Source: Sphingobacterium sp.
Lineage (GTDB): Bacteria > Bacteroidota > Bacteroidia > Sphingobacteriales > Sphingobacteriaceae
Reading direction: 5' to 3'
NCBI GenBank assembly: GCA_029239355.1
Contig: JAQZAZ010000006.1
Location: forward strand, 62,001 to 126,000
DNA length: 64,000 bases
Positions 1-64,000 of this stretch are shown one piece after another. The stretch's first letter is position 1; each line of letters begins with the position of its first letter. A program made the position numbers and the translations under genes. A model generated the notes under the pieces. That model was not told the origin of the DNA, did no database searches, and worked only from the letters and a program-made list of their open reading frames with translations.

Positions 1-220
1 ACTGGAATTAATGAAAAAAACAAATCCTAAATTTATATTGCGAAATTATCTGCTTTACGAATGCATCGAAGACATTAGTAATGGGAAAACAGAAATGTTA
101 ATTAAACTAACTCAAGCTTTAGAAAATCCATACCAAGAGCAATTTCCGGAATTTTCTATGAAGCGCCCATCCAACTATGACGATATCGCAGGATGTTCTA
201 CACTTTCATGCAGCTCATAG
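1..220 (+). CDS. selO: Protein adenylyltransferase SelO (YdiU family), C-terminal end
   Basis: Only the last ~70 codons are in the window; the frame is open through the left edge (LEL precedes the ORF-track Met), so that Met is internal. The segment KTNPKFILRNYLL matches the conserved SelO/YdiU block 'NPK(Y/F)xLRNYL', and the protein ends in SCSS, the cysteine form of the C-terminal motif that carries selenocysteine in animal SelO. The family are pseudokinase-fold enzymes that transfer AMP from ATP to Ser/Thr/Tyr of target proteins and are tied to redox stress. The active site lies upstream and cannot be checked here. Confidence 0.85.
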   Translation, partial: LELMKKTNPKFILRNYLLYECIEDISNGKTEMLIKLTQALENPYQEQFPEFSMKRPSNYDDIAGCSTLSCSS

Positions 221-330
221 CAACGCGCGCACCGTATCTTTGCCCCATGGGCAATCACCCTCAGTCCACTGATTTACGGGTCTCAATTTTGTTTGAGGAT
301 TTTTAGCAGTTTATTCCTAATTTTATAGTT

Positions 331-765
331 ATGTCTAAACAGATTAGGCTCGCAACTACCGATGATTATCCGACAATCTTGGAAATCTGGGAATCCGCAG
401 TAAAAGCTACGCACGACTTTCTCAGTGAGGAAGATTTCATTTACTTTAAACAGGTTATCCCGACGGATTATCTGCCAAACCTTGAGGTATTTCTCCTTAC
501 CGAAAAAAAAGTGCCCATCGGATTCTCCGCTGCATCAGAAGGAAATCTGGAAATGCTCTTTATCCATAATGACTATAGGGGAAGAAACAATGGTAAACAA
601 TTATTTCATTATATGAAAGAGATGCATGGCATTACAAAGGTCGATGTCAATGAACAAAATCTTCAGGCCCTTAGCTTTTATGAAAAATTGGGATTTAAGA
701 AAATAGGAAGATCTGACAAGGACGGCTCTGGTAAGAACTATCCGATGATCCATATGATGCTTTAA
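331..765 (+). CDS. GNAT family N-acetyltransferase, YjaB-like
   Basis: A 144-residue single GNAT domain. The acetyl-CoA pyrophosphate loop is visible as RGRNNGK (about residues 84-90), followed by the typical C-terminal 'VNEQN..A..FYEKLGF' block that forms strand 5 and helix 4. The N-terminal pattern 'IWESAVKATHDFLSEED' closely resembles E. coli YjaB, a small N-acetyltransferase of uncertain substrate. The length is normal. It stands alone on the plus strand, 110 bp after selO, with convergent neighbours beyond. The acetyl acceptor cannot be told from the sequence. Confidence 0.88.
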   Translation: MSKQIRLATTDDYPTILEIWESAVKATHDFLSEEDFIYFKQVIPTDYLPNLEVFLLTEKKVPIGFSAASEGNLEMLFIHNDYRGRNNGKQLFHYMKEMHGITKVDVNEQNLQALSFYEKLGFKKIGRSDKDGSGKNYPMIHMML

Positions 766-887
766 ATTTAATGTAATTGGTATTCATAATTATGACCTGC
801 CCTTAAACGTAACTTTTTAGTATTCAGAATCACTTTCATCAGAAACAGCTGAAATAATACTAGTTTCGTCCTACTTAATTTATAATG

Positions 888-1421
888 TCAATGTTTACTC
901 CATAGGCTTTTCTTCCTTAAACTATCGACTACGTAAAACTGAGAATTGATCTCAATAAAAAGGCTGTCCGATGTTTCATTAAGTATCTTCACCTGATAGC
1001 CGAGATCTATCCCTGTCTTTGAGTCTGGATCGAAAAAAGCATTTGATTTTTTTGTCGCTATTATCTTTTCGGCAAAATCGTAATACCGGATTATTGAATA
1101 ACCATGTGGTCTGACATTGATGTCGTATTTATGGCCTGCTATAGCTATTCGACTGTCGCCAATCCCCTTTTGTGTAACATGATAAAAGATAAGTGCAAAG
1201 CCGCTTATAATACATATGAGTATCGTGACGAACAGTTGCTTCTGCGAGAAGAAAGTAAATAGATTGGCAATTCCCACAATTGCTAAGGGGATAATAAGTT
1301 CAGCACAATTAAGACTGATATCAAAAAAATATTGTAACAAAATATCACTTAATATTATGAGCAGTATCGCAAGAATCAGGCTGAGCAATATTTTTTGAAA
1401 TAAGGTTAAAGGCTTTCCCAT
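888..1421 (-). CDS. Hypothetical membrane protein, three N-terminal TM segments
   Basis: A 177-residue protein not recognised as a named family. The N-terminal ~90 residues hold three hydrophobic stretches (about 10-33, 40-58 and 62-82) that look like membrane helices; the remaining ~90 residues are polar and beta-rich, with motifs such as YDINVRPHGYSIIRYYDF. This suggests a membrane-anchored soluble domain. It lies downstream of the minus-strand group of lipoproteins, separated by ~250 bp, so it may be a separate unit. No function can be assigned. Confidence 0.6.
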   Translation of the reverse strand: MGKPLTLFQKILLSLILAILLIILSDILLQYFFDISLNCAELIIPLAIVGIANLFTFFSQKQLFVTILICIISGFALIFYHVTQKGIGDSRIAIAGHKYDINVRPHGYSIIRYYDFAEKIIATKKSNAFFDPDSKTGIDLGYQVKILNETSDSLFIEINSQFYVVDSLRKKSLWSKH

Positions 1422-1675
1422 AGATGCGCATTTTTATTGTAATATGTTAATAGTCCTAGATGGTTAATTCGCCATCTTCCTATTTGTTAGCGTCGTTAGC
1501 ACAGTGCATTGGCACATTGTTCCAGTTATTTTCGATTTGCCCCCAATTCCCCTTTAGTAAATTGTGTTCAAAAGCATCGTAAGCATACGGCTCGAATGTG
1601 AAAACCAATCTTATGAAAACAAATCCCACTTGGAGGTTATCCAAAATGCCACAAAATCCCATGTTCTAAATATCC

Positions 1676-2470
1676 TTAAAATAAGATTTGGTACAAACCC
1701 AAACCTGGAGCAAAAACGTACTGTTTACCTTTTAACATTACGGTTTTTGGCTTTATCATATCATCGCACTTAAAGCGCTGCTTTTTCAGGATGTAGTAAG
1801 CTAAATAATCTGGACTAGGCAGCTTGCCGTTTCGCCATCCGATCAAAACATCATCATCGAATTTAGGAATCTCTTTTGTTGGTATGTCAAGTTCGCTTTT
1901 AAAAAGATCAGTCTGTCTAACGACCAAAGTCTGATTAATCACTCTAAATACATCGCACCTCTCTGTGTTCATAATTGTGTAGGGACAAGGTTTTAGTCCA
2001 TAAGGTTTCAGCAATTCTAGCTCGTATCTAGTTAGGGCTTTCATACGTAAACTATCATTCAAATCGTTCAATTCTTCCGACTTTTTATTTAAGCTATCTG
2101 CGATAACCACTGTTTTAAAATCTTGCTGTTCTTTATAATCTGGGTAGAAAAACTTCTTTCTATCAAGATATAAATTCCCCTGTTTATCGATGTAAAATGG
2201 CAATTTCCAGTCGTAAATCTTTTCAAACATAATACTTTTATCTACATCAATAATCTTTACGGGCGAGTTACTGTTATCAGGTTTTAAAAGTATTCTATCA
2301 CCGTTTAAAAAAACAAGACTACTTAAGCCCATCATATCGGTAACTTTTCTAAACTTGCTTTGGTCTTTTAGCAACTCGATCAGTTGAGGCACATCCGGAT
2401 GTTTATCTTTTTTAGGAATAGGATTGCAGCAAAAAAATAAAAGTAATACAAAGGAAAGAAGGTATCTCAT
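1676..2470 (-). CDS. Putative lipoprotein of unknown function
   Basis: A 264-residue protein beginning with a short signal peptide ending in LLFFCCNP, with a Cys-Cys pair at about residues 14-15 that could serve as a lipobox. The rest is soluble, with no family I recognise; three further cysteines lie near residues 161-173 and about 240 (PCPY, ERCDVF, KCDD). It starts 3 bp after the SanA/YdcF-like gene stops, so the two are almost certainly co-transcribed, which suggests a shared envelope role. The function is unknown. Confidence 0.65.
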   Translation of the reverse strand: MRYLLSFVLLLFFCCNPIPKKDKHPDVPQLIELLKDQSKFRKVTDMMGLSSLVFLNGDRILLKPDNSNSPVKIIDVDKSIMFEKIYDWKLPFYIDKQGNLYLDRKKFFYPDYKEQQDFKTVVIADSLNKKSEELNDLNDSLRMKALTRYELELLKPYGLKPCPYTIMNTERCDVFRVINQTLVVRQTDLFKSELDIPTKEIPKFDDDVLIGWRNGKLPSPDYLAYYILKKQRFKCDDMIKPKTVMLKGKQYVFAPGLGLYQILF

Positions 2471-2473
2471 AAA

Positions 2474-3133
2474 CTATTCTTTTGTATAATTAGATTTTCC
2501 ATTTATATCAACCGGCTTACCCAGATATATTGGTTTCCTGTTCCTTATAATATCCAAAACGGATTTCGTTACCGATAGTTTTTCTCTAAATGAATAGTAG
2601 TTATAACCTGGATAAATTCCCCTATCTGCACTATAACCGGATGATTCTATACCCAATTGATCGCCAAGGTAAATACATCTGTTTAAGTGGTATTTCTGAG
2701 ATACCAAGATTGCGGTGTCAACCTTAAAGATATGTTTGGCACGGTACATAGTCGAGTAGCTATCAAACCCAGCGTAGTCGATGTAAATTTTTGTAGTATC
2801 GACGCCATTTTTCTGACAATATAACTTCATTACGGTAAGCTCATCGTATTCATTCCTTCCGTTATCACCCGATAACAGTATTTTATCTACTTTGTTGCTT
2901 TTGTATAGCAAAATCCCAGCATCAAGCCGATCTTTTAAATACCGACTTGGCTGATCACCGCTTATACCAGCGCCAAAAATGATGACTACCTTAGTTTTGG
3001 GTACATCTTTAAGTTCGGTAAAAATCTCCTTTTCTGTTTTGGCTGTTACATTGCTATTGGTTACCAAAACGACCGCTAGTCCTATTAGGCATAGGATGAT
3101 AGCTGGTAAAATAAACTTTTTAATCTTTTTCAT
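2474..3133 (-). CDS. SanA/YdcF-type DUF218 (ElyC-like) envelope protein
   Basis: 219 residues. A single N-terminal membrane helix (residues ~7-25) is followed by a DUF218 domain: VVIIFGAGI, then DRLDAGILLY, LLSGDN, and later ILVSQKYHLNR, the conserved strand-and-loop pattern of SanA, YdcF and ElyC. In enterobacteria these proteins affect envelope barrier function (vancomycin exclusion, lipid carrier metabolism), but their chemistry is unresolved. It is 3 bp upstream of the lipoprotein gene and 68 bp downstream of another lipoprotein gene, all on the minus strand, so this is a candidate envelope operon. Confidence 0.8.
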   Translation of the reverse strand: MKKIKKFILPAIILCLIGLAVVLVTNSNVTAKTEKEIFTELKDVPKTKVVIIFGAGISGDQPSRYLKDRLDAGILLYKSNKVDKILLSGDNGRNEYDELTVMKLYCQKNGVDTTKIYIDYAGFDSYSTMYRAKHIFKVDTAILVSQKYHLNRCIYLGDQLGIESSGYSADRGIYPGYNYYSFREKLSVTKSVLDIIRNRKPIYLGKPVDINGKSNYTKE

Positions 3134-3201
3134 TAGTTTGATCTTACAACGATTTATAAAAATAGGTCTCCCTTACTTCTTTGACAAAACTGCTCAGAAA
3201 G

Positions 3202-4341
3202 CTATTTGATAAACATTCCGGAAAGCAACATGTTGTCGTTAAAATTCAAGGTCACTTTATAAGGTGAAGTTTTAATTTCTATAAAATTCGCAAAATCCAC
3301 CGGGTGATAGGCTATTTTCAGCTTTTCTAACAACTTGAGCACTTCTTCAAATTTTAGTCCTGGTTTTAAGCCATTTTCAAATGAAATATCTACCTTCCTA
3401 AAGTCGTTGATGGCGTAGCCATTGATAAAGTTCTCTTTTTGGCTATCCGGATTGTTTTTGCTGACAGCAAAGTAAAAGTAGAAATCATGATAGTTATTCT
3501 GATAATAGATTTCGTTAATTTTCCCGGTAGCACCATCAAACTCTGTCATCCGTTCAAAACGTTTGTTTGTGGCTGATTTCACAAACTCTTCTTCAGTCGT
3601 TTTGCCAACAATCAAACCATTGATATTCCAATCTTTATCAATTTTTACCGTAGGCTTCTCTTTAACATCTTCTGGCTTGGTCGCATTTTTCATCAAATCG
3701 GCCATGTATTTTTCATTATTGCATCCGCCAAAGTCAATTAATCCATTCATGATATCCCAATAGCAAGTTTTAGACAGATCGGTATTGTTCAGAATGATTA
3801 ACCTGCGGTAATCTGGAGCGTAAAAGATAAATTTGTTTTGCGCCTTGATATTCCAGTACAAGCCGTTCTCGGTATTTGGGTTTTCAGTTCCGTTACCGTA
3901 TTTAGCCTCTAGCTTCTTTAAAATATTGGACTGTAGTTCTGCCGTTTTCATCTCAATTCTTACACCGTAGATTTTACTTTCTGCATCGTAATTTTTTAAA
4001 GCTTCATCTAATTCATTGGTATTTTTAGCCTCCTTGAGATCAATATGTCCGCCACCAAAGCGTGTAATGCTATCTGTTTTCAGCTTTTCCGCGTCGATTA
4101 GAAAAATAATCCGCTGTCCTTCTAAATCAATTCCGTCGAAACTATATTTCTTCGATTTCTCGACCTCCAACAACAAACTAAAAGGATATTCAACAGTTTC
4201 TACACCAATCAATAATCGATCATCAAAACTGCTGATTTTTTCAATCGGCTCGTTTAAGTTTAAGGCCGCTAAATTTATCTTTTCTTGACTTTTGCAAGAA
4301 ATAATTATGGACAAAATGGCTAGTAATAATAATTTATGCAT
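3202..4341 (-). CDS. Putative lipoprotein of unknown function
   Basis: I choose the internal Met 31 codons into the ORF-track entry, because MHKLLLLAILSIIISCKSQ is a clean lipoprotein signal with lipobox ISC|K; the upstream extension carries no signal. The mature part (~360 residues) is soluble. It contains two similar-looking stretches about evolving coefficients (KSYFDGI/IFLIDAEKL early; WNINGLIVGKTTEEEFV late), which may indicate a repeated fold of the kind seen in Bacteroidota surface lipoproteins. No named family is recognised. It lies ~95 bp after the MORN-like gene and precedes the DUF218 gene. Confidence 0.6.
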   Translation of the reverse strand: MHKLLLLAILSIIISCKSQEKINLAALNLNEPIEKISSFDDRLLIGVETVEYPFSLLLEVEKSKKYSFDGIDLEGQRIIFLIDAEKLKTDSITRFGGGHIDLKEAKNTNELDEALKNYDAESKIYGVRIEMKTAELQSNILKKLEAKYGNGTENPNTENGLYWNIKAQNKFIFYAPDYRRLIILNNTDLSKTCYWDIMNGLIDFGGCNNEKYMADLMKNATKPEDVKEKPTVKIDKDWNINGLIVGKTTEEEFVKSATNKRFERMTEFDGATGKINEIYYQNNYHDFYFYFAVSKNNPDSQKENFINGYAINDFRKVDISFENGLKPGLKFEEVLKLLEKLKIAYHPVDFANFIEIKTSPYKVTLNFNDNMLLSGMFIK

Positions 4342-4436
4342 GATTCTTAAATTTCTTTCAATAACTGGTGGGCCCTTCATTTCTGTAGGCTTTAAATACC
4401 TTTCGGTTAAACTATCTAAGTTAATTACTTTCATAT

Positions 4437-4838
4437 CTATATTTCACTTGGCAAAGTATGTTGTCTTAAATCATCAATCGATTTTATTTTACCATTATCA
4501 AAAAAAATTCGTCTACGAATAGTACCATCCTCGTTATAATAAAGCCATTCCTTTTGCTTAAGATTATTTTGATAAAGGCCTTTTTCTGCCAATTTTTTGT
4601 TTCTATAAACCTTGGCTTCGCCATTTTTTAGGCCGTCCATAAACGGTTCGTAATTGGTTTGGTAACGATTAAATTTTATTGCATAATTTCCATTTAATGG
4701 CTTGCCAGTTTTCTTTGAACAAGTCTTACCAGTAGCATAAACATATTCGGTTTGTTCAAGGTCAATATTAATCCACGTCTGTGCGAAACAACTCCCCACC
4801 GGAGCTAAAAATAAAAATAAAATGATGATCCTACTCAT
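4437..4838 (-). CDS. Secreted MORN-type repeat protein
   Basis: 133 residues with a signal peptide (MSRIIILFLFLAPVGSCFA, cut before QTW; SCFA could also be read as a weak lipobox). The mature part has phased repeats of the MORN-2 type: NYEPFMDGLKNGEAKVY, then EKGLYQNNLKQKEWLYY, then IRRRIFFDNGKI, each a 'G.kNG.w..Y...G' beta-hairpin. Such repeats are common in Bacteroidota exported proteins and in YwqK-like proteins, with no fixed biochemical role. It is the first gene of the minus-strand run to 1676. Confidence 0.65.
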   Translation of the reverse strand: MSRIIILFLFLAPVGSCFAQTWINIDLEQTEYVYATGKTCSKKTGKPLNGNYAIKFNRYQTNYEPFMDGLKNGEAKVYRNKKLAEKGLYQNNLKQKEWLYYNEDGTIRRRIFFDNGKIKSIDDLRQHTLPSEI

Positions 4839-5470
4839 GATTTTAATGTTTGATCCTTCTTGCTATTCCTAAAATTTCATACTTTATACCAAAGGGCTAA
4901 ATTTACCTGATACCATATACTATTGTGCTTCATCAAAATCTTCTAAATAGATTTTCTTGATTTACATTTTCGCTTTGGGATTTTAACCAGTTATCCTTTT
5001 TTGCTATTGGCCACAAATTTAGCTTTAAAACCTGTAGGAAGGTCAACGAATTATTATTCGCTGGAGATAAATTATCATTCGTATGCATTTACATTTTTTT
5101 CATCGTTGTAAGTTGGGTTACATCCTACTATTCTGGGATTTCAGTTATCGACAGATTCAGCATAGATGATATCGTTTCCTTAATTAAAATTGATTTTCCA
5201 TATTCTCTTAGTTTTATATGTATAGCAAAAGTACTGACTGTTCTAGCCGCTATTTAATAAAAAAATAGAATGTGTAAGCGTATGTGAGAGCTACTAAAAA
5301 GTCGGTAATTACTCTACAAAAATATCAGGGATATGATATATTCTTTTTAAATTGTAGGAATTGGTCGTTAATGCGCATAATTCAGTGTCCGCTTTGTGAT
5401 GAGAGAGAATCAGCCTGTCAATACCATTTTTTATTCCTTTATAAAAATGAAGATTAATAAAGCACATAAC
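4839..5470. other. Intergenic stretch without a supported gene
   Basis: About 630 bp of very AT-rich DNA between the minus-strand MORN-like gene and the plus-strand hydrolase. A 51-codon minus-strand frame (around 4940-5083) has no family resemblance. The only structure seen is a short palindrome CGAATTATTATTCG near 5046. It probably holds the divergent promoters of both flanking units. Confidence 0.4.
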
Positions 5471-6334
5471 ATGAAAAAAAAAGCAGGTGTTAAAAAACTA
5501 TCTTCCGGAAGTATATATCTTTTCATTGCTTTCGCTCTGCTACCCTATTTCAGTAATGCACAAAACAAAACATCCTTATCAACGGAGGACTGGAAGAATT
5601 TGTTATCCGACCAACTATTCCCCGGCAAAAAGGTTGATAATATAATTTTCCACTTCGACATCCCTTTTGAAGAGAAGTTTATCAAAGTGGATGATAGTAC
5701 CCTTTTGCATGGTCTTCTATTTAAGGCAAAGAAGCCCAAAGGTATCATATTCTATTTACATGGAAGTAACAATGCATTAGATACCTGGGGTAATATTGCT
5801 CCAATATACACAGCCAAAAAATACGATGTATTTATGCTCGATTATCGTGGTTATGGTAAGAGCCAAGGAAAGGTAACTGACGAAGATACACTCTATCGGG
5901 ACATTCAAATTGTTTATGATAAATTACTGGAAACTTATTCGGAAAATCAGATCGTAGTTTTGGGCCAATCCATGGGCACAGCACTCGCATCATACATAGC
6001 TGCAAACAACCATCCGAATCTTCTGATTCTGCAAGCGCCATATTATAGTCTAAAAGACTGGACAAATGATGTCGCTCCTGAATTGGACACCTCCAACATT
6101 CCGTATCGTTTTGATAATTCCTCTTTCCTAATGACGATACAATGTCCTGTAGTTATTTTTCATGGCAACAAGGATACAGCTGTATATTACGGTTCTTCTG
6201 TCAAGCTCTCAAAACTATTTAAAGCTACTGATCAATTTATCACATTGCAAGATGAAAGTCACAATGATTTCTCGAAAAACAAGGCATACCTAAATTCAAT
6301 AGGGTTGATTTTGGAAAAGAATAAACTGGAGTAA
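5471..6334 (+). CDS. Secreted alpha/beta hydrolase (YfhR/ABHD-like)
   Basis: I take the Met at 5471 because it gives MKKKAGVKK plus a hydrophobic segment and cleavage after SNAQ, a standard signal peptide; the ORF-track start is 25 codons further upstream and only adds polar residues. The fold is shown by the oxyanion region FYLHGSNNALDTWG, the nucleophile elbow GQSMG, the acid in HGNKDTAV and the catalytic His in ESHNDF. Family members are esterases or peptidases on small substrates; the substrate here is unknown. The gene is flanked by non-coding DNA and converges on the AraC gene. Confidence 0.8.
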   Translation: MKKKAGVKKLSSGSIYLFIAFALLPYFSNAQNKTSLSTEDWKNLLSDQLFPGKKVDNIIFHFDIPFEEKFIKVDDSTLLHGLLFKAKKPKGIIFYLHGSNNALDTWGNIAPIYTAKKYDVFMLDYRGYGKSQGKVTDEDTLYRDIQIVYDKLLETYSENQIVVLGQSMGTALASYIAANNHPNLLILQAPYYSLKDWTNDVAPELDTSNIPYRFDNSSFLMTIQCPVVIFHGNKDTAVYYGSSVKLSKLFKATDQFITLQDESHNDFSKNKAYLNSIGLILEKNKLE

Positions 6335-6457
6335 ATCGTAATTAGTGAGCCTAATATTTTTTGCTAGTGTAGTAATGCAATCGGAAGGTTATCTACAGAA
6401 ATTAAACAGAAGATTTGCTGAATTTTCTATAAGTTTGTTGAATATGTCAGCTATATG

Positions 6458-7273
6458 TCACAGTCGTTCCCGATACTCTCTAGGCGTTACACCAAGCAGT
6501 TTTTTCACGTAACGGGTAAAGAACGAACGGCTCGAGAAATTCATTTCATCGGCAATTTCGGAAATATTGAGATTCTTATTTTGCAGGTAAAGGAGTATGT
6601 GTTCTTTTGTGTAACGTTGTATCCATTCCGAAGCGGTGATCCGGGTGTTTAGTTTACAAATGGAGTTGAGATATTTCGGCGTGATGTTTAGCCGATCGCT
6701 GTAAAACTGTACTTCACGTTTATTCATACAATGCTCTTGCACCAACTGTATAAACCTTTCATACAGGCTGCCGCTCTGCAGACTCCGCTTTCTTCGATCT
6801 AGTTCATCTTCAAAAATATGCCACATTTCGAGCAAAAACAATTGCATTTGGAGTTTGAGCATTTCCTTATAAAACCGGTGATTTATTTCTAGTGATTTAT
6901 CAAACAGCAATTCAAAATTTCGGAGGATTTTCTCCCGGTCTTTTTTATCTGGGTGTAAGATTGGATTTTCCCGTGCGTGAATATAGCTATCGATACTCAC
7001 TGTCGCACTTGGTAAACTGGTGGTCAGTAAATCCTTATCAACAAATAATATTGTTGCTTTAAAATTTGCCGAAACAGATAACTCTGAAATAGGAAGGCCT
7101 GCCAGCCAGAAGATAAATTCGCCTTTTTTACAATAGAATTTACGTCCATCGAACACGAATTTTATCCAACCATTATGGCAATAAATATGGGTGTGAAACT
7201 GATTTTGAAAATCTTCAGGAAACTGAGCCTTTAATGGTGGTTTATAAAGGATGACTTTTTGATTTACTGGCAT
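6458..7273 (-). CDS. AraC family transcriptional regulator
   Basis: 271 residues: an N-terminal cupin-like sensor domain (~1-140) and a C-terminal double helix-turn-helix (~170-271) ending in the AraC signature 'ISEIADEMNFSSRSFFTRYVKKLLGVTPREYR'. It is divergent from the acetyltransferase/alcohol dehydrogenase/cyclophilin-like/cupin operon that starts 118 bp away, which makes that operon its probable target. The inducer is unknown; the target genes suggest a small aldehyde, alcohol or stress signal. Confidence 0.85.
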   Translation of the reverse strand: MPVNQKVILYKPPLKAQFPEDFQNQFHTHIYCHNGWIKFVFDGRKFYCKKGEFIFWLAGLPISELSVSANFKATILFVDKDLLTTSLPSATVSIDSYIHARENPILHPDKKDREKILRNFELLFDKSLEINHRFYKEMLKLQMQLFLLEMWHIFEDELDRRKRSLQSGSLYERFIQLVQEHCMNKREVQFYSDRLNITPKYLNSICKLNTRITASEWIQRYTKEHILLYLQNKNLNISEIADEMNFSSRSFFTRYVKKLLGVTPREYRERL

Positions 7274-7391
7274 ATTTATTAGAAACTAAAAAAATATCAA
7301 TAATAAGTGATATGTGATATTATCTGCGACATAAATGTAACAAAATACCTTTTAATTTGAGTTAATTTTGTACAAAATAAGCGATAAGACA

Positions 7392-7958
7392 ATGACTACT
7401 AAGGATATTTTCGAACGATTAAAGAATGGCGAGACCATTTTGGCTAGCGACCCTGAAGCCTATAAAATGCGTGAAGCATCTTACCATACCCAAAAATTGC
7501 TTGTACAAATGAACAACTCCACCGAACCTAAGGAAGTGAGGAATTTGCTAAGCCAGATAACTGGTTTGGAGATTGATGAAAGTGTCGTGGTATTTACACC
7601 GCTGTACATCAATTACGGAAAGCATACCAAAATCGGTAAAAACGTTTTCATCAATTTCGATTGCACATTTTTGGATTTAGGTGGAATTACTATTGAGGAT
7701 AATGTATTGATTGCGCCCAAGGTAAGCTTACTATCTGAAGGTCATCCTATTGAACCCGAAAATAGACACGCGCTTATACCTGCCCCAATTCACATCAAAA
7801 AAAACGCCTGGATCGGCGCAGGGGCAACCATTTTACAAGGTGTAACAATCGGTGAAAATGCCATCGTGGCTGCCGGTTCGGTAGTTTCAAAAGATGTGCC
7901 TAACAACACGATCGTAGGTGGCATTCCTGCAAAGGTCATCAAAGATATCAACTCCTAA
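7392..7958 (+). CDS. Sugar O-acetyltransferase, maltose acetyltransferase-like (left-handed beta helix)
   Basis: 188 residues from the Met at 7392 (MTTKDIFERL); the ORF-track Met 8 codons upstream overlaps a promoter-like box TAATTTTG at 7363. The N-terminal mac domain is followed by hexapeptide repeats (IGKNVFINF, IEDNVLIAPKV, IKKNAWIGAGATILQGVTIGENAIVAAGSVV) and the family ending 'VPNNTIVGGIPAKVI'. The histidine in SEGHPI is the expected catalytic base. The reaction is acetyl-CoA-dependent O-acetylation of a sugar or related acceptor. It is first in an operon with 12 bp to the next gene. Confidence 0.85.
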   Translation: MTTKDIFERLKNGETILASDPEAYKMREASYHTQKLLVQMNNSTEPKEVRNLLSQITGLEIDESVVVFTPLYINYGKHTKIGKNVFINFDCTFLDLGGITIEDNVLIAPKVSLLSEGHPIEPENRHALIPAPIHIKKNAWIGAGATILQGVTIGENAIVAAGSVVSKDVPNNTIVGGIPAKVIKDINS

Positions 7959-7970
7959 ATTACAATTATC

Positions 7971-9146
7971 ATGTCAAATAATAACAACAATTCACGAAGA
8001 AAATTTATTCAACAAACAGTCATGGCCGGTACAGGCTTAGTACTTACCAGGCCGTTAGAATTATTTGCACAGACAAACAACAATACATTTGTGAATATAA
8101 AATCAAGAGGATATGCCGGGAAAGATGTTGCAGGAATAATGGTTCCATGGAACTTTGAGAGAAGACCTGTTGGCGACAATGACGTGTTGATCGAAATTAA
8201 ATACTCGGGTATTTGTCATTCGGATATTCATACGATAAAAGGTCATTGGGGGGAGCAACAATATCCGCAGGTTCCGGGGCACGAAATCGCAGGGATAGTA
8301 ACTGCAGTGGGTAAAAACGTGACTAAATTTAAAGTGGGTGACCAAGCCGGTGTAGGCTGCATGGTGAACAGTTGTATGCAATGTGAAAGCTGTAAAAGCG
8401 GCGAAGAACATCACTGCGAAATTACCGGAATGGTCGGAACTTATGGCGCGCCCGAACAATCCTCGCCAACTGGTATATCGCAAGGTGGCTACGCCAACAA
8501 TATTGTGATAACAGAACATTTTGCCATAAAAATTCCGAAAACTATTGAGTTAAAATATGCAGCACCATTGCTTTGTGCGGGAATTACCACGTATTCACCA
8601 ATGATGAAAATTAAATTTAAGAAAGGCGATAAAATTGGTGTGATTGGCATTGGTGGTTTGGGACATATGGCTGTAAAATTAGCCGTGTCAAAGGGTGCAG
8701 AAGTTTATGCTTTTACCACTTCTCCTTCTAAAACAGATGACATCAAAAGTTTTGGGGCAAAAGAAGTAATCGTCGTGAAATCAGCTGCAGACTTAAAACC
8801 TTACAAAGGCAAACTCGATTTTATGATTTCTACCGTCCCATATGCATATGAGATGTCGCCTTACATCGATTGTGTAAAAAAATACGGTTGCTTTACTCAA
8901 GTCGGACAACCAATAAATGGAGAACTGACCATCAATAACTTTAATATGATTTTTAACAGGGTGAATTTTAACGGCTCGCTGATTGGTGGAATTCCCGAAA
9001 CCCAGGAAGTAGTAGATTACTGTGCAGACAATAAAATCTATCCTCAAATAGAGGTGATCAAAGCTTCAGAAATCAATGTCGCCTGGGACAAAGTGGTGAA
9101 TAAAGAAGCAAGATACCGCTATGTAATTGATGCTTCTACATTTTAA
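7971..9146 (+). CDS. Zinc-dependent NAD(P) alcohol dehydrogenase with a Tat-type signal
   Basis: 391 residues. The N-terminus NSRRKFIQQTVMAGTGLVL, ending ...LFAQ, is a twin-arginine export signal, which is unusual for this cytosolic family. The body is a CAD/YahK-type medium-chain dehydrogenase: catalytic zinc Cys82 (GICHSD), His104-Glu105 (PGHEIAG); structural zinc Cys135, 138, 141 and 149; Rossmann motif GIGGLGH. The likely reaction is reversible aldehyde/alcohol interconversion with NADPH. How cofactor would be supplied if it is exported is unclear, unless it folds with cofactor first, as Tat permits. It sits mid-operon. Confidence 0.87.
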   Translation: MSNNNNNSRRKFIQQTVMAGTGLVLTRPLELFAQTNNNTFVNIKSRGYAGKDVAGIMVPWNFERRPVGDNDVLIEIKYSGICHSDIHTIKGHWGEQQYPQVPGHEIAGIVTAVGKNVTKFKVGDQAGVGCMVNSCMQCESCKSGEEHHCEITGMVGTYGAPEQSSPTGISQGGYANNIVITEHFAIKIPKTIELKYAAPLLCAGITTYSPMMKIKFKKGDKIGVIGIGGLGHMAVKLAVSKGAEVYAFTTSPSKTDDIKSFGAKEVIVVKSAADLKPYKGKLDFMISTVPYAYEMSPYIDCVKKYGCFTQVGQPINGELTINNFNMIFNRVNFNGSLIGGIPETQEVVDYCADNKIYPQIEVIKASEINVAWDKVVNKEARYRYVIDASTF

Positions 9147-9152
9147 TAAAAA

Positions 9153-9635
9153 ATGAATGTTATGAGATATTTTGTAACTGTTATCACTCTGCTTTTTACG
9201 TTTTCTTGTTGCACTGCAAGTTGCAGCAAAGACAATAAAACAACAACGCCTTTAACTAATGGTAATGAAAATAATAACCCTTCAACAATCAAAATGAAAA
9301 TTACTATCGGCACTGCTGTTTTTGCGGCAACATTGAACGACAGTCCAAGTGCATATGCATTCAAAGTTATGTTACCACTTACTATTAATATGATCGAACT
9401 AAATAATAACGAAAAATACTACAATCTGCCAATCAATTTAACGGCAAATTCTTCGATCGGTGGTGATATCAAAACTGGTGATTTAACACTTTACGGAAGC
9501 AGTACGCTGGTTCTCTTTTATAAAAACATCAATACATCATACAGTTATACGAAACTCGGCTACATTGACAATCCTTCAGGACTGGCTACAGCGTTGGGCA
9601 AAGGAAATGTGGTAGTCAAATTTGAAAATAATTAA
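9153..9635 (+). CDS. Cyclophilin-like fold protein with signal peptide
   Basis: 160 residues (start could equally be the Met at 9162). A hydrophobic leader (VITLLFTFSCCTASC) followed by a low-complexity Thr/Asn linker suggests a lipoprotein or exported protein. The remaining ~110 residues match the small bacterial cyclophilin-like family: IKMKITIG, ATLNDSPSAYAFKVMLP, YYNLP, GDIKTGDLTLYGSSTLVLFYK, YTKLGYID. Its biochemical role is unclear; it recurs beside cupins and oxidoreductases in Bacteroidota, as here. Intergenic gaps of 6 and 11 bp place it in the operon. Confidence 0.75.
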   Translation: MNVMRYFVTVITLLFTFSCCTASCSKDNKTTTPLTNGNENNNPSTIKMKITIGTAVFAATLNDSPSAYAFKVMLPLTINMIELNNNEKYYNLPINLTANSSIGGDIKTGDLTLYGSSTLVLFYKNINTSYSYTKLGYIDNPSGLATALGKGNVVVKFENN

Positions 9636-9646
9636 AATAAAATGGG

Positions 9647-10263
9647 ATGAAAAACAATCTTAAGATAATCCCGGTATTGATAGTCACGATAATGAGAACG
9701 GCTTGCAATAATTCTAAAAATGAGCAAGAAATGAATTCAGATAAGACGAAACTGTACGAAATTTTCCCAAAAGGATCAAAAGGACCAAGCGAAAATTTTA
9801 CTGGGAATGCTTACAATATTGGTTTGGTTGATCCTGGCAGCGTATTGACGACAGTCGTTGGAAATGTCTATTTTGAACCAGGTGCAAGAAGTAACTGGCA
9901 CAGTCATCCCGCCGGTCAGATTTTAATCATTACTGACGGAGTGGGATACCATCAGATAGAAGGACAGCCTATCGAAATCATCAAAAAGGTAGCGTAGTAA
10001 AATGTCCATCCAATGTACGCCATTGGCACGGGGCAAGTGAAGATGTGGGTTTACAGCAATTGTATATTATTCCAAACGTTGAAAAAGGAATCGTAAAATG
10101 GGAAGAAGCTGTGACGGATGAGGTATATAAAAGAAATAGGGTTATAAATAGAAATATTGTTCAAAATATCGGTTTTATAGAGTGCAAGCATTTAGGATAC
10201 AAGGCTGTATATAAAAGATTACCGAGGACGCTATGGTTTCGCCTGTTTAAGCGTAACATTTAA
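9647..10263 (+). pseudogene. Cupin domain protein split by a -1 frameshift
   Basis: The first frame (9647-9997) encodes a signal-bearing cupin up to EGQPIEIIKK and then stops. Shifting back one base at AAAAAG (about 9983-9988) restores the family sequence GSVVKCPSNVRHWHGASEDVG...YIIPNVEKGIVKW, in the frame of the ORF at 10045-10263. Metal ligands remain visible on both sides (WHSHP, HWHG). The frame then runs ~38 codons past the usual family end near VTDEVY, so the 3' end may also be altered. This may be a real frameshift, a sequencing error in a short A-run, or, less likely, programmed slippage. Confidence 0.8.
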
Positions 10264-10297
10264 AAAAGTAGTATTCCTTTTCTGGATACTACTTTTT
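10263..10297. terminator. Bidirectional intrinsic terminator
   Basis: A perfect 12-bp inverted repeat AAAAAGTAGTAT / ATACTACTTTTT with an 11-nt loop. It has A-rich and T-rich flanks, so it can work on both strands: it ends the cupin operon (+) and the small ORF whose stop codon lies in the stem (-). Confidence 0.8.
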
Positions 10298-10546
10298 CAT
10301 TTTTGGCTTAGCCAATCGCAATTGGCTAGCCAAAATACCAGCATTCCTTAACTTTGTTTTCACTTCCTTACGCTCCGTTAACAGGCTCTGTACCTCTCCT
10401 TGTGAACGTAAATATTGCCTGAATCTAATGCGTCCTTCATTGTCCCATGTAATAGAAGCAGATCCGTCTATAGTATGATGTGCGGCTGCGCTGCTTATCA
10501 CCACCGTCTTTGATAAACTTTCTATCTCCGTAATGAGAAGCATCAA
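10289..10546 (-). CDS. Small hypothetical protein
   Basis: 85 residues, not recognised. The N-terminal half is Ser/Ala-rich (SKTVVISSAAAHHTIDGSASITW), the C-terminal half basic and helical (RFRQYLRSQGEVQSLLTERKEVKTKLR). No signal peptide or membrane helix is seen. It follows the beta-helix lipoprotein gene by 30 bp on the same strand and ends inside a terminator hairpin, which fits a second gene of that transcript. Confidence 0.45.
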   Translation of the reverse strand: MMLLITEIESLSKTVVISSAAAHHTIDGSASITWDNEGRIRFRQYLRSQGEVQSLLTERKEVKTKLRNAGILASQLRLAKPKMKK

Positions 10547-10576
10547 CTTTTATCCTTTTTTAAAGTTAGGGCTTTG

Positions 10577-12661
10577 TTAGTAATGCAATTCCAAAATAGG
10601 TTTATCGGCAGCCGCCTCCCTACTGCTAAATGACATATCATTTGTAGAAGAAGGAGCCCCAGTATTTAAAAACAGAAATGATGCCTTGCGATCGGTGCCT
10701 GTCAACAGTCTATTAATGGCCCCAGTGACATCAATGGTCTGCATTCCTATACCCGAAACAACGATCTTATCAACGAGCACAGTATCCATTGGTGCATTGT
10801 TCCAGTTTATATTATTTTCCAACCAAGATGTCGTATTGGTTGTGTAAATATGAATCGTCCGTAGTGGCGCTGTATTGGCTCCTGCAACATACATTTTCAA
10901 TTTGGCCGAACTCACCTTAGGCTTAGTGATCATTGCGATATCAAATTTCGCATATGCTTTACGCGCATAAGAGACAGCATCAGATTTGATAACAAGATCA
11001 GTGCTGCCACCATAATTTGTACTGGCATAACTGCCATTGCGTACATATGCATCTGCAAGAGAGCTCCCCGAATTAGCTATAACTGCATGCTGAAAGGCTC
11101 CTACATCGGGATTACCAAAAGGTAATGCATTTCCTGAAAAGTCTTTTCCGCCGTTATTGTAAATGAAAATACCTGCATTACGGACAGGTGAATCGGTGCT
11201 GACATCATAACTTTTAGCCGCATCGAGTCCATTTCCACCAACTGGATTAATAAATTCAGGATCAGTATAGAAATTATTATTACGTATAGTAGTGCCCCAA
11301 TTCAATGCCGTAAATGTATTGGATGGATATAGGCAATTGTTGTTAAACCTTAATCCATTATCTGGCTGGGTAGAAAGGCTGCTTATGGTCGAGTTCGTAT
11401 AGAAAATATTATTTGAAAAAGTCGCATAGGGCTTTCCTGAACTTACCCCATTCATAACATTGAGCAAGCTTGCCGCTGGGTTTGTGATATAGAAAACGTT
11501 ATTGTAGATCTCACGGGAATCGTGTGTTGTTTTTTCAATCAAAAAAAGCTTTTTGAGACGGGTGGTGCCGATATCATTGAAAGAAACATTATAACGTACC
11601 TTAATATTCTTAGCCTGATTCATAAAAAGCATAAATCCACCATTATTATCATGCGAATAATTGTATTCAAAGATATCGCCATCGGTAACCGAATTCGTGT
11701 CATAACCATCTGCATCGAAGGCTACTCCGTCGTTAGCCCCGCCCCCAGTCATACCATATACTTCATTATGCGCCACAAGTGTATTCAAACTACCTATCGT
11801 CCATATACCGGCATAATTTTGTGATCCCGTGTTCATACAGGCCTTGTAGACTGTGTTGTGTGTAATTTGACTTCCCCCAGTTACACCTGACATAACAATA
11901 CCATCGCCATAGATGTATTCGATTAGGTTATTATCGATAATAATATCTTTTGACCGTGCGGACATAGCTCTATCCCCGGTTGTCCTTATGCCTTCAACGG
12001 AACAGTTGGCAACATGGCAACTTTGTACCAAGGCACCATATATTTTCCCGTCTAGGATGATCCCGCCTGAGCTCTTGTTGTAATTAGCCTGCCCATCGAT
12101 CGCGCCATTTACATCATGGACATAACAATTTTTAATGGAAATATTATTAATAGCAGTCCCCGAGGCACTGCCTCCAACCACACGGATACCCGTAGCGGCA
12201 TAACTCATTCCGGCCGGGACGGTATTAGTTAGCTCGAGGTTATTCACTTCGAAATAAGATACTTTATTGAGATAAAGCGCATTGGAACCATTCTTCAATC
12301 CGCCGCCATTGATAATCGGTCGGGCATCACCACCATACTTATCTATAATAATGGGAGCCTCAGTTGTTCCTGAGCTTTTTATATGCAAGGTATCATTCCA
12401 TATCCCACCACTCTTAAACAGGATACGATCACCCGGAGTAAATGTTGAAGCATTAATTTTGGAAAGCGTTTTCCATGCTGCTGTCATACTGGTACCTGTA
12501 CTATCGTCATGTCCGGCGGGATCTACATAATAAGTGTTACCGATATTTGCCGCATTTGCCTTCATCTTTTGATTAGCTGATGCCAGTGGATCAAGTTGTA
12601 CCGTTTCTTTGCAACTCAATAAGCCCACGATTCCGATAGAAATCATACTTAATTTTCTCAT
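10577..12661 (-). CDS. Secreted parallel beta-helix lipoprotein with C-terminal DNRLRE domain
   Basis: 694 residues. A lipoprotein signal ends GLLSC|KE. Residues ~40-520 form a right-handed beta-helix: the opening YYVDPAGHDDSTGTS and AAWKTLSKIN is the usual start of polysaccharide-lyase-like proteins, followed by many 'NN.I....DGI..' rungs. Residues ~535-694 form a DNRLRE-type beta-sandwich (DAYVRNGSYASTNYG...LVIKSD, ending KPILELHY), a module often attached to secreted glycan-active proteins. The likely role is binding or cleaving an extracellular acidic polysaccharide; the catalytic residues cannot be fixed by eye. Confidence 0.75.
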   Translation of the reverse strand: MRKLSMISIGIVGLLSCKETVQLDPLASANQKMKANAANIGNTYYVDPAGHDDSTGTSMTAAWKTLSKINASTFTPGDRILFKSGGIWNDTLHIKSSGTTEAPIIIDKYGGDARPIINGGGLKNGSNALYLNKVSYFEVNNLELTNTVPAGMSYAATGIRVVGGSASGTAINNISIKNCYVHDVNGAIDGQANYNKSSGGIILDGKIYGALVQSCHVANCSVEGIRTTGDRAMSARSKDIIIDNNLIEYIYGDGIVMSGVTGGSQITHNTVYKACMNTGSQNYAGIWTIGSLNTLVAHNEVYGMTGGGANDGVAFDADGYDTNSVTDGDIFEYNYSHDNNGGFMLFMNQAKNIKVRYNVSFNDIGTTRLKKLFLIEKTTHDSREIYNNVFYITNPAASLLNVMNGVSSGKPYATFSNNIFYTNSTISSLSTQPDNGLRFNNNCLYPSNTFTALNWGTTIRNNNFYTDPEFINPVGGNGLDAAKSYDVSTDSPVRNAGIFIYNNGGKDFSGNALPFGNPDVGAFQHAVIANSGSSLADAYVRNGSYASTNYGGSTDLVIKSDAVSYARKAYAKFDIAMITKPKVSSAKLKMYVAGANTAPLRTIHIYTTNTTSWLENNINWNNAPMDTVLVDKIVVSGIGMQTIDVTGAINRLLTGTDRKASFLFLNTGAPSSTNDMSFSSREAAADKPILELHY

Positions 12662-12918
12662 AATTTTGTATTTGTTTTATAATTGTTTTTGTTTGCGGCG
12701 AATTCAATATTCTACACTCCCAGTGACGATTAGTAATATTTGATTTAATTAATAACATTAAGTTATAAACAGTTTATTCACCATATGGGGTAAAATCAGA
12801 AATAAAAAGGGGTAATATCTTAAAGGGCCTCCTTAGTTTTAATTTAAATGATCTAAGCAAGATTATCGTTATCTGGCAGTTAGTTGATACTAGATATGCT
12901 GCTATTTTAAACACAATT

Positions 12919-13473
12919 TTCTGGTTAGGTTGGCGGTGTGTCATTGGTCTTGGTGCATCATCTCAAACAGCCAAGAACTTAATAGCTACAAAAGAAGCTG
13001 TTTTAAATTTACCTTCAGTAAATGAAGCAGAGGCTGTAAACCGGCTTGCTAAAACCACAGGTTCTCATCCTGTTTCGCAAACTAAAATATTAAAGGGATA
13101 TTGCTTCGAAGAAAATAAATTTGAAATTGCAGGATTAACAAGGTTACCTTCCGAAACCGTCAATGCCCCTAGGGTGAGCGAATGCCCAGTACAAATGGAA
13201 GCTGCTGTCAGAGCGATTCATAAATTGGCAGCGGATGAAAGTATAGAACAGGGAAAAATTATCACGTTTGAACTAAAAATAAACAGGATATATTTGGATA
13301 CATCAATTATTATGGATAGTAAACCCAACAGAGTTGATCCCGACAAGTGGAAACCTTTGATTATGAGCTTCCAAGAGTTTTATACGCTTGGAAATAAGGT
13401 ACGTGAATCAACTCTTGCAGAAATCCCTGAACATATGTATTATACACAACATAGGGACTTGTTGAAAGAGTAA
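12919..13473 (+). pseudogene. Flavin reductase family protein, 5'-truncated remnant
   Basis: The frame is open from ~12769 to 13473 but has no suitable start. From FWLGWRCVIGLGASS onward it reads as the flavin reductase/flavoredoxin family (FMN-binding split barrel): ATKEAVLNLPSV, AVNRLAKTTG, SECPVQMEA, NPNRV-like 'KPNRVDPDKWKPLIMSF', and the C-terminal 'PEHMYYTQHRD'. The usual first ~30 residues upstream (the FGTPVVL...SS region) are not recognisable. The ORF track shows only the last 99 codons (GTG start). It abuts the LigD remnant, consistent with a deletion junction. Confidence 0.7.
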
Positions 13474-13475
13474 AG

Positions 13476-14011
13476 CTCCGCGTCATTGAAACGGATAAAT
13501 TGCCTTTTGTGAACGAGATGCTTGATACAAAAGATGCTAAAACGCACTGGACTAAGCCGCTGCTTGTGGCCAATTTTGAATCTGCCACCCTGACCAAGAC
13601 TGGAAGGATCCGCAAACCAGCTACTTTCTTGGGCTGGCGATTGGATAAAAAAAATCAACAGGTGGTCCGCGAAGTCCCAAAATCCACTGTAGCCATCGAT
13701 GCTGATGCTATAAAAGACCAGTCTGTAGTAACTACAGAACGTACGCGACAAAGGCGAACTCGCAAACCCAAATTGTTAAATAAGATAGCAAATGGAAGCG
13801 TGTTGATGAATCCTTTGAAGGATCTGTCGTAACGGATGTCCCGATGAAACATTGCAACCTGCAGTTCCATGATATTGACAGAGAGCTTTGGAGGAATGTG
13901 ACCAAAGGTGATTTAACCCTTTAATACAAGAAGGTAGCGCCTTATATATTACCAGATAAGAAAATTGCCGTAGCCAACAACAGCTTTCTAGAAGCGATAT
14001 TGCAACAATAA
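13476..14011 (+). pseudogene. ligD: LigD (NHEJ ATP-dependent DNA ligase) internal remnant
   Basis: The frame 13476-13832 reads as the end of a LigD ligase/OB domain: AHW-like 'KTHWTKPLLVANFESATLTK', then TGRIRKPATFLGWRLDKK. After a frame change near 13830 it continues as the start of the primase-polymerase domain: RELWRNVTKGDLTL, an in-frame TAA, then YKKVAPYILPDK. So at least one frameshift and one nonsense codon are present, and the catalytic ligase core and most of the polymerase domain are missing. LigD acts with Ku in non-homologous end joining; this copy cannot be functional. Confidence 0.8.
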
Positions 14012-14043
14012 AAAAGGCCGAGTCCTTCATACTCGACCTTAAA
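14012..14043 (+). terminator. Intrinsic-terminator-like hairpin after the LigD remnant
   Basis: AAGGCCGAGT / ACTCGACCTT with a 7-nt loop (one mismatch), starting directly at the stop codon of the LigD remnant. It probably was the terminator of the lost genes or is shared with neighbours. Confidence 0.6.
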
Positions 14044-14198
14044 AAACTAATCTAGCCCTCCCATAATCCTTAACTTCTATTTATTGGACAATATTTTATT
14101 GCGATAGTTTAACAGATATTGTAAATAGTGAATCGAGGACTTGACAGATGGGCACTTGGATATCGTGCTTTACTATGACAGGCGATCTTACCGCAGGT

Positions 14199-14432
14199 CT
14201 ATCCTTTGATTTTTCTGATATTTGCTTCTACAAATTGGCCTTGCAAATCGAATAGTAAACTATCGCTACCCAGAATATCAATTCGGTAAATATTATACTC
14301 TTTTTCAATACCTTGAATCAGACTTGCAGGGTGATTTTTGATAATGTAAGATAGAATATTTCTTCTGATATCTTGGGCTGACAATGTTCCTTCCGCTCCT
14401 CTTATTAAATTCCAATTAGTCATATAACTCAA
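14199..14432 (-). CDS. Small protein resembling a single PepSY-like domain
   Basis: 77 residues without a signal peptide. The pattern 'RRNILSYIIKNHPASLIQGIEKEYNIYRIDILGSDSLLFDLQGQFVEANI' resembles one PepSY-like (beta-lactamase-inhibitor-like) repeat, in which a helix is followed by beta strands ending 'L.FD..G.f'. Normal members are secreted and carry two such repeats, so this could be a trimmed relative. The assignment is by eye only. Confidence 0.45.
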   Translation of the reverse strand: MSYMTNWNLIRGAEGTLSAQDIRRNILSYIIKNHPASLIQGIEKEYNIYRIDILGSDSLLFDLQGQFVEANIRKIKG

Positions 14433-14847
14433 TTTTAATTTTTAAATATTGTGATTACCTAAGCTAGATAGCAATGTAGGAAAGAATTAGGAAAGCTTCT
14501 TCTGTTTTGGAATAGGCCTTCAGGCGTGTCTTGGCTATTGTTCGGGCCTTGCCATAACTACCTTGTTAATAAGACAAATATTAGCTACCTGTTTTTAATT
14601 CCACTTAAAGTCTGTCTTAAAATTCTAAGATATGATTGCTCCTTGGTGAATTCAACAGTAGGAAAACGTTTCTTGAAATCTTTGTCTTACTCGTAATCAG
14701 TTTTAATAACACAATTCTAGTTGGGAAATGAATATAAGCCTACTATCAAAAGAACGCTTACAGCACGGATAAAAACAGTTAAGGTGAAACTAAAAGCCTT
14801 TTGATTCCACAAGCGGCTTTTAGTTCTTCTAATAGTATACGTACCAG
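14433..14847. other. Intergenic stretch with a possible gene remnant
   Basis: About 415 bp. On the minus strand a short open segment (~14475-14560) reads YGKARTIAKTRLKAYSKTEEAFLIL and then stops; it looks coding in composition but has no start and no family I recognise. The rest shows nothing. It fits the decayed character of the adjoining region. Confidence 0.3.
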
Positions 14848-15360
14848 CTAATATTGTTCAAGATAAGTGGTAGAAACCACCTTATTCATCTTTCTTTGTT
14901 TAAGGAACTGAAAAATAGATCCGATGATAAAAAGTACAAAAAGAATCAGGAGTGTCTGCGCGATTATTGGATCTTTGCTATCGCTGGCCAAAGGATCTGC
15001 AATCGGGATGCGGGTAAAGGTCTCATTCACTGTCGGTACAAGTGATAGAAAAAAACTAAATGATAGTAAGAAGTTTTCAAAATATCTCGCTCTGAGACTA
15101 GCCTTTTTGCGCGAAAAGAGAAAATATGCTATCGCAACCAAAAGAATGATAAAGAGCGAAAACACATGCCCAGCATTGAAACCTCCATGCTTTGAAATAC
15201 CCAAAGCCGATAGTGAGGTCACAATGGTTGCATAAAAATATACCCTTCCAGACAAGGCGGCGAGATTGATTTTGCCATATCTGATAAATCCTGCTACTGC
15301 AGCTACAATTGCTAAAATACCGAGGATGGTATGAAAGATTCCTACACTTGATAAACTCAT
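14848..15360 (-). CDS. Multi-pass membrane protein of unknown function
   Basis: 170 residues with about four or five hydrophobic segments (roughly 5-26, 40-55, 64-85, 97-112 and 132-152), separated by short polar loops with a conserved-looking motif SKHGGFNAGHVFS. The layout resembles small DUF2306-like membrane proteins of Bacteroidota, but this is a guess. No neighbours are co-oriented closely enough to suggest a role. Confidence 0.6.
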   Translation of the reverse strand: MSLSSVGIFHTILGILAIVAAVAGFIRYGKINLAALSGRVYFYATIVTSLSALGISKHGGFNAGHVFSLFIILLVAIAYFLFSRKKASLRARYFENFLLSFSFFLSLVPTVNETFTRIPIADPLASDSKDPIIAQTLLILFVLFIIGSIFQFLKQRKMNKVVSTTYLEQY

Positions 15361-15460
15361 TTTTTTACAATTTAATAATACACCAATGAATAAAGCGGCT
15401 TTGCCTAAACCGCACTGTGCCCACTATGCCATTCCTCTCTCCAAAATATAGCGAGAAATA

Positions 15461-15583
15461 ATGCCCTGGAAGGAACACTACAAATTTGCATCGGAAAGAT
15501 TAAAGAGACTTGGGGATTTGGTTCAACTATTTGAGATTTTGGCTCAAAAAACTTTTACGCAGTCGCTGGAAATGCGCAGCTAA
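15461..15583 (+). CDS. Short ORF (40 aa), possible truncated small regulator
   Basis: Too short for the ORF track. It starts MPWKEHYKFASERLKRLGDLVQ and ends SLEMRS. The pattern 'RL..L..L...F.ILA...F..SLEM' resembles the N-terminal part of small helix-turn-helix-like proteins common in this phylum, cut off before the second half. It may be a remnant. The rest of the 15361-15664 gap shows nothing beyond likely upstream sequence of the minus-strand membrane protein. Confidence 0.25.
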   Translation: MPWKEHYKFASERLKRLGDLVQLFEILAQKTFTQSLEMRS

Positions 15584-15664
15584 AAAAATCTTAAAAAGCG
15601 GAATACCTACTGCTGATGTGCCCAGTCAGCTATGGTATGACACACTTTTTAATTACCTATCGGT

Positions 15665-16519
15665 TTATACTCCTTTCTGCTGTTGCCTGTAAGCGGTAGG
15701 GCTAACATGATATTTATCGCCAAAGCTTTTAGTAAAAGTGGCCAGGTCATTAAAACCGCAATCAAAGGCAATATCACTGACACGTTTATCTGTTATTGCG
15801 AGCAATTCGGCAGCTTTTTCCAATTTTTTGGTTCGGATATAACTGCCGGGGCTATCGTTATATAATTTTGTGAATTCGCGTTTAAAAGATGAAACACTAA
15901 GATTATTTAGCTCAGCCAATTGATCAATCGTTAGCTGGGAAAATAAATTTGCTTCAATAACTTGCTTGAATGAATAGCTCATTGGCGAAAATAACTGTGA
16001 CAAAATCAATTGAATTGCTTCAGCGTTCTGGGACTGTCCCAGCAATAAGATGATTTCTTTCAATTTAAGCACCAATATATCTTCATTTACAAGCACAGGG
16101 TTTTCAAAATAGAAGAGCAACCCTTCTATATACTTTTGGACCAGAAAATCATTGCTTATTTTTTCATTTGATTTATTTGAAATAAGATGCTTAGGCTTTT
16201 GAAACAGTGCAGGCAGTTCGCGGTCATAGATCCGCTTCAGGATATCAGGATAAAAGGTAACGATAATGACCTGACAGCCTTGTCCCGCTTTAGCATTGTG
16301 GATTTGATTTCCAGAACCGACGCAATTGAGCAGTAAAGCGTAATTCGTAGGAAAGTCAGTTTGTTCATCGTTTCGTTGATAGCGAAACTCTCCTTCTAAA
16401 ACATATAGAAAACAGGCTTGCTCAGCAATAGGGAAGTCATACCTAAAGGGTGCAGACAGATCAATTTTCTGGATCAATGGTTTACCAAACAGTTCGTATT
16501 TTTTATAATCATTCAGCAT
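15665..16519 (-). CDS. AraC family transcriptional regulator
   Basis: 284 residues from the Met MLNDYKKYELF at 16519; the ORF-track start 20 codons upstream adds an unlikely Arg/His-rich leader. The N-terminal AraC-type ligand domain is followed by a C-terminal double HTH: 'QLTIDQLAELNNLSVSSFKREFTKLY' and 'RVSDIAFDCGFNDLATFTKSF...YHVSPTAYRQQ'. It lies ~137 bp downstream of the GH2 gene on the same strand and might respond to its substrate, but no operator was found that proves a link. Confidence 0.85.
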   Translation of the reverse strand: MLNDYKKYELFGKPLIQKIDLSAPFRYDFPIAEQACFLYVLEGEFRYQRNDEQTDFPTNYALLLNCVGSGNQIHNAKAGQGCQVIIVTFYPDILKRIYDRELPALFQKPKHLISNKSNEKISNDFLVQKYIEGLLFYFENPVLVNEDILVLKLKEIILLLGQSQNAEAIQLILSQLFSPMSYSFKQVIEANLFSQLTIDQLAELNNLSVSSFKREFTKLYNDSPGSYIRTKKLEKAAELLAITDKRVSDIAFDCGFNDLATFTKSFGDKYHVSPTAYRQQQKGV

Positions 16520-16656
16520 CGTCGTAAATTTACGGATTAATTCTGATCCATGCTGATTGGATCGAGTTGCTAAGCACACGGCCGGTTCAAACTGTTCTGA
16601 TCAAGGGACAAAATAGAATCAAGAGATATCCATTACAGCACCCTTGACTCCAATTT

Positions 16657-18537
16657 CTATTCCACTGGATATTCTCTCAAGATTGAACTTATTTTCTTCT
16701 TTTTGCCGATATTTTCGCTGCTCTTGATAATTTCCTCGTTTATCCATTTGATTTTATTCAGATCCATTTTTTCGACCTTGCGATCATAAGTGACCAGCCC
16801 ATTGATTTCATGCTCCACATCTGAAGTCTGCGTATAAATAGCCGAGCTTAACCCCCTGTAAATCATACGTTGTTCAATTTCATTGAGCAAGTAAATATAA
16901 GTATCTGTCAATACATCCTTATTGATCAATATTTCGTAGGCATTATTAGGTACAGGCCATAAGTGATTGCGTACAAAAAGACCTTTTCCTCCAAATTCAC
17001 CTAAAGATGCGGCGCGGTGTGCATCCGGTTTGGGGAAAGCTTTATCTTCCATTTTTCCGTAATGGTGCATGTCTACAAAATCACCATTGCCAGGATCACC
17101 TTGTGCTGGCCTATAACCCGGTGCATAATTAAATCCCGAGTTGCCATTAACCAGCCTTGAGGGGTCATATTCCTTGGTCCATTGGGTGATATCCGGCACT
17201 TCAAAGGCGCCCCAGTTTTCATTGAAAGGCACCCAGGTAACAATAGAAGGCACACTGACCAGCTGATCCATCATCTGTTTAAGTTCGGTCCGGAACTGCT
17301 TCCGTACAGCGACAGAATCGGTATCATCTGGATACCATAAATTTGGCATATCCTGCCAGACCATTAATCCCAACCGATCGCAATGATAATACCAGCGCAT
17401 GGGTTCGACTTTGATATGCTTACGGATGACATTAAAGCCAGCCCGTTTTGCAAGCTGGATGTCGTAAAGTAGAGCTTCCTCTGTCGGTGCTGTAAATATT
17501 CCATCCGGCCAATAGCCCTGGTCTAACAACCCAATCTGAAATTGGAACTTTCCATTTAACAAGGGTCTGTTTATACCGTCGACCTTCCCGATATTAATGG
17601 AGCGCATCGCAAAGTAAGAGTCTACCCGATCCACTGTTTGCCCCCGTCTATCTTTCAGTTCTACGTTCAGCTGGTATAGAAAAGGGTCGTCCGGGCTCCA
17701 TAGATGAGGACTGCTGATCGGGAGAAAAAAAGTTTCATCAGCCTTTCCTTGTGCTTTAGCAACCTCCTGTTGTCCATCATTTGCCCTGGCAACAATCGTC
17801 AGGTTTTTACCTTGCGCGCAGGCTGTAATCTGTAATCTATTATTTTTTAGGTCGGGAATCAGCTTGAGCCAAGTTACATGCTTTTGCGCTACAGGTTCCA
17901 TCCAGACCGTTTGCCAAATACCCGAACTAAAGGTGTAGTCTCCCTTATCACCATTCTTTCCGGAGGGCATTTTACCATCATTTGGATCATAAGCTCCCAC
18001 GATGAGGCTGTTGTCGCCAGGTTTTAAAAAGTCCGAAATATCAAAACTAAATGCACTATATCCCCCCGTATGGTTGCCCACCTTTAGGCCATTGATATAT
18101 ACGCTAGCATAGTGATCTACCGCACCAAAATGTAATAAGACACGTCGCCCCTTCCATGTCGGTGGTATCACAAGAGTTCGTCTATACCATAAGAATTTTT
18201 CGGCGCTTCGGGCAATTCCGGACAGTTCTGCTTCCGGAACAAAGGGTACCCGGATCTTTTCTGTCTTTGCAGGAAAAGCTGGTGGGGTATCGGCTGTTCT
18301 TGGATCTGTATGTGTAGTGCCACCAATATAGTCCCATATCCCATTGAGGTTTTGCCACTCAGTGCGCTTCATCTGTGGACGAGGATATTCAGGGAGTGGT
18401 ATTTCCGCTGTCAATGCATGCGCAGTCCAGGCTGTAGGAAGTGTAAAGTCGGCCAAAGACTGTGCTTTTAAAACATTCGTAAATAACCACGACATTAATG
18501 TCAACATGAACAGACTAAATTTTGTTAGGTTTATCAT
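16657..18537 (-). CDS. Glycoside hydrolase family 2 enzyme (beta-glucuronidase/galactosidase type)
   Basis: 626 residues with a signal peptide (cut after LKAQ). Order: sugar-binding jelly roll (~45-215; [32 protein letters not shown]), immunoglobulin-like domain (~218-310), TIM barrel (~315-600). The catalytic acid/base is Glu440 in VPFNENWG and the nucleophile is Glu514 in SLGEFGG. GH2 retaining enzymes remove beta-linked galactose, glucuronate or mannose; the exact sugar cannot be read. The length is short compared with lacZ types (~1000) and close to beta-glucuronidase types. It is probably periplasmic. Confidence 0.87.
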
Positions 18538-19002
18538 TCGGTTTAGTTTTAATCAGGTTTATTTTACACAACGCAGCATGGAATAAAGCCCAAAATCGAT
18601 ACTATTTTCTGCTGAATCGCGTTTCGTTTTATTCGCTTAAGATTTAAAGCTGTAATTTAAAACTTTTCCGCCCATTTAAAACGAAAATAACACAAATAAT
18701 ACAGAAATAACAAAAGCTAAAACGTTAATTCAAAATCAGACCATGAATTCCTTAAAAAAGCGCAACAAGCTGATGAAAACACTGACCACGACGCATATGT
18801 TTAATATTGAATTTAAGGGCTAGGGATGCTTAATCTGTCGTCTTGATGGACTAATGTAGTGAACACAAACTTATACTGAAAAAACAATATTGATCTCGTG
18901 TATGAGCTCTACCGGTACAAATATTGAGCTAGCTGGAATTCATAGTCGTGTGGATAATTAGCAAAATAATTATATCTTTAATACTCCAAATTTTTAAATT
19001 TT
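18538..19002. other. Intergenic region with three ATTTAAArC repeats
   Basis: About 465 bp between divergent GH2 (-) and carbonic anhydrase (+). ATTTAAAGC at 18642, and ATTTAAAAC at 18655 and 18674, are spaced 13 and 19 bp apart and could bind a regulator of the GH2 gene; this is weak evidence in AT-rich DNA. No gene is supported. Confidence 0.35.
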
Positions 19003-19638
19003 ATGAAGGCACATACGTACGAAACACAATCAACTATTACTCCTCAAAAAGCATTAGACTTCTTAAAAGAAGGCAATCAACGCTTTGTCAATAATCTAAA
19101 GGCAAACCGAGATCTTCTCGAACAGGTAAATGCTACCCGCGAAGGTCAGTGGCCATTTGCCGTAGTATTAAGCTGTATAGATAGCCGCACTTCTGCTGAA
19201 CTTATATTTGACCAAGGGCTGGGTGATATTTTCAGTATCAGGATTGCCGGAAATTTTGTCAATCAGGATATTCTTGGTTCAATGGAGTTTGGTTGCAACG
19301 TCGCTGGCTCCAAACTCATTGTCGTATTAGGCCACACCAAATGCGGTGCATTGAAAGGAGGATTAGATGCTGCACAAATCGAAGGAATGGGAATGGACAA
19401 CTTGAACCATTTAATTAGCCATTTTGATCCCATTATCAATGAAGTAATAGATGGAAACGAAGAACGCTCCTCGAAAAATAGTGTATTGCTGGAAAAATTA
19501 AATCAACAGAATATTAAACACGCTATTAAAGATATTCGCAAGCAAAGTTCAACACTTCGGAAGCTTGAAGAAGAAGGTAAGATTAAGATCGTTGGTGCAA
19601 ATTATGATGTCGAAACAGGCAGCGTAAATTGGTTGTAA
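19003..19638 (+). CDS. Beta-class carbonic anhydrase
   Basis: 211 residues, no signal peptide. The zinc ligands of the beta class are all present: Cys58 in LSCIDSRTS with the Asp60-Arg62 dyad, and His111/Cys114 in LGHTKCGALKG. The enzyme interconverts CO2 and bicarbonate in the cytoplasm, supplying bicarbonate for carboxylations. The gene is monocistronic: it has its own upstream region and a strong terminator downstream. Confidence 0.95.
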   Translation: MKAHTYETQSTITPQKALDFLKEGNQRFVNNLKANRDLLEQVNATREGQWPFAVVLSCIDSRTSAELIFDQGLGDIFSIRIAGNFVNQDILGSMEFGCNVAGSKLIVVLGHTKCGALKGGLDAAQIEGMGMDNLNHLISHFDPIINEVIDGNEERSSKNSVLLEKLNQQNIKHAIKDIRKQSSTLRKLEEEGKIKIVGANYDVETGSVNWL

Positions 19639-19745
19639 AGTTATTTCAGAAAATGCTATTAACGCCGTTGACTATAAAATCTGATGATTCGTTCAAAGAT
19701 AACCTACGTCACGGAATAAGTATGATCATGCTAAAAATATAAAAA

Positions 19746-19783
19746 AAGCCGCTTGGTAAGTATCCGAGCGGCTTCAATTTTTA
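19746..19783 (+). terminator. Intrinsic terminator
   Basis: AAGCCGCTTGG / CCGAGCGGCTT (11 bp with one G-T pair, 7-nt loop), with an A-run before and CAATTTTTATTT after. It closes the carbonic anhydrase transcript and could also serve the convergent hxlR gene. Confidence 0.85.
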
Positions 19784-19891
19784 TTTAAAAGTATTGAAGC
19801 AGTTGGGTTTCGTACCAATAATTCACAAGCTTTACTAGGCTAAAGGTATAAGTTTCAAAAAAAGTCTTCCAAGGAAATAAATAGAGATAAC

Positions 19892-20269
19892 TCAAAACAC
19901 TTCTTCCCGAATATTTTTTTTGTGCATTTTTCCCCAATCCGAAAGTGCCACAATAACATTTTTTAGCGTTCTGCTGTAATCGGTAGAAATATATTCTACT
20001 ACCACAGGTGTTTGATCAGCATGTACTACTCTTTTCACAAAACCATTCAGTTCAAGGTCTTTCAATTCGTTAGAGAGCACTCGCGCCGAAATTCCCCGAA
20101 TATTTCTCTGAAGCTCATTAAATCTGATATTTCCACTTTCCTGTAGAACAATAATAATCTTTAATTTCCATTTCCCGCCGATAACATAAATTGCATCTTC
20201 GACAGAGGAGAGATTTTCGGAACATCTTTCAGCCGTTATAGGCTCTTCTAAATCCATTGTATTTTCCAT
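19892..20269 (-). CDS. HxlR family winged-helix regulator
   Basis: 125 residues from MENTMDLEEP at 20269. The ORF-track start at 20347 is unlikely, because its extra codons read through the operator repeats. The HxlR signature is present: CSENLSSVEDAIYVIGGKWKLKIIIVLQ, then RFNELQRNIRGISARVLSNELKDLELNGFVKR. These factors sense redox or electrophiles, often through a cysteine. The only cysteine here is the Cys near residue 14 (AERCSEN), in the usual sensing position. It is divergent from the azoreductase gene, its probable target. Confidence 0.88.
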   Translation of the reverse strand: MENTMDLEEPITAERCSENLSSVEDAIYVIGGKWKLKIIIVLQESGNIRFNELQRNIRGISARVLSNELKDLELNGFVKRVVHADQTPVVVEYISTDYSRTLKNVIVALSDWGKMHKKNIREEVF

Positions 20270-20286
20270 GAGATTCGACTTCAAAC

Positions 20287-20326
20287 TAACCAAAAGGTTA
20301 CTACTAACCTTTTGATTACTACTAAC
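20287..20326. promoter_or_regulatory. HxlR operator: nested inverted and direct repeats
   Basis: Between hxlR and the azoreductase gene: a perfect 9-bp inverted repeat AAAAGGTTA-ctac-TAACCTTTT (20292-20313), preceded by TAACC-aaaa-GGTTA (20287-20300), and a direct repeat TTACTACTAAC at 20298 and 20316 (18 bp apart). The symmetry and position just upstream of both genes make this the likely binding site of the HxlR dimer, with two sites in tandem. Confidence 0.75.
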
Positions 20327-20346
20327 TTTTAATAAGCGAATATACA

Positions 20347-20354
20347 TAATTTTG
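20347..20354 (+). promoter_or_regulatory. Bacteroidota -7 promoter box for the azoreductase gene
   Basis: TAATTTTG fits the TAnnTTTG -7 consensus of the phylum and lies 26 bp before the ATG, immediately downstream of the HxlR repeats, so a bound repressor would cover the -33 region. No clear TTG -33 box was found at the right distance. Confidence 0.45.
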
Positions 20355-20379
20355 CTAAAGAAATTTTAATAAAGAAAAA

Positions 20380-20982
20380 ATGAAAAATATACTTCACATT
20401 ATTTCAAGTCCAAGAGCAGAGGCTTCTGCAAGTAGAAAGCTAGGAAATGCTGTTATTCAAAAAATTCGGGAAAAGTATTCCGATAGCAGTGTAAAAGAAC
20501 GTGATCTTACAAAAAGTAAAGTTCCACTTTTGGAAGAGGTACATATAAATACCTTTTTTACACCTGCTGAAAATCATTCTGAGGAACAACAATCAATCAG
20601 CAAATATTCGGAAGATCTGATTTCCGAATTAAAGGAAGCTGATATTATCGTTATTGATTCTCCAATGTATAATTTTTCAGTTCCTGCGACTCTGAGAGCC
20701 TATTTCGATTTTACGTCAAGAGCGGGATATACCTTTAAATATGATGAAAATGGACCAAAAGGCTTGCTAAGCGACAAGAAACTATATGTCGCTTTTACTT
20801 CTGGAAATATCTATTCAGAAGGACCATATCAGCTATACGATTCTAATATTCCTTACATCAAAAATATCTTTGGGTTTTATGGTATTTCAGACATCAGTGT
20901 TTTCCGCGCTGAAGGGCTTTCAATCCCCGGAATTATGGAAACATCATTGGAAAAAGCAATCAACAATATCGCCATTGATTAA
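20380..20982 (+). CDS. azoR: FMN-dependent NADH:quinone/azoreductase
   Basis: 200 residues, flavodoxin-like fold. FMN-binding segments are visible: SPRAEASASRKLG after strand 1, and SPMYNFSVPATLRAYFD, the family's conserved 'P.YNF..P..LK..fD' block; FTSGNIYSEGP fits the third flavin loop. The enzyme reduces quinones and azo dyes by two-electron transfer from NAD(P)H, a common electrophile defence. The divergent HxlR regulator and operator suggest induction by quinones or diamide-like compounds, as in B. subtilis YodB/AzoR1. It ends at a strong terminator. Confidence 0.9.
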   Translation: MKNILHIISSPRAEASASRKLGNAVIQKIREKYSDSSVKERDLTKSKVPLLEEVHINTFFTPAENHSEEQQSISKYSEDLISELKEADIIVIDSPMYNFSVPATLRAYFDFTSRAGYTFKYDENGPKGLLSDKKLYVAFTSGNIYSEGPYQLYDSNIPYIKNIFGFYGISDISVFRAEGLSIPGIMETSLEKAINNIAID

Positions 20983-21004
20983 TACAATGATTTGATATAA
21001 AATT

Positions 21005-21039
21005 AATCCTTGTCATTCAAAATTTGACAAGGATTTTTT
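21005..21039 (+). terminator. Intrinsic terminator after azoR
   Basis: A perfect 11-bp stem AATCCTTGTCA / TGACAAGGATT with a 9-nt loop and a following T-run (TTTTTT). Confidence 0.9.
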
Positions 21040-21192
21040 ATATACCAGAGCCAGCTCACTAAAATTCCTGATGTTTCAACGGATTATGCTCTCTAGGAAG
21101 GAGCCGTTAAATTCATCCCTTAAATTATAAACTTCATCGGAAAACAGAAGCTATTCTAAAAAAATATTACATGGAAACTTTATTTTTGAAGA

Positions 21193-22218
21193 ATGGTTCA
21201 AATAAAAAAAATAAATGTAAAAAGACTCGTTATCTTTTTCTTCTCAACACTGATATATGCTTTGTGCCAAATGCTTTTCAGCATTATTTTAATGAAAGAA
21301 GATTTATGGAATAATTTCCATAAACAATTATCGGCTCATTATGTGGTAATCTTTGCGATGTGTATAGCAGATTACCGTTTATTGTTGATTTTGAACAAAT
21401 ATCTGCCTTATTCCAAAAATATATTTTTGCGCATTGTGGCAGACATTTTAGGTATAACCTTAATATGCCTGATATTACTATGGATATTCAATTTTTTGAT
21501 ATACGATGTATTTCTTGTTCCTAGGGACGGATTACCTCCTTTGTCCGTTAAATTCGCCTTTGCGATGGCCGCAAATATCCCTATTTTGTTGGTATTCGAA
21601 TTAATTCATTACTTCCAGTCCGAGCAAAAAGCCATCGCGGATTCCGAGAAAGTCAAACGTCAAGTTCTACTGTTCCAACATGAAACGTTAAGGTCACAGA
21701 TAAATCCTCATTTTCTGTTTAATTCCCTAAATGTACTGTCTTCACTGATATATATAAATCAGGAAAATGCCAATAAGTTTACCAAAGCGCTATCTAAAAC
21801 GTATCGATATGTATTATCTCTTACGCAGCAGCCGGTGGTGTCTATTGCGGAAGAATTGCTCGCTTTGGATTCCTATATATTCCTTATGAGAATGAGGTTT
21901 GAAAATGCTTTTACTTTTACAGTAAATAAAATAGTGTTCAGTGAACAAAACAAAATTATACCGCTTACTCTTCAACTATTGATAGAGAATGCATTCAAGC
22001 ACAATATCGCTACCGAAGAGTCAACATTGAATATTACAATTAATATTGATAAAGATTATATTACGGTCGAAAACAATATCCAGCCATCAGGCAGTACTGA
22101 CAAAGGCGGGATCGGATTAAGATATATTACCAAACAATATAAAATCCATGCTAAAGAAGTAAAGGTAGATCATACCGAACACATGTTTATTGTAAAAATC
22201 CCTTATATACATTCATGA
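21193..22218 (+). CDS. LytS/YehU-type sensor histidine kinase
   Basis: 341 residues: four hydrophobic helices (about 12-34, 46-62, 80-104 and 120-140), a coiled linker, then a His_kinase domain with the phospho-acceptor His173 in INPHFLFNSLN and an HATPase part (LIENAFKHN, GGIGLRYI). It has no extracellular domain of note, so it may sense a membrane or small-molecule signal. Its stop overlaps the start of the LytTR regulator (ATGA). A TATTTTTG box ends only 5 bp before the ATG, which would give an almost leaderless message. Confidence 0.9.
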   Translation: MVQIKKINVKRLVIFFFSTLIYALCQMLFSIILMKEDLWNNFHKQLSAHYVVIFAMCIADYRLLLILNKYLPYSKNIFLRIVADILGITLICLILLWIFNFLIYDVFLVPRDGLPPLSVKFAFAMAANIPILLVFELIHYFQSEQKAIADSEKVKRQVLLFQHETLRSQINPHFLFNSLNVLSSLIYINQENANKFTKALSKTYRYVLSLTQQPVVSIAEELLALDSYIFLMRMRFENAFTFTVNKIVFSEQNKIIPLTLQLLIENAFKHNIATEESTLNITINIDKDYITVENNIQPSGSTDKGGIGLRYITKQYKIHAKEVKVDHTEHMFIVKIPYIHS

Positions 22219-22970
22219 ATTACCTGATAGTAGAAGATGAGCGTTTTGCATACGAGGAACTGAGACGTATGATGATAAAATTACGTCCAGATTATATCTT
22301 GGAAAAGCAAACGAAAACGGTGGTAGATACCATCGGATTTCTCAAAGAATCTAATGTTGATTTGATTCTTATGGATATCCGCCTCGCAGACGGCAACTGC
22401 TTCGAAATATTTAACCACATAGAAATTATTATACCTGTTATATTTACGACAGCTTATGATGAACATGCCATCAAAGCGTTTAAACTTAACAGTATCGATT
22501 ACTTATTAAAACCATTTGATGAGAATGAATTAGAGGCTGCATTAACCAAATTTGAGAACATTTTTCATAACTCCCCTTATAAAAACAATACGAAGAATTT
22601 TGAGCAGCTGCTATCATTTAAAACCAAAAATCGTTTCCTAATATCCAAAGGGGAAAACTATCATTATATCGAAACCAAGGATATTGCTCACTTCTATAGT
22701 GAAGATGGGGTCGTATTCCTGCATACTTTCAACGATAGACGATATATCATTAATTATACATTAGACCAATTGGAGCAGCAGGTTGATAGCCGTTTGTTTT
22801 TCCGTGTATCACGTAATTGCATAGGGAATGTAAAAGCCATTGAAAATGTCGCAAAATACTTTAACAGCCGACTGAAACTTTCCTTTTCACCGGAATGCCC
22901 ACATGAGGTTTTGGTGAGCCGTGTACGTGTACCGGACTTTCTTAAATGGATGGATGGCATCCTGCAATAA
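22215..22970 (+). CDS. LytTR family response regulator
   Basis: 251 residues. The receiver domain (1-120) has acidic residues Glu7-Asp8, phospho-acceptor Asp54 (LILMDIRLADG), and Lys in YLLKPFDE; the LytTR DNA-binding domain (~145-250) shows NRFLISKGENYHYIETKDI and FFRVSRNCIGNVKAI. It is the cognate partner of the kinase by translational overlap. Likely targets are the beta-barrel gene 140 bp downstream and perhaps the envelope operon after it. Confidence 0.92.
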   Translation: MNYLIVEDERFAYEELRRMMIKLRPDYILEKQTKTVVDTIGFLKESNVDLILMDIRLADGNCFEIFNHIEIIIPVIFTTAYDEHAIKAFKLNSIDYLLKPFDENELEAALTKFENIFHNSPYKNNTKNFEQLLSFKTKNRFLISKGENYHYIETKDIAHFYSEDGVVFLHTFNDRRYIINYTLDQLEQQVDSRLFFRVSRNCIGNVKAIENVAKYFNSRLKLSFSPECPHEVLVSRVRVPDFLKWMDGILQ

Positions 22971-23109
22971 CTTGTTGCAGAAAAATCTATCCTTCGGATA
23001 TTGCATTTCATTTATTGGATTCTAAAGCCTATCGTTTACACATTCCATACATGCACCGTTCATCGTTCTTTTGTTCAGAATTAAAAAACAACTTCAAAAC
23101 TTTAGAACA

Positions 23110-23730
23110 ATGAAAAAGAACGTATTTACATTTTTTCTCGGATTAGGCGCATTGATTTTCTCCGCTCAATTATCAGCACAAGACAACCCTGTATCAATCG
23201 GTTTCAAAGCCGGAACAAGCCTTTCCAAATATCGGCTGAGTGGTAATATGGAAGGATTCAACAGTAAAATGAACATAGGCGGTTCGGTCGGCGGTTTCAT
23301 TAAATATGATCTAAGTCCAAATTTTGCACTGCAATCGGGTGTCGATCTGTATTACAGAACCTCTAAGCTGGAGACTATAACAGATAAAACATCTAATAAA
23401 ATTAAATCTTTGGGCGTGGAAATTCCACTATACGGAATTGTACAGGGTGAAATAGGGAGCGGAAAAGCCTTTATAGGAGCTGGTCCGTATATCGGCTATG
23501 GAATCATAACGAAGTCTGATGGTGTCAGCCTATTCAAAAATAGCAGCACAATAAACAGACCAGCTATGAACCGCTTTGATTACGGTGTGGGTGCTATTAT
23601 CGGTTATGACTTTGATAAAAATTGGCAAATAAATGCAAGTTATCAATTCGGGCTGTCAGATTTGCAGAAAGCCAAAGGAGGCGCGATGAAAAACAATGGT
23701 GCATCCCTCGGATTAGCCTATAAATTTTAA
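23110..23730 (+). CDS. Outer-membrane beta-barrel protein (porin family, OMP_b-brl type)
   Basis: 206 residues from MKKNVFTF at 23110; the ORF-track start 13 codons upstream lacks a signal. The signal peptide ends LSAQ. The mature protein alternates hydrophobic residues in strands (VSIGFKAGTSLSKYRL, FALQSGVDLYYR, KAFIGAGPYIGYG, WQINASYQFGLSDL) and ends with the barrel-assembly signal LAYKF (terminal Phe). It is an eight-strand, PorT-like small barrel. It directly follows the two-component genes, so it is a plausible target. Confidence 0.8.
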   Translation: MKKNVFTFFLGLGALIFSAQLSAQDNPVSIGFKAGTSLSKYRLSGNMEGFNSKMNIGGSVGGFIKYDLSPNFALQSGVDLYYRTSKLETITDKTSNKIKSLGVEIPLYGIVQGEIGSGKAFIGAGPYIGYGIITKSDGVSLFKNSSTINRPAMNRFDYGVGAIIGYDFDKNWQINASYQFGLSDLQKAKGGAMKNNGASLGLAYKF

Positions 23731-23973
23731 GAATCAGAAATCTACCAGAAACAGATTACGTACCGAGATTCAGAAGCATACCAAACGCATGATACCTGAT
23801 GCCCGGTGCGTAATAGCTGCTTACAATGGTGCACTTAAGAATTTATTCCATTCTTTCTATACGCAGTTTCATCCTGTAGATTCTGAAATCCATGGTTAAT
23901 AGCTTTCAGTATTACCTATTTCATCATTCTTTTGTTCGAAAGACAAAGCAAGTATAAATATAATTTTAAAATC

Positions 23974-24900
23974 GTGAAGTCAATAATATTATTCTTACCA
24001 ACATTAGTTATGTTGGTAGCGCTAGAATCAAACGCACAGCAGGTGTCCTTCAGGACAGAGTACATTGGAAATTCGGGCTACTATTATTTACCTCCTGGCG
24101 AGAAACCGAGAGAAAAAATTGGTAATGCAAAGGGCTCAGCCATGGTCTATCAGGGAATGTTCAGTATGCCCTTATCCATGAAATTGAATGAGAACAATCG
24201 CCCGACAGCTTGGGGAATTGGTTTTGGAGGTGCATATGTCTCTTTGAAAAACCGAAACTTTTCGCAACCCATGGTGTCTGAAATTATGAATTTACAATTG
24301 GGCGTTTATCATTTACGTCCCTTAAACGACAGGTGGTCTATGCGGGCAAGTGCAGGAATGGGCATTTTTTCTCCTACTACCGATTTTTCCAAAATTACTT
24401 TTAAAAATGTGCTCGCAAGTGGCGGCCTTGTTTTTATCCGTCATCTGAATCCGAATCTGGATATTGGCGGAGGTGCGGCAATCAATAGTTCTCTGGGTTA
24501 TCCTATGATATTCCCCGCAGTTTATGTTAAATGGAAGCTCCAGGGGAAATACGATGTAAATGTTGAAGTGATCGAGGGACTCGAGTTATCCGCAGGTTAT
24601 CAGTTCAACGAGAAACTCAGACTGTCATATGCACTTGAGATGAATGGGCAGGTTGCCCTTCTGCAAAAGGACGGTAAAGATGTGATATTTTCCCATCAAT
24701 ATATTGTTACTGGATTCCGCCCTGAAGTAAAAGTTGGGACGAAAGGGGTAACACTTACGGGGATGGCAGGCCTAAACCTGTACCGCCCCGCTACTTACAG
24801 CGACAGAACTTTGAAAGGGGTATTTGCAGGTGATAATGACTATCATTTTTCGGTCTCTCCCTATGCGTCCATTGGTTTAAAAATAAATTTTAACCAATGA
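23974..24900 (+). CDS. DUF6268-like outer-membrane beta-barrel protein
   Basis: About 308 residues from a GTG at 23974, which gives a clean signal (KSIILFLPTLVMLVALESNAQ); the ORF-track Met 14 codons upstream is possible. The mature part is barrel-like throughout, with repeated amphipathic strands (WGIGFGGAYVSL, LQLGVYHL, MRASAGMGIF, YVKWKL, ELSAGYQF) and a C-terminal SIGLKINFNQ. It resembles the DUF6268 family of Bacteroidota. Its stop codon overlaps the start of the acyltransferase gene (ATGA), so both are translated together. Confidence 0.7.
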   Translation: MKSIILFLPTLVMLVALESNAQQVSFRTEYIGNSGYYYLPPGEKPREKIGNAKGSAMVYQGMFSMPLSMKLNENNRPTAWGIGFGGAYVSLKNRNFSQPMVSEIMNLQLGVYHLRPLNDRWSMRASAGMGIFSPTTDFSKITFKNVLASGGLVFIRHLNPNLDIGGGAAINSSLGYPMIFPAVYVKWKLQGKYDVNVEVIEGLELSAGYQFNEKLRLSYALEMNGQVALLQKDGKDVIFSHQYIVTGFRPEVKVGTKGVTLTGMAGLNLYRPATYSDRTLKGVFAGDNDYHFSVSPYASIGLKINFNQ

Positions 24901-25772
24901 AAATGAAGCAAGCCTTACAGACTGTTGCATATAGAGGTATTTATATAGTTATCTATGCCATGAGTTTGCTGCCAATCGGATTTCTATATGCAATAGCTTC
25001 TTTTACTTTTTTCATTGTTTATCACTTCATTGGGTATAGAAAAGCGGTAGCACTCCAAAATATTGCACGTTCATTTCCCGAAAAACGATATGGAGAAGTG
25101 CACGCTATCGCAAAAAAGTTTTATGCTTGCTTTTTCTCCTATTTTGCTGAAATTATAAAAAGTATATCTGCTCCAGCAAAGGAGCTTGATCAAAAAATAA
25201 CATTTGAGAATCTAGCGTTAGTAGATCAGTATATAAACTCGGACCGAAACGTTATAGCCTGTTTAGGGCATTGTGGCAATTGGGAAATATTAAATTTCAT
25301 GCCATACAAAATACACCGGCAAATCTACGCCATTTACAGACCCCTTAGGTCTGTAACGATGGACAGATTGATGATTAAACTAAGGTCACGTTTTGGTGTG
25401 AAGCTAGTAGCTGATCACAAAGTAGTGCGCCATATTCTATCCAAAACCTCAGACCCAGCTGTTTATCTTTTTCTTGCAGACCAAAGTCCGCGTACAAAAG
25501 ATGAAAATTATAAATTTACCTTTTTGAATCAGCAAACATATTTTTTTTCAGGTCTGGAGAAATTGGCTCGCAAAGGGTGTACGTCAGTTATCTATCTGCA
25601 TATTACACAGCTATCAAAAGGAAACTACAAAATTGCTTGCATTCCGATATGCTCTCATGCAGAACTTACGGCAGAAGGCGAAATAACCCAAAAGTACATC
25701 GATCTACTAACAGAAAATATTAGGGAAGAACCGTACGGTTGGCTGTGGACACATAAGCGGTGGAAACGATGA
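24897..25772 (+). CDS. Lipid A biosynthesis acyltransferase (LpxL/HtrB family)
   Basis: 291 residues: an N-terminal membrane helix (~18-45), then the acyltransferase core with the catalytic HX4E motif at His125-Glu130 (LGHCGNWE), a second conserved block IYRPLRS, and FLADQSPR. The C-terminus 'EEPYGWLWTHKRWK' is the family signature. It transfers an acyl chain from acyl-ACP to a lipid at the inner membrane, for lipid A or, in this phylum, possibly ornithine/glycine lipids. It is translationally coupled to the barrel gene upstream; two unknown genes follow in the same direction. Confidence 0.9.
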   Translation: MKMKQALQTVAYRGIYIVIYAMSLLPIGFLYAIASFTFFIVYHFIGYRKAVALQNIARSFPEKRYGEVHAIAKKFYACFFSYFAEIIKSISAPAKELDQKITFENLALVDQYINSDRNVIACLGHCGNWEILNFMPYKIHRQIYAIYRPLRSVTMDRLMIKLRSRFGVKLVADHKVVRHILSKTSDPAVYLFLADQSPRTKDENYKFTFLNQQTYFFSGLEKLARKGCTSVIYLHITQLSKGNYKIACIPICSHAELTAEGEITQKYIDLLTENIREEPYGWLWTHKRWKR

Positions 25773-25842
25773 CAGTTTTTCTTAAAACAGTGTTCGAGGA
25801 CTGACTTTAAAATGTGGTATGTAGTTTTAAAAATATCTGAAA

Positions 25843-26229
25843 ATGAAATATTTATTGATTAATGATAAAAATCAGCAAGAACAAGCTTTAATCGACGATA
25901 TTGCAGAGTTTTTATGGAACAATGGAAATGAGATATATGTTCGGGCCGATTTGGTTAAAAATGAGGATTATCGAGTTATTAAAAGTCAATATGATTGTAT
26001 AGTGTACTTAATTTGTAGGGATGATTCGATAGGATCTTTTTTCCCTGATGCAAATACTGTAGCGAGAAACAGCCTTAATAAAAAATTTGTACTGATTTTC
26101 TCCATTAACGGTGTATACTGCAATGCCATTCCCTTTCCGCATAAAATTTTTCATTTTGACGGGTTGAACCAACACGAGCTGACACGCTTTTTCCTTTGGT
26201 GTGAAAACTTAAAACTATTTATCAAATAG
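25843..26229 (+). CDS. Small alpha/beta protein of unknown function
   Basis: 128 residues, no signal or membrane helix. The strand-helix alternation (KYLLINDKN; EIYVRADL; YDCIVYLICRDDS; KFVLIFSING; KIFHFDG; ELTRFFLWCE) suggests a Rossmann- or TIR-like three-layer fold, but no catalytic signature is evident and no family is recognised. It lies 70 bp after the acyltransferase and 61 bp before the DUF6695-like gene, so it probably belongs to their operon. Confidence 0.55.
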   Translation: MKYLLINDKNQQEQALIDDIAEFLWNNGNEIYVRADLVKNEDYRVIKSQYDCIVYLICRDDSIGSFFPDANTVARNSLNKKFVLIFSINGVYCNAIPFPHKIFHFDGLNQHELTRFFLWCENLKLFIK

Positions 26230-26290
26230 TGACTGAGCACAACTTACCAAAATTCCTATTACCCTAAACTCAAATTTTAAGATAAGTTCC

Positions 26291-27376
26291 ATGTACTCAA
26301 ATATAACCTACAACGATATAGCCATTATTTTAACATGGCCAAATGCAACAATTCGTGGAGACGAAAAATGGATGATGTTTTTTAAGAAAATTGGCATTGT
26401 AAAGAATTTAAATTTTAAAGTCGGTCACACAGGTATCGTTTTAATTAAACGGGAAACCGGTGAAATGCTTTATTATGACTTTGGACGTTATATTACACCT
26501 CGGGGATACGGACGTGCGCGATCCAAATTTTCTGACCCTCACTTAGACATCGATCTAAAGGTAACGTTTGAAAACGAACACATTGCTAACCTTGAAGAAA
26601 TTGTCGAACAGTTTGAAGCATTGAAATCTGTCTTTAATGGATCTGGTATTCTTTACTTCTCTATCGCTCGTGACATAAACTTTATGCTCGCCAAAACTTA
26701 TGGTGACGACTGTGTGCGTCAAGGGAGCTACCCATATGGTGCAATATCACATAGTAATAATAATTGTTCACGCTTTATTGCCCGTATGCTGAGACGCGCG
26801 TCTATACGATACAATTGGAGTCACGGCATCAATTTTCCTGAAACAATTAAAGCAAGCCCAATTAGCAATGTGGTTAATGTAGCGCCTGACCGGATGATAT
26901 ATTCTTATTCAGAGGAGCAAGGTTTAAAACGTTTTAAAATGAATCGTTTGCAATCCCTAGGATTTCTATTGAAGAATCTGGGAGATAGTGTAAAACTAAA
27001 AAAAGCAAAGTTTCTGCCCAATGATAAAAGTATTGGCTCAATGAGCTTTTTTTATAAACCTACTACTTTACCTCATGATGCGCAATATCTCGGCGGTGTG
27101 GGTGACGGGGCTTGGTTTTGTATACGACCCGCATACAAGGATAAATTCGTCATCAAAAGGTTTACCTCAAATGGGGAATTGGAGTACGCCGTATTAGGTG
27201 AAATAAGCCAACCGATCGAACTATCACAACCGTTTGAAATTTCGTATGATAGCAACCTACTTTTTACTCATGTCAAGCAAAGCGGGTGTAAAATTCGTAT
27301 TAATCACGTACAACGGCTTCCTATAGAACGTTTGTCTAGGCTAAAAGAATTTATTCTTAAAAAGGTCGGAGGGTGA
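26291..27376 (+). CDS. DUF6695-like protein, putative permuted papain-fold (YiiX/LRAT-type) domain
   Basis: 361 residues. The first ~200 carry KVGHTGIVLI, then LYYDFGRYITPRGYGRARSKFSDP, and later NNCSRFIARML. A His in 'GH.GIV' preceding a Cys in 'NCSrf' is the order of permuted NlpC/P60 (YiiX/YaeF/LRAT) enzymes, so His42 and the Cys near residue 156 are candidate catalytic residues. The family looks like DUF6695, which has no known activity. The C-terminal ~150 residues have beta-rich repeats, perhaps a binding domain. No signal peptide is seen. Confidence 0.6.
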   Translation: MYSNITYNDIAIILTWPNATIRGDEKWMMFFKKIGIVKNLNFKVGHTGIVLIKRETGEMLYYDFGRYITPRGYGRARSKFSDPHLDIDLKVTFENEHIANLEEIVEQFEALKSVFNGSGILYFSIARDINFMLAKTYGDDCVRQGSYPYGAISHSNNNCSRFIARMLRRASIRYNWSHGINFPETIKASPISNVVNVAPDRMIYSYSEEQGLKRFKMNRLQSLGFLLKNLGDSVKLKKAKFLPNDKSIGSMSFFYKPTTLPHDAQYLGGVGDGAWFCIRPAYKDKFVIKRFTSNGELEYAVLGEISQPIELSQPFEISYDSNLLFTHVKQSGCKIRINHVQRLPIERLSRLKEFILKKVGG

Positions 27377-27644
27377 AATGTCCGGTGATTGTCTTCAATT
27401 GAATGAGGATACAGCTGCTCACTATCGTCGATCTTATGCTTACATTTTCATCTCGAATTCTAGATGAGCGTACATATATTCTTATTCAAGCATATAGATC
27501 AGCCCCATAATTAAAATACCTTTATATCCAAAAACACAATACTTCGTCAGTTATATTTCAAGTATAAAATGGCTCGTATTGCGTAGTTAATCACTTAACT
27601 GTAATAGGTTTAGTGAGGTTCTTTATATAAAAAGATTGTAGACT

Positions 27645-27974
27645 ATGAACAAAAACCAAATAACGCAAGATCAGCATCAAGGTATGCAGATCATTGCATT
27701 CGCGATTGTACCACAAACGGGCCCGGAGAATCTTCCTAACGATATACCAAATAGTCCAGAAGAAGAATTTCCCGAAAACGAACCCGATGAAGCTCCCGAA
27801 ATGCCGGATCAGGATGATTTAGGCTTTGACGAAGAGGTAGGAATAGAAGGCGAAAATGCATTTCCAGAAATTGATGAACAGGAAATTGGTGAACAGGAAG
27901 AAGCGAATGACGCAGAGGGGCTTCCAGTCCAGCCTCCGGCACCGTCCTCAGACTTAGATGAAACAACTATCTAG
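27645..27974 (+). CDS. Highly acidic, probably disordered small protein
   Basis: 109 residues with about 20 Glu and 10 Asp, only one Lys, no Arg, and many Pro (PEEEFPENEPDEAPEMP). Apart from a short hydrophobic stretch near the N-terminus (MQIIAFAIVP) it should be disordered. No family is recognised. It stands alone, 268 bp after the DUF6695-like gene, and ends at a good terminator. Such composition fits a calcium-binding, chaperone-like or DNA-mimic protein, but none of these is shown. Confidence 0.55.
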   Translation: MNKNQITQDQHQGMQIIAFAIVPQTGPENLPNDIPNSPEEEFPENEPDEAPEMPDQDDLGFDEEVGIEGENAFPEIDEQEIGEQEEANDAEGLPVQPPAPSSDLDETTI

Positions 27975-28003
27975 AACGTCCTTGACATCATCCGACACTG
28001 CAT

Positions 28004-28042
28004 ATGGGCTAACTTTAATATTAGCCCATTGCTTATTTTTTT
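28004..28042 (+). terminator. Intrinsic terminator
   Basis: A perfect 9-bp stem ATGGGCTAA / TTAGCCCAT with an 8-nt loop and a TTATTTTTTT tail. It ends the acidic-protein transcript. Confidence 0.85.
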
Positions 28043-28119
28043 ACTCTATTAATCGGTTATATAGCAAGAAAGAAGTTACTCTAGCGCCTGGTTAGCCTTG
28101 TACATTTATACACAAAACA

Positions 28120-30273
28120 TTAAGCTGAGGTCACTTTAGAATCATGAAGCGCGGCTTCAACTTTTACTTTTTCGAGAAACCTGCTTCGAAAACGTTCTAT
28201 TTGCTGCACATTCTGTATGCCAACTTGAATTGATACAACATAGGCATCTGCCGTAATATCTTTCGTAAGAATCTTCATGGGCTGGCTGCGGTCGATCTCC
28301 GGAAAATCCGCGATTGTGTCTGCTAGCCAGTTTTTCCATTCCTCAATGTCGCGCTCTGTAACAATGGTGAGTTGAAGATTCAATCGGATATCTGATTCTT
28401 CAAATGTCCAATTGACCAAGCGTCCGGATAGGAGATCACCATTAGGGATAATCACTTGCGATCCCTGATCAGTAAGTAAGGTGCTTGATCGGATGCCTAC
28501 TTGCATTACCTGCCCCTTTTTGTCAGCGAGTTCCACATAATCTCCAACTTTAAAGGGACGTTCAAAAACCAATATCACTCCGGATACAAAATTGTTAATA
28601 ATATTTTGTAAGCCTAATCCTATACCGACACTCAATGCCCCTACGATAACAGTGAGTTTGTCAACACCCAGCCCTAAAATACGGATTCCTATCAGAAAAC
28701 CAACGATAAAAATAACGACACGCACGAGCGGCAATAAGGCTGTCCGGCGCTGATTTGTCTTTGCCTCGGACTGATCAAGTAGGTCTTTTAAATTCTTTTG
28801 GATCCAATTTGCTATCCATACGACAACAAAGGCCAAGAGCACGTCACCATAGGAATAAGTAATACTTCCAATTGTATGGTTGCTATGCAGCAAGCGATCA
28901 AAAAGTCGGCGGACCTCACTCGTAATATGCAAGGTATTTGCCCAAATGATGATGACTAAAATAATAGCAAAAAGTCTAATTACGCGATGGAGCGCCGCGA
29001 TCATCTTTTGCTTATCAAATCGGTTAATAAAACGCCCCTCTTTGGCATTCTCATATGAATTAAGCAAATCATGGGACAACATATCCCGAAAAGCATGCAA
29101 GGATAGTGCCTGTAAAAGTCCTACACCAACAGCTATACTGCATGTACGGGCCAAATTTAAAAACCCGAATACATTTAAGATAATAGCAGATATACTAATG
29201 ACAACAAGCCCCCAACGGGCAAAGGGGCGAAGATGATCAAAGTGGACTTTTCCGTCAGTTTTTTGCCCTAATGCCCACAGTAGACGAACCCCAGCCAAAT
29301 TGACCAATATGACGGGAATCCGCGTTATCCAGTCAGTGTCTAAGACCAAATTGGCGATAAGCAAGGCGATGTAATAAAAGAAGACAAATTGCATCATTTT
29401 GATTTTGAGATCAGATAGTTCCGAGCGAATCAGCAGATACAAAAAGCCAAAAATCAGCAAATAACTCAATTCCAGTACAAGTATCGGTACTCTAAAGGAT
29501 GTGAGCGGCAAGAGAATTAGAAAGAAAACAGTGAATTTAAGAATGGGTATCCACCAAGGTTGGTTTCTGTGTAATGGGAGCTTCTCTCCTGCCCCGACTG
29601 CGCGCTTTCGCATTTGATAAAGCCAGTAAAAATAAGCTATACTTAAAATCACGAGCAAAAAGCGGCCGTCCCATGCGCTATCATAATAACGTTGCGATAG
29701 GCCATCCTGCTCCAGATTCTTTTGTATAATATGTTTCCACCGATGCCAAAATGCGATATTTTGCTGCGTCTGAACAACTTTTTGCTGTTGCTGCGTTTTG
29801 GTATTTAAATCCCCCATATCCAGTAGCAACGATTCGATATCCTGCTCTAAAGTAGCTACACTATCTTGAACAGTTTTCCACGCCAAGGCAGTTGAGTCTT
29901 GCGGCACGGTCTGCTTGCGAAGAACGCTTACTTTCCCACGCAAAGATAAGACAGCTGGCTTCACATCCTGGATATAGCTTTGGACTTGCGCTGGCGCTGC
30001 TTTATCCGCCTCACCTCGTTGCCAAGCGATCTTGCGTTTAACACTATCAAAATCTGTATAATATTGATCTAACTCCCCACGCCATTGTTCCAAATAAGTT
30101 CTTGCGGTAGCGAGCGGATTATTGGGTAATGAATCACGGATACTTACCGAATCAGTAGACCTCAAGACAGAGTCAAGTTTTTGGGCAGAAACAATAGAAA
30201 AAAATAAGCTAAGCTGGAGTATCCAACTTAGCCTCAGTATTGGGCAGATTATAGAATTTATTTTCTTTAGCAT
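28120..30273 (-). CDS. Large MscS-family mechanosensitive channel
   Basis: 717 residues. A signal-like helix (ending VSAQ) is followed by a ~170-residue periplasmic segment with coiled-coil character (LEQDIESLLLDMGDL), several membrane helices between ~205 and ~525, and then the MscS core (~530-705): TM3 with the Gly/Ala-rich stretch VGALSVGIGLGLQNI, the FERPFKVGDYVEL beta domain, and a C-terminal cytoplasmic domain. It is an MscK/YbdG-like channel that releases solutes on osmotic downshock. A small lipoprotein gene lies 27 bp upstream on the same strand. Confidence 0.9.
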   Translation of the reverse strand: MLKKINSIICPILRLSWILQLSLFFSIVSAQKLDSVLRSTDSVSIRDSLPNNPLATARTYLEQWRGELDQYYTDFDSVKRKIAWQRGEADKAAPAQVQSYIQDVKPAVLSLRGKVSVLRKQTVPQDSTALAWKTVQDSVATLEQDIESLLLDMGDLNTKTQQQQKVVQTQQNIAFWHRWKHIIQKNLEQDGLSQRYYDSAWDGRFLLVILSIAYFYWLYQMRKRAVGAGEKLPLHRNQPWWIPILKFTVFFLILLPLTSFRVPILVLELSYLLIFGFLYLLIRSELSDLKIKMMQFVFFYYIALLIANLVLDTDWITRIPVILVNLAGVRLLWALGQKTDGKVHFDHLRPFARWGLVVISISAIILNVFGFLNLARTCSIAVGVGLLQALSLHAFRDMLSHDLLNSYENAKEGRFINRFDKQKMIAALHRVIRLFAIILVIIIWANTLHITSEVRRLFDRLLHSNHTIGSITYSYGDVLLAFVVVWIANWIQKNLKDLLDQSEAKTNQRRTALLPLVRVVIFIVGFLIGIRILGLGVDKLTVIVGALSVGIGLGLQNIINNFVSGVILVFERPFKVGDYVELADKKGQVMQVGIRSSTLLTDQGSQVIIPNGDLLSGRLVNWTFEESDIRLNLQLTIVTERDIEEWKNWLADTIADFPEIDRSQPMKILTKDITADAYVVSIQVGIQNVQQIERFRSRFLEKVKVEAALHDSKVTSA

Positions 30274-30300
30274 ATTCTTCTGTTTTCACATCCCTGTTCT

Positions 30301-30510
30301 TTAATCGGTTTTAGCAGGAGAAGGTTGTCTTTGTAGGGAATCGGTACTATCCCTGCCTAGGGAATCATTGGAAGTCACACCTGTATGTCCCTCGTCGACG
30401 CTAGTTGAAGAGTCATAGCTACCATTTGCTTCATTCCCTTTGTTGCTACTATTGCTACATCCCCACAGTCCAAGGGTGGCGGCTAACATCAATAAACCAA
30501 TCTTTTTCAT
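30301..30510 (-). CDS. Small lipoprotein
   Basis: 69 residues: lipoprotein signal MKKIGLLMLAATLGLWGC|SNS, then a Ser/Asp/Gly-rich, apparently disordered tail (DSLGRDSTDSLQRQPSPAKTD). Probably a small surface or periplasmic lipoprotein. It is 27 bp upstream of the mscS-type gene and likely co-transcribed. No function is known. Confidence 0.65.
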   Translation of the reverse strand: MKKIGLLMLAATLGLWGCSNSSNKGNEANGSYDSSTSVDEGHTGVTSNDSLGRDSTDSLQRQPSPAKTD

Positions 30511-30844
30511 TTTTTTTCAGTTTAAGTTTTAATACTATTCGATGATTGAACAGTATAAAAAAAGGAAAGGTTGTCGCAATTTATATTTTGGGTAAAAATA
30601 GCTTATTACAGTAAAAGTACGTACACATAATTAGTAAGTCCATTATTTGGCACGCTCAAGCCTCCTGTCTATGGTAAGGAAGCTGGCTTCTTTGTGAGGA
30701 CGAGGTATATTTTGCAATTATTCAGGCAAATTAGAGGCCTCGAGTGAAATCGATTCATTTCAGTGAATTACTTAAGAATGATAAATCAAGTCCTCCGCAG
30801 TTTCAATTTAATACTGAAAATTGAAAGGATAGGATTTTATCCAA
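30511..30844. other. Intergenic region without a supported gene
   Basis: About 330 bp between the lipoprotein promoter region and the 3' end of the AraC gene. Nothing beyond a short imperfect repeat before the AraC stop is seen. Confidence 0.4.
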
Positions 30845-31651
30845 TTATAGACCAATTAATTTGGAAGGAGATATACCGTAAGCTTTTTTGAAAGCATAAG
30901 AAAAATGTGAAAGATCTCTAAATCCTACTTCCAAGTAGGCTTCAGAAATACGGTATCCCTTTTCAGTAATGAGATAATACGCATCTTCCAATCTTTTCTG
31001 CTGTAGCCACCGACTGGGTGAACTATTGAATACCTTAGCAAAATCTCTTTTAAACGTAGCCAGGCTTCTTCCCGTAAGAAAGGCAAAACGCTCAAGCTCA
31101 ACATTAAATCTGTAATGCCTGTTCATGTAACCTTCAAGATCGATCTTCCCGGGCTCTGCAAAATCAAACAAGACCTCCTTCAATGAAGGGTTTGTCTCCA
31201 GTAATATCATAGCAGCTTCTTTAACCTTCAAAGAAGTAAATATCATTTTTAGCTCATCCTTATCGCCCATATAGGGTTTGATCGAATTCATATAATTCTC
31301 AAACAATATATTGCTTTGTAGCCTAATAATTCTGGGATGATTTGCTCTTGACTGGATTTTAAAATCACATTCATCCGCTAAGCTACGAAGGGTCTCTTGA
31401 TCAAGAAAAATTGAAACGGATTCATATATACCGCCATCAGGTGGATATTTAGTAAATCTAGTCAGCTGGTTCCGTCTTGACAAGCGATAATCGCCAGCCT
31501 CAAATTCATATTTTTCATCACCAATTATATTCTCTGAGCGTCCAGATATTAGATAAGTGAATACATGATCAGCAATAAATTGTTCTCCTTCTCTATGTTT
31601 TGTATCATAGCAGGAATACAGAATATTTTTGTTTGTTGACTTGGTGTCCAT
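30845..31651 (-). CDS. AraC family transcriptional regulator of the aldehyde dehydrogenase
   Basis: 268 residues from MDTKSTNKNI at 31651. The N-terminal domain (~1-150) is an AraC-type sensor; the C-terminus carries the double HTH: 'ERFAFLTGRSLATFKRDFAKVFNSSPSRWLQQ' and 'RISEAYLEVGFRDLSHFSYAFKKAYGISPSKL'. It lies 91 bp downstream of the aldehyde dehydrogenase gene on the same strand. The two tandem 20-bp repeats upstream of that gene are its probable operator. Confidence 0.87.
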   Translation of the reverse strand: MDTKSTNKNILYSCYDTKHREGEQFIADHVFTYLISGRSENIIGDEKYEFEAGDYRLSRRNQLTRFTKYPPDGGIYESVSIFLDQETLRSLADECDFKIQSRANHPRIIRLQSNILFENYMNSIKPYMGDKDELKMIFTSLKVKEAAMILLETNPSLKEVLFDFAEPGKIDLEGYMNRHYRFNVELERFAFLTGRSLATFKRDFAKVFNSSPSRWLQQKRLEDAYYLITEKGYRISEAYLEVGFRDLSHFSYAFKKAYGISPSKLIGL

Positions 31652-31742
31652 CGTTTTATAAATTAGAGTACAAGATCTTTTTCTTATCAATACGCGCTTT
31701 TCGATTGCTTAAGATAGCTTTCTATTTTGATCTCTTCAATAT

Positions 31743-33158
31743 TTAGCTAATCAAAGTCTTTGCTTCTAGGAATTCTTCCAAACCAAAATTTCCATTTTCT
31801 CTTCCAATTCCAGAATTCTTAAAGCCGCCAAAAGGAGCAAGTGGGTCATGCTTGAGTGTATTGATCAAAACTCTCCCCGACTTGACCAGTTTTGCCAGCT
31901 TAACCGCGTGTGCTACTGAGCCAGAGCTGATGTATGTCATAAGTCCATATTCAGTGTCATTGGCCATTGCGATAGCTTCTTGTTCAGTATCATACATAAT
32001 AACAGAAAGTACTGGTCCAAAAATTTCCTCTTGAGCGATCCTCATATTGTTATTGACAGCGAAGAACACTGTTGGCTTGGCATAGTATCCTTCAGCTAGG
32101 CCCTGGGGACGTCCCAAACCTCCGACCACAAGTTCAGCTCCTTCCTCAAGGCCAAGGGCGATATATTGCTGGATGCGATCATACTGTTTATTATTGGCCA
32201 AGGGGCCTAGCTTAAAATCACCTTCTTTGGGATCTCCTACGGTAAAATTTTCAGCTTCCTGGATAATAAGCGCCTTTACTTCTTCAATTCTCGATCGTGG
32301 CACTAACAATCTTGTTCCAGCAATACATGCCTGACCGTTATTCATGAATGCGGCTTGAAGTGCCATAGGTATTGCTTTACAGAAATCGGCGTCCTCCAAA
32401 ATAATATTCGCTGATTTACCACCTAATTCCAAGGTTACTCGTTTCATAGTATCCACTGCTCTCTTGGCTATTATTTTACCAACAACTGTCGAACCTGTAA
32501 ATGAAATCTTGGTTACTTCGGAACTTTCCATAATTGCCTCTGTAATGATTTCGCCTCTACCATTTACCATATTGACCACCCCGCTGGGTAAACCGGCTGC
32601 ATCAATACATTCCATCATAATTTCAGCTTGCCAAGGGCAGAATTCACTGGGCTTCAAAATGATAGTGCACCCCGCGGCAAGCGCTGCCGCTACTTTTAAG
32701 GCTATCGTCCCTGCTGTCGCATTCCAAGGCGTAAATAAGGCAGATACACCAATGGGTTCCTTAAATACTATTGATTCGTTGACTGAAACGGAAAAAGGAA
32801 AGTCTTGCAAGACTTGGATGGTGTCAAGAAATGTTGTGGCTGCAATCATACTCGCCCATTTAGCCCGCTCTCTTGGGGCGCCATATTCTATAATGGTAAC
32901 CTCGATAAGATCATCGATTCTTTTTATAATTTCATCGTGTATGGATCTAAGATATCTTATTCTCTCGCTAATGGTACTTTCTCTATAGGTAACGAACGCT
33001 TTTGAAGCAGCGGCTATAGCGCGAGTGGCATCTAGTTGATCGGCATAAACTAGCTCTGCAATGGCTTGTCCATCCAGTGGACTAATGATTTGTCCCCTTT
33101 CTTTACCATGACTCATGATAAACTGGCCGTCGATATAAACACTTTTTACTGTTTTCAT
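31743..33158 (-). CDS. Aldehyde dehydrogenase (NAD(P)+-dependent)
   Basis: 471 residues, normal family length. Asn146 in TPWNATAG, Glu244 in LELGGKSAN and the nucleophile Cys278 in NNGQACIAG are in place, with the NAD-binding FTGSTVVG and the C-terminal FGGFKNSGIGRE. It oxidises an aldehyde to the acid in the cytoplasm; the subfamily (closest in look to broad-range aldehyde dehydrogenases of the YcbD/GabD side) does not reveal the substrate. It is regulated, most likely, by the AraC gene that follows. Confidence 0.92.
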   Translation of the reverse strand: MKTVKSVYIDGQFIMSHGKERGQIISPLDGQAIAELVYADQLDATRAIAAASKAFVTYRESTISERIRYLRSIHDEIIKRIDDLIEVTIIEYGAPRERAKWASMIAATTFLDTIQVLQDFPFSVSVNESIVFKEPIGVSALFTPWNATAGTIALKVAAALAAGCTIILKPSEFCPWQAEIMMECIDAAGLPSGVVNMVNGRGEIITEAIMESSEVTKISFTGSTVVGKIIAKRAVDTMKRVTLELGGKSANIILEDADFCKAIPMALQAAFMNNGQACIAGTRLLVPRSRIEEVKALIIQEAENFTVGDPKEGDFKLGPLANNKQYDRIQQYIALGLEEGAELVVGGLGRPQGLAEGYYAKPTVFFAVNNNMRIAQEEIFGPVLSVIMYDTEQEAIAMANDTEYGLMTYISSGSVAHAVKLAKLVKSGRVLINTLKHDPLAPFGGFKNSGIGRENGNFGLEEFLEAKTLIS

Positions 33159-33206
33159 ATTTTCTCTTCTTTGTTATTACAAAGTAAGTGTATTTCAGCA
33201 TAGTGC

Positions 33207-33248
33207 GTTTTGTTCAAAAGCTCAATTTGTTTTGTTTAAAAGCTCAAT
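33207..33248 (-). promoter_or_regulatory. Tandem 20-bp AraC-type operator repeats
   Basis: GTTTTGTTCAAAAGCTCAAT (33207-33226) and GTTTTGTTTAAAAGCTCAAT (33229-33248) differ by one base and start 22 bp apart, about two helical turns, as expected for AraC-type dimers on direct half-sites. They sit 49-90 bp upstream of the aldehyde dehydrogenase start. Confidence 0.8.
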
Positions 33249-33395
33249 ACCAAGCATTCTATGGGCGACACTATATCACTAATGACTAGACAATTACACG
33301 TTCACGGAGCCTTTTACCAATAAGACATTATTTCAACCTTGCAGCTAATCAACGGTGATAGGACTTAATAGGAAGATAATCTCTAAATGCCGGCA

Positions 33396-34013
33396 TTACG
33401 CCAAACTGGTTTCTGTGATTAAGCGAAAGGTTAAGTTAACACGGGCTTTCATGATTTTTGAAGATTTTGCGATACGATGTTCCCACATTTCTTGTAAATC
33501 GCCTCTCATAAGCAAAAGTGATCCATGTTTTAAAAGCAGCGAATATTTCTTTGTATGATCGTCGACTTTTCGAAAATCAAAATTACGGGCCTGTCCAAGG
33601 CTTACCGATCCGATGACAGGTCTGTCGCCCAATTCACTCTCTCTATCACGATGCCAAGCAACCGAATCATTGTGATCACGATATAAATTCAATAAGACTG
33701 AATTGAAAGTGCAGTGAAATTGTTCTTCAATGTGGGCTTTCAATTCCTTTAACGGCGTAATCCAAGGATTCACAATAATGGTTTTCCCACCTAGCTGATA
33801 GGTCTTACACTCGTCTCCATACCAAGCAGTCAACCTCGGTGTCAGTATACCTCGATTGTACATCTTTTTTGAAGTCTGCTGCCAAGGTACTTCCCTGATC
33901 AACAAATTGAACAGATCATCTGCTGCTTCTTGCGAAAGGTATGCCGGCTCAAAGTGCAATAGCTCTTCGGGAAAATTATATCCTTCATTTTCAAATAAAC
34001 TCAACTGATCCAT
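33396..34013 (-). CDS. alkB: AlkB-family 2-oxoglutarate/Fe(II) dioxygenase (DNA alkylation repair)
   Basis: 205 residues, the short ALKBH2/3-like bacterial form. Fe(II) ligands His121-x-Asp123 in WHRDRE and His179 in WEHRIAK, and the 2-oxoglutarate Arg191 and Arg197 in RVNLTFR, are all present; the substrate-facing loop 'YRDHNDSVAWH' and 'SLGQARNFDF' fit. It removes methyl groups (1-methyladenine, 3-methylcytosine) from nucleic acid by oxidation. It is a single gene on the minus strand. Confidence 0.93.
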   Translation of the reverse strand: MDQLSLFENEGYNFPEELLHFEPAYLSQEAADDLFNLLIREVPWQQTSKKMYNRGILTPRLTAWYGDECKTYQLGGKTIIVNPWITPLKELKAHIEEQFHCTFNSVLLNLYRDHNDSVAWHRDRESELGDRPVIGSVSLGQARNFDFRKVDDHTKKYSLLLKHGSLLLMRGDLQEMWEHRIAKSSKIMKARVNLTFRLITETSLA

Positions 34014-34234
34014 TTCAATGTTTATCGATAACTATTTTTTGACCTATTAATGCCCCTTCTCACCAAATATTTGGCTTTTTATCTATGTTACCCCATCCTT
34101 CTTTGATGGAACAATTGGGAACAAAGAGCGTTTGCTCAAGTCTCAGTGAACGTGTCAAGCACAGCCGAATGGGCAGGTCCGCAACTTTTTGAAGCGAGAT
34201 CCTTTATCTTTGGCAGCCTTTTACCGCCAGTCTA

Positions 34235-35701
34235 CTATAGATTATTTCTCAAATATCCATGAAAGTTGTCATGAAACTGCAGACCATTGCCCAGTCTATA
34301 TTTACTTAATTTATTGTTTAGCGATAATCCCCAAAGTATGAATTCAATTAGGAAATATTGGTCTTCGGGCTTTGTTTGAGGCTGGTATTGCTGTATCAAT
34401 GCGTGGACGGGTGTTACTTGATCCAAAAGACGCCGATAATCTGTTTCAGAGAGTTCGTCGGACAGTTCAATACCCTCCGACTCTGAGAACCAACGAACAA
34501 TATCATCATACGGATAGCGTTCGTTTTCTTTTTCCAATTTCTCGACTTTGGGAAACAAGATGGGGAATAAACTTTTTACAGCATTTTCGATTAACTGCAT
34601 AGCGACAGTAGCGGCACCTTCTTGTTCGCCTTCGTAAACGAGTTCTACTTTACCCGTTATTGCTGGCACGATCCCCATAAAATCACTCAAGCGAATAGCA
34701 GTGGCTCCCCCGCCGTTTCTAAGCATTCGCAGTTCTGCAGTACTTAATAAATTTTGGAATGCCGTAATGCTCATCCGCGCGCTGACACCACTTTTTTCAT
34801 CTACGTACTCACTATCTCGAGCCTCGAAACTGATCTGCTCAATTAATTCACGCGCTAATTCAGGAACGTATATATGTTCCTTTTGTGCGGCTTCTAAATT
34901 AGCCTCTTGAGCAGTGATTGCCTTCGCTATCTCAACTGACGTAGGATAATGTGTTAAGATCTGTGATCCTATCCGATCCTTCAGCGGCGTAACAATACTT
35001 CCTCTGTTGGTATAATCTTCCGGGTTTGCGGTAAACACAAATTGTATATCTAACGGAAGGCGCAACTTAAATCCGCGAATCTGGATGTCCCCCTCTTGCA
35101 ATATATTAAAAAGTGCAACTTGAATCCGGGCTTGAAGATCGGGCAGTTCGTTGATAACAAATATCGAGCGATTTGCGCGCGGGATCATGCCAAAATGAAT
35201 CACGCGGTCATCGGCATAGCTCAATCTCAAATTGGCCGCTTTGATAGGATCTACATCGCCGATTAAATCAGCTACAGTCACATCTGGTGTAGCAAGCTTT
35301 TCGGCAAAACGGTCACTTCTATGAAGCCAGTTTATCGCTGTATCATCACCATTTTCCTTTAAAAGTTCCACTGCATACCGGGATATAGGTTGATAGGGAT
35401 CATCATTGATCTCTGAGCCTTGTACCACTGGTACATACTCATCCAGGAGATTAACCATAAGCCGTGCTAGCCGTGTCTTAGCCTGACCACGGAGTCCAAG
35501 GAAATTAATATTGTGTTTGGAGAGAATAGCTCTTTCAAGTTCGGGAATAACCGTATCCTCATAGCCATATACGCCCGTAAATACAGTTTCTCTTTTGCTT
35601 ATCTTTGCAATCAGATTTTGCCGTAATTCTTCTTTTATCGTCTTCGGTTTGTAACCTGAAGCTTTCAATGCACCAAATGTTGTAATCTTCGTATAATCCA
35701 T
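34235..35701 (-). CDS. MoxR/ChlI-like AAA+ ATPase
   Basis: 488 residues. Walker A is GLRGQAKTRLAR (about 69-80); the Walker B region reads SIFVINELPDL, with Asn replacing the first acidic residue; sensor 1 is FTANPEDYTNRG. The arrangement and the insert region resemble the magnesium-chelatase I subunit/MoxR clade, which remodel or activate partner proteins. The next gene, 66 bp upstream of the ORF end in the same orientation downstream on the strand, encodes a VWA protein, the usual partner. The C-terminal ~110 residues are a helical lid or extension. Confidence 0.85.
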   Translation of the reverse strand: MDYTKITTFGALKASGYKPKTIKEELRQNLIAKISKRETVFTGVYGYEDTVIPELERAILSKHNINFLGLRGQAKTRLARLMVNLLDEYVPVVQGSEINDDPYQPISRYAVELLKENGDDTAINWLHRSDRFAEKLATPDVTVADLIGDVDPIKAANLRLSYADDRVIHFGMIPRANRSIFVINELPDLQARIQVALFNILQEGDIQIRGFKLRLPLDIQFVFTANPEDYTNRGSIVTPLKDRIGSQILTHYPTSVEIAKAITAQEANLEAAQKEHIYVPELARELIEQISFEARDSEYVDEKSGVSARMSITAFQNLLSTAELRMLRNGGGATAIRLSDFMGIVPAITGKVELVYEGEQEGAATVAMQLIENAVKSLFPILFPKVEKLEKENERYPYDDIVRWFSESEGIELSDELSETDYRRLLDQVTPVHALIQQYQPQTKPEDQYFLIEFILWGLSLNNKLSKYRLGNGLQFHDNFHGYLRNNL

Positions 35702-35766
35702 ATATTCTTATAATGAGGCGCAGAAACCGCGCTAGATTAGTATCGTATTATCGTTAAAGTAATGTT

Positions 35767-36888
35767 TTATCGTATCCTTTTTCTACGATTTTCTTCGTAA
35801 TCCTCAAAAATCATCTGTCCCAAATCTCCAAGTCCTGTGTAATAAGCCTTACCCTGATTTGACGCCGTAAATTCGTCCACAAATAACTGTAGATAGGAAT
35901 CTGAAGTAATCATAAAGGTGGTAATAGGGATGCCCAACTTTCGAGCCTGTGCTGCCATGCTATAGCACTTGCTGGTAATAAATGGATCTAAACCCATTGG
36001 ATTCTTATAATAGGTACCGTCTGGCATGTTTAGACAGCTCGGTTTGCCATCGGTAATCATAAATATTTGCTTGTTTGCATGTCGCTTCCGTCTAAGTATA
36101 TCCATCGCTAACTGTAAGCCAGCAACGGTATTTGTATGAAACGGACCAACCTGCAAATATGGTAGGTCTTTTATAGATATAGGCCATGCATCGTTACCGA
36201 ATACGATGATGTCAAGAGAGTCTTTGGGATACCGTGTGAGAATAAGCTCTGACAAGGCCATGGCCACTTTTTTTGCAGGTGTGATCCGGTCTTCCCCGTA
36301 TAGAATCATGCTATGGCTGATATCGATCATTAACACCGTACTCATCTGCGATTTATACTGTGTATCCTCTACAACTAAGTCATTTTCTGATAACGCGAAC
36401 TCTCCTATACCATGATTAATCTGTGCATTCTTAAGGCTCTCCGTTAATGCTATTTTCTCTAAGCTATCTCCATACTGATAACTTCTAAAATCGCCCATAT
36501 TTTCGTCGCTACGCCCTTGGTGATTCGTCTTATGATTGCCAGAATTTCCTTTTCGCATCTTTCCAAAAATCTGATCCAACGCATTCTGTCGCAAAGCTTT
36601 TTCCAACTTCGAGGTGATGTCTACGCTGCCGTCGCCACCAAACTCCAATCTCTCCCTGATGTATCCTTTATTCTTTAGATCTGCAATAAAATCATCTATC
36701 GTGTAATCTGGAGTGGTCAGTTTGAACTCTCTATCCAATTGACGTAACCAATCAATGGCCTCATCAAAATCGCCCGCAGTATGCGTAATCAGCTCTTTGA
36801 AAATACTAAATAATTTATCAAAAGGAGTTTGAAACGGTTCCTCATATTGCGTAAAGAAAAAACCTCTATTTCGTTTCGTGCTTTCCAT
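35767..36888 (-). CDS. VWA-domain protein (ChlD/CoxE-like) paired with the AAA+ ATPase
   Basis: 373 residues. The N-terminal ~170 are helical and charged, with a Gly/Asn-rich linker (GNSGNHKTNHQGRSDENMG). Residues ~180-360 form a VWA domain with an intact MIDAS: DISHSM, the Thr in the second loop, and TDGKPS. It ends in a basic tail (EENRRKRIR). It is transcribed first, 65 bp before the ATPase. MoxR/VWA pairs act as metal-ion or cofactor insertases or chaperones; the client here is unknown. Confidence 0.85.
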   Translation of the reverse strand: MESTKRNRGFFFTQYEEPFQTPFDKLFSIFKELITHTAGDFDEAIDWLRQLDREFKLTTPDYTIDDFIADLKNKGYIRERLEFGGDGSVDITSKLEKALRQNALDQIFGKMRKGNSGNHKTNHQGRSDENMGDFRSYQYGDSLEKIALTESLKNAQINHGIGEFALSENDLVVEDTQYKSQMSTVLMIDISHSMILYGEDRITPAKKVAMALSELILTRYPKDSLDIIVFGNDAWPISIKDLPYLQVGPFHTNTVAGLQLAMDILRRKRHANKQIFMITDGKPSCLNMPDGTYYKNPMGLDPFITSKCYSMAAQARKLGIPITTFMITSDSYLQLFVDEFTASNQGKAYYTGLGDLGQMIFEDYEENRRKRIR

Positions 36889-37039
36889 GCATTCACTTTT
36901 ATTTTGATGAAGAAGCTATCCGCATAGTTGAAATCGGAATAGCTTCATTAAGTGAATTTACGAAATAATAATCCTTATTAAGAGCCTGACATTCGTATAA
37001 CAGAAAAACTGATTATCGCATGACAACAAACGATCCCAT

Positions 37040-37362
37040 TTACACCGTAATCTTTAGTGATTGAATCAATCCTTCGACAAATTCGAGATCGTAAGTAAAA
37101 ATCAATGGACTACCAAGAAATATCCCTGATATTTCAATTTTAATACGCCTTTATTTTCATCTCCTTCAAAACTGATTGGTTTCATAACCAGATTATATTT
37201 TTTATTACCTTCAATAATCCATTGAGAGATTTTAGTTCTCCCTATATGTGCTCTTCCTTTATCTAACATGATTCCTGTTTCGCAAAAACAATTGGAATAA
37301 GCGATACTATCAAATTTATTTTGTGCAGTATTGAGGTCTGCTATTACTTGAGGTAAATCCAT
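37040..37362 (-). pseudogene. SnoaL/NTF2-like protein, broken by a 1-base deletion
   Basis: The open frame (37102-37362, 86 aa) reads as an NTF2-like protein up to GVLKLK and then degenerates. Adding one base to the poly-T/A run near 37138-37141 restores the expected ending: ISGIFLGSPLIFTYDLEF, then IQSLKI, closing at 37040. So one base is missing in a homopolymer, either a true frameshift or a sequencing error. The intact family is a small cone-shaped barrel, often a ligand-binding or isomerase-like protein. It is 12 bp after the SDR gene, itself broken. Confidence 0.78.
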
Positions 37363-37373
37363 ATCTTTACGGA

Positions 37374-38165
37374 TTAAATTGTTGGGATGGTTCCGCCATC
37401 TATGATATATTCCGTCCCCGTTAGATAGCCTGCTCGGGGAGATACAAGAAATCCTACTAATTCTGCTATTTCCTGAGGCTGAGCTGGTCGTCCATAGGGA
37501 ATTCCTCCTAATGCATTCATTACACTTTGTCTTGCTCCTTCTAGTGAAATATGTGAGCTTTCTGAAATTCGTTCAATCATTCTTATGTATGCATCTGTCA
37601 TAATCCATCACGGTGAAACGGTCAATACACGTACTCCCTGGGAGGACACTTCTTTTGACAAACCCTTACTATAGTTAATTAATCCTGCTTTTGCAGCTGC
37701 ATAAGGAAGTGTCGAATCATAAAGTGGTAATCTTCCCTGAATAGAGGCCATATGAATTATCACCCCCGTTTTCCTTGTTAGCATTTGAGGTAAGAAGGAT
37801 CTATCTAAACGGACTGATGCCAATAAGTTCGTTTGAATTGCTTCTATCCAATCTTTATCATCTAAAACGGTAAATCCTCCCGCCCGGGTTTCAGATCCTC
37901 CCAGATTGTTAATAAGGATATCTAGTTTACCAAATCTGTCCAATAGCGCTGTGGACACTTTAGCCGTGCCTTCTGGCTTACTTAGATCCGCGGAAATAAA
38001 ATGCAGATCGTTGGGTGACTCAGGTTCGTTCCGTGCTGTAATGATAACGGTGGCCCCCGCTTCTTTTAACCGCTCTGCAATAGCTTTGCCAGCACCTTTG
38101 GTTCCGCCGGTTACCAAAGCAATTTTGCCGGATAATTCGTTGTAGTACTCAAATTTTTGATCCAT
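37374..38165 (-). pseudogene. Short-chain dehydrogenase/reductase interrupted by an in-frame TGA
   Basis: From MDQKFEYYNEL (38165) the SDR reads TGGTKGAGKAIA (NAD(P)-binding), NNLGG, the Tyr-Lys pair YAAAKAG, and VRVLTVSP. There a TGA follows, then WIMTDA and the normal ending 'GFLVSPRAGYLTGTEYIIDGGT' in the same frame. The family has Gly at this position (SPGW), so GGA became TGA by one G-to-T change. The ORF track splits it into 37608-38234 and 37374-37601. Read-through would be needed to give a complete enzyme of ~264 aa. Confidence 0.88.
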
Positions 38166-38232
38166 TTGCATTTTCTTTTGAACAAAGTTCTTGTATAATA
38201 CCGGTCTGTACAAGTACGGAATTACGAATTGC

Positions 38233-38285
38233 ATAGGGATAAATTTTTCCCCTATTGCGCCAATTGGAACATAGGGTTAACTTTG
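38233..38285 (+). promoter_or_regulatory. Divergent HxlR operator and promoter
   Basis: ATAGGG (38233), CCCTAT (38250) and ATAGGG (38271) form two overlapping inverted pairs between the SDR and hxlR genes. A phylum-type promoter for hxlR overlaps them: TTG at 38255-38257, a 20-bp spacer, and TAACTTTG at 38278-38285. Transcription would start close to the ATG at 38290, implying a leaderless message and autoregulation. Confidence 0.6.
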
Positions 38286-38289
38286 CAAT

Positions 38290-38673
38290 ATGTATGAAAG
38301 AAAAACAACACCAAACTTAAATTGCGGCCTCGATCTCATAGGAGAAGTCTTATATGGCAAGTGGAAAATGCGTCTCCTTTGGTTTATCAACGAAGGATAT
38401 CAGCGACCGAGTGAATTAAAGCGAAAGATACCCGATGCTTCAAGAAGGGTGTTGAATATCCAGCTGAAAGAACTCGAGGAACACGAACTGGTCAGCAAAA
38501 GGATATATCCTGTCCTCCCACCAAAAGTTGAATATAGCCTGACGGACTTCGGTCTGTCTCTAATCCCCATAATCGGTGCGCTCGGACAATGGGGAGATAA
38601 AAATGATCATAAACTGAGAGAGGTAATCACGAAGGCTTTACATAATCCCGTTATATGTGAAAATATTGACTGA
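38290..38673 (+). CDS. HxlR family winged-helix regulator
   Basis: 127 residues. HxlR hallmarks: LNCGLDLIGEVLYGKWKMRLLWFINEG, RPSELKRKIPDASRRVLNIQLKELEEHELVSKR, then the wing EYSLTDFGLSLIPI. A cysteine in the N-terminal segment (NLNCGL) is in the usual redox-sensing position. It is divergent from the SDR-NTF2 operon, 124 bp away, and probably represses it; since both targets are broken, the regulator may be in the course of losing its purpose. Confidence 0.88.
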   Translation: MYERKTTPNLNCGLDLIGEVLYGKWKMRLLWFINEGYQRPSELKRKIPDASRRVLNIQLKELEEHELVSKRIYPVLPPKVEYSLTDFGLSLIPIIGALGQWGDKNDHKLREVITKALHNPVICENID

Positions 38674-38848
38674 TACAATTTTATTTTTTTATACTATTAC
38701 CTTACAAATCAATTTACTATTGATTGCGACAAGAATTAGTTAAAGTTATTTACAAAAAAAATCTACCTAATGGTTCTCCGGTTAATGCAAAACTCATTTC
38801 TTTGCACAAATGTGGTTCTAAATAGGCTAAGTAAACTTATGGTAATAT

Positions 38849-39184
38849 ATGAGCCAAACTAACTTATCAATCGAAATTTTAAATTATGGACTCCAGCTAT
38901 CACTGGAATTTGGAGAAAATTGGCTGAAACCAATTAACGAAAGGTTAGGTACCAAATTTCCGTATCTCACTAGGCAGCAGCTTGAGGAATGCAATATAAT
39001 TTGCAAAAAAGTACATCAAGTGGCTCACCGGTATATAACTGATAATCCAATTTATTCGGATTCAGGAATTAAGTTTGTAGATTTCAATAAATTTAGAAAA
39101 TTTATGTTCACAAAGTATGATTGGTTATCGAAAACAAATCTCCAACGTCTTTACAGCCAAAGTTGTTATTACGCCTATAAATAA
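38849..39184 (+). CDS. Conserved-looking hypothetical protein
   Basis: 111 residues, no signal or membrane helix, helical and rich in aromatic residues (LQLSLEFGENWLKPINERL; LEECNIICKKVHQVAHRYI; FRKFMFTKYDWLSKTNLQRLY). I do not recognise the family, although I believe similar short proteins occur in related genomes. Neighbours give no clue. Confidence 0.5.
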   Translation: MSQTNLSIEILNYGLQLSLEFGENWLKPINERLGTKFPYLTRQQLEECNIICKKVHQVAHRYITDNPIYSDSGIKFVDFNKFRKFMFTKYDWLSKTNLQRLYSQSCYYAYK

Positions 39185-39263
39185 AATATGCCGTGCTTGT
39201 TATTAAATTAAGGTTACATTTAATGAATAAGGCATTCTCAATGTTCATTTGAGAATAAAAAGA

Positions 39264-39548
39264 CTATTTCGCCTTATCATTTTCAAATTTTTTGTAATCG
39301 GCATCAAGCTCATCAAATTCATCATCCGAAACAGATATTTTTTGGCCATCTGCTATTCCCGCTATCCGATTGAAGATATCGACTGTTTTTCTGATAATTT
39401 CTTTTGGGAATTCATTTAACTTACCCTCTTCAATAAGTGATCTAAAAAACGTTAACTGTTTTGTATAAAAAGGTTCATCCTGATCCAAAATAGCATCATG
39501 GATCTTTCTTAAGGTATCTACATAAAAGTATAATTCGTTCTTTTCCAT
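39264..39548 (-). CDS. Small hypothetical helical protein
   Basis: 94 residues, acidic C-terminus (SDDEFDELDADYKKFENDKAK), no signal. A predicted helical bundle (YFYVDTLRKIHDAIL; FFRSLIEEGKLNEF; IIRKTVDIFNRIAGI). No family recognised. It is downstream of susD but separated by a strong hairpin, so it may be a separate unit. Confidence 0.5.
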   Translation of the reverse strand: MEKNELYFYVDTLRKIHDAILDQDEPFYTKQLTFFRSLIEEGKLNEFPKEIIRKTVDIFNRIAGIADGQKISVSDDEFDELDADYKKFENDKAK

Positions 39549-39714
39549 CTTTTTAAATTATTTGTTTGTCAAGTACTTCCTGATCACAGCATTCATACTG
39601 CCTTCGCCGATTTCAGTTGTGATGATATAACTTTAACAATTCCTATGACAAATTAGTTCCTATAAACTGAAATTTAATACTGTGAGCTTTGGATTGACCA
39701 ATATATGGCGAGTA

Positions 39715-39760
39715 TGTATCCTGCCTCAAAAAATGAATATTTGTTTTGAGGCAGGATACA
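39715..39760 (-). terminator. Long perfect hairpin after susD
   Basis: A 17-bp perfect inverted repeat TGTATCCTGCCTCAAAA / TTTTGAGGCAGGATACA with a 12-nt loop, 17 bp beyond the susD stop. It lacks a clear U-tract, so it may serve as a terminator or as a 3' mRNA-stabilising element. Confidence 0.75.
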
Positions 39761-39776
39761 TCGACATGATTTTCTG

Positions 39777-41654
39777 TTATTTCCAACCTGGGTTTTGAAC
39801 CAAATTTGGATTCTTGTCAATCTCCGGTTGTGGAATTGGAAACCAATAATTTTTCGCGGTAAATACACGTTTTTGATAAACTGATCGTTTAAAGAACGCT
39901 TTTGGATTCGACTCGTTATCGTCTTTTTCTGTACCTGAAAAATTCATCCCATAAAAATTTCCATTCAGCATACTTTCCCCTATTTTCCAACGCCTAATAT
40001 CCCGGTAGCGAATACCTTCATTATTGAGCTCTGCCCGGCGTTCGTTTCGGATCGCTTTTCGCATAGCCTCTTGGGAAGACGGGACAGGTAGTGCATCCCT
40101 GCCAACGCCATATTGCGGTATGCCAGCTCGCACACGTATCAAATTGAGATACTTTAAAATATCAGCATGGTTAGGTTCTACCTCATTCAAGGCTTCCGCA
40201 TAATTTAAATAAGCTTCACCCAAACGGTAGAGAACTCCTGGCCTGTACGGATTTGTCCCATTTCGGGGATCATGATCAGGATGCACTTTTTTTCGAATGA
40301 GGTATCCGTTTTGTGGTGCATCATGTGTAGGACCTCCATCCCAATTACCGCTATAAAACTGAGTAGTTCGGTTTTCCCTTCTATACCAAGAGCCGTTATA
40401 CAAAACTGAAATATAAAAACGTGGTTCACGATGGGTATACATATTATAGGTTCCCTCGAGCGTAACTTTGCCATTGCCTTGCGACTCTACCCAGGCTGTA
40501 TTTCTGACTTCTGCTGCTTTTGAAAATCCTTTCTCCTGATAGCCTGAGAGCGGATCGTCTATGGTTCTCCCATTCTCCATGAAAAAGGCGTCCACCAAGG
40601 ATTGGGTAATTCCCAATCCGCCGTTTCCTCCCGTACCACGAGGTTGTGCATGTTTGTCGTATTCCCAGATATTACTTTCAGGACGGGCAAAAAGTATCTC
40701 TTGATTCCCATCTTGGGGTCTTCGAAACAGCATATTTTGGTAGGAAAGAAAAGGATCAACGGCCCCATCGGCAGTATACTCCACATACAACTTATGACCA
40801 GCCGCTTCAGCTCTCTCAAGCAATAATTTTGACGCTGCAGATGCAATTTTCCATTTATCGACGTTATAGGTCCCATTGAAGATTGGCTCACCTTTATTGT
40901 TTACAAAACCTGTATAGGCCTGGTTTCCGTTTACGAGCGGACTGGCAGCAAATAATAGCAATCGTGCCCTTACCGCCAAGCACATAATAGAAGTGGCCCG
41001 TCCATATTTTTGTGCTGCGCTGTATTTGGCTGGCAGAATGGTCGATAAATCCAATAGTTCCTTATCCGCCCATTGTACAACCTGGTCAAAAGGCGTCTGC
41101 CCAATCATCAGTTCCTCAGCCGATGCATTGGGATCCGTCAACCCCAGATGAAAGGGGATGGCACCATAGGTCTCAAGCAGAAGCGTATAATAATAGGCAA
41201 TCATAAAACGCGCCTCCGCTTTCATCAGGTTTACCTCCTCATCTGTAACTAACTGAGCAGGATTGGGTTTGACATTATCCAGGAAAATATAGGCCGAACG
41301 GATACGTTTGGGGAGTTCGACCCAGTAATTCGGTTCCCAAGATGTACTAGGGTTCCAGTTTCCCGTCTGCATACCAATGACTGACCAACCAAACTGCTCC
41401 CAGCCAGTCGAAGGTGCCATATCATCAGAGAGTGGATCCCAACCTAGCGTTCGTGTATTTCCCCAATAGGGATCCGGCACATTGCTATATATTCCTGCCA
41501 ACCAGTCCTCTGTTCTAGTTTTGTCTTTAAAAATCATTTCTAGGGTAAGCTGGTCATCAGGACTTTTGTCCAGATATTTTGAACAGGATATAACTGTAAG
41601 GCCTAATGTTGCGAACAGTAATATCTTGGTAATTGTATGTTGTATTGTCATCAT
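39777..41654 (-). CDS. susD: SusD/RagB-like nutrient-binding outer-membrane lipoprotein
   Basis: 625 residues: lipoprotein signal ending TVISC|SK, then KYLDKSPDDQLTLEMIFKD, the standard SusD opening, several TPR-like helices (SAYIFLDNV; EARFMIAYYYTLLLETYGAIPF), and the C-terminal RagB/SusD block: YRLGEAYLNYAEALNE, IRNERRAELNNEGIRYRDIRRW, FPIPQPEIDKNPNLVQNPGW. It sits on the cell surface over the SusC channel and binds oligosaccharides. It is 14 bp downstream of susC. The ligand cannot be read. Confidence 0.95.
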   Translation of the reverse strand: MMTIQHTITKILLFATLGLTVISCSKYLDKSPDDQLTLEMIFKDKTRTEDWLAGIYSNVPDPYWGNTRTLGWDPLSDDMAPSTGWEQFGWSVIGMQTGNWNPSTSWEPNYWVELPKRIRSAYIFLDNVKPNPAQLVTDEEVNLMKAEARFMIAYYYTLLLETYGAIPFHLGLTDPNASAEELMIGQTPFDQVVQWADKELLDLSTILPAKYSAAQKYGRATSIMCLAVRARLLLFAASPLVNGNQAYTGFVNNKGEPIFNGTYNVDKWKIASAASKLLLERAEAAGHKLYVEYTADGAVDPFLSYQNMLFRRPQDGNQEILFARPESNIWEYDKHAQPRGTGGNGGLGITQSLVDAFFMENGRTIDDPLSGYQEKGFSKAAEVRNTAWVESQGNGKVTLEGTYNMYTHREPRFYISVLYNGSWYRRENRTTQFYSGNWDGGPTHDAPQNGYLIRKKVHPDHDPRNGTNPYRPGVLYRLGEAYLNYAEALNEVEPNHADILKYLNLIRVRAGIPQYGVGRDALPVPSSQEAMRKAIRNERRAELNNEGIRYRDIRRWKIGESMLNGNFYGMNFSGTEKDDNESNPKAFFKRSVYQKRVFTAKNYWFPIPQPEIDKNPNLVQNPGWK

Positions 41655-41668
41655 CTTATTGATTAATA

Positions 41669-44600
41669 TTATTTAAAATTCAACTCCAAGCCCATTGAAA
41701 TAGATTTCATGATAGGATAGCGCATACCGTTATTTACGCCAAGTTCTGGGTCCCAAAGTTTAAAATCACTTATCGTTAACAGATTATTACCTCGGATGAA
41801 TACCCTAAAATTACGGATAGAAAGATGATTCAGTAGTTTCGGAGGTAGACTGTACCCTACCTCGACATTGCGGAGTCGAAGAAAACTCATATCGCGAAGC
41901 CACCAGGTAGACGCCAGATTATTGTTTGCACTCTGATAATCCGAAAGTCGCGGATAGAAAACATCCTGTCTTGGATCATTCATTGTCCATCTATCCGAAA
42001 CATTGCTAAACATATTGCCCATAGCACCGTTTGCACTTCCAGGAATGAAATTAGCACCCCCTATAATTCGATAAGTACGAGATACCCCCTGGAAAAACAA
42101 TCCGAAATCAACGGCTTTATAGCGTAGATTGGATCCAAAACCAAATACTACCTGTGGATCTTCGGTCCCCCCGATTGCTGTTCTATCTAACGCATCGACT
42201 ACACCGTCGGCATTTAGATCACGGTATCTGATATCTCCCGGCCGCACTGGACCAAATGTATGCCGTGGGATACCAGCCCGAAGAGTACCATTAGCGATAT
42301 CCGAAAAATCTGCATCAGTGAAAAGCCCTTCATCGATAAAACCAAAAAGTTGTCCAATTGGTTTACCTGTTGAAGAACGTGAAGTACCCATGACTGCACT
42401 CGGTTCATCTTGTTCCAATATTTTGTTGACCGCATATGTAAACGTACTGCGTACAGAAAGAAACAAATTTGTATTCAGTTGTTTGTTCAATTCAAGCGAC
42501 ATATCTATACCTTTGTTGTTTACGCGACCAAAATTTGCCCAAGGAGCGTTGGTAAAACCACTCGAACCAGGGATAGAACGGCGCTGCATAAAAATATTTT
42601 TGCGATCTTCATTAAATAGATCAAACTGGAATTCTAAGGCTTTCCATAAACTGAGTTCAAGCCCGATATTAGACTTGGCGACCGTCTCCCACGTCAAGCC
42701 ACTATTACCCTGATCACCTTCCATACGACCGCTACGCTTAAAATCGTTATTCAATCCCCATGAATACCCAGCTGTCTCGTTTATGGTCGTGATATAGGCA
42801 AATCGACGGCCGTCCAGCTTATCATTACCGACAAGCCCATAAGATCCGCGCAATTTGATTTTAGAAAAAGTACTTTTCAGCTGTTCCATAAAGGGCTCTT
42901 CGGAAATATACCAACCCAGCGCAAAAGAAGGAAAGAAACCGTAGCGCTTACCTGGAGCAAAATTTTCTGATCCATTGTAACCGAAATTAAACTCAGCAAT
43001 GTATCTATTGCTATAGTTATAGGAAAATCTACCTGCTAGCCCTTGATTTCGATAAGGTAATAGATCGCCATTATCGTAGTTCCGCTGATTGTAGAGAAAC
43101 ATCCCTTCTACATTGTGGCCACCAAAGGACTGTGCATAATTAATGGCTCCCTCAAGATACATGCTCTTATCTCCCCAGTCTGAGTTTTTTTCATACCCCA
43201 GAAATTCCTGTCCATAACTGTCGATCACCAATTGCAATTTTCCATTTTCATCCCGACCGATAGCTGGATTGTAGTAATCAGGGCTTTTGCTTCTGACCAC
43301 AGAAGTATTCGAGTATCTATCGAACGAAAAAAGACTCCGTGCTTTAAGTCCTTTTAGCCAAAATGAAAGATCTTGCTCTACAGCAAACAATGATTCTATT
43401 TTACTCGCACTTATACGTTCATATCCGCGCTGTGTGGCCAAGGCCCAAGGATTTGTCCGCTGAGGAGTACGTGGTATTTCACCTGACGAGTAAATTGTAG
43501 GGTGTACATAAGGTGGAATAGTAAATGCTTCTTGAAATAATTCATCCACACTTTGAGGAGCCCTAGTTCTATCTTGGAGATAGCCCCCTATATTGAGGCG
43601 AAAGAGTGTCGTTGGGCTGACATTGATATCTACATTGGAGCGCACATTGTAACGATTTAACCGAGAAGACGAGTTCCATGCCTGTTTTTCGTCACGCTCA
43701 ATCAAACCACCCTCTCGATAATAAGACGTTACCAAAGAATAACGTAAGATATCTGACCCCCCGTTGACACTGACATTGGCCCGGGAATTGCCGGCCTGAT
43801 CCCGGAGTACAGCATCAAGCCAATTGACATCTGGATAGAGATCCGGATCAGTGTGGTTTCGGATATTATCTATCCTTTCTTTCGAATATAACCCCTGCTC
43901 ACCGCGTTCCTCCCGAATACTGTTCATAACTTCCAGATATTCTGCCGCACCTACAAATTTTGGCAGTTGTATTGGCGAAGTAATTCCCTGTTCAAAACGA
44001 GCAGAAACAATGGGCTTTCCTACTTTACCTCTTTTAGTATTAATTAAAATCACACCATTTGCACCTCGCACTCCATAAACAGCACTTGCTGCGGCATCTT
44101 TCAAGATGGAAAATGATTCGATTTCCTCCGGATCCATATTGTCAAGCGAACGCTCAACACCATCGACAAGAATCAATGGACTCCGGCTCCCTCCAAAAGT
44201 GCTTATCCCACGGATCCAAAAATTGGAATTGTCATATCCAGGTTCTCCGGAGCGCTGAACAGCAATAATACCAGCAAGCTGCCCCGCTAAGTTGTTACTC
44301 ATGGAACGAGATGTTCCAATCTGCAAACGCTTGGGTTCAATCGTTGTAATAGCACCTACTACTGATGCACGTCTTTGTGTACCAAAACCCACCACAACAA
44401 CCTCGTCCAACGCGCTAACACTATCGACGAGCACAATATTATACGCTCCATTAGCCTTAAGGGGAACGCGTTGACTAACATAGCCAACTAGACTAACAAT
44501 AAAATAGTTATCCCGGGGATCAAGCTTAAGTTCGAATTGGCCATTGTCATCTGTGGATGTGGTATACTTACCCAGACCAGCCGTAATAGTCGCGTTTGCC

Positions 44601-45019
44601 ATTGCCGTCTGTCGCTGGTTAATAACGCGTCCGGTTATTGTGCGCTCTTCCTGTGCTGTAGCTTGTTTGTTTACACGTTTCACAATAATGGTATTATCGT
44701 TTAACATATAGGAAACTTTTAAAGTCGAAAAGATCTTATCCAAAACATTCTTTATTGGTTGGTCCTTGAATGTCATCGATATCCGCTTGGAGTCGTCAAT
44801 GTCATTTGGCGAATAAATAAATTTTAAACCTGTCCTGTTATTTAGTTCTTTAAAGACTTGTTTGACCGGAAGATTATTAAAATCTATCGTTATATTTTTT
44901 TGGATGTCGAAAAGAGGGTTGGCCGAGCTAAATAGCCAGAAAAAACAGCCAAAAAAAAGGCAAAAAAATTTTCGCGCAAACTTATTTTGTTTGCGGGATG
45001 TCATAAGTAATTTATACAT
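41669..45019 (-). CDS. susC: SusC/RagA TonB-linked transporter with N-terminal STN domain
   Basis: 1116 residues (start could be the Met at 45004). Signal peptide; STN domain (~48-112, ITIDFNNLPVKQVFKELN to NTIIVKR); carboxypeptidase-like beta-sandwich (~125-205, ITGRVINQRQTAMANATI); plug with VVVGFGTQRRASVVGAI and IRGISTFGGSRSPLILVDGV; then a 22-strand barrel ending SMGLELNFK. It imports oligosaccharides through TonB. The STN domain signals import to the FecR anti-sigma factor encoded just upstream, which matches a transmembrane sigma-control circuit. Confidence 0.95.
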   Translation of the reverse strand: MYKLLMTSRKQNKFARKFFCLFFGCFFWLFSSANPLFDIQKNITIDFNNLPVKQVFKELNNRTGLKFIYSPNDIDDSKRISMTFKDQPIKNVLDKIFSTLKVSYMLNDNTIIVKRVNKQATAQEERTITGRVINQRQTAMANATITAGLGKYTTSTDDNGQFELKLDPRDNYFIVSLVGYVSQRVPLKANGAYNIVLVDSVSALDEVVVVGFGTQRRASVVGAITTIEPKRLQIGTSRSMSNNLAGQLAGIIAVQRSGEPGYDNSNFWIRGISTFGGSRSPLILVDGVERSLDNMDPEEIESFSILKDAAASAVYGVRGANGVILINTKRGKVGKPIVSARFEQGITSPIQLPKFVGAAEYLEVMNSIREERGEQGLYSKERIDNIRNHTDPDLYPDVNWLDAVLRDQAGNSRANVSVNGGSDILRYSLVTSYYREGGLIERDEKQAWNSSSRLNRYNVRSNVDINVSPTTLFRLNIGGYLQDRTRAPQSVDELFQEAFTIPPYVHPTIYSSGEIPRTPQRTNPWALATQRGYERISASKIESLFAVEQDLSFWLKGLKARSLFSFDRYSNTSVVRSKSPDYYNPAIGRDENGKLQLVIDSYGQEFLGYEKNSDWGDKSMYLEGAINYAQSFGGHNVEGMFLYNQRNYDNGDLLPYRNQGLAGRFSYNYSNRYIAEFNFGYNGSENFAPGKRYGFFPSFALGWYISEEPFMEQLKSTFSKIKLRGSYGLVGNDKLDGRRFAYITTINETAGYSWGLNNDFKRSGRMEGDQGNSGLTWETVAKSNIGLELSLWKALEFQFDLFNEDRKNIFMQRRSIPGSSGFTNAPWANFGRVNNKGIDMSLELNKQLNTNLFLSVRSTFTYAVNKILEQDEPSAVMGTSRSSTGKPIGQLFGFIDEGLFTDADFSDIANGTLRAGIPRHTFGPVRPGDIRYRDLNADGVVDALDRTAIGGTEDPQVVFGFGSNLRYKAVDFGLFFQGVSRTYRIIGGANFIPGSANGAMGNMFSNVSDRWTMNDPRQDVFYPRLSDYQSANNNLASTWWLRDMSFLRLRNVEVGYSLPPKLLNHLSIRNFRVFIRGNNLLTISDFKLWDPELGVNNGMRYPIMKSISMGLELNFK

Positions 45020-45066
45020 TTGAAAATTGATTAATATTTGATCATTACCAAAGCCATTAAGGCACG

Positions 45067-45092
45067 ATTAGGAATGTAGCAGCATTCCTAAT
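45067..45092. repeat. Inverted repeat between fecR and susC, T-run on the opposite strand
   Basis: ATTAGGAATG / CATTCCTAAT with a 6-nt loop. The eight-T tract lies on the plus strand, whereas the genes run on the minus strand, so it is not a standard terminator of fecR. It may attenuate or stabilise the transcript, or it may stop antisense transcription. Confidence 0.65.
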
Positions 45093-45098
45093 TTTTTT

Positions 45099-46223
45099 TT
45101 ATGGATTTGCTGGTGTTACATATATATTTCCTTTCTTTTCTAAATAATTTATATTATTGGTCATTTTAATCATGTTTAAGGTTTCTCTGATATCTTCGTA
45201 CCTATTGATCATCCCTGTTATTGGAAGATTTGCAATAGCTGGATCAATAGAGATTTTAGTTCCATACCATTGCTCAAATTCGAGCACAACATCCCCAAGT
45301 TTCTCGCTATCAAAACAGAATAGGCCCTTTCGCCATGCATACGCTTTTTCGATGTTGTTGGATTGAATCAATAAGATCTTCGATTTGTCTCTTTCTAAGA
45401 ATGCCTGTTGCCCGGGTTTTATAAGCACCTGTGTTCCATAACGGTTGTGTGTAAGTTGGATGCTTCCTTCTGTCAATAGTACATTTTCTTCGAAATTGCC
45501 GGATGTGCTTACATTGAATTTGGTCCCTAGGACTTTAATGGTCTGTAATGCGGAATGAACTAAAAAAGGAGTCCTTTTTCCTGCGGAATATTTTTTATGT
45601 ACATCAAAGAAAACCTCGCCGGTGATTCGTACAGCACGATTGTTTTTATTAAAATCCGGATCAAGCTCTATCGTTGCCAAATAATTAAGCCAGACTTGTG
45701 TACTATCGTCCAATAATACAGAAAAGACACTGCGCGAAGGGTTTTCGATACGTAGTTTTCCCGTATGTTCTATATTGGCAAGAGAGCCAAGCGCTAGAAC
45801 TTTTTCATTGTTGATAGTCGTATAACGGCTTCCCTTTGGCAATGTGACTAGTAGATCATAACGTTTTTGTTTTCCAATCAATAATGATGGGTTTTTCGTA
45901 CTGACTTGTTGAAGCTCGTTTTTTGTATGAGAGCTATCCATGATTTGATAAGAAATAAATAAGCTTACAAGGATAATTATACTCGCCGCTGCATACCAGG
46001 CTTTATGCATGCGTAATATAGTGTGTTTTTTTACGCGTTTTTGAACTCCAGCTTTAATTTCCTGTCCAATACGGTCCGTATCTGTTGGGGACTCCCCTGT
46101 TTTGTCCATTGCATCATAGAGATATTCGACAAATTCTTGCTCCTTCGGATTGATATTTCCCGAAATGTATCGATCAAGAAGATCTTTTAAAATTGTGCGA
46201 ACATGATGTTTTCTTTCAGACAT
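45099..46223 (-). CDS. FecR family anti-sigma factor
   Basis: 374 residues. The N-terminal ~80 residues are cytoplasmic (sigma-binding), a membrane helix (AAASIIILVSLFISYQIM, ~84-103), a FecR domain (~130-260, with the 'F.V' core 'VLGTKFNVSTSGNFEENVLLTEGSI') and a C-terminal DUF4974 domain (DSEKLGDVVLEFEQWYGTKISIDP). It holds the upstream sigma factor until the STN domain of SusC reports ligand import. It lies between sigma (66 bp) and susC (79 bp). Confidence 0.93.
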   Translation of the reverse strand: MSERKHHVRTILKDLLDRYISGNINPKEQEFVEYLYDAMDKTGESPTDTDRIGQEIKAGVQKRVKKHTILRMHKAWYAAASIIILVSLFISYQIMDSSHTKNELQQVSTKNPSLLIGKQKRYDLLVTLPKGSRYTTINNEKVLALGSLANIEHTGKLRIENPSRSVFSVLLDDSTQVWLNYLATIELDPDFNKNNRAVRITGEVFFDVHKKYSAGKRTPFLVHSALQTIKVLGTKFNVSTSGNFEENVLLTEGSIQLTHNRYGTQVLIKPGQQAFLERDKSKILLIQSNNIEKAYAWRKGLFCFDSEKLGDVVLEFEQWYGTKISIDPAIANLPITGMINRYEDIRETLNMIKMTNNINYLEKKGNIYVTPANP

Positions 46224-46289
46224 ATAAAGATGGTTTATATTGGTTCCTTTCTATATGTCGTTGTAACTGCTAAAAACTCCCAAAAAAAA

Positions 46290-46841
46290 TTAAAAAAACA
46301 TAAAAAGAATTTTTTGGATAAGATGCTTTAGCGTATTGGTGGTATTGAGCAATTGGTTTTGGACAGTTTTAGTAGATATCCCTAATAATTTCGCGATTTC
46401 CTTTACGGTTTTATCTTCATCATAATGTAATAGGAATATAGCCCTACGCTTTTGGGGCATGCGCGCAATCCACGTGTTGAGCATTAATTCAAGTTCTGCC
46501 TGCCTATATCTTTCATCAGCAGTTGACCCGTCACTCAGCTCTTCTACCAAAGTTTCCAGTTGGTCAAAGTACTTCTTTTCCTTTCTAAACTTGTCAATCA
46601 CCTTAAAACGGACTGCTTGACATAGGTAATGATCGACATCTGAGATCACTTTCCGATCACGTTTCTCCCATAAATCAATATAAAGATCCTGAATAATTTC
46701 TTTTGCTGTTCCTTCATCTTTCAACCGACGAAAGGCAAGTTCATACAATTTCTTCCAAGTCCGATGATAAAGTTCGTCGAATGCATCTTCATTCGATTCT
46801 TTCACCAGAAGAAAAAGATCCTCAAGACTTGTATTGCCCAT
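46290..46841 (-). CDS. ECF sigma-70 factor of the Bacteroidota FecI type
   Basis: 183 residues: region 2 (AFDELYHRTWKKLYELAFRRL..., DLYIDLWEKRD) and region 4 with HTH (MPQKRRAIFLLHYDEDKTVKEIAKLLGISTKTVQNQL). It directs transcription of the susCD unit when released by FecR. It is the first gene of the block; a poly-A-rich leader precedes it. Its length and the regions it lacks fit the Bacteroidales-type sigma family. Confidence 0.93.
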   Translation of the reverse strand: MGNTSLEDLFLLVKESNEDAFDELYHRTWKKLYELAFRRLKDEGTAKEIIQDLYIDLWEKRDRKVISDVDHYLCQAVRFKVIDKFRKEKKYFDQLETLVEELSDGSTADERYRQAELELMLNTWIARMPQKRRAIFLLHYDEDKTVKEIAKLLGISTKTVQNQLLNTTNTLKHLIQKILFMFF

Positions 46842-47172
46842 AACCGAAGATTTATATTGTTATGATATATATTGGTTTAAAATTGATAGATGCAATATAT
46901 AAAATCTAGATGGAAGTTCCTATAAGCACTATGCTTACGGCAATTCGAAACTAAGCAAACCACCGGCTTAGAAATCTCGATTGAAGTAGGTACCCATACA
47001 ACAGTATTCTATATTGAAAAATATAAGTTGTGCATTTTCGTCCATCATAGATACTAATCCTCCGAAAAACTCAGGGACTAAAAATTTAGCAGAAATTGTT
47101 TTTTAGATAGGCTAAAACATGTGCTAGTTAATTTAGGTGCTCCATTCGCGGATGGAGCACCTGTACGATTAG
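46842..47172. other. Intergenic region with an rsgA-end hairpin
   Basis: About 330 bp. A perfect 11-bp hairpin AGGTGCTCCAT / ATGGAGCACCT (47135-47162, 6-nt loop) follows the rsgA stop by ~10 bp and probably ends that transcript. The rest upstream of the sigma gene shows no ORF; the sigma promoter must be here. Confidence 0.6.
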
Positions 47173-48225
47173 TTAACGTTTCTTTATTTTCTTAGCCTCT
47201 TCAGAAATTTTCGCAAAAGACTTGTCTCTTCTGCGTTTTTCATGTTCAGAAGCAGAAAAATACCAGGATTCTTTTCGCAACTTAAGATAACTATGATAGA
47301 CATCTTCAGCTAGAAGACCGTTGTTTACAGCTTCGATAACAGCACAATCCGGTTCATTAACATGTGTACAATTTTCAAAACGGCAGGATGCTACCAAATC
47401 GGACATATCATATATCTGTGCTAAGGTCTCCGGATTGTCTGAAGCTAAACCAAATTCTCTAACCCCTGGTGTATCTATTAAAATCCCATTATCTCTCATC
47501 AGTATCATCTCCCGTCGGGTGGAGGTATGTCGCCCTTTGCCAGAAGATTTGCTTATCTCAGACGTTGAAAATACCGTTCGTTCACATAGCGCATTGATCA
47601 AAGAACTTTTGCCAACACCTGATGATCCCACGAGCACGACAGTTTCGCCCTTTTTAATTGATTCATGTACCGGAAGGATAGTTTCAGGTAAAAGTATACT
47701 TGTGAAAAATATTGGTATTTGCTGCTCAATATGTTTGAGCGCCCCATCTATTTGCTGGCGATTAAATATCAAATCAGATTTGGTTAGAATCAATACTGGT
47801 TGAATATTTTCTTCTAAAATCTGAACCATAAAACGTTCTATTCGACGAACATTGAAGTTGGCATCGAGGCTTTGTACAATAAATGCTTTGTCAACATGGG
47901 ATGCGATAGCTTGTCGCTCGGATTCCGCACCGCTCCTTCTTCGAAATAAGGTATGTTTACGTGCTAAAATATCTATAATTATAGCTTTATTGTCCTCAAA
48001 AGGTTGGAAGATAATCCAATCGCCAACACATGGAAGCTCGAAGGAAGACTTCCCGTACAGCACATTGCCTGCCAGCTCACACAAAAGTCGGCCACTTTCG
48101 GCAATGACTTCATAATTGGTCTTGTTTACTGCAGCAACACGGCCATGAAAAAGATTTTTATATTGTGAGCTTTCTTTAAGTCGGAACAGATTGTCGTTCC
48201 AACCATATAATGATAAGTTATTCAC
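47173..48225 (-). CDS. rsgA: Small-ribosomal-subunit-dependent GTPase A
   Basis: 350 residues. An N-terminal OB fold (GRVAAVNKTNYEVIAESGR, GDWIIF), then a circularly permuted GTPase: LTKSDL (G4) precedes GSSGVGKSSLINAL (G1), the TS-rich switch RHTSTRRE and DTPGVREF (G3), followed by a zinc-binding CRFENCTHVNEPDCAV and a C-terminal helix with a basic tail. It is a late-stage 30S ribosome maturation GTPase. It is a housekeeping gene lying between two parts of a carbohydrate locus. Confidence 0.95.
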   Translation of the reverse strand: MNNLSLYGWNDNLFRLKESSQYKNLFHGRVAAVNKTNYEVIAESGRLLCELAGNVLYGKSSFELPCVGDWIIFQPFEDNKAIIIDILARKHTLFRRRSGAESERQAIASHVDKAFIVQSLDANFNVRRIERFMVQILEENIQPVLILTKSDLIFNRQQIDGALKHIEQQIPIFFTSILLPETILPVHESIKKGETVVLVGSSGVGKSSLINALCERTVFSTSEISKSSGKGRHTSTRREMILMRDNGILIDTPGVREFGLASDNPETLAQIYDMSDLVASCRFENCTHVNEPDCAVIEAVNNGLLAEDVYHSYLKLRKESWYFSASEHEKRRRDKSFAKISEEAKKIKKR

Positions 48226-48813
48226 TACTTAATAATTTAAAATGATGAAATAAATTGATTAAATCCTTTGTAATCGAATGACTTGTGGCATAAAAATCCC
48301 CTTTGATAATGTGATAACTACCAAACCTAAGATTTAAGGAACAGGTCACCCGGCATTAGGCAATCATTCCAATCGTTAAACTATAATATGTGAATAGTTT
48401 CTTTTGCATAGGCTATAAAGATAAATAATAATTTTAATATTCTCCTGCTTACAGCTTACATACGCATAGTTTAGTAAGATTCCTTAACTTTACTTTCTTT
48501 ATCATAATAGCCGATCTTCATAAGAATACCATAATTGATAACCTCAAATTTATCCTTCATATTGGTGATACTTACCTATTTAATAATGAAATTAATTATC
48601 GAACTGTAAATTCATATACTCTACCTTTTTCTGTGATAATAGCATAAAGTGAGGTCTTGGGAACATTCAATCTTCCTTTTTGGATTTTTATCAACGGCTT
48701 TTTTAAATTCTACTATTTATTGCTTTTGTCCTATATAATAAGATTTTATCCTGAGCGAATGGGTAAACCATATGCAACGCGCGATGAAACAGTTGATAAT
48801 TTTTTCAAATATC
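48226..48813. other. Intergenic region without a supported gene
   Basis: About 590 bp of AT-rich DNA between rsgA and the esterase gene. A minus-strand segment (~48495-48565) reads FEVINYGILMKIGYYDKES and stops; it could be the end of a lost gene, but it has no start and no family. Confidence 0.35.
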
Positions 48814-49818
48814 TTAGTTAATTAGGTTTATATTTTGTAAAAAACTGTCTATGTGATCAACACAGCTATCTACCCAGGGATGAAAAAGCCAAAATGGGTG
48901 TACTTGCACATCAATGGTATGCACTTCATATGCTATTCTCCAGTGTTTCAGCATTCCAACAAGCTCATTTTGCCCTGCATGAAACCTTGGAAATCCGCTA
49001 TTGATAAAAAGCATGGGGATACGTTTATCCGCTCTAGCCCAGAAGATTGGCGAAGCTTCTTTCCAAATTAACGGTTTTTCGGTAAAACTTCCACCGAGCC
49101 AAAAGACATCCGGAGAATCGCTTTTACGGGTTAAATTTAGTGACATGGGGGCCATAAAATCAACGACACCGTCCAGATTTACAATGGCTCTAACGCGCGT
49201 ATTATACTCTGCATTATGCGCAGGTTCAAAACGCTCAACATCGGCGGTTAAACCAACCAGGCTCGCTAATTGTCCTCCAGCAGAGCTCCCGGCTATGACA
49301 AGACGGCTGCTATCAATGCCAAATTGATCGGCGTGCTCTTTTATCCATAATATAGCAGATTTAATATTGATCACTGCCTGCGGATATTTAGCTTCTAACG
49401 ACAATTGATATTCTATCGGAATACATACATAACCTTTACGCGCCAATAATTGGGAAATCGGGATATCCATTTCTTTATTTCCTGAGCGCCAGCCGCCACC
49501 GTGTATCCACAAAATAGCGGTTCGCTTTTCTTTATCGCTGGGTCTAATAATGTCCAAATGCAAATCCCTGGCCCCATATGCTGTAGCTGGCAAATGTGCA
49601 TACACGAGGTTCCGCCATTCTACCAACCCTCTCGAATTATCAACTGCAGGTTTTATGTAGGGATGCTCCTTTTTTATTTGACGCCATACACGCAAGGTAT
49701 TATATGTTGTATCTTTTGGAATCAACTTTTCTTGCGCCTGCACAGGACATCTCGATAATAAGAAACAGATTATGCAACTGCTGGTTAATACGATCGCCAG
49801 ACTATCTTTCCATTTCAT
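48814..49818 (-). CDS. Secreted alpha/beta hydrolase, acyl-esterase (BD-FAE/lipase_3-like)
   Basis: 334 residues with a signal peptide (ending PVQAQ). Oxyanion motif HGGGWRSG (106-113), nucleophile Ser179 in AGSSAGG, catalytic acid probably in the NLDGVVDF region, and a His near the C-terminus (VHPFWLFHPW). Such enzymes in polysaccharide loci remove acetyl or feruloyl groups; within a pectin cluster, pectin acetylesterase activity is the first guess. Its first codons overlap the end of the pectin methylesterase gene by 17 bp. Confidence 0.8.
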   Translation of the reverse strand: MKWKDSLAIVLTSSCIICFLLSRCPVQAQEKLIPKDTTYNTLRVWRQIKKEHPYIKPAVDNSRGLVEWRNLVYAHLPATAYGARDLHLDIIRPSDKEKRTAILWIHGGGWRSGNKEMDIPISQLLARKGYVCIPIEYQLSLEAKYPQAVINIKSAILWIKEHADQFGIDSSRLVIAGSSAGGQLASLVGLTADVERFEPAHNAEYNTRVRAIVNLDGVVDFMAPMSLNLTRKSDSPDVFWLGGSFTEKPLIWKEASPIFWARADKRIPMLFINSGFPRFHAGQNELVGMLKHWRIAYEVHTIDVQVHPFWLFHPWVDSCVDHIDSFLQNINLIN

Positions 49819-50842
49819 TGAGCATCTTTTTAATGTTCCAATCTCCCATTACCTTTTCTAACTCATACACACCGCGTTTAGCAGCAGATAGCTGGTGCGA
49901 CCAAGCTGTTCGCTTCGAAAGATCTTTAGCTCCACCGCCCCTAGAGCCCAGTTCGGCATAAAAAACGGTTTTTTCTTTCTGAGGGAACAATTTGTCCCCC
50001 TTCCATTCATTCCAACCTTCTGGCACGATATGCTCCCCTAAATAACAGTCTATTAAAACAGTCCGGGCATAGGGACGCCAAGGCCTTCCCAAAAATACTT
50101 TACTGACAGACGTATCTGATCTCAAAAAATCACACTGATGAAAGACATATCCATAAGCTTGTCCAATCGGCGTAGCTGCGGCTGTGACGTAGGAATTTCC
50201 TAAAGAGATCATCTTGCAATTTGCAAAAAATGATGTCCCAGGACCAAAAATAAAATCTGTAGTTCCACTGATACAACAATTGGAGAAATAACTTCTACTA
50301 TTTCCTTTCCCAAGGTATAATGTATCCTGAAATCCCAATAAAAGACAATTTACAACGGCGATACAATCACCTTCCAGATGAAGGGCTACAGCTTGGCCTA
50401 CAGGTCCGGCTGCATTTTCGATACTGATATTTTTTATTAAAACGCCACTGGCCCTTACCAATAATGTATAACTACTGAATGTGCCCAATTTGGTCTGTCC
50501 TGTCTCATCCGGACATTCTGTTATCTTACCCGCATAGTCATCGAATACAATTTTCGTTTCCATAGCGTCTTCTCCAACAAGTTGAAGATTTTCCAAATAG
50601 GCTGGAATTACTATCTTTTCGCGATAAACGCCTTTTTTTACCAAAATCCGGACGGAATGATCACCACGGAAAGCGCGCACCGTATTGATTGCTGCTTGTA
50701 TACTTTTAAAATCTCCATTTCCTTGTTTATCTACCGTAATCACTTCCGTTGGCGCGCACCTTACCTGCCCGCTGCACAGCAACAGCAGTGAAAAAATTAA
50801 ACATAAATAAAGTAGTTCTTTTATCGCAATACGTTTATCCAT
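49802..50842 (-). CDS. Pectin methylesterase, carbohydrate esterase family 8
   Basis: 346 residues with a signal peptide (ending RCA). A right-handed beta-helix with the CE8 active site intact: Gln150 (GQAVAL), Gln172-Asp173 (GFQDTLY), Asp196 (GTTDFIFG), and Arg253/Trp255 (LGRPWRP). It hydrolyses methyl esters of homogalacturonan, exposing pectate to lyases and hydrolases. It is the second gene of a three-gene operon, 30 bp after the GH43 gene, and overlaps the esterase gene. Confidence 0.93.
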   Translation of the reverse strand: MDKRIAIKELLYLCLIFSLLLLCSGQVRCAPTEVITVDKQGNGDFKSIQAAINTVRAFRGDHSVRILVKKGVYREKIVIPAYLENLQLVGEDAMETKIVFDDYAGKITECPDETGQTKLGTFSSYTLLVRASGVLIKNISIENAAGPVGQAVALHLEGDCIAVVNCLLLGFQDTLYLGKGNSRSYFSNCCISGTTDFIFGPGTSFFANCKMISLGNSYVTAAATPIGQAYGYVFHQCDFLRSDTSVSKVFLGRPWRPYARTVLIDCYLGEHIVPEGWNEWKGDKLFPQKEKTVFYAELGSRGGGAKDLSKRTAWSHQLSAAKRGVYELEKVMGDWNIKKMLNEMER

Positions 50843-50872
50843 CCCTTTGTTGTTGATTATTTTTTATTGTAT

Positions 50873-52519
50873 TTATTTGCTTATTCGAAACCAATCTACC
50901 TCCGCATACCCACTGTCGTTAATCTGTTTATCCCGACTAGCATACAAGCCAAGAGTTGCACCTATCCATTTCCCGGGTTTAGCTCGGAAAGCTCTTTCTA
51001 CCTCCAAATACTTTTTTCCATCAGTACTATACGACCAGCTACAATTATGTCCATCTTTGACCTGTACACGCAGGTAAACAAAATCATCTGGCAAATCAGT
51101 CAACAGACGTGTGCTTTCTTCGTTTCCGGCATAAGATTTCATACAACTTCCATAATATAGATGAAATACTCCATTATCTCTACGAATAAAAAGTTGGCTA
51201 TAATCCTCGCCCACAACTACAAAACCTGCTTTTTCTGCTAAATCTTTTTCATTTGGTCGTAGCCGAATCTTAGCCGTCGCAACGAAATTATCAGCAGGAA
51301 ATTTTTGTGTCAGAATATTTGGCAGAGCCATTAGATTTTTGCTCCCATGAGGAATCTGCTGACTATAGAGACGCAGGCTTCCTTTTTGTGACGGCATTAA
51401 CCAATTACCGTCAGGATTAGCCTGCCATTGCCATTGTAGACCCAATTTAGGCGTGTCAAATTCGTCTGACTCCTGTGGATTTACTTGTGGGAATAGTTGC
51501 TTGCCAACATTTGGCTTTGTATAGGTCATAACCGGTGTACCTATGCCATCTCCATCTTTGTCTTCTCCTATGACAGGCCAATCTGCTCTCCATACCATGG
51601 GTTGCAAATGCACAACACGCCCCATGGCATCCTTGTCCTGAAAATGAAAAAACCAGTCTTCGCCACTAGGGGTATCCACCCAGGCGCCCTGGTGAGGGCC
51701 ATTTACCGTTGAGTTGTTCTGCGCCATCACAATCTTACGCTCATAAGGTCCATATATATTTTTTGACCTTAGGATAAGTTGCCAGCCTGTTGCTACACCG
51801 CCTGCTGGAGCAAACAAATAATAATACCCATTTCGCTTATAAACTTTCGGCCCCTCTATGGTTGGATCCAGCTCGTGTCCATCATAGACTATTGTGCCCC
51901 TGTCCAATACACTTGTTCCCTCGGTGTTCATCTGAGCGATTCCAATCACACTCTTCAAGCCCGCTCGGCTGCCCGCGTAGGCATAAGCTAAATAGGATTT
52001 GCCATCTTCGTCCCAAAATGGACAGGGATCAATTAACCCTTTTCCTTCAAAAACCAAACTTGGCTTGGACCATGCCCCTCGAATATCTTTCGTCTTAATC
52101 TGGTAAATGCCAAAATCTGGATCGGGGTAATAGATATGAAACTCATCATTGTGGTAACGTATCGACGGCGCCCATACTCCCCCACCATGCTGTACTTGAT
52201 TAAATACCGATTCAGGGACCTGCCGCTTTAGAGCATGTCCGATTATTGTCCAGTTAACCATATCTTTTGAATGAAGAATAGGCAATCCAGGACTATGGTT
52301 GAAGCTAGAGGCAATCATGTAATAATCCTCTCCGACACGTATAGCATCTGGATCAGAATAATCCGCATTTATTATAGGATTTTTAAACTTTCCATTACCC
52401 AAATCGGGATTCCAGACCTGGGAGTTATAGTATTGTCCAAATGTAAAAGAAACTGAACTCAACGTGAGGTAGCCTAATAAAGCTGTACATTTCCATCTAT
52501 TTTTCCAAATGTCTACCAT
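50873..52519 (-). CDS. Glycoside hydrolase family 43 enzyme (beta-xylosidase/arabinofuranosidase type)
   Basis: 548 residues; signal peptide (ending TFGQ). The five-bladed propeller (~45-340) has the GH43 catalytic set: base in DYSDPDAI (Asp56), pKa modulator Asp164 (GLIDPCPFWD), acid Glu222 (TIEGPKVYK). A C-terminal beta-sandwich (~365-548; FDTPKLGLQWQW, GAGLY-like 'GATLGLYAS') is the family's concanavalin-like module. It looks like subfamily 12. Subfamily 12 members remove alpha-arabinofuranose or beta-xylose from plant glycans. It is first in the pectin operon. Confidence 0.9.
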   Translation of the reverse strand: MVDIWKNRWKCTALLGYLTLSSVSFTFGQYYNSQVWNPDLGNGKFKNPIINADYSDPDAIRVGEDYYMIASSFNHSPGLPILHSKDMVNWTIIGHALKRQVPESVFNQVQHGGGVWAPSIRYHNDEFHIYYPDPDFGIYQIKTKDIRGAWSKPSLVFEGKGLIDPCPFWDEDGKSYLAYAYAGSRAGLKSVIGIAQMNTEGTSVLDRGTIVYDGHELDPTIEGPKVYKRNGYYYLFAPAGGVATGWQLILRSKNIYGPYERKIVMAQNNSTVNGPHQGAWVDTPSGEDWFFHFQDKDAMGRVVHLQPMVWRADWPVIGEDKDGDGIGTPVMTYTKPNVGKQLFPQVNPQESDEFDTPKLGLQWQWQANPDGNWLMPSQKGSLRLYSQQIPHGSKNLMALPNILTQKFPADNFVATAKIRLRPNEKDLAEKAGFVVVGEDYSQLFIRRDNGVFHLYYGSCMKSYAGNEESTRLLTDLPDDFVYLRVQVKDGHNCSWSYSTDGKKYLEVERAFRAKPGKWIGATLGLYASRDKQINDSGYAEVDWFRISK

Positions 52520-52990
52520 AAAATTTGTTTATAAAGGTTTCTATTATAATTCTAAATTCGATTTTTCCGCAAATTCATCCTAGCTTCAGATTCTCCAGTA
52601 TCATTTTTTTTGACCTGAGTACCCTTCTTTTTGCCTCATGCCTAAAGCTTTACCTCCCAAAAGCTATAGCTCCAAAATAGCCTTCTTTTGACTCCTCAAT
52701 AAAAAAGAACAAAAATTTTGAATATTTATCAAAATAGAGAAATGATGCCTTTTATACTATGAACAGGAAACTTGGTTATCACACCAAGATAATTATTATT
52801 TAGATTTTCCTTTCGAGATTTCTACGCAATCGTTCTCATTAATAATCCTATTCATCAGTTGAATTAGGTTAAGTGTAGATTTGCAAGTAAATCATCAGGG
52901 CCGTCAAAGAGTAATTTAAACAGCCCTGAGCAATGGAATTAAAAACTAAACTACCTCGCGACGCCAATACAACTAAAATCATAAAGCATG
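52520..52990. other. Intergenic region without a supported gene
   Basis: About 470 bp between the GH43 start and the reductase end. A 7-bp inverted pair TCAGGGC/GCCCTGA (52888-52927) with a long loop may be a weak terminator of the reductase gene. The GH43 promoter is presumably nearer 52,550. Nothing else is seen. Confidence 0.4.
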
Positions 52991-54001
52991 CTAAAGCAGT
53001 TCTTCGTGCTGCATAAGATAAGCAAGTGCTTCTTTAACCGCTTGTTCGCTACTTTTTGGATTAAATCCTAGTTCCATGCGAGCCTTAGAAATATCAAAGT
53101 CCTGTTGGAGACCAGAAAACATAGCAATATCTTTAATGGTGATCAACGGTGGGTTCCCCTTTAGCTTTGCTGTAAATTGCATTAGTCCGGCAATCGCATA
53201 AAGCACAAACTTAGGAACAGCGGCCGGAATACTAAGTTTTAGTTCAGGATAAAGTCTTTGTGCTAATTTGGTGGTATCCGTAATACTCATACACTTTTCA
53301 TTGGTAAGTATATACCTTTCTCCCGATTTCCCTTTCTCTGCCGCGAGGTAGCAACCTTCGGCTACATCTTTTACATCTACCCAATTAAGGGTAATACCAG
53401 TGTCTACTGGAATCTGTTTGGTCAAAATCAATTGTAACACGCTATAGGAAACATTTAGAGGAAGAAAGGCCTCACTGCCAATCATCGCTCCCGGCATTAC
53501 GGAAACCAGTTCTACACCGAGTTCTGCTGCCAATTTAAAAGCCAATCTTTCCCCATCGTTCTTAGAATTATAATAAGCATCCCTGCGATCAGAATTATAG
53601 CCATTACTTTCCTTAATTGGCAAATTACTGTAGTCCAAAGCTGCTATGGAACTCACATAAATGATTCTTTTGACTCCAGCCTCGGCAGCAGCTTCAATAG
53701 TATTACGTGTTCCGTGCATATTCACCTCGTAGATCTCTTTCTCAGGATCTTTTGCCCATAGCTTAAAAGCTGCACCTACTGCATAGAAGGTCTCAACGCC
53801 ATTAAGAGCTCGTACGAAAGAAGCTTTGTCAGTAATGTCTGCTTGGACGACTTCGCAATTCAGCTCTTTGAAACAATTGTAGTTTCTATTATTACGTACC
53901 GACGCTCGTACGTTAAAGCCTTTTTTTATTAATAGTCTTACTAGATTATTGCCCAAATGTCCGTTAGCACCGGACACCAATACCAAATTTTTATTTGTCA
54001 T
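52991..54001 (-). CDS. NAD-dependent epimerase/dehydratase family reductase (dihydroflavonol-4-reductase-like)
   Basis: 336 residues from MTNKNLVLVSG at 54001. Rossmann motif SGANGHLGNNL, the extended-SDR catalytic Tyr-Lys in YYNSKNDGERLA, and VYVSSIAALDYS-like strand 5 (here IIYVSSIAALDY). It resembles dihydroflavonol-4-reductase/cinnamoyl-CoA-reductase relatives, NADP-dependent reducers of carbonyl groups. It is 65 bp downstream of the CRP-like gene in the same direction, so it is likely controlled with it. Confidence 0.85.
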   Translation of the reverse strand: MTNKNLVLVSGANGHLGNNLVRLLIKKGFNVRASVRNNRNYNCFKELNCEVVQADITDKASFVRALNGVETFYAVGAAFKLWAKDPEKEIYEVNMHGTRNTIEAAAEAGVKRIIYVSSIAALDYSNLPIKESNGYNSDRRDAYYNSKNDGERLAFKLAAELGVELVSVMPGAMIGSEAFLPLNVSYSVLQLILTKQIPVDTGITLNWVDVKDVAEGCYLAAEKGKSGERYILTNEKCMSITDTTKLAQRLYPELKLSIPAAVPKFVLYAIAGLMQFTAKLKGNPPLITIKDIAMFSGLQQDFDISKARMELGFNPKSSEQAVKEALAYLMQHEELL

Positions 54002-54065
54002 GTGTATGGATTTTAAATGATAAGGCAAAGTTCCGCCTCGTAAATTTAAAATCGCTTCACAAATG

Positions 54066-54638
54066 TTACTTAATGATATTTCTCCGGATACGACTCAAAC
54101 TTTTAGCGTTCATACCCAAAAAAGAAGCAATATACTGCATTGGTACATTGCGTAATAATTCCGGATGCTCTGTCATCAATTTCAGATATCGTTTGTCTGC
54201 AGTAAGAGTTGCAAGCTCCTTCGACCTTTGCTCATTATACGACAATGACTCCTGAAACACATAGATGCTAAAATCTTTGAATGAAGGTATTTGTATTAAA
54301 AGGTCTAGGTTTTTCTTGCTAATGCGCAATAATTCACATTCGGTAATACATTCTAGATTTTCATCTGATCGGGTTTGACTATTGAAATTTATATACGAGG
54401 TGATAAAACCCGGCGGGCAGTTAATATGTGTAGTCACTTCATCCCCTTTATCATTATAATGAAACAAACGAACAAATCCCGATACAACAAAATATAAATA
54501 AGTTGGAATCTTTCCCTCCTCTTCGAGGATATGGTTTTTGGGACACAAAACGGGTTCCATAAAACGCTTGCACAGATCCTTTTCCAAATCAGAAAGAGTG
54601 ACATGTTGTGTAATAAGTTCGATAAACTTTGCGTGCAT
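54066..54638 (-). CDS. Crp/Fnr-family transcriptional regulator
   Basis: 190 residues: cyclic-nucleotide-binding-like domain (~25-115; EEGKIPTYLYFVVSGFVRLF) without the cAMP-contact motif, a helix, then a degenerate winged HTH at the C-terminus (VPMQYIASFLGMNAKSLSRIRR). Such short Bacteroidota Crp relatives respond to unknown signals. It probably regulates the reductase gene that follows. Confidence 0.85.
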   Translation of the reverse strand: MHAKFIELITQHVTLSDLEKDLCKRFMEPVLCPKNHILEEEGKIPTYLYFVVSGFVRLFHYNDKGDEVTTHINCPPGFITSYINFNSQTRSDENLECITECELLRISKKNLDLLIQIPSFKDFSIYVFQESLSYNEQRSKELATLTADKRYLKLMTEHPELLRNVPMQYIASFLGMNAKSLSRIRRNIIK

Positions 54639-54884
54639 TATTGCTATTAAATTACTTCTCTAGTATTTTTTACCGATCAATATCCCTTGTATTGACAGTT
54701 GTGCAAATTAGCAAAAAGGTTGCCCATTGCAAGCAACCGTATGATCAAAAGGATTGCGCGAAAGCATTTAGACTGTCTAAGCGATATCTTGTAGTATTGG
54801 AGGTTTTAGCATTTCGACCTCTTTGGAAATCATATGAATTTCTATTTTTTGCCGTATTTTTTTAAACCAGGTAATACTGACAAT

Positions 54885-56543
54885 CTACTTACCCACTTTA
54901 GCCTGATGTTCCTTTTCGACAAATAAACCATCAAGAAAAAGATACCTACCTCTAAATTCTTCGCGAGATGCCTGTGCCTCAACATTTAAGTTAAGTATAT
55001 TCATAAATTTGTCTGTTGCTGTGGTTTTTGGCCATATAGCAAGATCTCCCCCATTGGGATTGCCGGTTTTAATGAAATTCATAAAGTAGCGCTGTCCGAG
55101 CTGCGATACTTTGTAATCATCTTCCGTCCAAGCGAAAACATCATTGCTCTTCAGGTTTCCCAATAGGTATTCGATATCGCTTGCATGAGAGGCTCCCGGT
55201 AGAGCTGGCGGCAGATCATCCCCTTTGTCCGTAGCATTGGCAGATTTTTTACTTATCCCTCCAGCAAGTCCTGTCTGCACATCGCTATAGGCTGGACTCA
55301 TCGGCGGGCGTGCCTTGCTAAATGTATAGACGTATACTGGCTGACCACTATTCTTGCGTTGTAGCTCAAGCCACTTCCATGTACTATAAACAATAAAATT
55401 ATCGCTGGCTAGGGCAGTTGCTGACTTGATAACCTCATTTTCTGTTTTTCCGGGATACAATTTGAGTACGTCATCAGCTTTAGCGCCGAACTGCTCCCGT
55501 ACTAACCTTTCATAGTTGTCCGGTGATGGATAGGATTTTCCCATAAAGGCAGCATAAGGAGCTTCTGTAGAGGTCCAGCCGGCAAGCAGAGGAACTTTCG
55601 ACTGTTCTCCCCCTTCAAATATCTCCAGCGGTGATTTAGGAAAAAAATAACCGTCTACAATCAGACGTGTCATAAAAGCACCGGGCTCACTTGCGCGGTC
55701 GAGTAGTTCATTTGCAGGAATTTCACGCAACTGACTAAGGTTTTGCGCATTTATCTTGGTAGCAAATGCGATACCTTGTTGTTCTTGCTCTACAAGTGAA
55801 ACAGTACCATATCTCAAATTAAAAACACTTCCACTTTGACCAATGGCACGCTTAAACAATCCCTTGGAAAGAGGACTACCCATCTGCGCAGATACAGACA
55901 TACTTCCGGCTGATTCCCCCCCAATAGTAATTTCATCAGGATCCCCACCAAAAGCGGATATATTTTTTTGAACCCATTTTAATGCAGCATACTGATCTAA
56001 AAGACCATAATTTCCCGAGGCATGTTTCGATGATTCCTTGGTCAATTCTGGATGGGCAAAAAAGCCAAAAATTCCCAAACGGTAGTTGACTGTAACAACA
56101 ACTATCCCTGCTTTGGCAAAACTCTCGCCATCGTAACGGTTTTCTGATCCATCTCCCGCATTGAAACCACCACCATAAAAATAAACTAAAACAGGAAGTT
56201 TACCTGTGATTTCTACTTTTGGTCTCCAGACATTCAGGTAGAGGCAATCCTCACTTATACCCGGAGAGCGAAATCTCATATCACCATAGATTGGTTTCTG
56301 CATCGGTGAGCTTCCAAAACCATCCATCTTACGAATTCCTGTCCAATGATCGGCTGGTTGTGGCTCCTTCCAGCGAAGATCACCTATGGGAGGTTTTGCA
56401 TAAGGAATTCCACGAAATGTTTCCACTCCACTGGACAACGTAATTCCTTCTATTGCTCCCTCGTCAACCTTTACCTGGGGCCTTTGGGCAAAAACAAATG
56501 ATATAGCCAGGCAAGCGGCAATGGTAAAAAAAGTCTTTATCAT
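54885..56543 (-). CDS. Type-B carboxylesterase (COesterase family)
   Basis: 552 residues with a signal peptide (ending FVFAQ). Motifs: GIPYAKPPIGDLRW, EDCLYLNVWRP, oxyanion YFYGGGFNAG, nucleophile Ser211 in GGESAGSMS, catalytic acid about 320 (GWTSTEAPY) and His456 (SHASDIEYL). A periplasmic or secreted broad esterase for aryl, acyl or para-nitrobenzyl-type esters; the natural substrate is unknown. It is a single gene on the minus strand. Confidence 0.9.
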   Translation of the reverse strand: MIKTFFTIAACLAISFVFAQRPQVKVDEGAIEGITLSSGVETFRGIPYAKPPIGDLRWKEPQPADHWTGIRKMDGFGSSPMQKPIYGDMRFRSPGISEDCLYLNVWRPKVEITGKLPVLVYFYGGGFNAGDGSENRYDGESFAKAGIVVVTVNYRLGIFGFFAHPELTKESSKHASGNYGLLDQYAALKWVQKNISAFGGDPDEITIGGESAGSMSVSAQMGSPLSKGLFKRAIGQSGSVFNLRYGTVSLVEQEQQGIAFATKINAQNLSQLREIPANELLDRASEPGAFMTRLIVDGYFFPKSPLEIFEGGEQSKVPLLAGWTSTEAPYAAFMGKSYPSPDNYERLVREQFGAKADDVLKLYPGKTENEVIKSATALASDNFIVYSTWKWLELQRKNSGQPVYVYTFSKARPPMSPAYSDVQTGLAGGISKKSANATDKGDDLPPALPGASHASDIEYLLGNLKSNDVFAWTEDDYKVSQLGQRYFMNFIKTGNPNGGDLAIWPKTTATDKFMNILNLNVEAQASREEFRGRYLFLDGLFVEKEHQAKVGK

Positions 56544-57049
56544 AATAATGTTCTTTTTAACTCATGCTTTAATATTCAGCAGGTTAAAATACTAAATAAA
56601 AATTAAAACAAATACACTAAGACCCCACTGGATGTTGCAATCGTCTTGATAATTGTTACGTTCTATCTCTTTATATTTTATATCTTAAAAGAAACAAAGG
56701 TATACATGCTGTTTCTTATTTTTGTAAACGTCCTGAGTTGTTTTTCCATCCTATAGCTTTTGAAGTTTGCGTCTTTACGTCCTACCCAAACAAAAAAAGA
56801 GCGTATCCAATTGCAGAATATGCTCTTTTAGCAGGCTACAGGAACTTTGATAATATAATAGCGGTATTTAACCATGAGCCGTCACGGCAGCTTCATTCCC
56901 TTTTGTCAAAGTTTTAGCTTCTCTTCGTACTGTTGTACAAATGGTAGCGCTAATTTCCGAAAACAGTCGTAAGGGCGTGTTTTCAGTTTCAACGAGTTAA
57001 TTTGATAATAGCGGAGGAAGTAGATTTCACCTGACCAAAAGTTTCAGCA
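56544..57049. other. Intergenic region with a terminator
   Basis: About 500 bp. The hairpin AAAAGAGCGTAT / ATATGCTCTTTT (56795-56829, one G-T pair, 11-nt loop) with A- and T-rich flanks is a good bidirectional terminator, probably for the now-decayed SDR gene upstream on the minus strand. No gene is supported in the rest. Confidence 0.6.
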
Positions 57050-57322
57050 CTAGAAACAGTTTTTCTCATGGACTAGGTTTGTAATAATCCCCGTATGCCA
57101 AATGTTGAAAGCATAACCATTTGGTTCCTTCAAGACCATATGGATCTCAAATGCTTTCACTTCAGAAGCAAGCGTTTCACTTAATCCCTCAAGATTAAAT
57201 TTGGATGCGTTGTAAAGTTCCATTGTCGCTAAGCTTGCCAAGCCTAATATCGAAGAAACCTGAATGATATGGCCGCTTTTCTGATTTCTTATGATTGGTA
57301 GGTAGTACTGCCTGATTAAGCC
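57050..57322 (-). pseudogene. SDR-family oxidoreductase remnant
   Basis: The ORF 57050-57241 and its in-frame extension to ~57322 read YLPIIRNQKSGHIIQVSSIL, GLASLATMELYNASKFNLEG, LSETLASEVKAFEI and VLKEPNGYAF. This is the middle of an SDR with the Ser and Tyr-x3-Lys (YNASK) of the active site, but with no nucleotide-binding N-terminus (a stop precedes) and a truncated C-terminus. It is a dead fragment. Confidence 0.75.
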
Positions 57323-57398
57323 ATCAGCAAGCGAATATTACTATTGATTCTGAATTACCAATTACTCTTGCTACATTTGTTTCAAAATTAAACACAAT

Positions 57399-57635
57399 AT
57401 GCCAAAAGAAACAAAAGCGGGCCTTTATCAAGGAACCATAGAAAAAGATGCGAATGGAAATTACTTTTGTGGCCCCTATCTATTGGATTATCAAACCGTA
57501 GAAGCTTATTTTAAATTAGGTGATCGGGTCAGCTTAAAAAGTATCATCAAAAATACCAGCCGTATGAGTATGGAAACCTATCCAGAAAAATCAATGAAGT
57601 TTTCATTTGCAACGGAAAATCATAATAATGATTAG
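57399..57635 (+). CDS. Small hypothetical protein
   Basis: 78 residues, no signal. Sequence YQGTIEKDANGNYFCGPYLLDYQTVEAYFKLGDRVSLKSII suggests a small beta-rich domain with one Cys. No family recognised. It is divergent from the SDR remnant, by ~80 bp. Confidence 0.45.
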   Translation: MPKETKAGLYQGTIEKDANGNYFCGPYLLDYQTVEAYFKLGDRVSLKSIIKNTSRMSMETYPEKSMKFSFATENHNND

Positions 57636-57895
57636 CACAATATGAGCTAATCTTTCGATACAGCACTCATTTTGAATACAATTCACCTTTTTCATGCGCT
57701 CTTTACTTTAAGACAGGGCGTATGAAAGCAAGTGAATAACTGACCAACTTCTAAAAAAGTCGCTTTCTGTAATTTATAAGTTCTCCACCATTAATTTTCG
57801 GCTAAAATGATCCATCTCATTTACGTTTGAGATAAGGATCACGATGATCGCTAATCATTCTGCTTACCTTCGTGTATATTCAAAACGGAGATAAC

Positions 57896-58960
57896 ATGAA
57901 TACAATGAAAGCCGCACGTTGGTATGCAGCAAAAGATATCAGGGTAGAATCAACGGAAATCCCTAAACCGAAGACTGGTCAAGTTAAAATAGCTGTTCAT
58001 TTCGCAGGAATCTGTGGATCTGATCTACATGAATATGTACACGGTCCCCAATTAATTCCAGTAGATCAACCTTATCCACTAAATGGGCATCAAGGCGCCA
58101 CCACATTAGGCCATGAGTTTTCAGGAGTTATAGATGCGATAGGTGAAGGTGTCCATCATTTAAAAGTAGGCGACCGTGTGGTCGTAGAACCGATTTTTAA
58201 GAATTTCGATAGTCCTTTTATCGCAAATGGCGCATATAATTTATCTGAACCATTGGGATTTGTAGGTCTATCCAGTAATGGTGGATTTGCTTCGTATGTT
58301 GTCGTCGAAGACTATATGGTGCACAAGATACCTGATAGCATGTCGTTCGAAAAGGGGGCATTAGTGGAACCTGCCGCTGTCGCAGTATATGCAGTGCTCC
58401 AAAGCGGGCTTAAAATCGGAGAAACTGTGTTAGTCTCTGGAGCTGGTCCAATAGGTTTACTATGTGTTCAGGCTGCGCTTGCCGCAGGTGCAACAACAGT
58501 TATTGTGACCGATATAGCAGACAAACGTTTGGAGAAAGCTAAAGCCATAGGTGCTACCCATATAATCAATGCAAAAGAAGTAGGTATACCACAGAAAGTT
58601 AAGTCCATTACAGGGCTCGGAGCAGATGTATTTCTAGATTGCGCCGGCGTACAAGCATCTTATACAACAGGAATTGATAGTTTAAAAAATGGTGGAACGG
58701 CTGTTTTAGTTGCACTTTTTGGCAAACCTGTAGCCACCGATGCACTGGATCAGGTGTTGCGGGAAGTCACAATTAAAGGTATTATTGCTTATCGTAATAT
58801 CTTTCCCCAGGTTATCGCGCTTATCGATAGTGGACGTATGCCAGTGGAAAAACTTGTGACACGCAAAATAATCTTAGACAATATCGTTTCGGAAGGATTT
58901 GAAGCTTTGGTTAATGATCCCACCGAAGTCAAAATATTAATTGACATACAGAAAAATTAA
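57896..58960 (+). CDS. Medium-chain dehydrogenase resembling (R,R)-butanediol/threonine dehydrogenase
   Basis: 354 residues from MNTMKAARWY at 57896, behind an unusually good Shine-Dalgarno (GGAG, 6 bp upstream). Catalytic zinc ligands Cys (GICGSDLHEY), His-Glu (LGHEFSG) and the distal Glu (VEPAAVA) are present; Rossmann motif GAGPIGLL. The structural-zinc lobe, normally four Cys, reads EPIFKNFDSPFIANGAYNLSEP and has none. The reaction is probably acetoin/2,3-butanediol or sorbitol-type polyol oxidation with NAD. It is single, ending at a terminator. Confidence 0.87.
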   Translation: MNTMKAARWYAAKDIRVESTEIPKPKTGQVKIAVHFAGICGSDLHEYVHGPQLIPVDQPYPLNGHQGATTLGHEFSGVIDAIGEGVHHLKVGDRVVVEPIFKNFDSPFIANGAYNLSEPLGFVGLSSNGGFASYVVVEDYMVHKIPDSMSFEKGALVEPAAVAVYAVLQSGLKIGETVLVSGAGPIGLLCVQAALAAGATTVIVTDIADKRLEKAKAIGATHIINAKEVGIPQKVKSITGLGADVFLDCAGVQASYTTGIDSLKNGGTAVLVALFGKPVATDALDQVLREVTIKGIIAYRNIFPQVIALIDSGRMPVEKLVTRKIILDNIVSEGFEALVNDPTEVKILIDIQKN

Positions 58961-59024
58961 CGCCATTAAGATACGGACGATACGAGAATAATAAGCAACC
59001 TATAGAAAAAATAATGTCATACAT

Positions 59025-59065
59025 ATAAATCTGGCCCCTTGGATGTCCCAGGCGGCCAGATTTAT
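59025..59065. terminator. Bidirectional intrinsic terminator
   Basis: A perfect 12-bp inverted repeat ATAAATCTGGCC / GGCCAGATTTAT, with a loop that can pair further (CCTTGG/CCCAGG). It separates the convergent butanediol-dehydrogenase-like (+) and sulfatase (-) genes. Confidence 0.85.
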
Positions 59066-59101
59066 TCCGTTTGCCAAATCTTTTTGTAAATGACTTATTT
59101 T

Positions 59102-60550
59102 TTATTTAGTATTAGCCGTCAACGGAAAGATAGCACTCTCTACATGCGCTTTCTCAATCAAGCGTTGCAATTGCTGTACTTTTTTCGGATTGCTGCTCGC
59201 TACATTGTTCTGTTCTTTTGGATCTTGCCTGAGATTGTACAGTTCCTTAGCCGGAGTACCAGTAGTTACTTTCTGCAAAATGAGTTTCCAGTCGCCTTTT
59301 CGTAAGGCCTGACGTCCACCATCTTCATGGAATTCCCAATAGAGATAATCATGTTGTTTTTGTTGTTTGTTGCGCCCCAATAAAGTAGGGACAAAAGAAA
59401 TCCCATCTGTATATTTGGGTTTATCTGCCTCAGCGAGTTCGACCATCGTTGGCATAATATCCCAAAAAGCTCCCAGATAGTTTGATGTCTTCCCCTCCGC
59501 TATTTTCCCCGGCCAGTAGGCGATGAACGGTGTCCTGATACCTCCTTCATACAAATCGCGCTTATTTCCACGCAAACCTCCAGAACTATTGAAAAAATTA
59601 GGATCTGCTCCTCCTTCTTTATGCGAGCCGTTGTCACTTGTAAATATGATGACTGTATTGTCAAGCAACTGGTTTTGACGTAGTTTTTCTACAATTTGAC
59701 CAACATAAGCATCCATGCGACTTACCATACTTGCATACATTGCATGCGGTTTCTCTACACCAGCATAACCTGGAACAGTTGCCTTTGGGCCGTAATCATT
59801 TCCTTTATGTGGTTTTTCATCAAATGAATTGCCATACTGCTGATAATACCCATCTTCTGGGCCAGAAAGTTCGGCATGGGGCAGCACGGTAGGTACAAAG
59901 AGGAAGAAAGGTTTGTCTTTATTCGCATCAATAAAGGCGAGGGTTCTCTCTTGGATCAAAGCCGGTGCATACTGGCCTTTTGCCAATAATCCATTACCTT
60001 CAAGCTCAATACGTTCTTTATTATGCCAAAGGTGGGTAGGATAGTAACGGTGGGATTGACGTTGGCAATTGTAACCATAAAACTCATCAAATCCTTTCTG
60101 ATCCGGAGCCCCAGTGGTATTCACCATTCCTAAGCCCCATTTTCCGAAAGCCCCAGTCGCATAACCCGCTTTTTGCAATAACATCGCAATAGTCTGCACC
60201 GAATCTGCCAGCGGTTGCTGTCCCTCGGCTTCGATTTCCTTATTCCCCCTAACGTAAGTATGGCCAGTATGCTGTCCCGTCATTAGGGCAGATCGTGAAG
60301 GAGCACAGACAGAGGTACCTGCATAAAAGTTATTGAACTTCATCCCCCTACGAGCCAATGAATCTATATGTTTAGTCTCAATTTTTTGTTGACCATAGAC
60401 ACCAAGATCCCCATAACCAAGATCATCTGCCATAATAAAAACAATATTGGGTCTTCTATCTTTATTCTGCGCATATGTGAATCCCGTGATAACCAATAAG
60501 AAGACTGCTATTGCTGTCTTCTTAAAATCGAATAATTTTAATAAGTTCAT
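59102..60550 (-). CDS. Formylglycine-dependent sulfatase (S1 family, arylsulfatase-like)
   Basis: 482 residues with a signal peptide (ending TYAQ). Metal site Asp42-Asp43 (MADDLGYGD), the formylglycine signature C82-A-P-S-R86 (VCAPSRSALMTGQHTGH), DN-motif IFTSDNG, and a C-terminal domain (KELYNLRQDPKEQNNVA). The Cys needs maturation by an anaerobic or FGE-type enzyme, not seen in this window. Targets are sulfated glycans or aryl sulfates. It stands alone, facing the dehydrogenase. Confidence 0.93.
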   Translation of the reverse strand: MNLLKLFDFKKTAIAVFLLVITGFTYAQNKDRRPNIVFIMADDLGYGDLGVYGQQKIETKHIDSLARRGMKFNNFYAGTSVCAPSRSALMTGQHTGHTYVRGNKEIEAEGQQPLADSVQTIAMLLQKAGYATGAFGKWGLGMVNTTGAPDQKGFDEFYGYNCQRQSHRYYPTHLWHNKERIELEGNGLLAKGQYAPALIQERTLAFIDANKDKPFFLFVPTVLPHAELSGPEDGYYQQYGNSFDEKPHKGNDYGPKATVPGYAGVEKPHAMYASMVSRMDAYVGQIVEKLRQNQLLDNTVIIFTSDNGSHKEGGADPNFFNSSGGLRGNKRDLYEGGIRTPFIAYWPGKIAEGKTSNYLGAFWDIMPTMVELAEADKPKYTDGISFVPTLLGRNKQQKQHDYLYWEFHEDGGRQALRKGDWKLILQKVTTGTPAKELYNLRQDPKEQNNVASSNPKKVQQLQRLIEKAHVESAIFPLTANTK

Positions 60551-60809
60551 GTGTATCTAAGTTAAGTAAACGAATAGAATTTGTACACAAGAAATCGCTA
60601 ATTTAGCTGAGAATATTTTGTCAAATCTCAGCTAAACTTTGAAAATATTTATTCCGTAACTCTAAAAGCAACTATATTGTCCTAAATACAGTATCAGGAT
60701 ATTACCGACACATTGATAAATAACTCATCGACTCTAACTTCATATTATTGTTCCAAAATCATAATTAATACGGTTATAAAAATAGTTAGAGACCAAGTTG
60801 ATCTCAATT

Positions 60810-61205
60810 TTATTGCAGCGCTTCTGAAACAGCATAACTATCTTCTAACAAGGTGTATTCAACGATTTTGTGATTGTTTATCTTCATGTGAATAAAAAAA
60901 ATGGAGTCGACCAACTTTCCCGTTTCCAACATCTTGGAGGTGAAATTTCCTTTTATAATAACCTGATCTCCATTGGTCAATATCGTTTGTATTTCGGCAG
61001 TCACGGGTTCTACAGCTGACCACAGCAATTTGAAAAGTTGTCTCACCTCCGGTTTTGAACGTCTCCTTCCCAACCATTTTATCTTGGACGTATTTCCAGG
61101 AATTTCAAGATCGAATTCGTCTGCAAAAAGATCTACTAGATTGTTTAACTCTCTTCGCTGCAAATACCCTAAGAAATTAGCGATAAATATGTTTATATCT
61201 TCCAT
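60810..61205 (-). CDS. SnoaL/NTF2-like small protein
   Basis: 131 residues of NTF2-like fold: N-terminal helix (FIANFLGYLQRRELNNLVDLFADEFDLEIPG), then four strands, ending IVEYTLLEDSYAVSEAL. Likely a ligand-binding or isomerase-type domain. It is immediately followed upstream by the membrane-protein gene (1-bp gap), so the two form an operon divergent from the AraC regulator. Confidence 0.75.
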   Translation of the reverse strand: MEDINIFIANFLGYLQRRELNNLVDLFADEFDLEIPGNTSKIKWLGRRRSKPEVRQLFKLLWSAVEPVTAEIQTILTNGDQVIIKGNFTSKMLETGKLVDSIFFIHMKINNHKIVEYTLLEDSYAVSEALQ

Positions 61206-61206
61206 C

Positions 61207-61575
61207 TCAAATCCTGTTTAAGTTTTTACTTTGTAAATAAGCCATCATCCCAACCCATCCGGCAACGGCCAGGATCATGAAAGATCCTATTGTACTGATG
61301 GTAGAAAACAAGATGATAATCGCAATAGCACTAGCAATTACCCAAATGATATCCAGTGTGATGATAAACTTGGTCCAGCCTATCGGGATATTTCCCTTCA
61401 TAGCCGTGGCAAAAACAAATAGTGAAAACACGATAAGGAAAATACCCACCATGATAAACGGGGTATTATCCCCTATTTCAAATAACTGTGTAAATACAGA
61501 TGGCAGAGTGGCCAATAAAACTCCTGTCATTCCTGAGCTGACCGCATTAGTCAGCAGTACATTTTTTAGTGTCAT
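61207..61575 (-). CDS. Small membrane protein, about four TM helices
   Basis: 122 residues with four hydrophobic segments (roughly 5-27, 41-60, 70-89 and 95-115). No signature. It resembles small DUF-type integral membrane proteins of unknown role. It is co-directional with, and directly upstream of, the NTF2-like gene and divergent from the AraC regulator, 129 bp away. Confidence 0.65.
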   Translation of the reverse strand: MTLKNVLLTNAVSSGMTGVLLATLPSVFTQLFEIGDNTPFIMVGIFLIVFSLFVFATAMKGNIPIGWTKFIITLDIIWVIASAIAIIILFSTISTIGSFMILAVAGWVGMMAYLQSKNLNRI

Positions 61576-61637
61576 AATTTCTCTTTTTTTGTTATTTCAA
61601 AAGTACTGCAGTATTCATAGCGTTGAGTTACCTATAG

Positions 61638-61665
61638 ACGACAAGGTATTGACATTATACGACAA
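61638..61665. promoter_or_regulatory. ACGACAA direct repeats in the AraC divergent region
   Basis: ACGACAA at 61638 and 61659 are 21 bp apart, each preceded by TATA/ATTATA, lying between the membrane-protein gene (-) and the AraC gene (+). The spacing fits half-sites of an AraC-type regulator. The motif is short, so it is only moderately convincing. Confidence 0.5.
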
Positions 61666-61704
61666 ACTGATACAGGTTATAAAACATATCAGTACATTTA
61701 CAAC

Positions 61705-62712
61705 ATGAATTACAAACAGATCATGTTGCAAGCCTTAATTGCTTTTTGTGAGGATCGAGGTTTGAATAGCACTAAAATTGTCGCATTATCGGGCTATTCA
61801 ATTGCTCAGTTAATGAATAGTCGCAAATTTGCGATTACTGATCAGCAGATCGAAAACCTATGGAAGAATATTGTCGAACTTTCCAAAGATAAACTGATAG
61901 GCCTACATTTTGGAGCAACCATGCAGTTGGCAGCCCTAAACACTGTAGGACAGATCATTCAGACAAGCAGCACCGTGAGAGATGCACTGCTTCAAGTACG
62001 ATCGCTCATGCATTTCGTCACGGATCTTTATTCAATGGAAATAGACTTAAGTCAGAAAACATGTGTAATCACATACCATAAAAATGAAGGTTTTGATCAT
62101 TTACCTACTACCCAAATGCAAATCGGAGACTTCTTAATCGCGCTCACAATCTATGAATTAAAAGGGCTACTTCTTAAAAATCTGAAACCTTCCATGGTAG
62201 GCCTACCTAATTTCGATAGAGAACACCATTTGGCTTATGAAACAATCTTACAATGTCCGGCCAGAAAATCAGCTCATTATATCGTTGAATTTCCAAAGGA
62301 ATACCTGGATTTTCAAATTATTACCGCCAATTACGAGATACAGACTTTGCTAATCAACCAAATAAACCAATTACAAAATCCAAAGGAGTTGTCCGGATCT
62401 CTTTCCAAAAGAATATTTAACTATCTTATTACCAACTCCTACCTCTACTCCCTCTCAATAGAGGCTGTAGCAGGAAACTTCAATGTAAGTGTAAGGACTT
62501 TACAACGTAAGCTCAAAGATGAAGGTGCGTCATATTTACAAATTGTTGAAGAGGTTCGCAAATCACTAGCCATACATTATATGCGGAACAGCACTTCCTC
62601 TGTAAAAGAAATATCAACCATTTTGGGTTATGCGGAACCGAGTGCTTTCGTTCGCGCCTTTAAAAAATGGACTAGAAAAACACCTACTGACTATAGAACA
62701 TCTTGTCACTAA
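61705..62712 (+). CDS. AraC family regulator with Arabinose_bd-type N-terminal domain
   Basis: 335 residues. The N-terminal ~210 match the 'Arabinose-binding domain of AraC' type seen in OruR/ArgR-like regulators (LIGLHFGATMQLAALNTVGQIIQTSSTV); the C-terminal HTH domain reads LSIEAVAGNFNVSVRTLQRKLKDEGASYLQIVEEVR, then EISTILGYAEPSAFVRAFKKWTRKTPTDYR. It probably controls the divergent membrane/NTF2 pair and itself. Confidence 0.88.
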   Translation: MNYKQIMLQALIAFCEDRGLNSTKIVALSGYSIAQLMNSRKFAITDQQIENLWKNIVELSKDKLIGLHFGATMQLAALNTVGQIIQTSSTVRDALLQVRSLMHFVTDLYSMEIDLSQKTCVITYHKNEGFDHLPTTQMQIGDFLIALTIYELKGLLLKNLKPSMVGLPNFDREHHLAYETILQCPARKSAHYIVEFPKEYLDFQIITANYEIQTLLINQINQLQNPKELSGSLSKRIFNYLITNSYLYSLSIEAVAGNFNVSVRTLQRKLKDEGASYLQIVEEVRKSLAIHYMRNSTSSVKEISTILGYAEPSAFVRAFKKWTRKTPTDYRTSCH

Positions 62713-63152
62713 GCCATTCGCATCTTGTAAGTAAATGCTCTTCAATAACCTGCTACGAAATTGCAAATTGATGTACGATTCACCTGTCTGCTCACTACAT
62801 TGACATTTCCAAGTCCAACAAACTATTGCTTACCGTGTTCTTCTTTTTTCGTTGTCACAAATATCAAACTGGGATAGTGTAGTCATTTTGCGCATTCAAA
62901 AAAAAGCTTATATCTAACTTATTTTACAATTATTCGACACTGCTACAATCAAGAGTGTAGTCTATGAGGATAGCAAAATAGAAAGCCCCTTTGTAAAGGC
63001 ATCCACTTCATTCAGAACATATCTTAACACGATCCATACGAATAAAAACAAGTATAAAATAATAGTATTTTTAAAATCGGGCTCCTCTCTAGGTTCAACT
63101 ATTAAATAATGTTTAGCTATACCAAATTTATTGAAAAATTCACTTCACAATA
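62713..63152. other. Intergenic region without a supported gene
   Basis: About 440 bp between convergent genes (AraC + and response regulator -). I see no clear hairpin or ORF. Confidence 0.4.
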
Positions 63153-63518
63153 TCATCGTTCATAAACAAATCTTCGAATATAATTTTCCACCTCAATGAT
63201 ATCCAAAGGTTTAGCCAAAAAACCATCTGCTCCACATTCTAATGATATACTTCGTCCATCGGAGCTGCCAGAAATCATGATAACAGGCAGTTTGTTATAT
63301 TTATCTGAAGCTCGGAGTTCTCGAAGTATTTGATCACCATTTCGATTGGGCATATGGATATCAATAAAAAGTATATCAACTTTTATACGATCCAATACCG
63401 TAGACAGTGCCTCTGCATTCGCGGCCGTTGTCACTATTGTATCACCGTCTTCTATGATCATAGAAAATGCATTTAGGATCTCTACATCATTATCACAAAC
63501 TACAATTTGTCTTTTCAT
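63153..63518 (-). CDS. Single-domain response regulator (CheY-like)
   Basis: 121 residues from MKRQIVVCDNDVEIL at 63518; the ORF-track start 21 codons upstream has no matching family sequence. A receiver domain only: acidic pair around Asp9/Asp11, phospho-acceptor Asp in ILFIDIHMPN (~54), Ser in IMISGSS (~82) and Lys in FLAKPLDI (~104). There is no output domain and no kinase gene beside it, so its partner is elsewhere. Confidence 0.85.
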   Translation of the reverse strand: MKRQIVVCDNDVEILNAFSMIIEDGDTIVTTAANAEALSTVLDRIKVDILFIDIHMPNRNGDQILRELRASDKYNKLPVIMISGSSDGRSISLECGADGFLAKPLDIIEVENYIRRFVYER

Positions 63519-63961
63519 CGCAATATTTTTTAACCGGTACAATAATAATTCATCGATTTTTAAACAATACAGCTCATTCATTGCATCACCCTAGCAATGC
63601 AGCAGCTAATATTAGGGTGGACATGCAACCATCACTGTTCAATTCCCTTATTCTTAATTTAAATGGAGTAAGCACTTTTACTAAGTATAAACATTTTCAG
63701 TGTGTATTTGTTCGCGCATTATAAATTTGATATATTTTAAGCAGATCGTTTAAAAAAACCTTTTAAAAGCGAGGACAATTATCCTTTTTATTTAGCTTGT
63801 ATTGGATATTATAATTTTTTTTAGTAAATTAAATAAAAGAAGGCTCAGAAAAAAAGTGTGCATCGAAACCTATATATCACTGGGCATAGAAAAGCAACCG
63901 CTGCGTTTCCACAATGAATAATATAAATGGTAACACGATAATTGAGAACAGAAGGACATTT
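63519..63961. other. Intergenic region without a supported gene
   Basis: About 440 bp of AT-rich DNA between the response regulator and the ketoacyl synthase. It probably carries both promoters; no structure is clear to me. An in-frame ATG at 63914 could extend the next gene, but the Shine-Dalgarno favours 63962. Confidence 0.4.
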
Positions 63962-64000
63962 ATGAATATGAAAATTATTGGGTCAGGCAGCTATCTTCCG
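63962..64000 (+). CDS. Beta-ketoacyl-ACP synthase III (FabH-like), N-terminal start, cut by the window
   Basis: Only 13 codons are visible: MNMKIIGSGSYLP. This matches the usual start of KASIII-type enzymes ('kI.G.GsYlP'). A Shine-Dalgarno AGAAGGA ends 5 bp before the ATG, which chooses this start over the in-frame ATG at 63914. The assignment rests on a very short segment and could be another thiolase-fold enzyme. Confidence 0.45.
   Translation, partial: MNMKIIGSGSYLP

Follow-up and report, generated by a model that had tools for sequence, protein, structure and literature searches.

A LytS/LytTR-linked DUF6268-LpxL2 gene unit with a variable downstream slot in Sphingobacterium: a candidate envelope-lipid module

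Introduction

Four genes at 23974-27376 of the window (the whole 64,000-nucleotide stretch of DNA that was analysed) encode, in this order, an outer-membrane barrel, an acyltransferase, a 128-amino-acid protein and a papain-like protein in G000, a genome of Sphingobacterium close to S. prati. The four open reading frames lie where a preliminary description, made from the letters alone, had placed them, and were interpreted there as a single lipid-modifying or lipid-export unit that might be controlled by the LytS/LytTR pair upstream. The question raised by the locus is which of these genes belong together, and to what end. The reading favoured here, with a probability of roughly 0.5, is that a longer conserved unit is a LytS/LytTR-controlled envelope-lipid module, with the acyltransferase LpxL2 as its core enzyme and a variable slot downstream of it.

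Gene content of the locus

The features of the gene run and its flanks in the window are as follows.

21193..22218, + strand: LytS-type sensor histidine kinase (Pfam His_kinase 78.8 bits, cut-off 25.2), with which the conserved unit begins
22215..22970, + strand: LytTR response regulator (Pfam Response_reg and LytTR, both above cut-off), with a 4-base overlap with LytS
23110..23730, + strand: small outer-membrane beta-barrel protein (OMP), position conserved (Pfam OMP_b-brl_2 68 bits, cut-off 27)
23974..24900, + strand: DUF6268 outer-membrane barrel (Pfam PF19783 336 bits, cut-off 22.8)
24897..25772, + strand: LpxL2, second LpxL-type acyltransferase (Pfam PF03279, Lip_A_acyltrans, 118 bits, cut-off 22.3)
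25843..26229, + strand: U128, 128-amino-acid alpha/beta protein, optional gene (no Pfam family)
26291..27376, + strand: TseH/DUF6695 permuted NlpC/P60 protein, 361 amino acids, optional gene (PF25218 197 bits, PF20405 77 bits)
27645..27974, + strand: acidic, proline-rich 109-amino-acid ORF (no family; 94.5% identical in G009, dN/dS 0.12)
28004..28029, + strand: terminator-like stem-loop of 9 pairs, a weak call (4 sites found over the region against 5.1 expected by chance)

The start of the small OMP was taken as the ATG at 23110 (the ORF list has a TTG at 23071), and the DUF6268 barrel has a GTG start and a signal peptide-like N-terminus. The coupling of this barrel to the acyltransferase reported earlier is evident as an ATGA at 24897, in which the stop codon and the next ATG share 4 bases, and the gaps before the two downstream genes are indeed 70 and 61 bp, distances that would allow separate promoters for U128 and DUF6695. 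No terminator-like site lies inside the intergenic gaps of the gene run, the next good stem-loop being that at 28004-28029, and the 109-amino-acid ORF possibly marks the end of the transcript. Each of the seven genes of the wider unit has a dN/dS of 0.05-0.31 against the nearest relative and of 0.04-0.14 (maximum 0.135) against the more distant S. puteale, low values that identify the genes as real and under purifying selection.

A conserved five-gene unit

Close orthologues of the DUF6268 barrel and of LpxL2 co-occur, as adjacent genes, in the same eight of 37 Sphingobacterium genomes (G000, G001, G008, G009, G014, G018, G024 and G025) and are absent from the others; a mere 56-amino-acid remnant of LpxL2 is left in G016, and in G011 the order of the two coupled genes, one LpxL-type and one DUF6268, is reversed. 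Flanks were read in seven of the eight pair-carrying genomes, G001 being on a short contig, and LytS, LytTR and the small OMP lie upstream of the pair in the same order in all seven. The complete order LytS-LytTR-OMP-DUF6268-LpxL2 is also carried by Olivibacter jilunii P8502 and by Sphingobacterium sp. SGR-19, and the LytTR regulators encoded in the other operons of the genus are 86-98% identical to that of the window. Strong DUF6268 matches in other families of the class (loci L223-L226 and L229-L231) likewise adjoin LytS/LytTR-type genes, as do the matches of the second Sphingobacterium DUF6268 paralogue; most weaker DUF6268 matches have no such neighbour.

The part of the earlier proposal that concerned the barrel, the acyltransferase and their regulator is strengthened by this five-gene unit. 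The link of LytS/LytTR to the operon stands, and regulatory control by the pair is a suggestion that comes from gene order. No LytTR site or promoter was identified for the operon, and the Bacteroidota promoter motif TTTG-N-TANNTTTG has zero matches in the operon and no more matches across the window than chance would give; it is therefore gene order that points to co-regulation. In the literature searched, no description of LytS/LytTR arranged with a DUF6268 barrel and LpxL2 was found, nothing relevant turned up for Bacteroidota on a pairing of LytTR with either LpxL or efflux, and DUF6268 received one passing mention. The unit defines a conserved, unnamed signalling-plus-envelope module and provides the DUF6268 barrels with a recurring genetic partner.

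The acyltransferase and the barrel

LpxL2 is of the LpxL-family type with an intact HX4E motif, as first described: it matches PF03279 and carries HCGNWE at residue 125, and the motif is kept in all nine aligned operon copies and also in the reversed pair of G011. The genome of the window has a separate housekeeping LpxL, 35% identical to LpxL2, in the neighbourhood WbqC-LpxL-GT2-ligA-dapA (the neighbour names being a reading of the sequences). With 119 bits against 248 for the best model, LpxL2 falls short of all NCBIfam equivalog cut-offs, so that lipid A is an unproven substrate; lipid A and a non-LPS product are both possible.

Acylation of a non-LPS product by LpxL2 would differ from the favoured reading in the substrate only. 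The status of LpxL2 as a second paralogue below the equivalog cut-offs is consistent with it, and there is a precedent in Bacteroides, where the surveyed species have one LpxL with the exception of B. vulgatus, whose second LpxL homologue lies in an aryl polyene cluster and is proposed to acylate a product other than LPS (PMC5850320). However, the fetched flanks, part of which was scanned with Pfam, revealed neither a ketosynthase nor any other recognisable gene of aryl polyene synthesis, and this substrate is considered unlikely.

An identity of the DUF6268 barrel with the lipid A deacylase PagL was also considered and rejected, as the PF09411 score is 21.5 bits, below the cut-off of 23, and the DUF6268 alignment has no conserved His-x-Ser.

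The variable slot downstream of LpxL2

U128 follows LpxL2 in G000, G009, G018 and G025 and in Olivibacter, and is missing there in four of the eight pair-carrying genomes of the genus. DUF6695 follows LpxL2-U128 in G000, G009, G018 and Olivibacter, and is missing there in five of the eight. A neighbourhood survey of DUF6695 thus finds that the four genes stay together in relatives only in part, the last two being patchy; the preliminary description had itself named such a separation as counting against its proposal.

Most DUF6695 genes of the genus are found elsewhere: in about 60 Sphingobacterium loci the gene lies after an AsnC/Lrp regulator, between ung and sufBCD, without the barrel or LpxL2. 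In a maximum-likelihood tree of 100 DUF6695 proteins, the operon copies are nested in the clade of this suf locus (support 100/93), with S. arenae, S. chuzhouense and S. phlebotomi as neighbours. AsnC lies directly beside ung in G000 and G009, where the suf-locus DUF6695 is absent, and S. puteale (G018) keeps the two, with identities of 57% and 75% to the protein of the window. The nested position and the suf-locus pattern indicate that DUF6695 was moved or copied into the operon later and then travelled with it. Across the genus its presence is statistically independent of the barrel-LpxL2 pair (7 of 8 genomes with the pair against 24 of 29 without; Fisher p = 1).

A different history applies to SGR-19, where the order is LytS-LytTR-OMP-DUF6268-LpxL2-TolC-MFP-RND-DUF6695. 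This DUF6695 diverges and ends early, after about residue 183, and the MFP is split in two frames. It belongs to another subclade, common to S. paludis and S. psychroaquaticum, in which TolC-MFP-RND-DUF6695 lies beside another LytS/LytTR pair. DUF6695 was therefore most likely recruited to the DUF6268-LpxL2 operon at least twice, and its separate arrival there on two occasions speaks, modestly, for a functional link. The truncation of the SGR-19 copy and the independence of DUF6695 from the pair across the genus weigh against the favoured reading.

These observations bear on two alternative readings of the slot. The first, that of the preliminary description, makes all four genes one dedicated lipid-modifying or lipid-export pathway. 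The genes are co-directional and under purifying selection, the U128-DUF6695 order after LpxL2 is seen again in Olivibacter, and one of the two recruitments of DUF6695 came along with an RND exporter; however, the frequent lack of DUF6695 and U128 behind the pair, the residence of DUF6695 mostly at the suf locus without the other three genes, and its independence of the pair argue against a single pathway, which is quite unlikely in this form. The second holds that U128 and DUF6695 are unrelated cargo that landed by chance behind LpxL2 and share no more than its neighbourhood. Patchy presence, relocation and the outcome of the independence test are what such cargo would produce, but both genes are kept in Olivibacter and in three Sphingobacterium genomes under purifying selection, and a second, independent recruitment of DUF6695 took place in SGR-19. 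This reading retains some weight, and we consider it unlikely.

U128 itself has no Pfam family, PDB sequence match or significant fold match. Structure prediction, the check proposed earlier for this protein, gave an AlphaFold2 model of mean pLDDT 79 whose best fold matches are generic alpha/beta proteins (flavodoxin, TIR and deoxyribosyltransferase-like) with E > 0.005.

Family, fold and predicted chemistry of the DUF6695 protein

The 361-amino-acid protein matches two Pfam models far above cut-off, TseH PF25218 (197 versus 27 bits) and PF20405 (77 versus 25 bits). Its nature as a permuted papain (NlpC/P60) protein, with His before Cys, was correctly recognised at the outset: H46, D63, Y149 and C159 occur in that order and are invariant in an alignment with 46 relatives. 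The histidine, first numbered 42, is residue 46 and the cysteine is residue 159; D63 in the polar role and Y149 in the Tyr role were assigned by order, not by superposition. The order His, polar, Tyr, Cys is the defining feature of the permuted NlpC/P60 (PPNE) enzymes, which have a lipid-type pocket (PMC3142127).

To an AlphaFold2 model of the protein (mean pLDDT 90.5) a single PDB entry is significantly similar, TseH (6v98; E 3.4e-8; TM-score 0.75 by target length), and a sequence profile search against the PDB returns TseH as well. YiiX and LRAT, to which the protein had been compared, are among neither the PDB sequence matches nor the 50 listed fold matches, and TseH takes their place as the closest solved relative. 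The one relevant paper found on DUF6695 equates the TseH clade with this family and reports that TseH acted as a phospholipase on a liposome-borne PE analogue (pH 8.9, with a catalytic mutant for comparison), and that no hydrolysis of PG or PE by TseH was seen in a mass-spectrometry assay (PMC12994826). By this analogy, a lipid activity of the 361-amino-acid protein is plausible but not settled. Distant Bacteroidota DUF6695 genes adjoin genes for TANGO2, a fatty-acid hydroxylase and a polyprenyl synthase, neighbours that favour lipid or acyl chemistry. The suggestion that the papain-like protein acts on acyl groups is thus backed by family, by fold and by these lipid-type neighbours, and we infer that such an action is likely. 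The sequence has no evident signal peptide, and for this reason the enzyme is probably cytoplasmic.

Since the best sequence and fold match is a type VI secretion (T6SS) effector from a clade with published links to conflict loci (PMC12994826), and since a small gene of no known family, U128, lies directly upstream, the 361-amino-acid protein could be taken for a TseH-like antibacterial effector and U128 for its immunity protein. Such a role is made unlikely by the T6SS sheath gene PF05943, which was found in 0 of 41 genomes (25 of them Sphingobacterium) with a positive E. coli control; the marker PF17541, also found in 0 of 41, was silent in the controls too and was left out of the argument. 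Moreover, the flanks that were read hold no secretion or toxin neighbours, and DUF6695 is a chromosomal gene that nearly every member of the genus has inherited in one copy. U128 occurs without DUF6695 in G025, as do many U128 paralogues, and DUF6695 occurs without U128 in the roughly 60 suf-locus cases. On the missing sheath gene and the lack of U128-DUF6695 co-occurrence the effector-immunity pair was rejected, and it is very improbable. Although the family takes its name from a T6SS effector, its member in Sphingobacterium is an ordinary gene of the chromosome, and in distant relatives it has neighbours of a lipid type; the question of lipid versus peptidoglycan for TseH-like enzymes becomes testable in a harmless host.

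A second DUF6695 clade

A second clade of DUF6695, with about 40% identity, is flanked by a PALP enzyme and an additional PanD (PanD2) in most carrier genomes, a housekeeping PanD being present elsewhere in the same genomes; in Parapedobacter, PALP was not seen beside DUF6695 of this clade. Of three PALPs tested, two have a cysteate synthase model as their best-scoring one, yet far below its cut-off. A guess from gene order is that PALP-DUF6695-PanD2 is a pathway in which an amine or sulfonate is produced and then acylated. In a broader form of this idea, rather unlikely as a whole, the Bacteroidota DUF6695 proteins would act in the cytoplasm on small amines and lipids, as acyltransferases or acyl hydrolases and not as effectors; the copies between PALP and PanD2 would acylate or deacylate the amine supplied by a cysteate-synthase-like enzyme and PanD2, the product being an N-acyl amine or sulfonate lipid of an undescribed kind, and the window copy would perform the same chemistry under LytS/LytTR beside LpxL2. 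The operon offers a route to a natural DUF6695 substrate and is a more novel lead than that of the window.

A model for the module

In the envelope-lipid module favoured here, LytS would sense an envelope signal, and phosphorylated LytTR would turn on the downstream genes. At the inner membrane, LpxL2 would put an acyl chain on lipid A (or another envelope lipid), and the small OMP and the DUF6268 barrel would work in the outer membrane. In the lineage of the window, the slot after LpxL2 gained U128 and a DUF6695 enzyme that had its origin at the suf locus, in a relative of the S. arenae/phlebotomi type. With membrane lipids or acylated amines as substrates, this enzyme would probably cleave or transfer acyl groups through Cys159 and His46, as a helper in envelope-lipid turnover and not as a required step. 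The anatomy of the locus, its conservation, the relocation of DUF6695 and the family and fold of its product are shown by the data; regulation by LytTR, the substrates and the direction of the acyl reactions are the parts of this model that we infer.

Comparison with known systems

The window pair resembles known LytS/LytTR two-component systems in having kinase and regulator domains above cut-off and overlapping genes, and differs from them in its partner genes, the DUF6268 barrel and LpxL2. LpxL2 shares with the secondary lipid A acyltransferases LpxL and LpxM (PF03279) the family score, the HX4E motif and an N-terminal hydrophobic helix; unlike these enzymes, it is a second paralogue, with an outer-membrane barrel gene in translational coupling before it and a linked two-component system. 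For the barrel, the weak PF09411 score is the sole likeness to PagL that was noted. The 361-amino-acid protein has the same His-polar-Tyr-Cys order as YiiX, LRAT, Tox-Act1 and Lnb (DUF4105), for which acyl-group activity has been proposed or shown, with a kinship at the level of the superfamily only. With TseH (VCA0285) it shares both Pfam models, the fold and the His-before-Cys order, whereas its extra C-terminal DUF6695 beta domain, the lack of an effector context and its presence as a chromosomal gene in most of the genus set it apart.

Relatives of the operon genes in other settings

Downstream in the window lies one further small reading frame:
27645-27974, 109-aa ORF, acidic and Glu/Pro-rich
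Among the loci read, a homologue of this ORF is found only in the close relative G009.

DUF6268 outer-membrane barrels are adjoined by LytS/LytTR-type gene pairs in several families (loci L223-L226, L229-L231), and at L232 the barrel gene follows a TolC-MFP-RND efflux pump. A pump of the same composition is followed by DUF6695, beside a LytS/LytTR pair, at L143, L144 and L249 (Sphingobacterium sp. SGR-19); an RteC-family gene comes after DUF6695 at the first two of these loci, and L249 has a truncated DUF6695 gene together with a split MFP gene.

An LpxL-like gene of a third type, encoding a protein of about 250-270 aa, occurs in the stretches L270 7078-8563 and L071 8361-10093. In G033 its neighbour is a small OMP-like gene; in genome G011 it forms a coupled pair with DUF6268, the order of the two genes being reversed. 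At L106, L110 and L111 an AraC regulator and a siderophore-type FAD-binding gene precede a paralogue of the 128-aa protein, these neighbours being assigned by Pfam at L110 and by likeness of gene order and sequence start at the other two.

A second clade of DUF6695

The PALP-DUF6695-PanD operon is the fixed home of a DUF6695 paralogue of about 40% identity (L079, L081, L098-L103, L115-L123, L184-L202, L265), which contributes 31 rows to the DUF6695 tree. The triad is also present in G519, a genome outside the Bacteroidia, and no PALP of this operon was seen in Parapedobacter. Among distant members of the DUF6695 family, the gene overlaps or directly adjoins one for TANGO2, a fatty-acid hydroxylase or a polyprenyl synthase (L261, L263, L264, L266, L267). 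The PanD of the operon is a second paralogue, present besides the housekeeping PanD. For two of the three PALPs tested, the top NCBIfam match, at 288-290 and under the cut-off of 600, was the cysteate synthase CapA.
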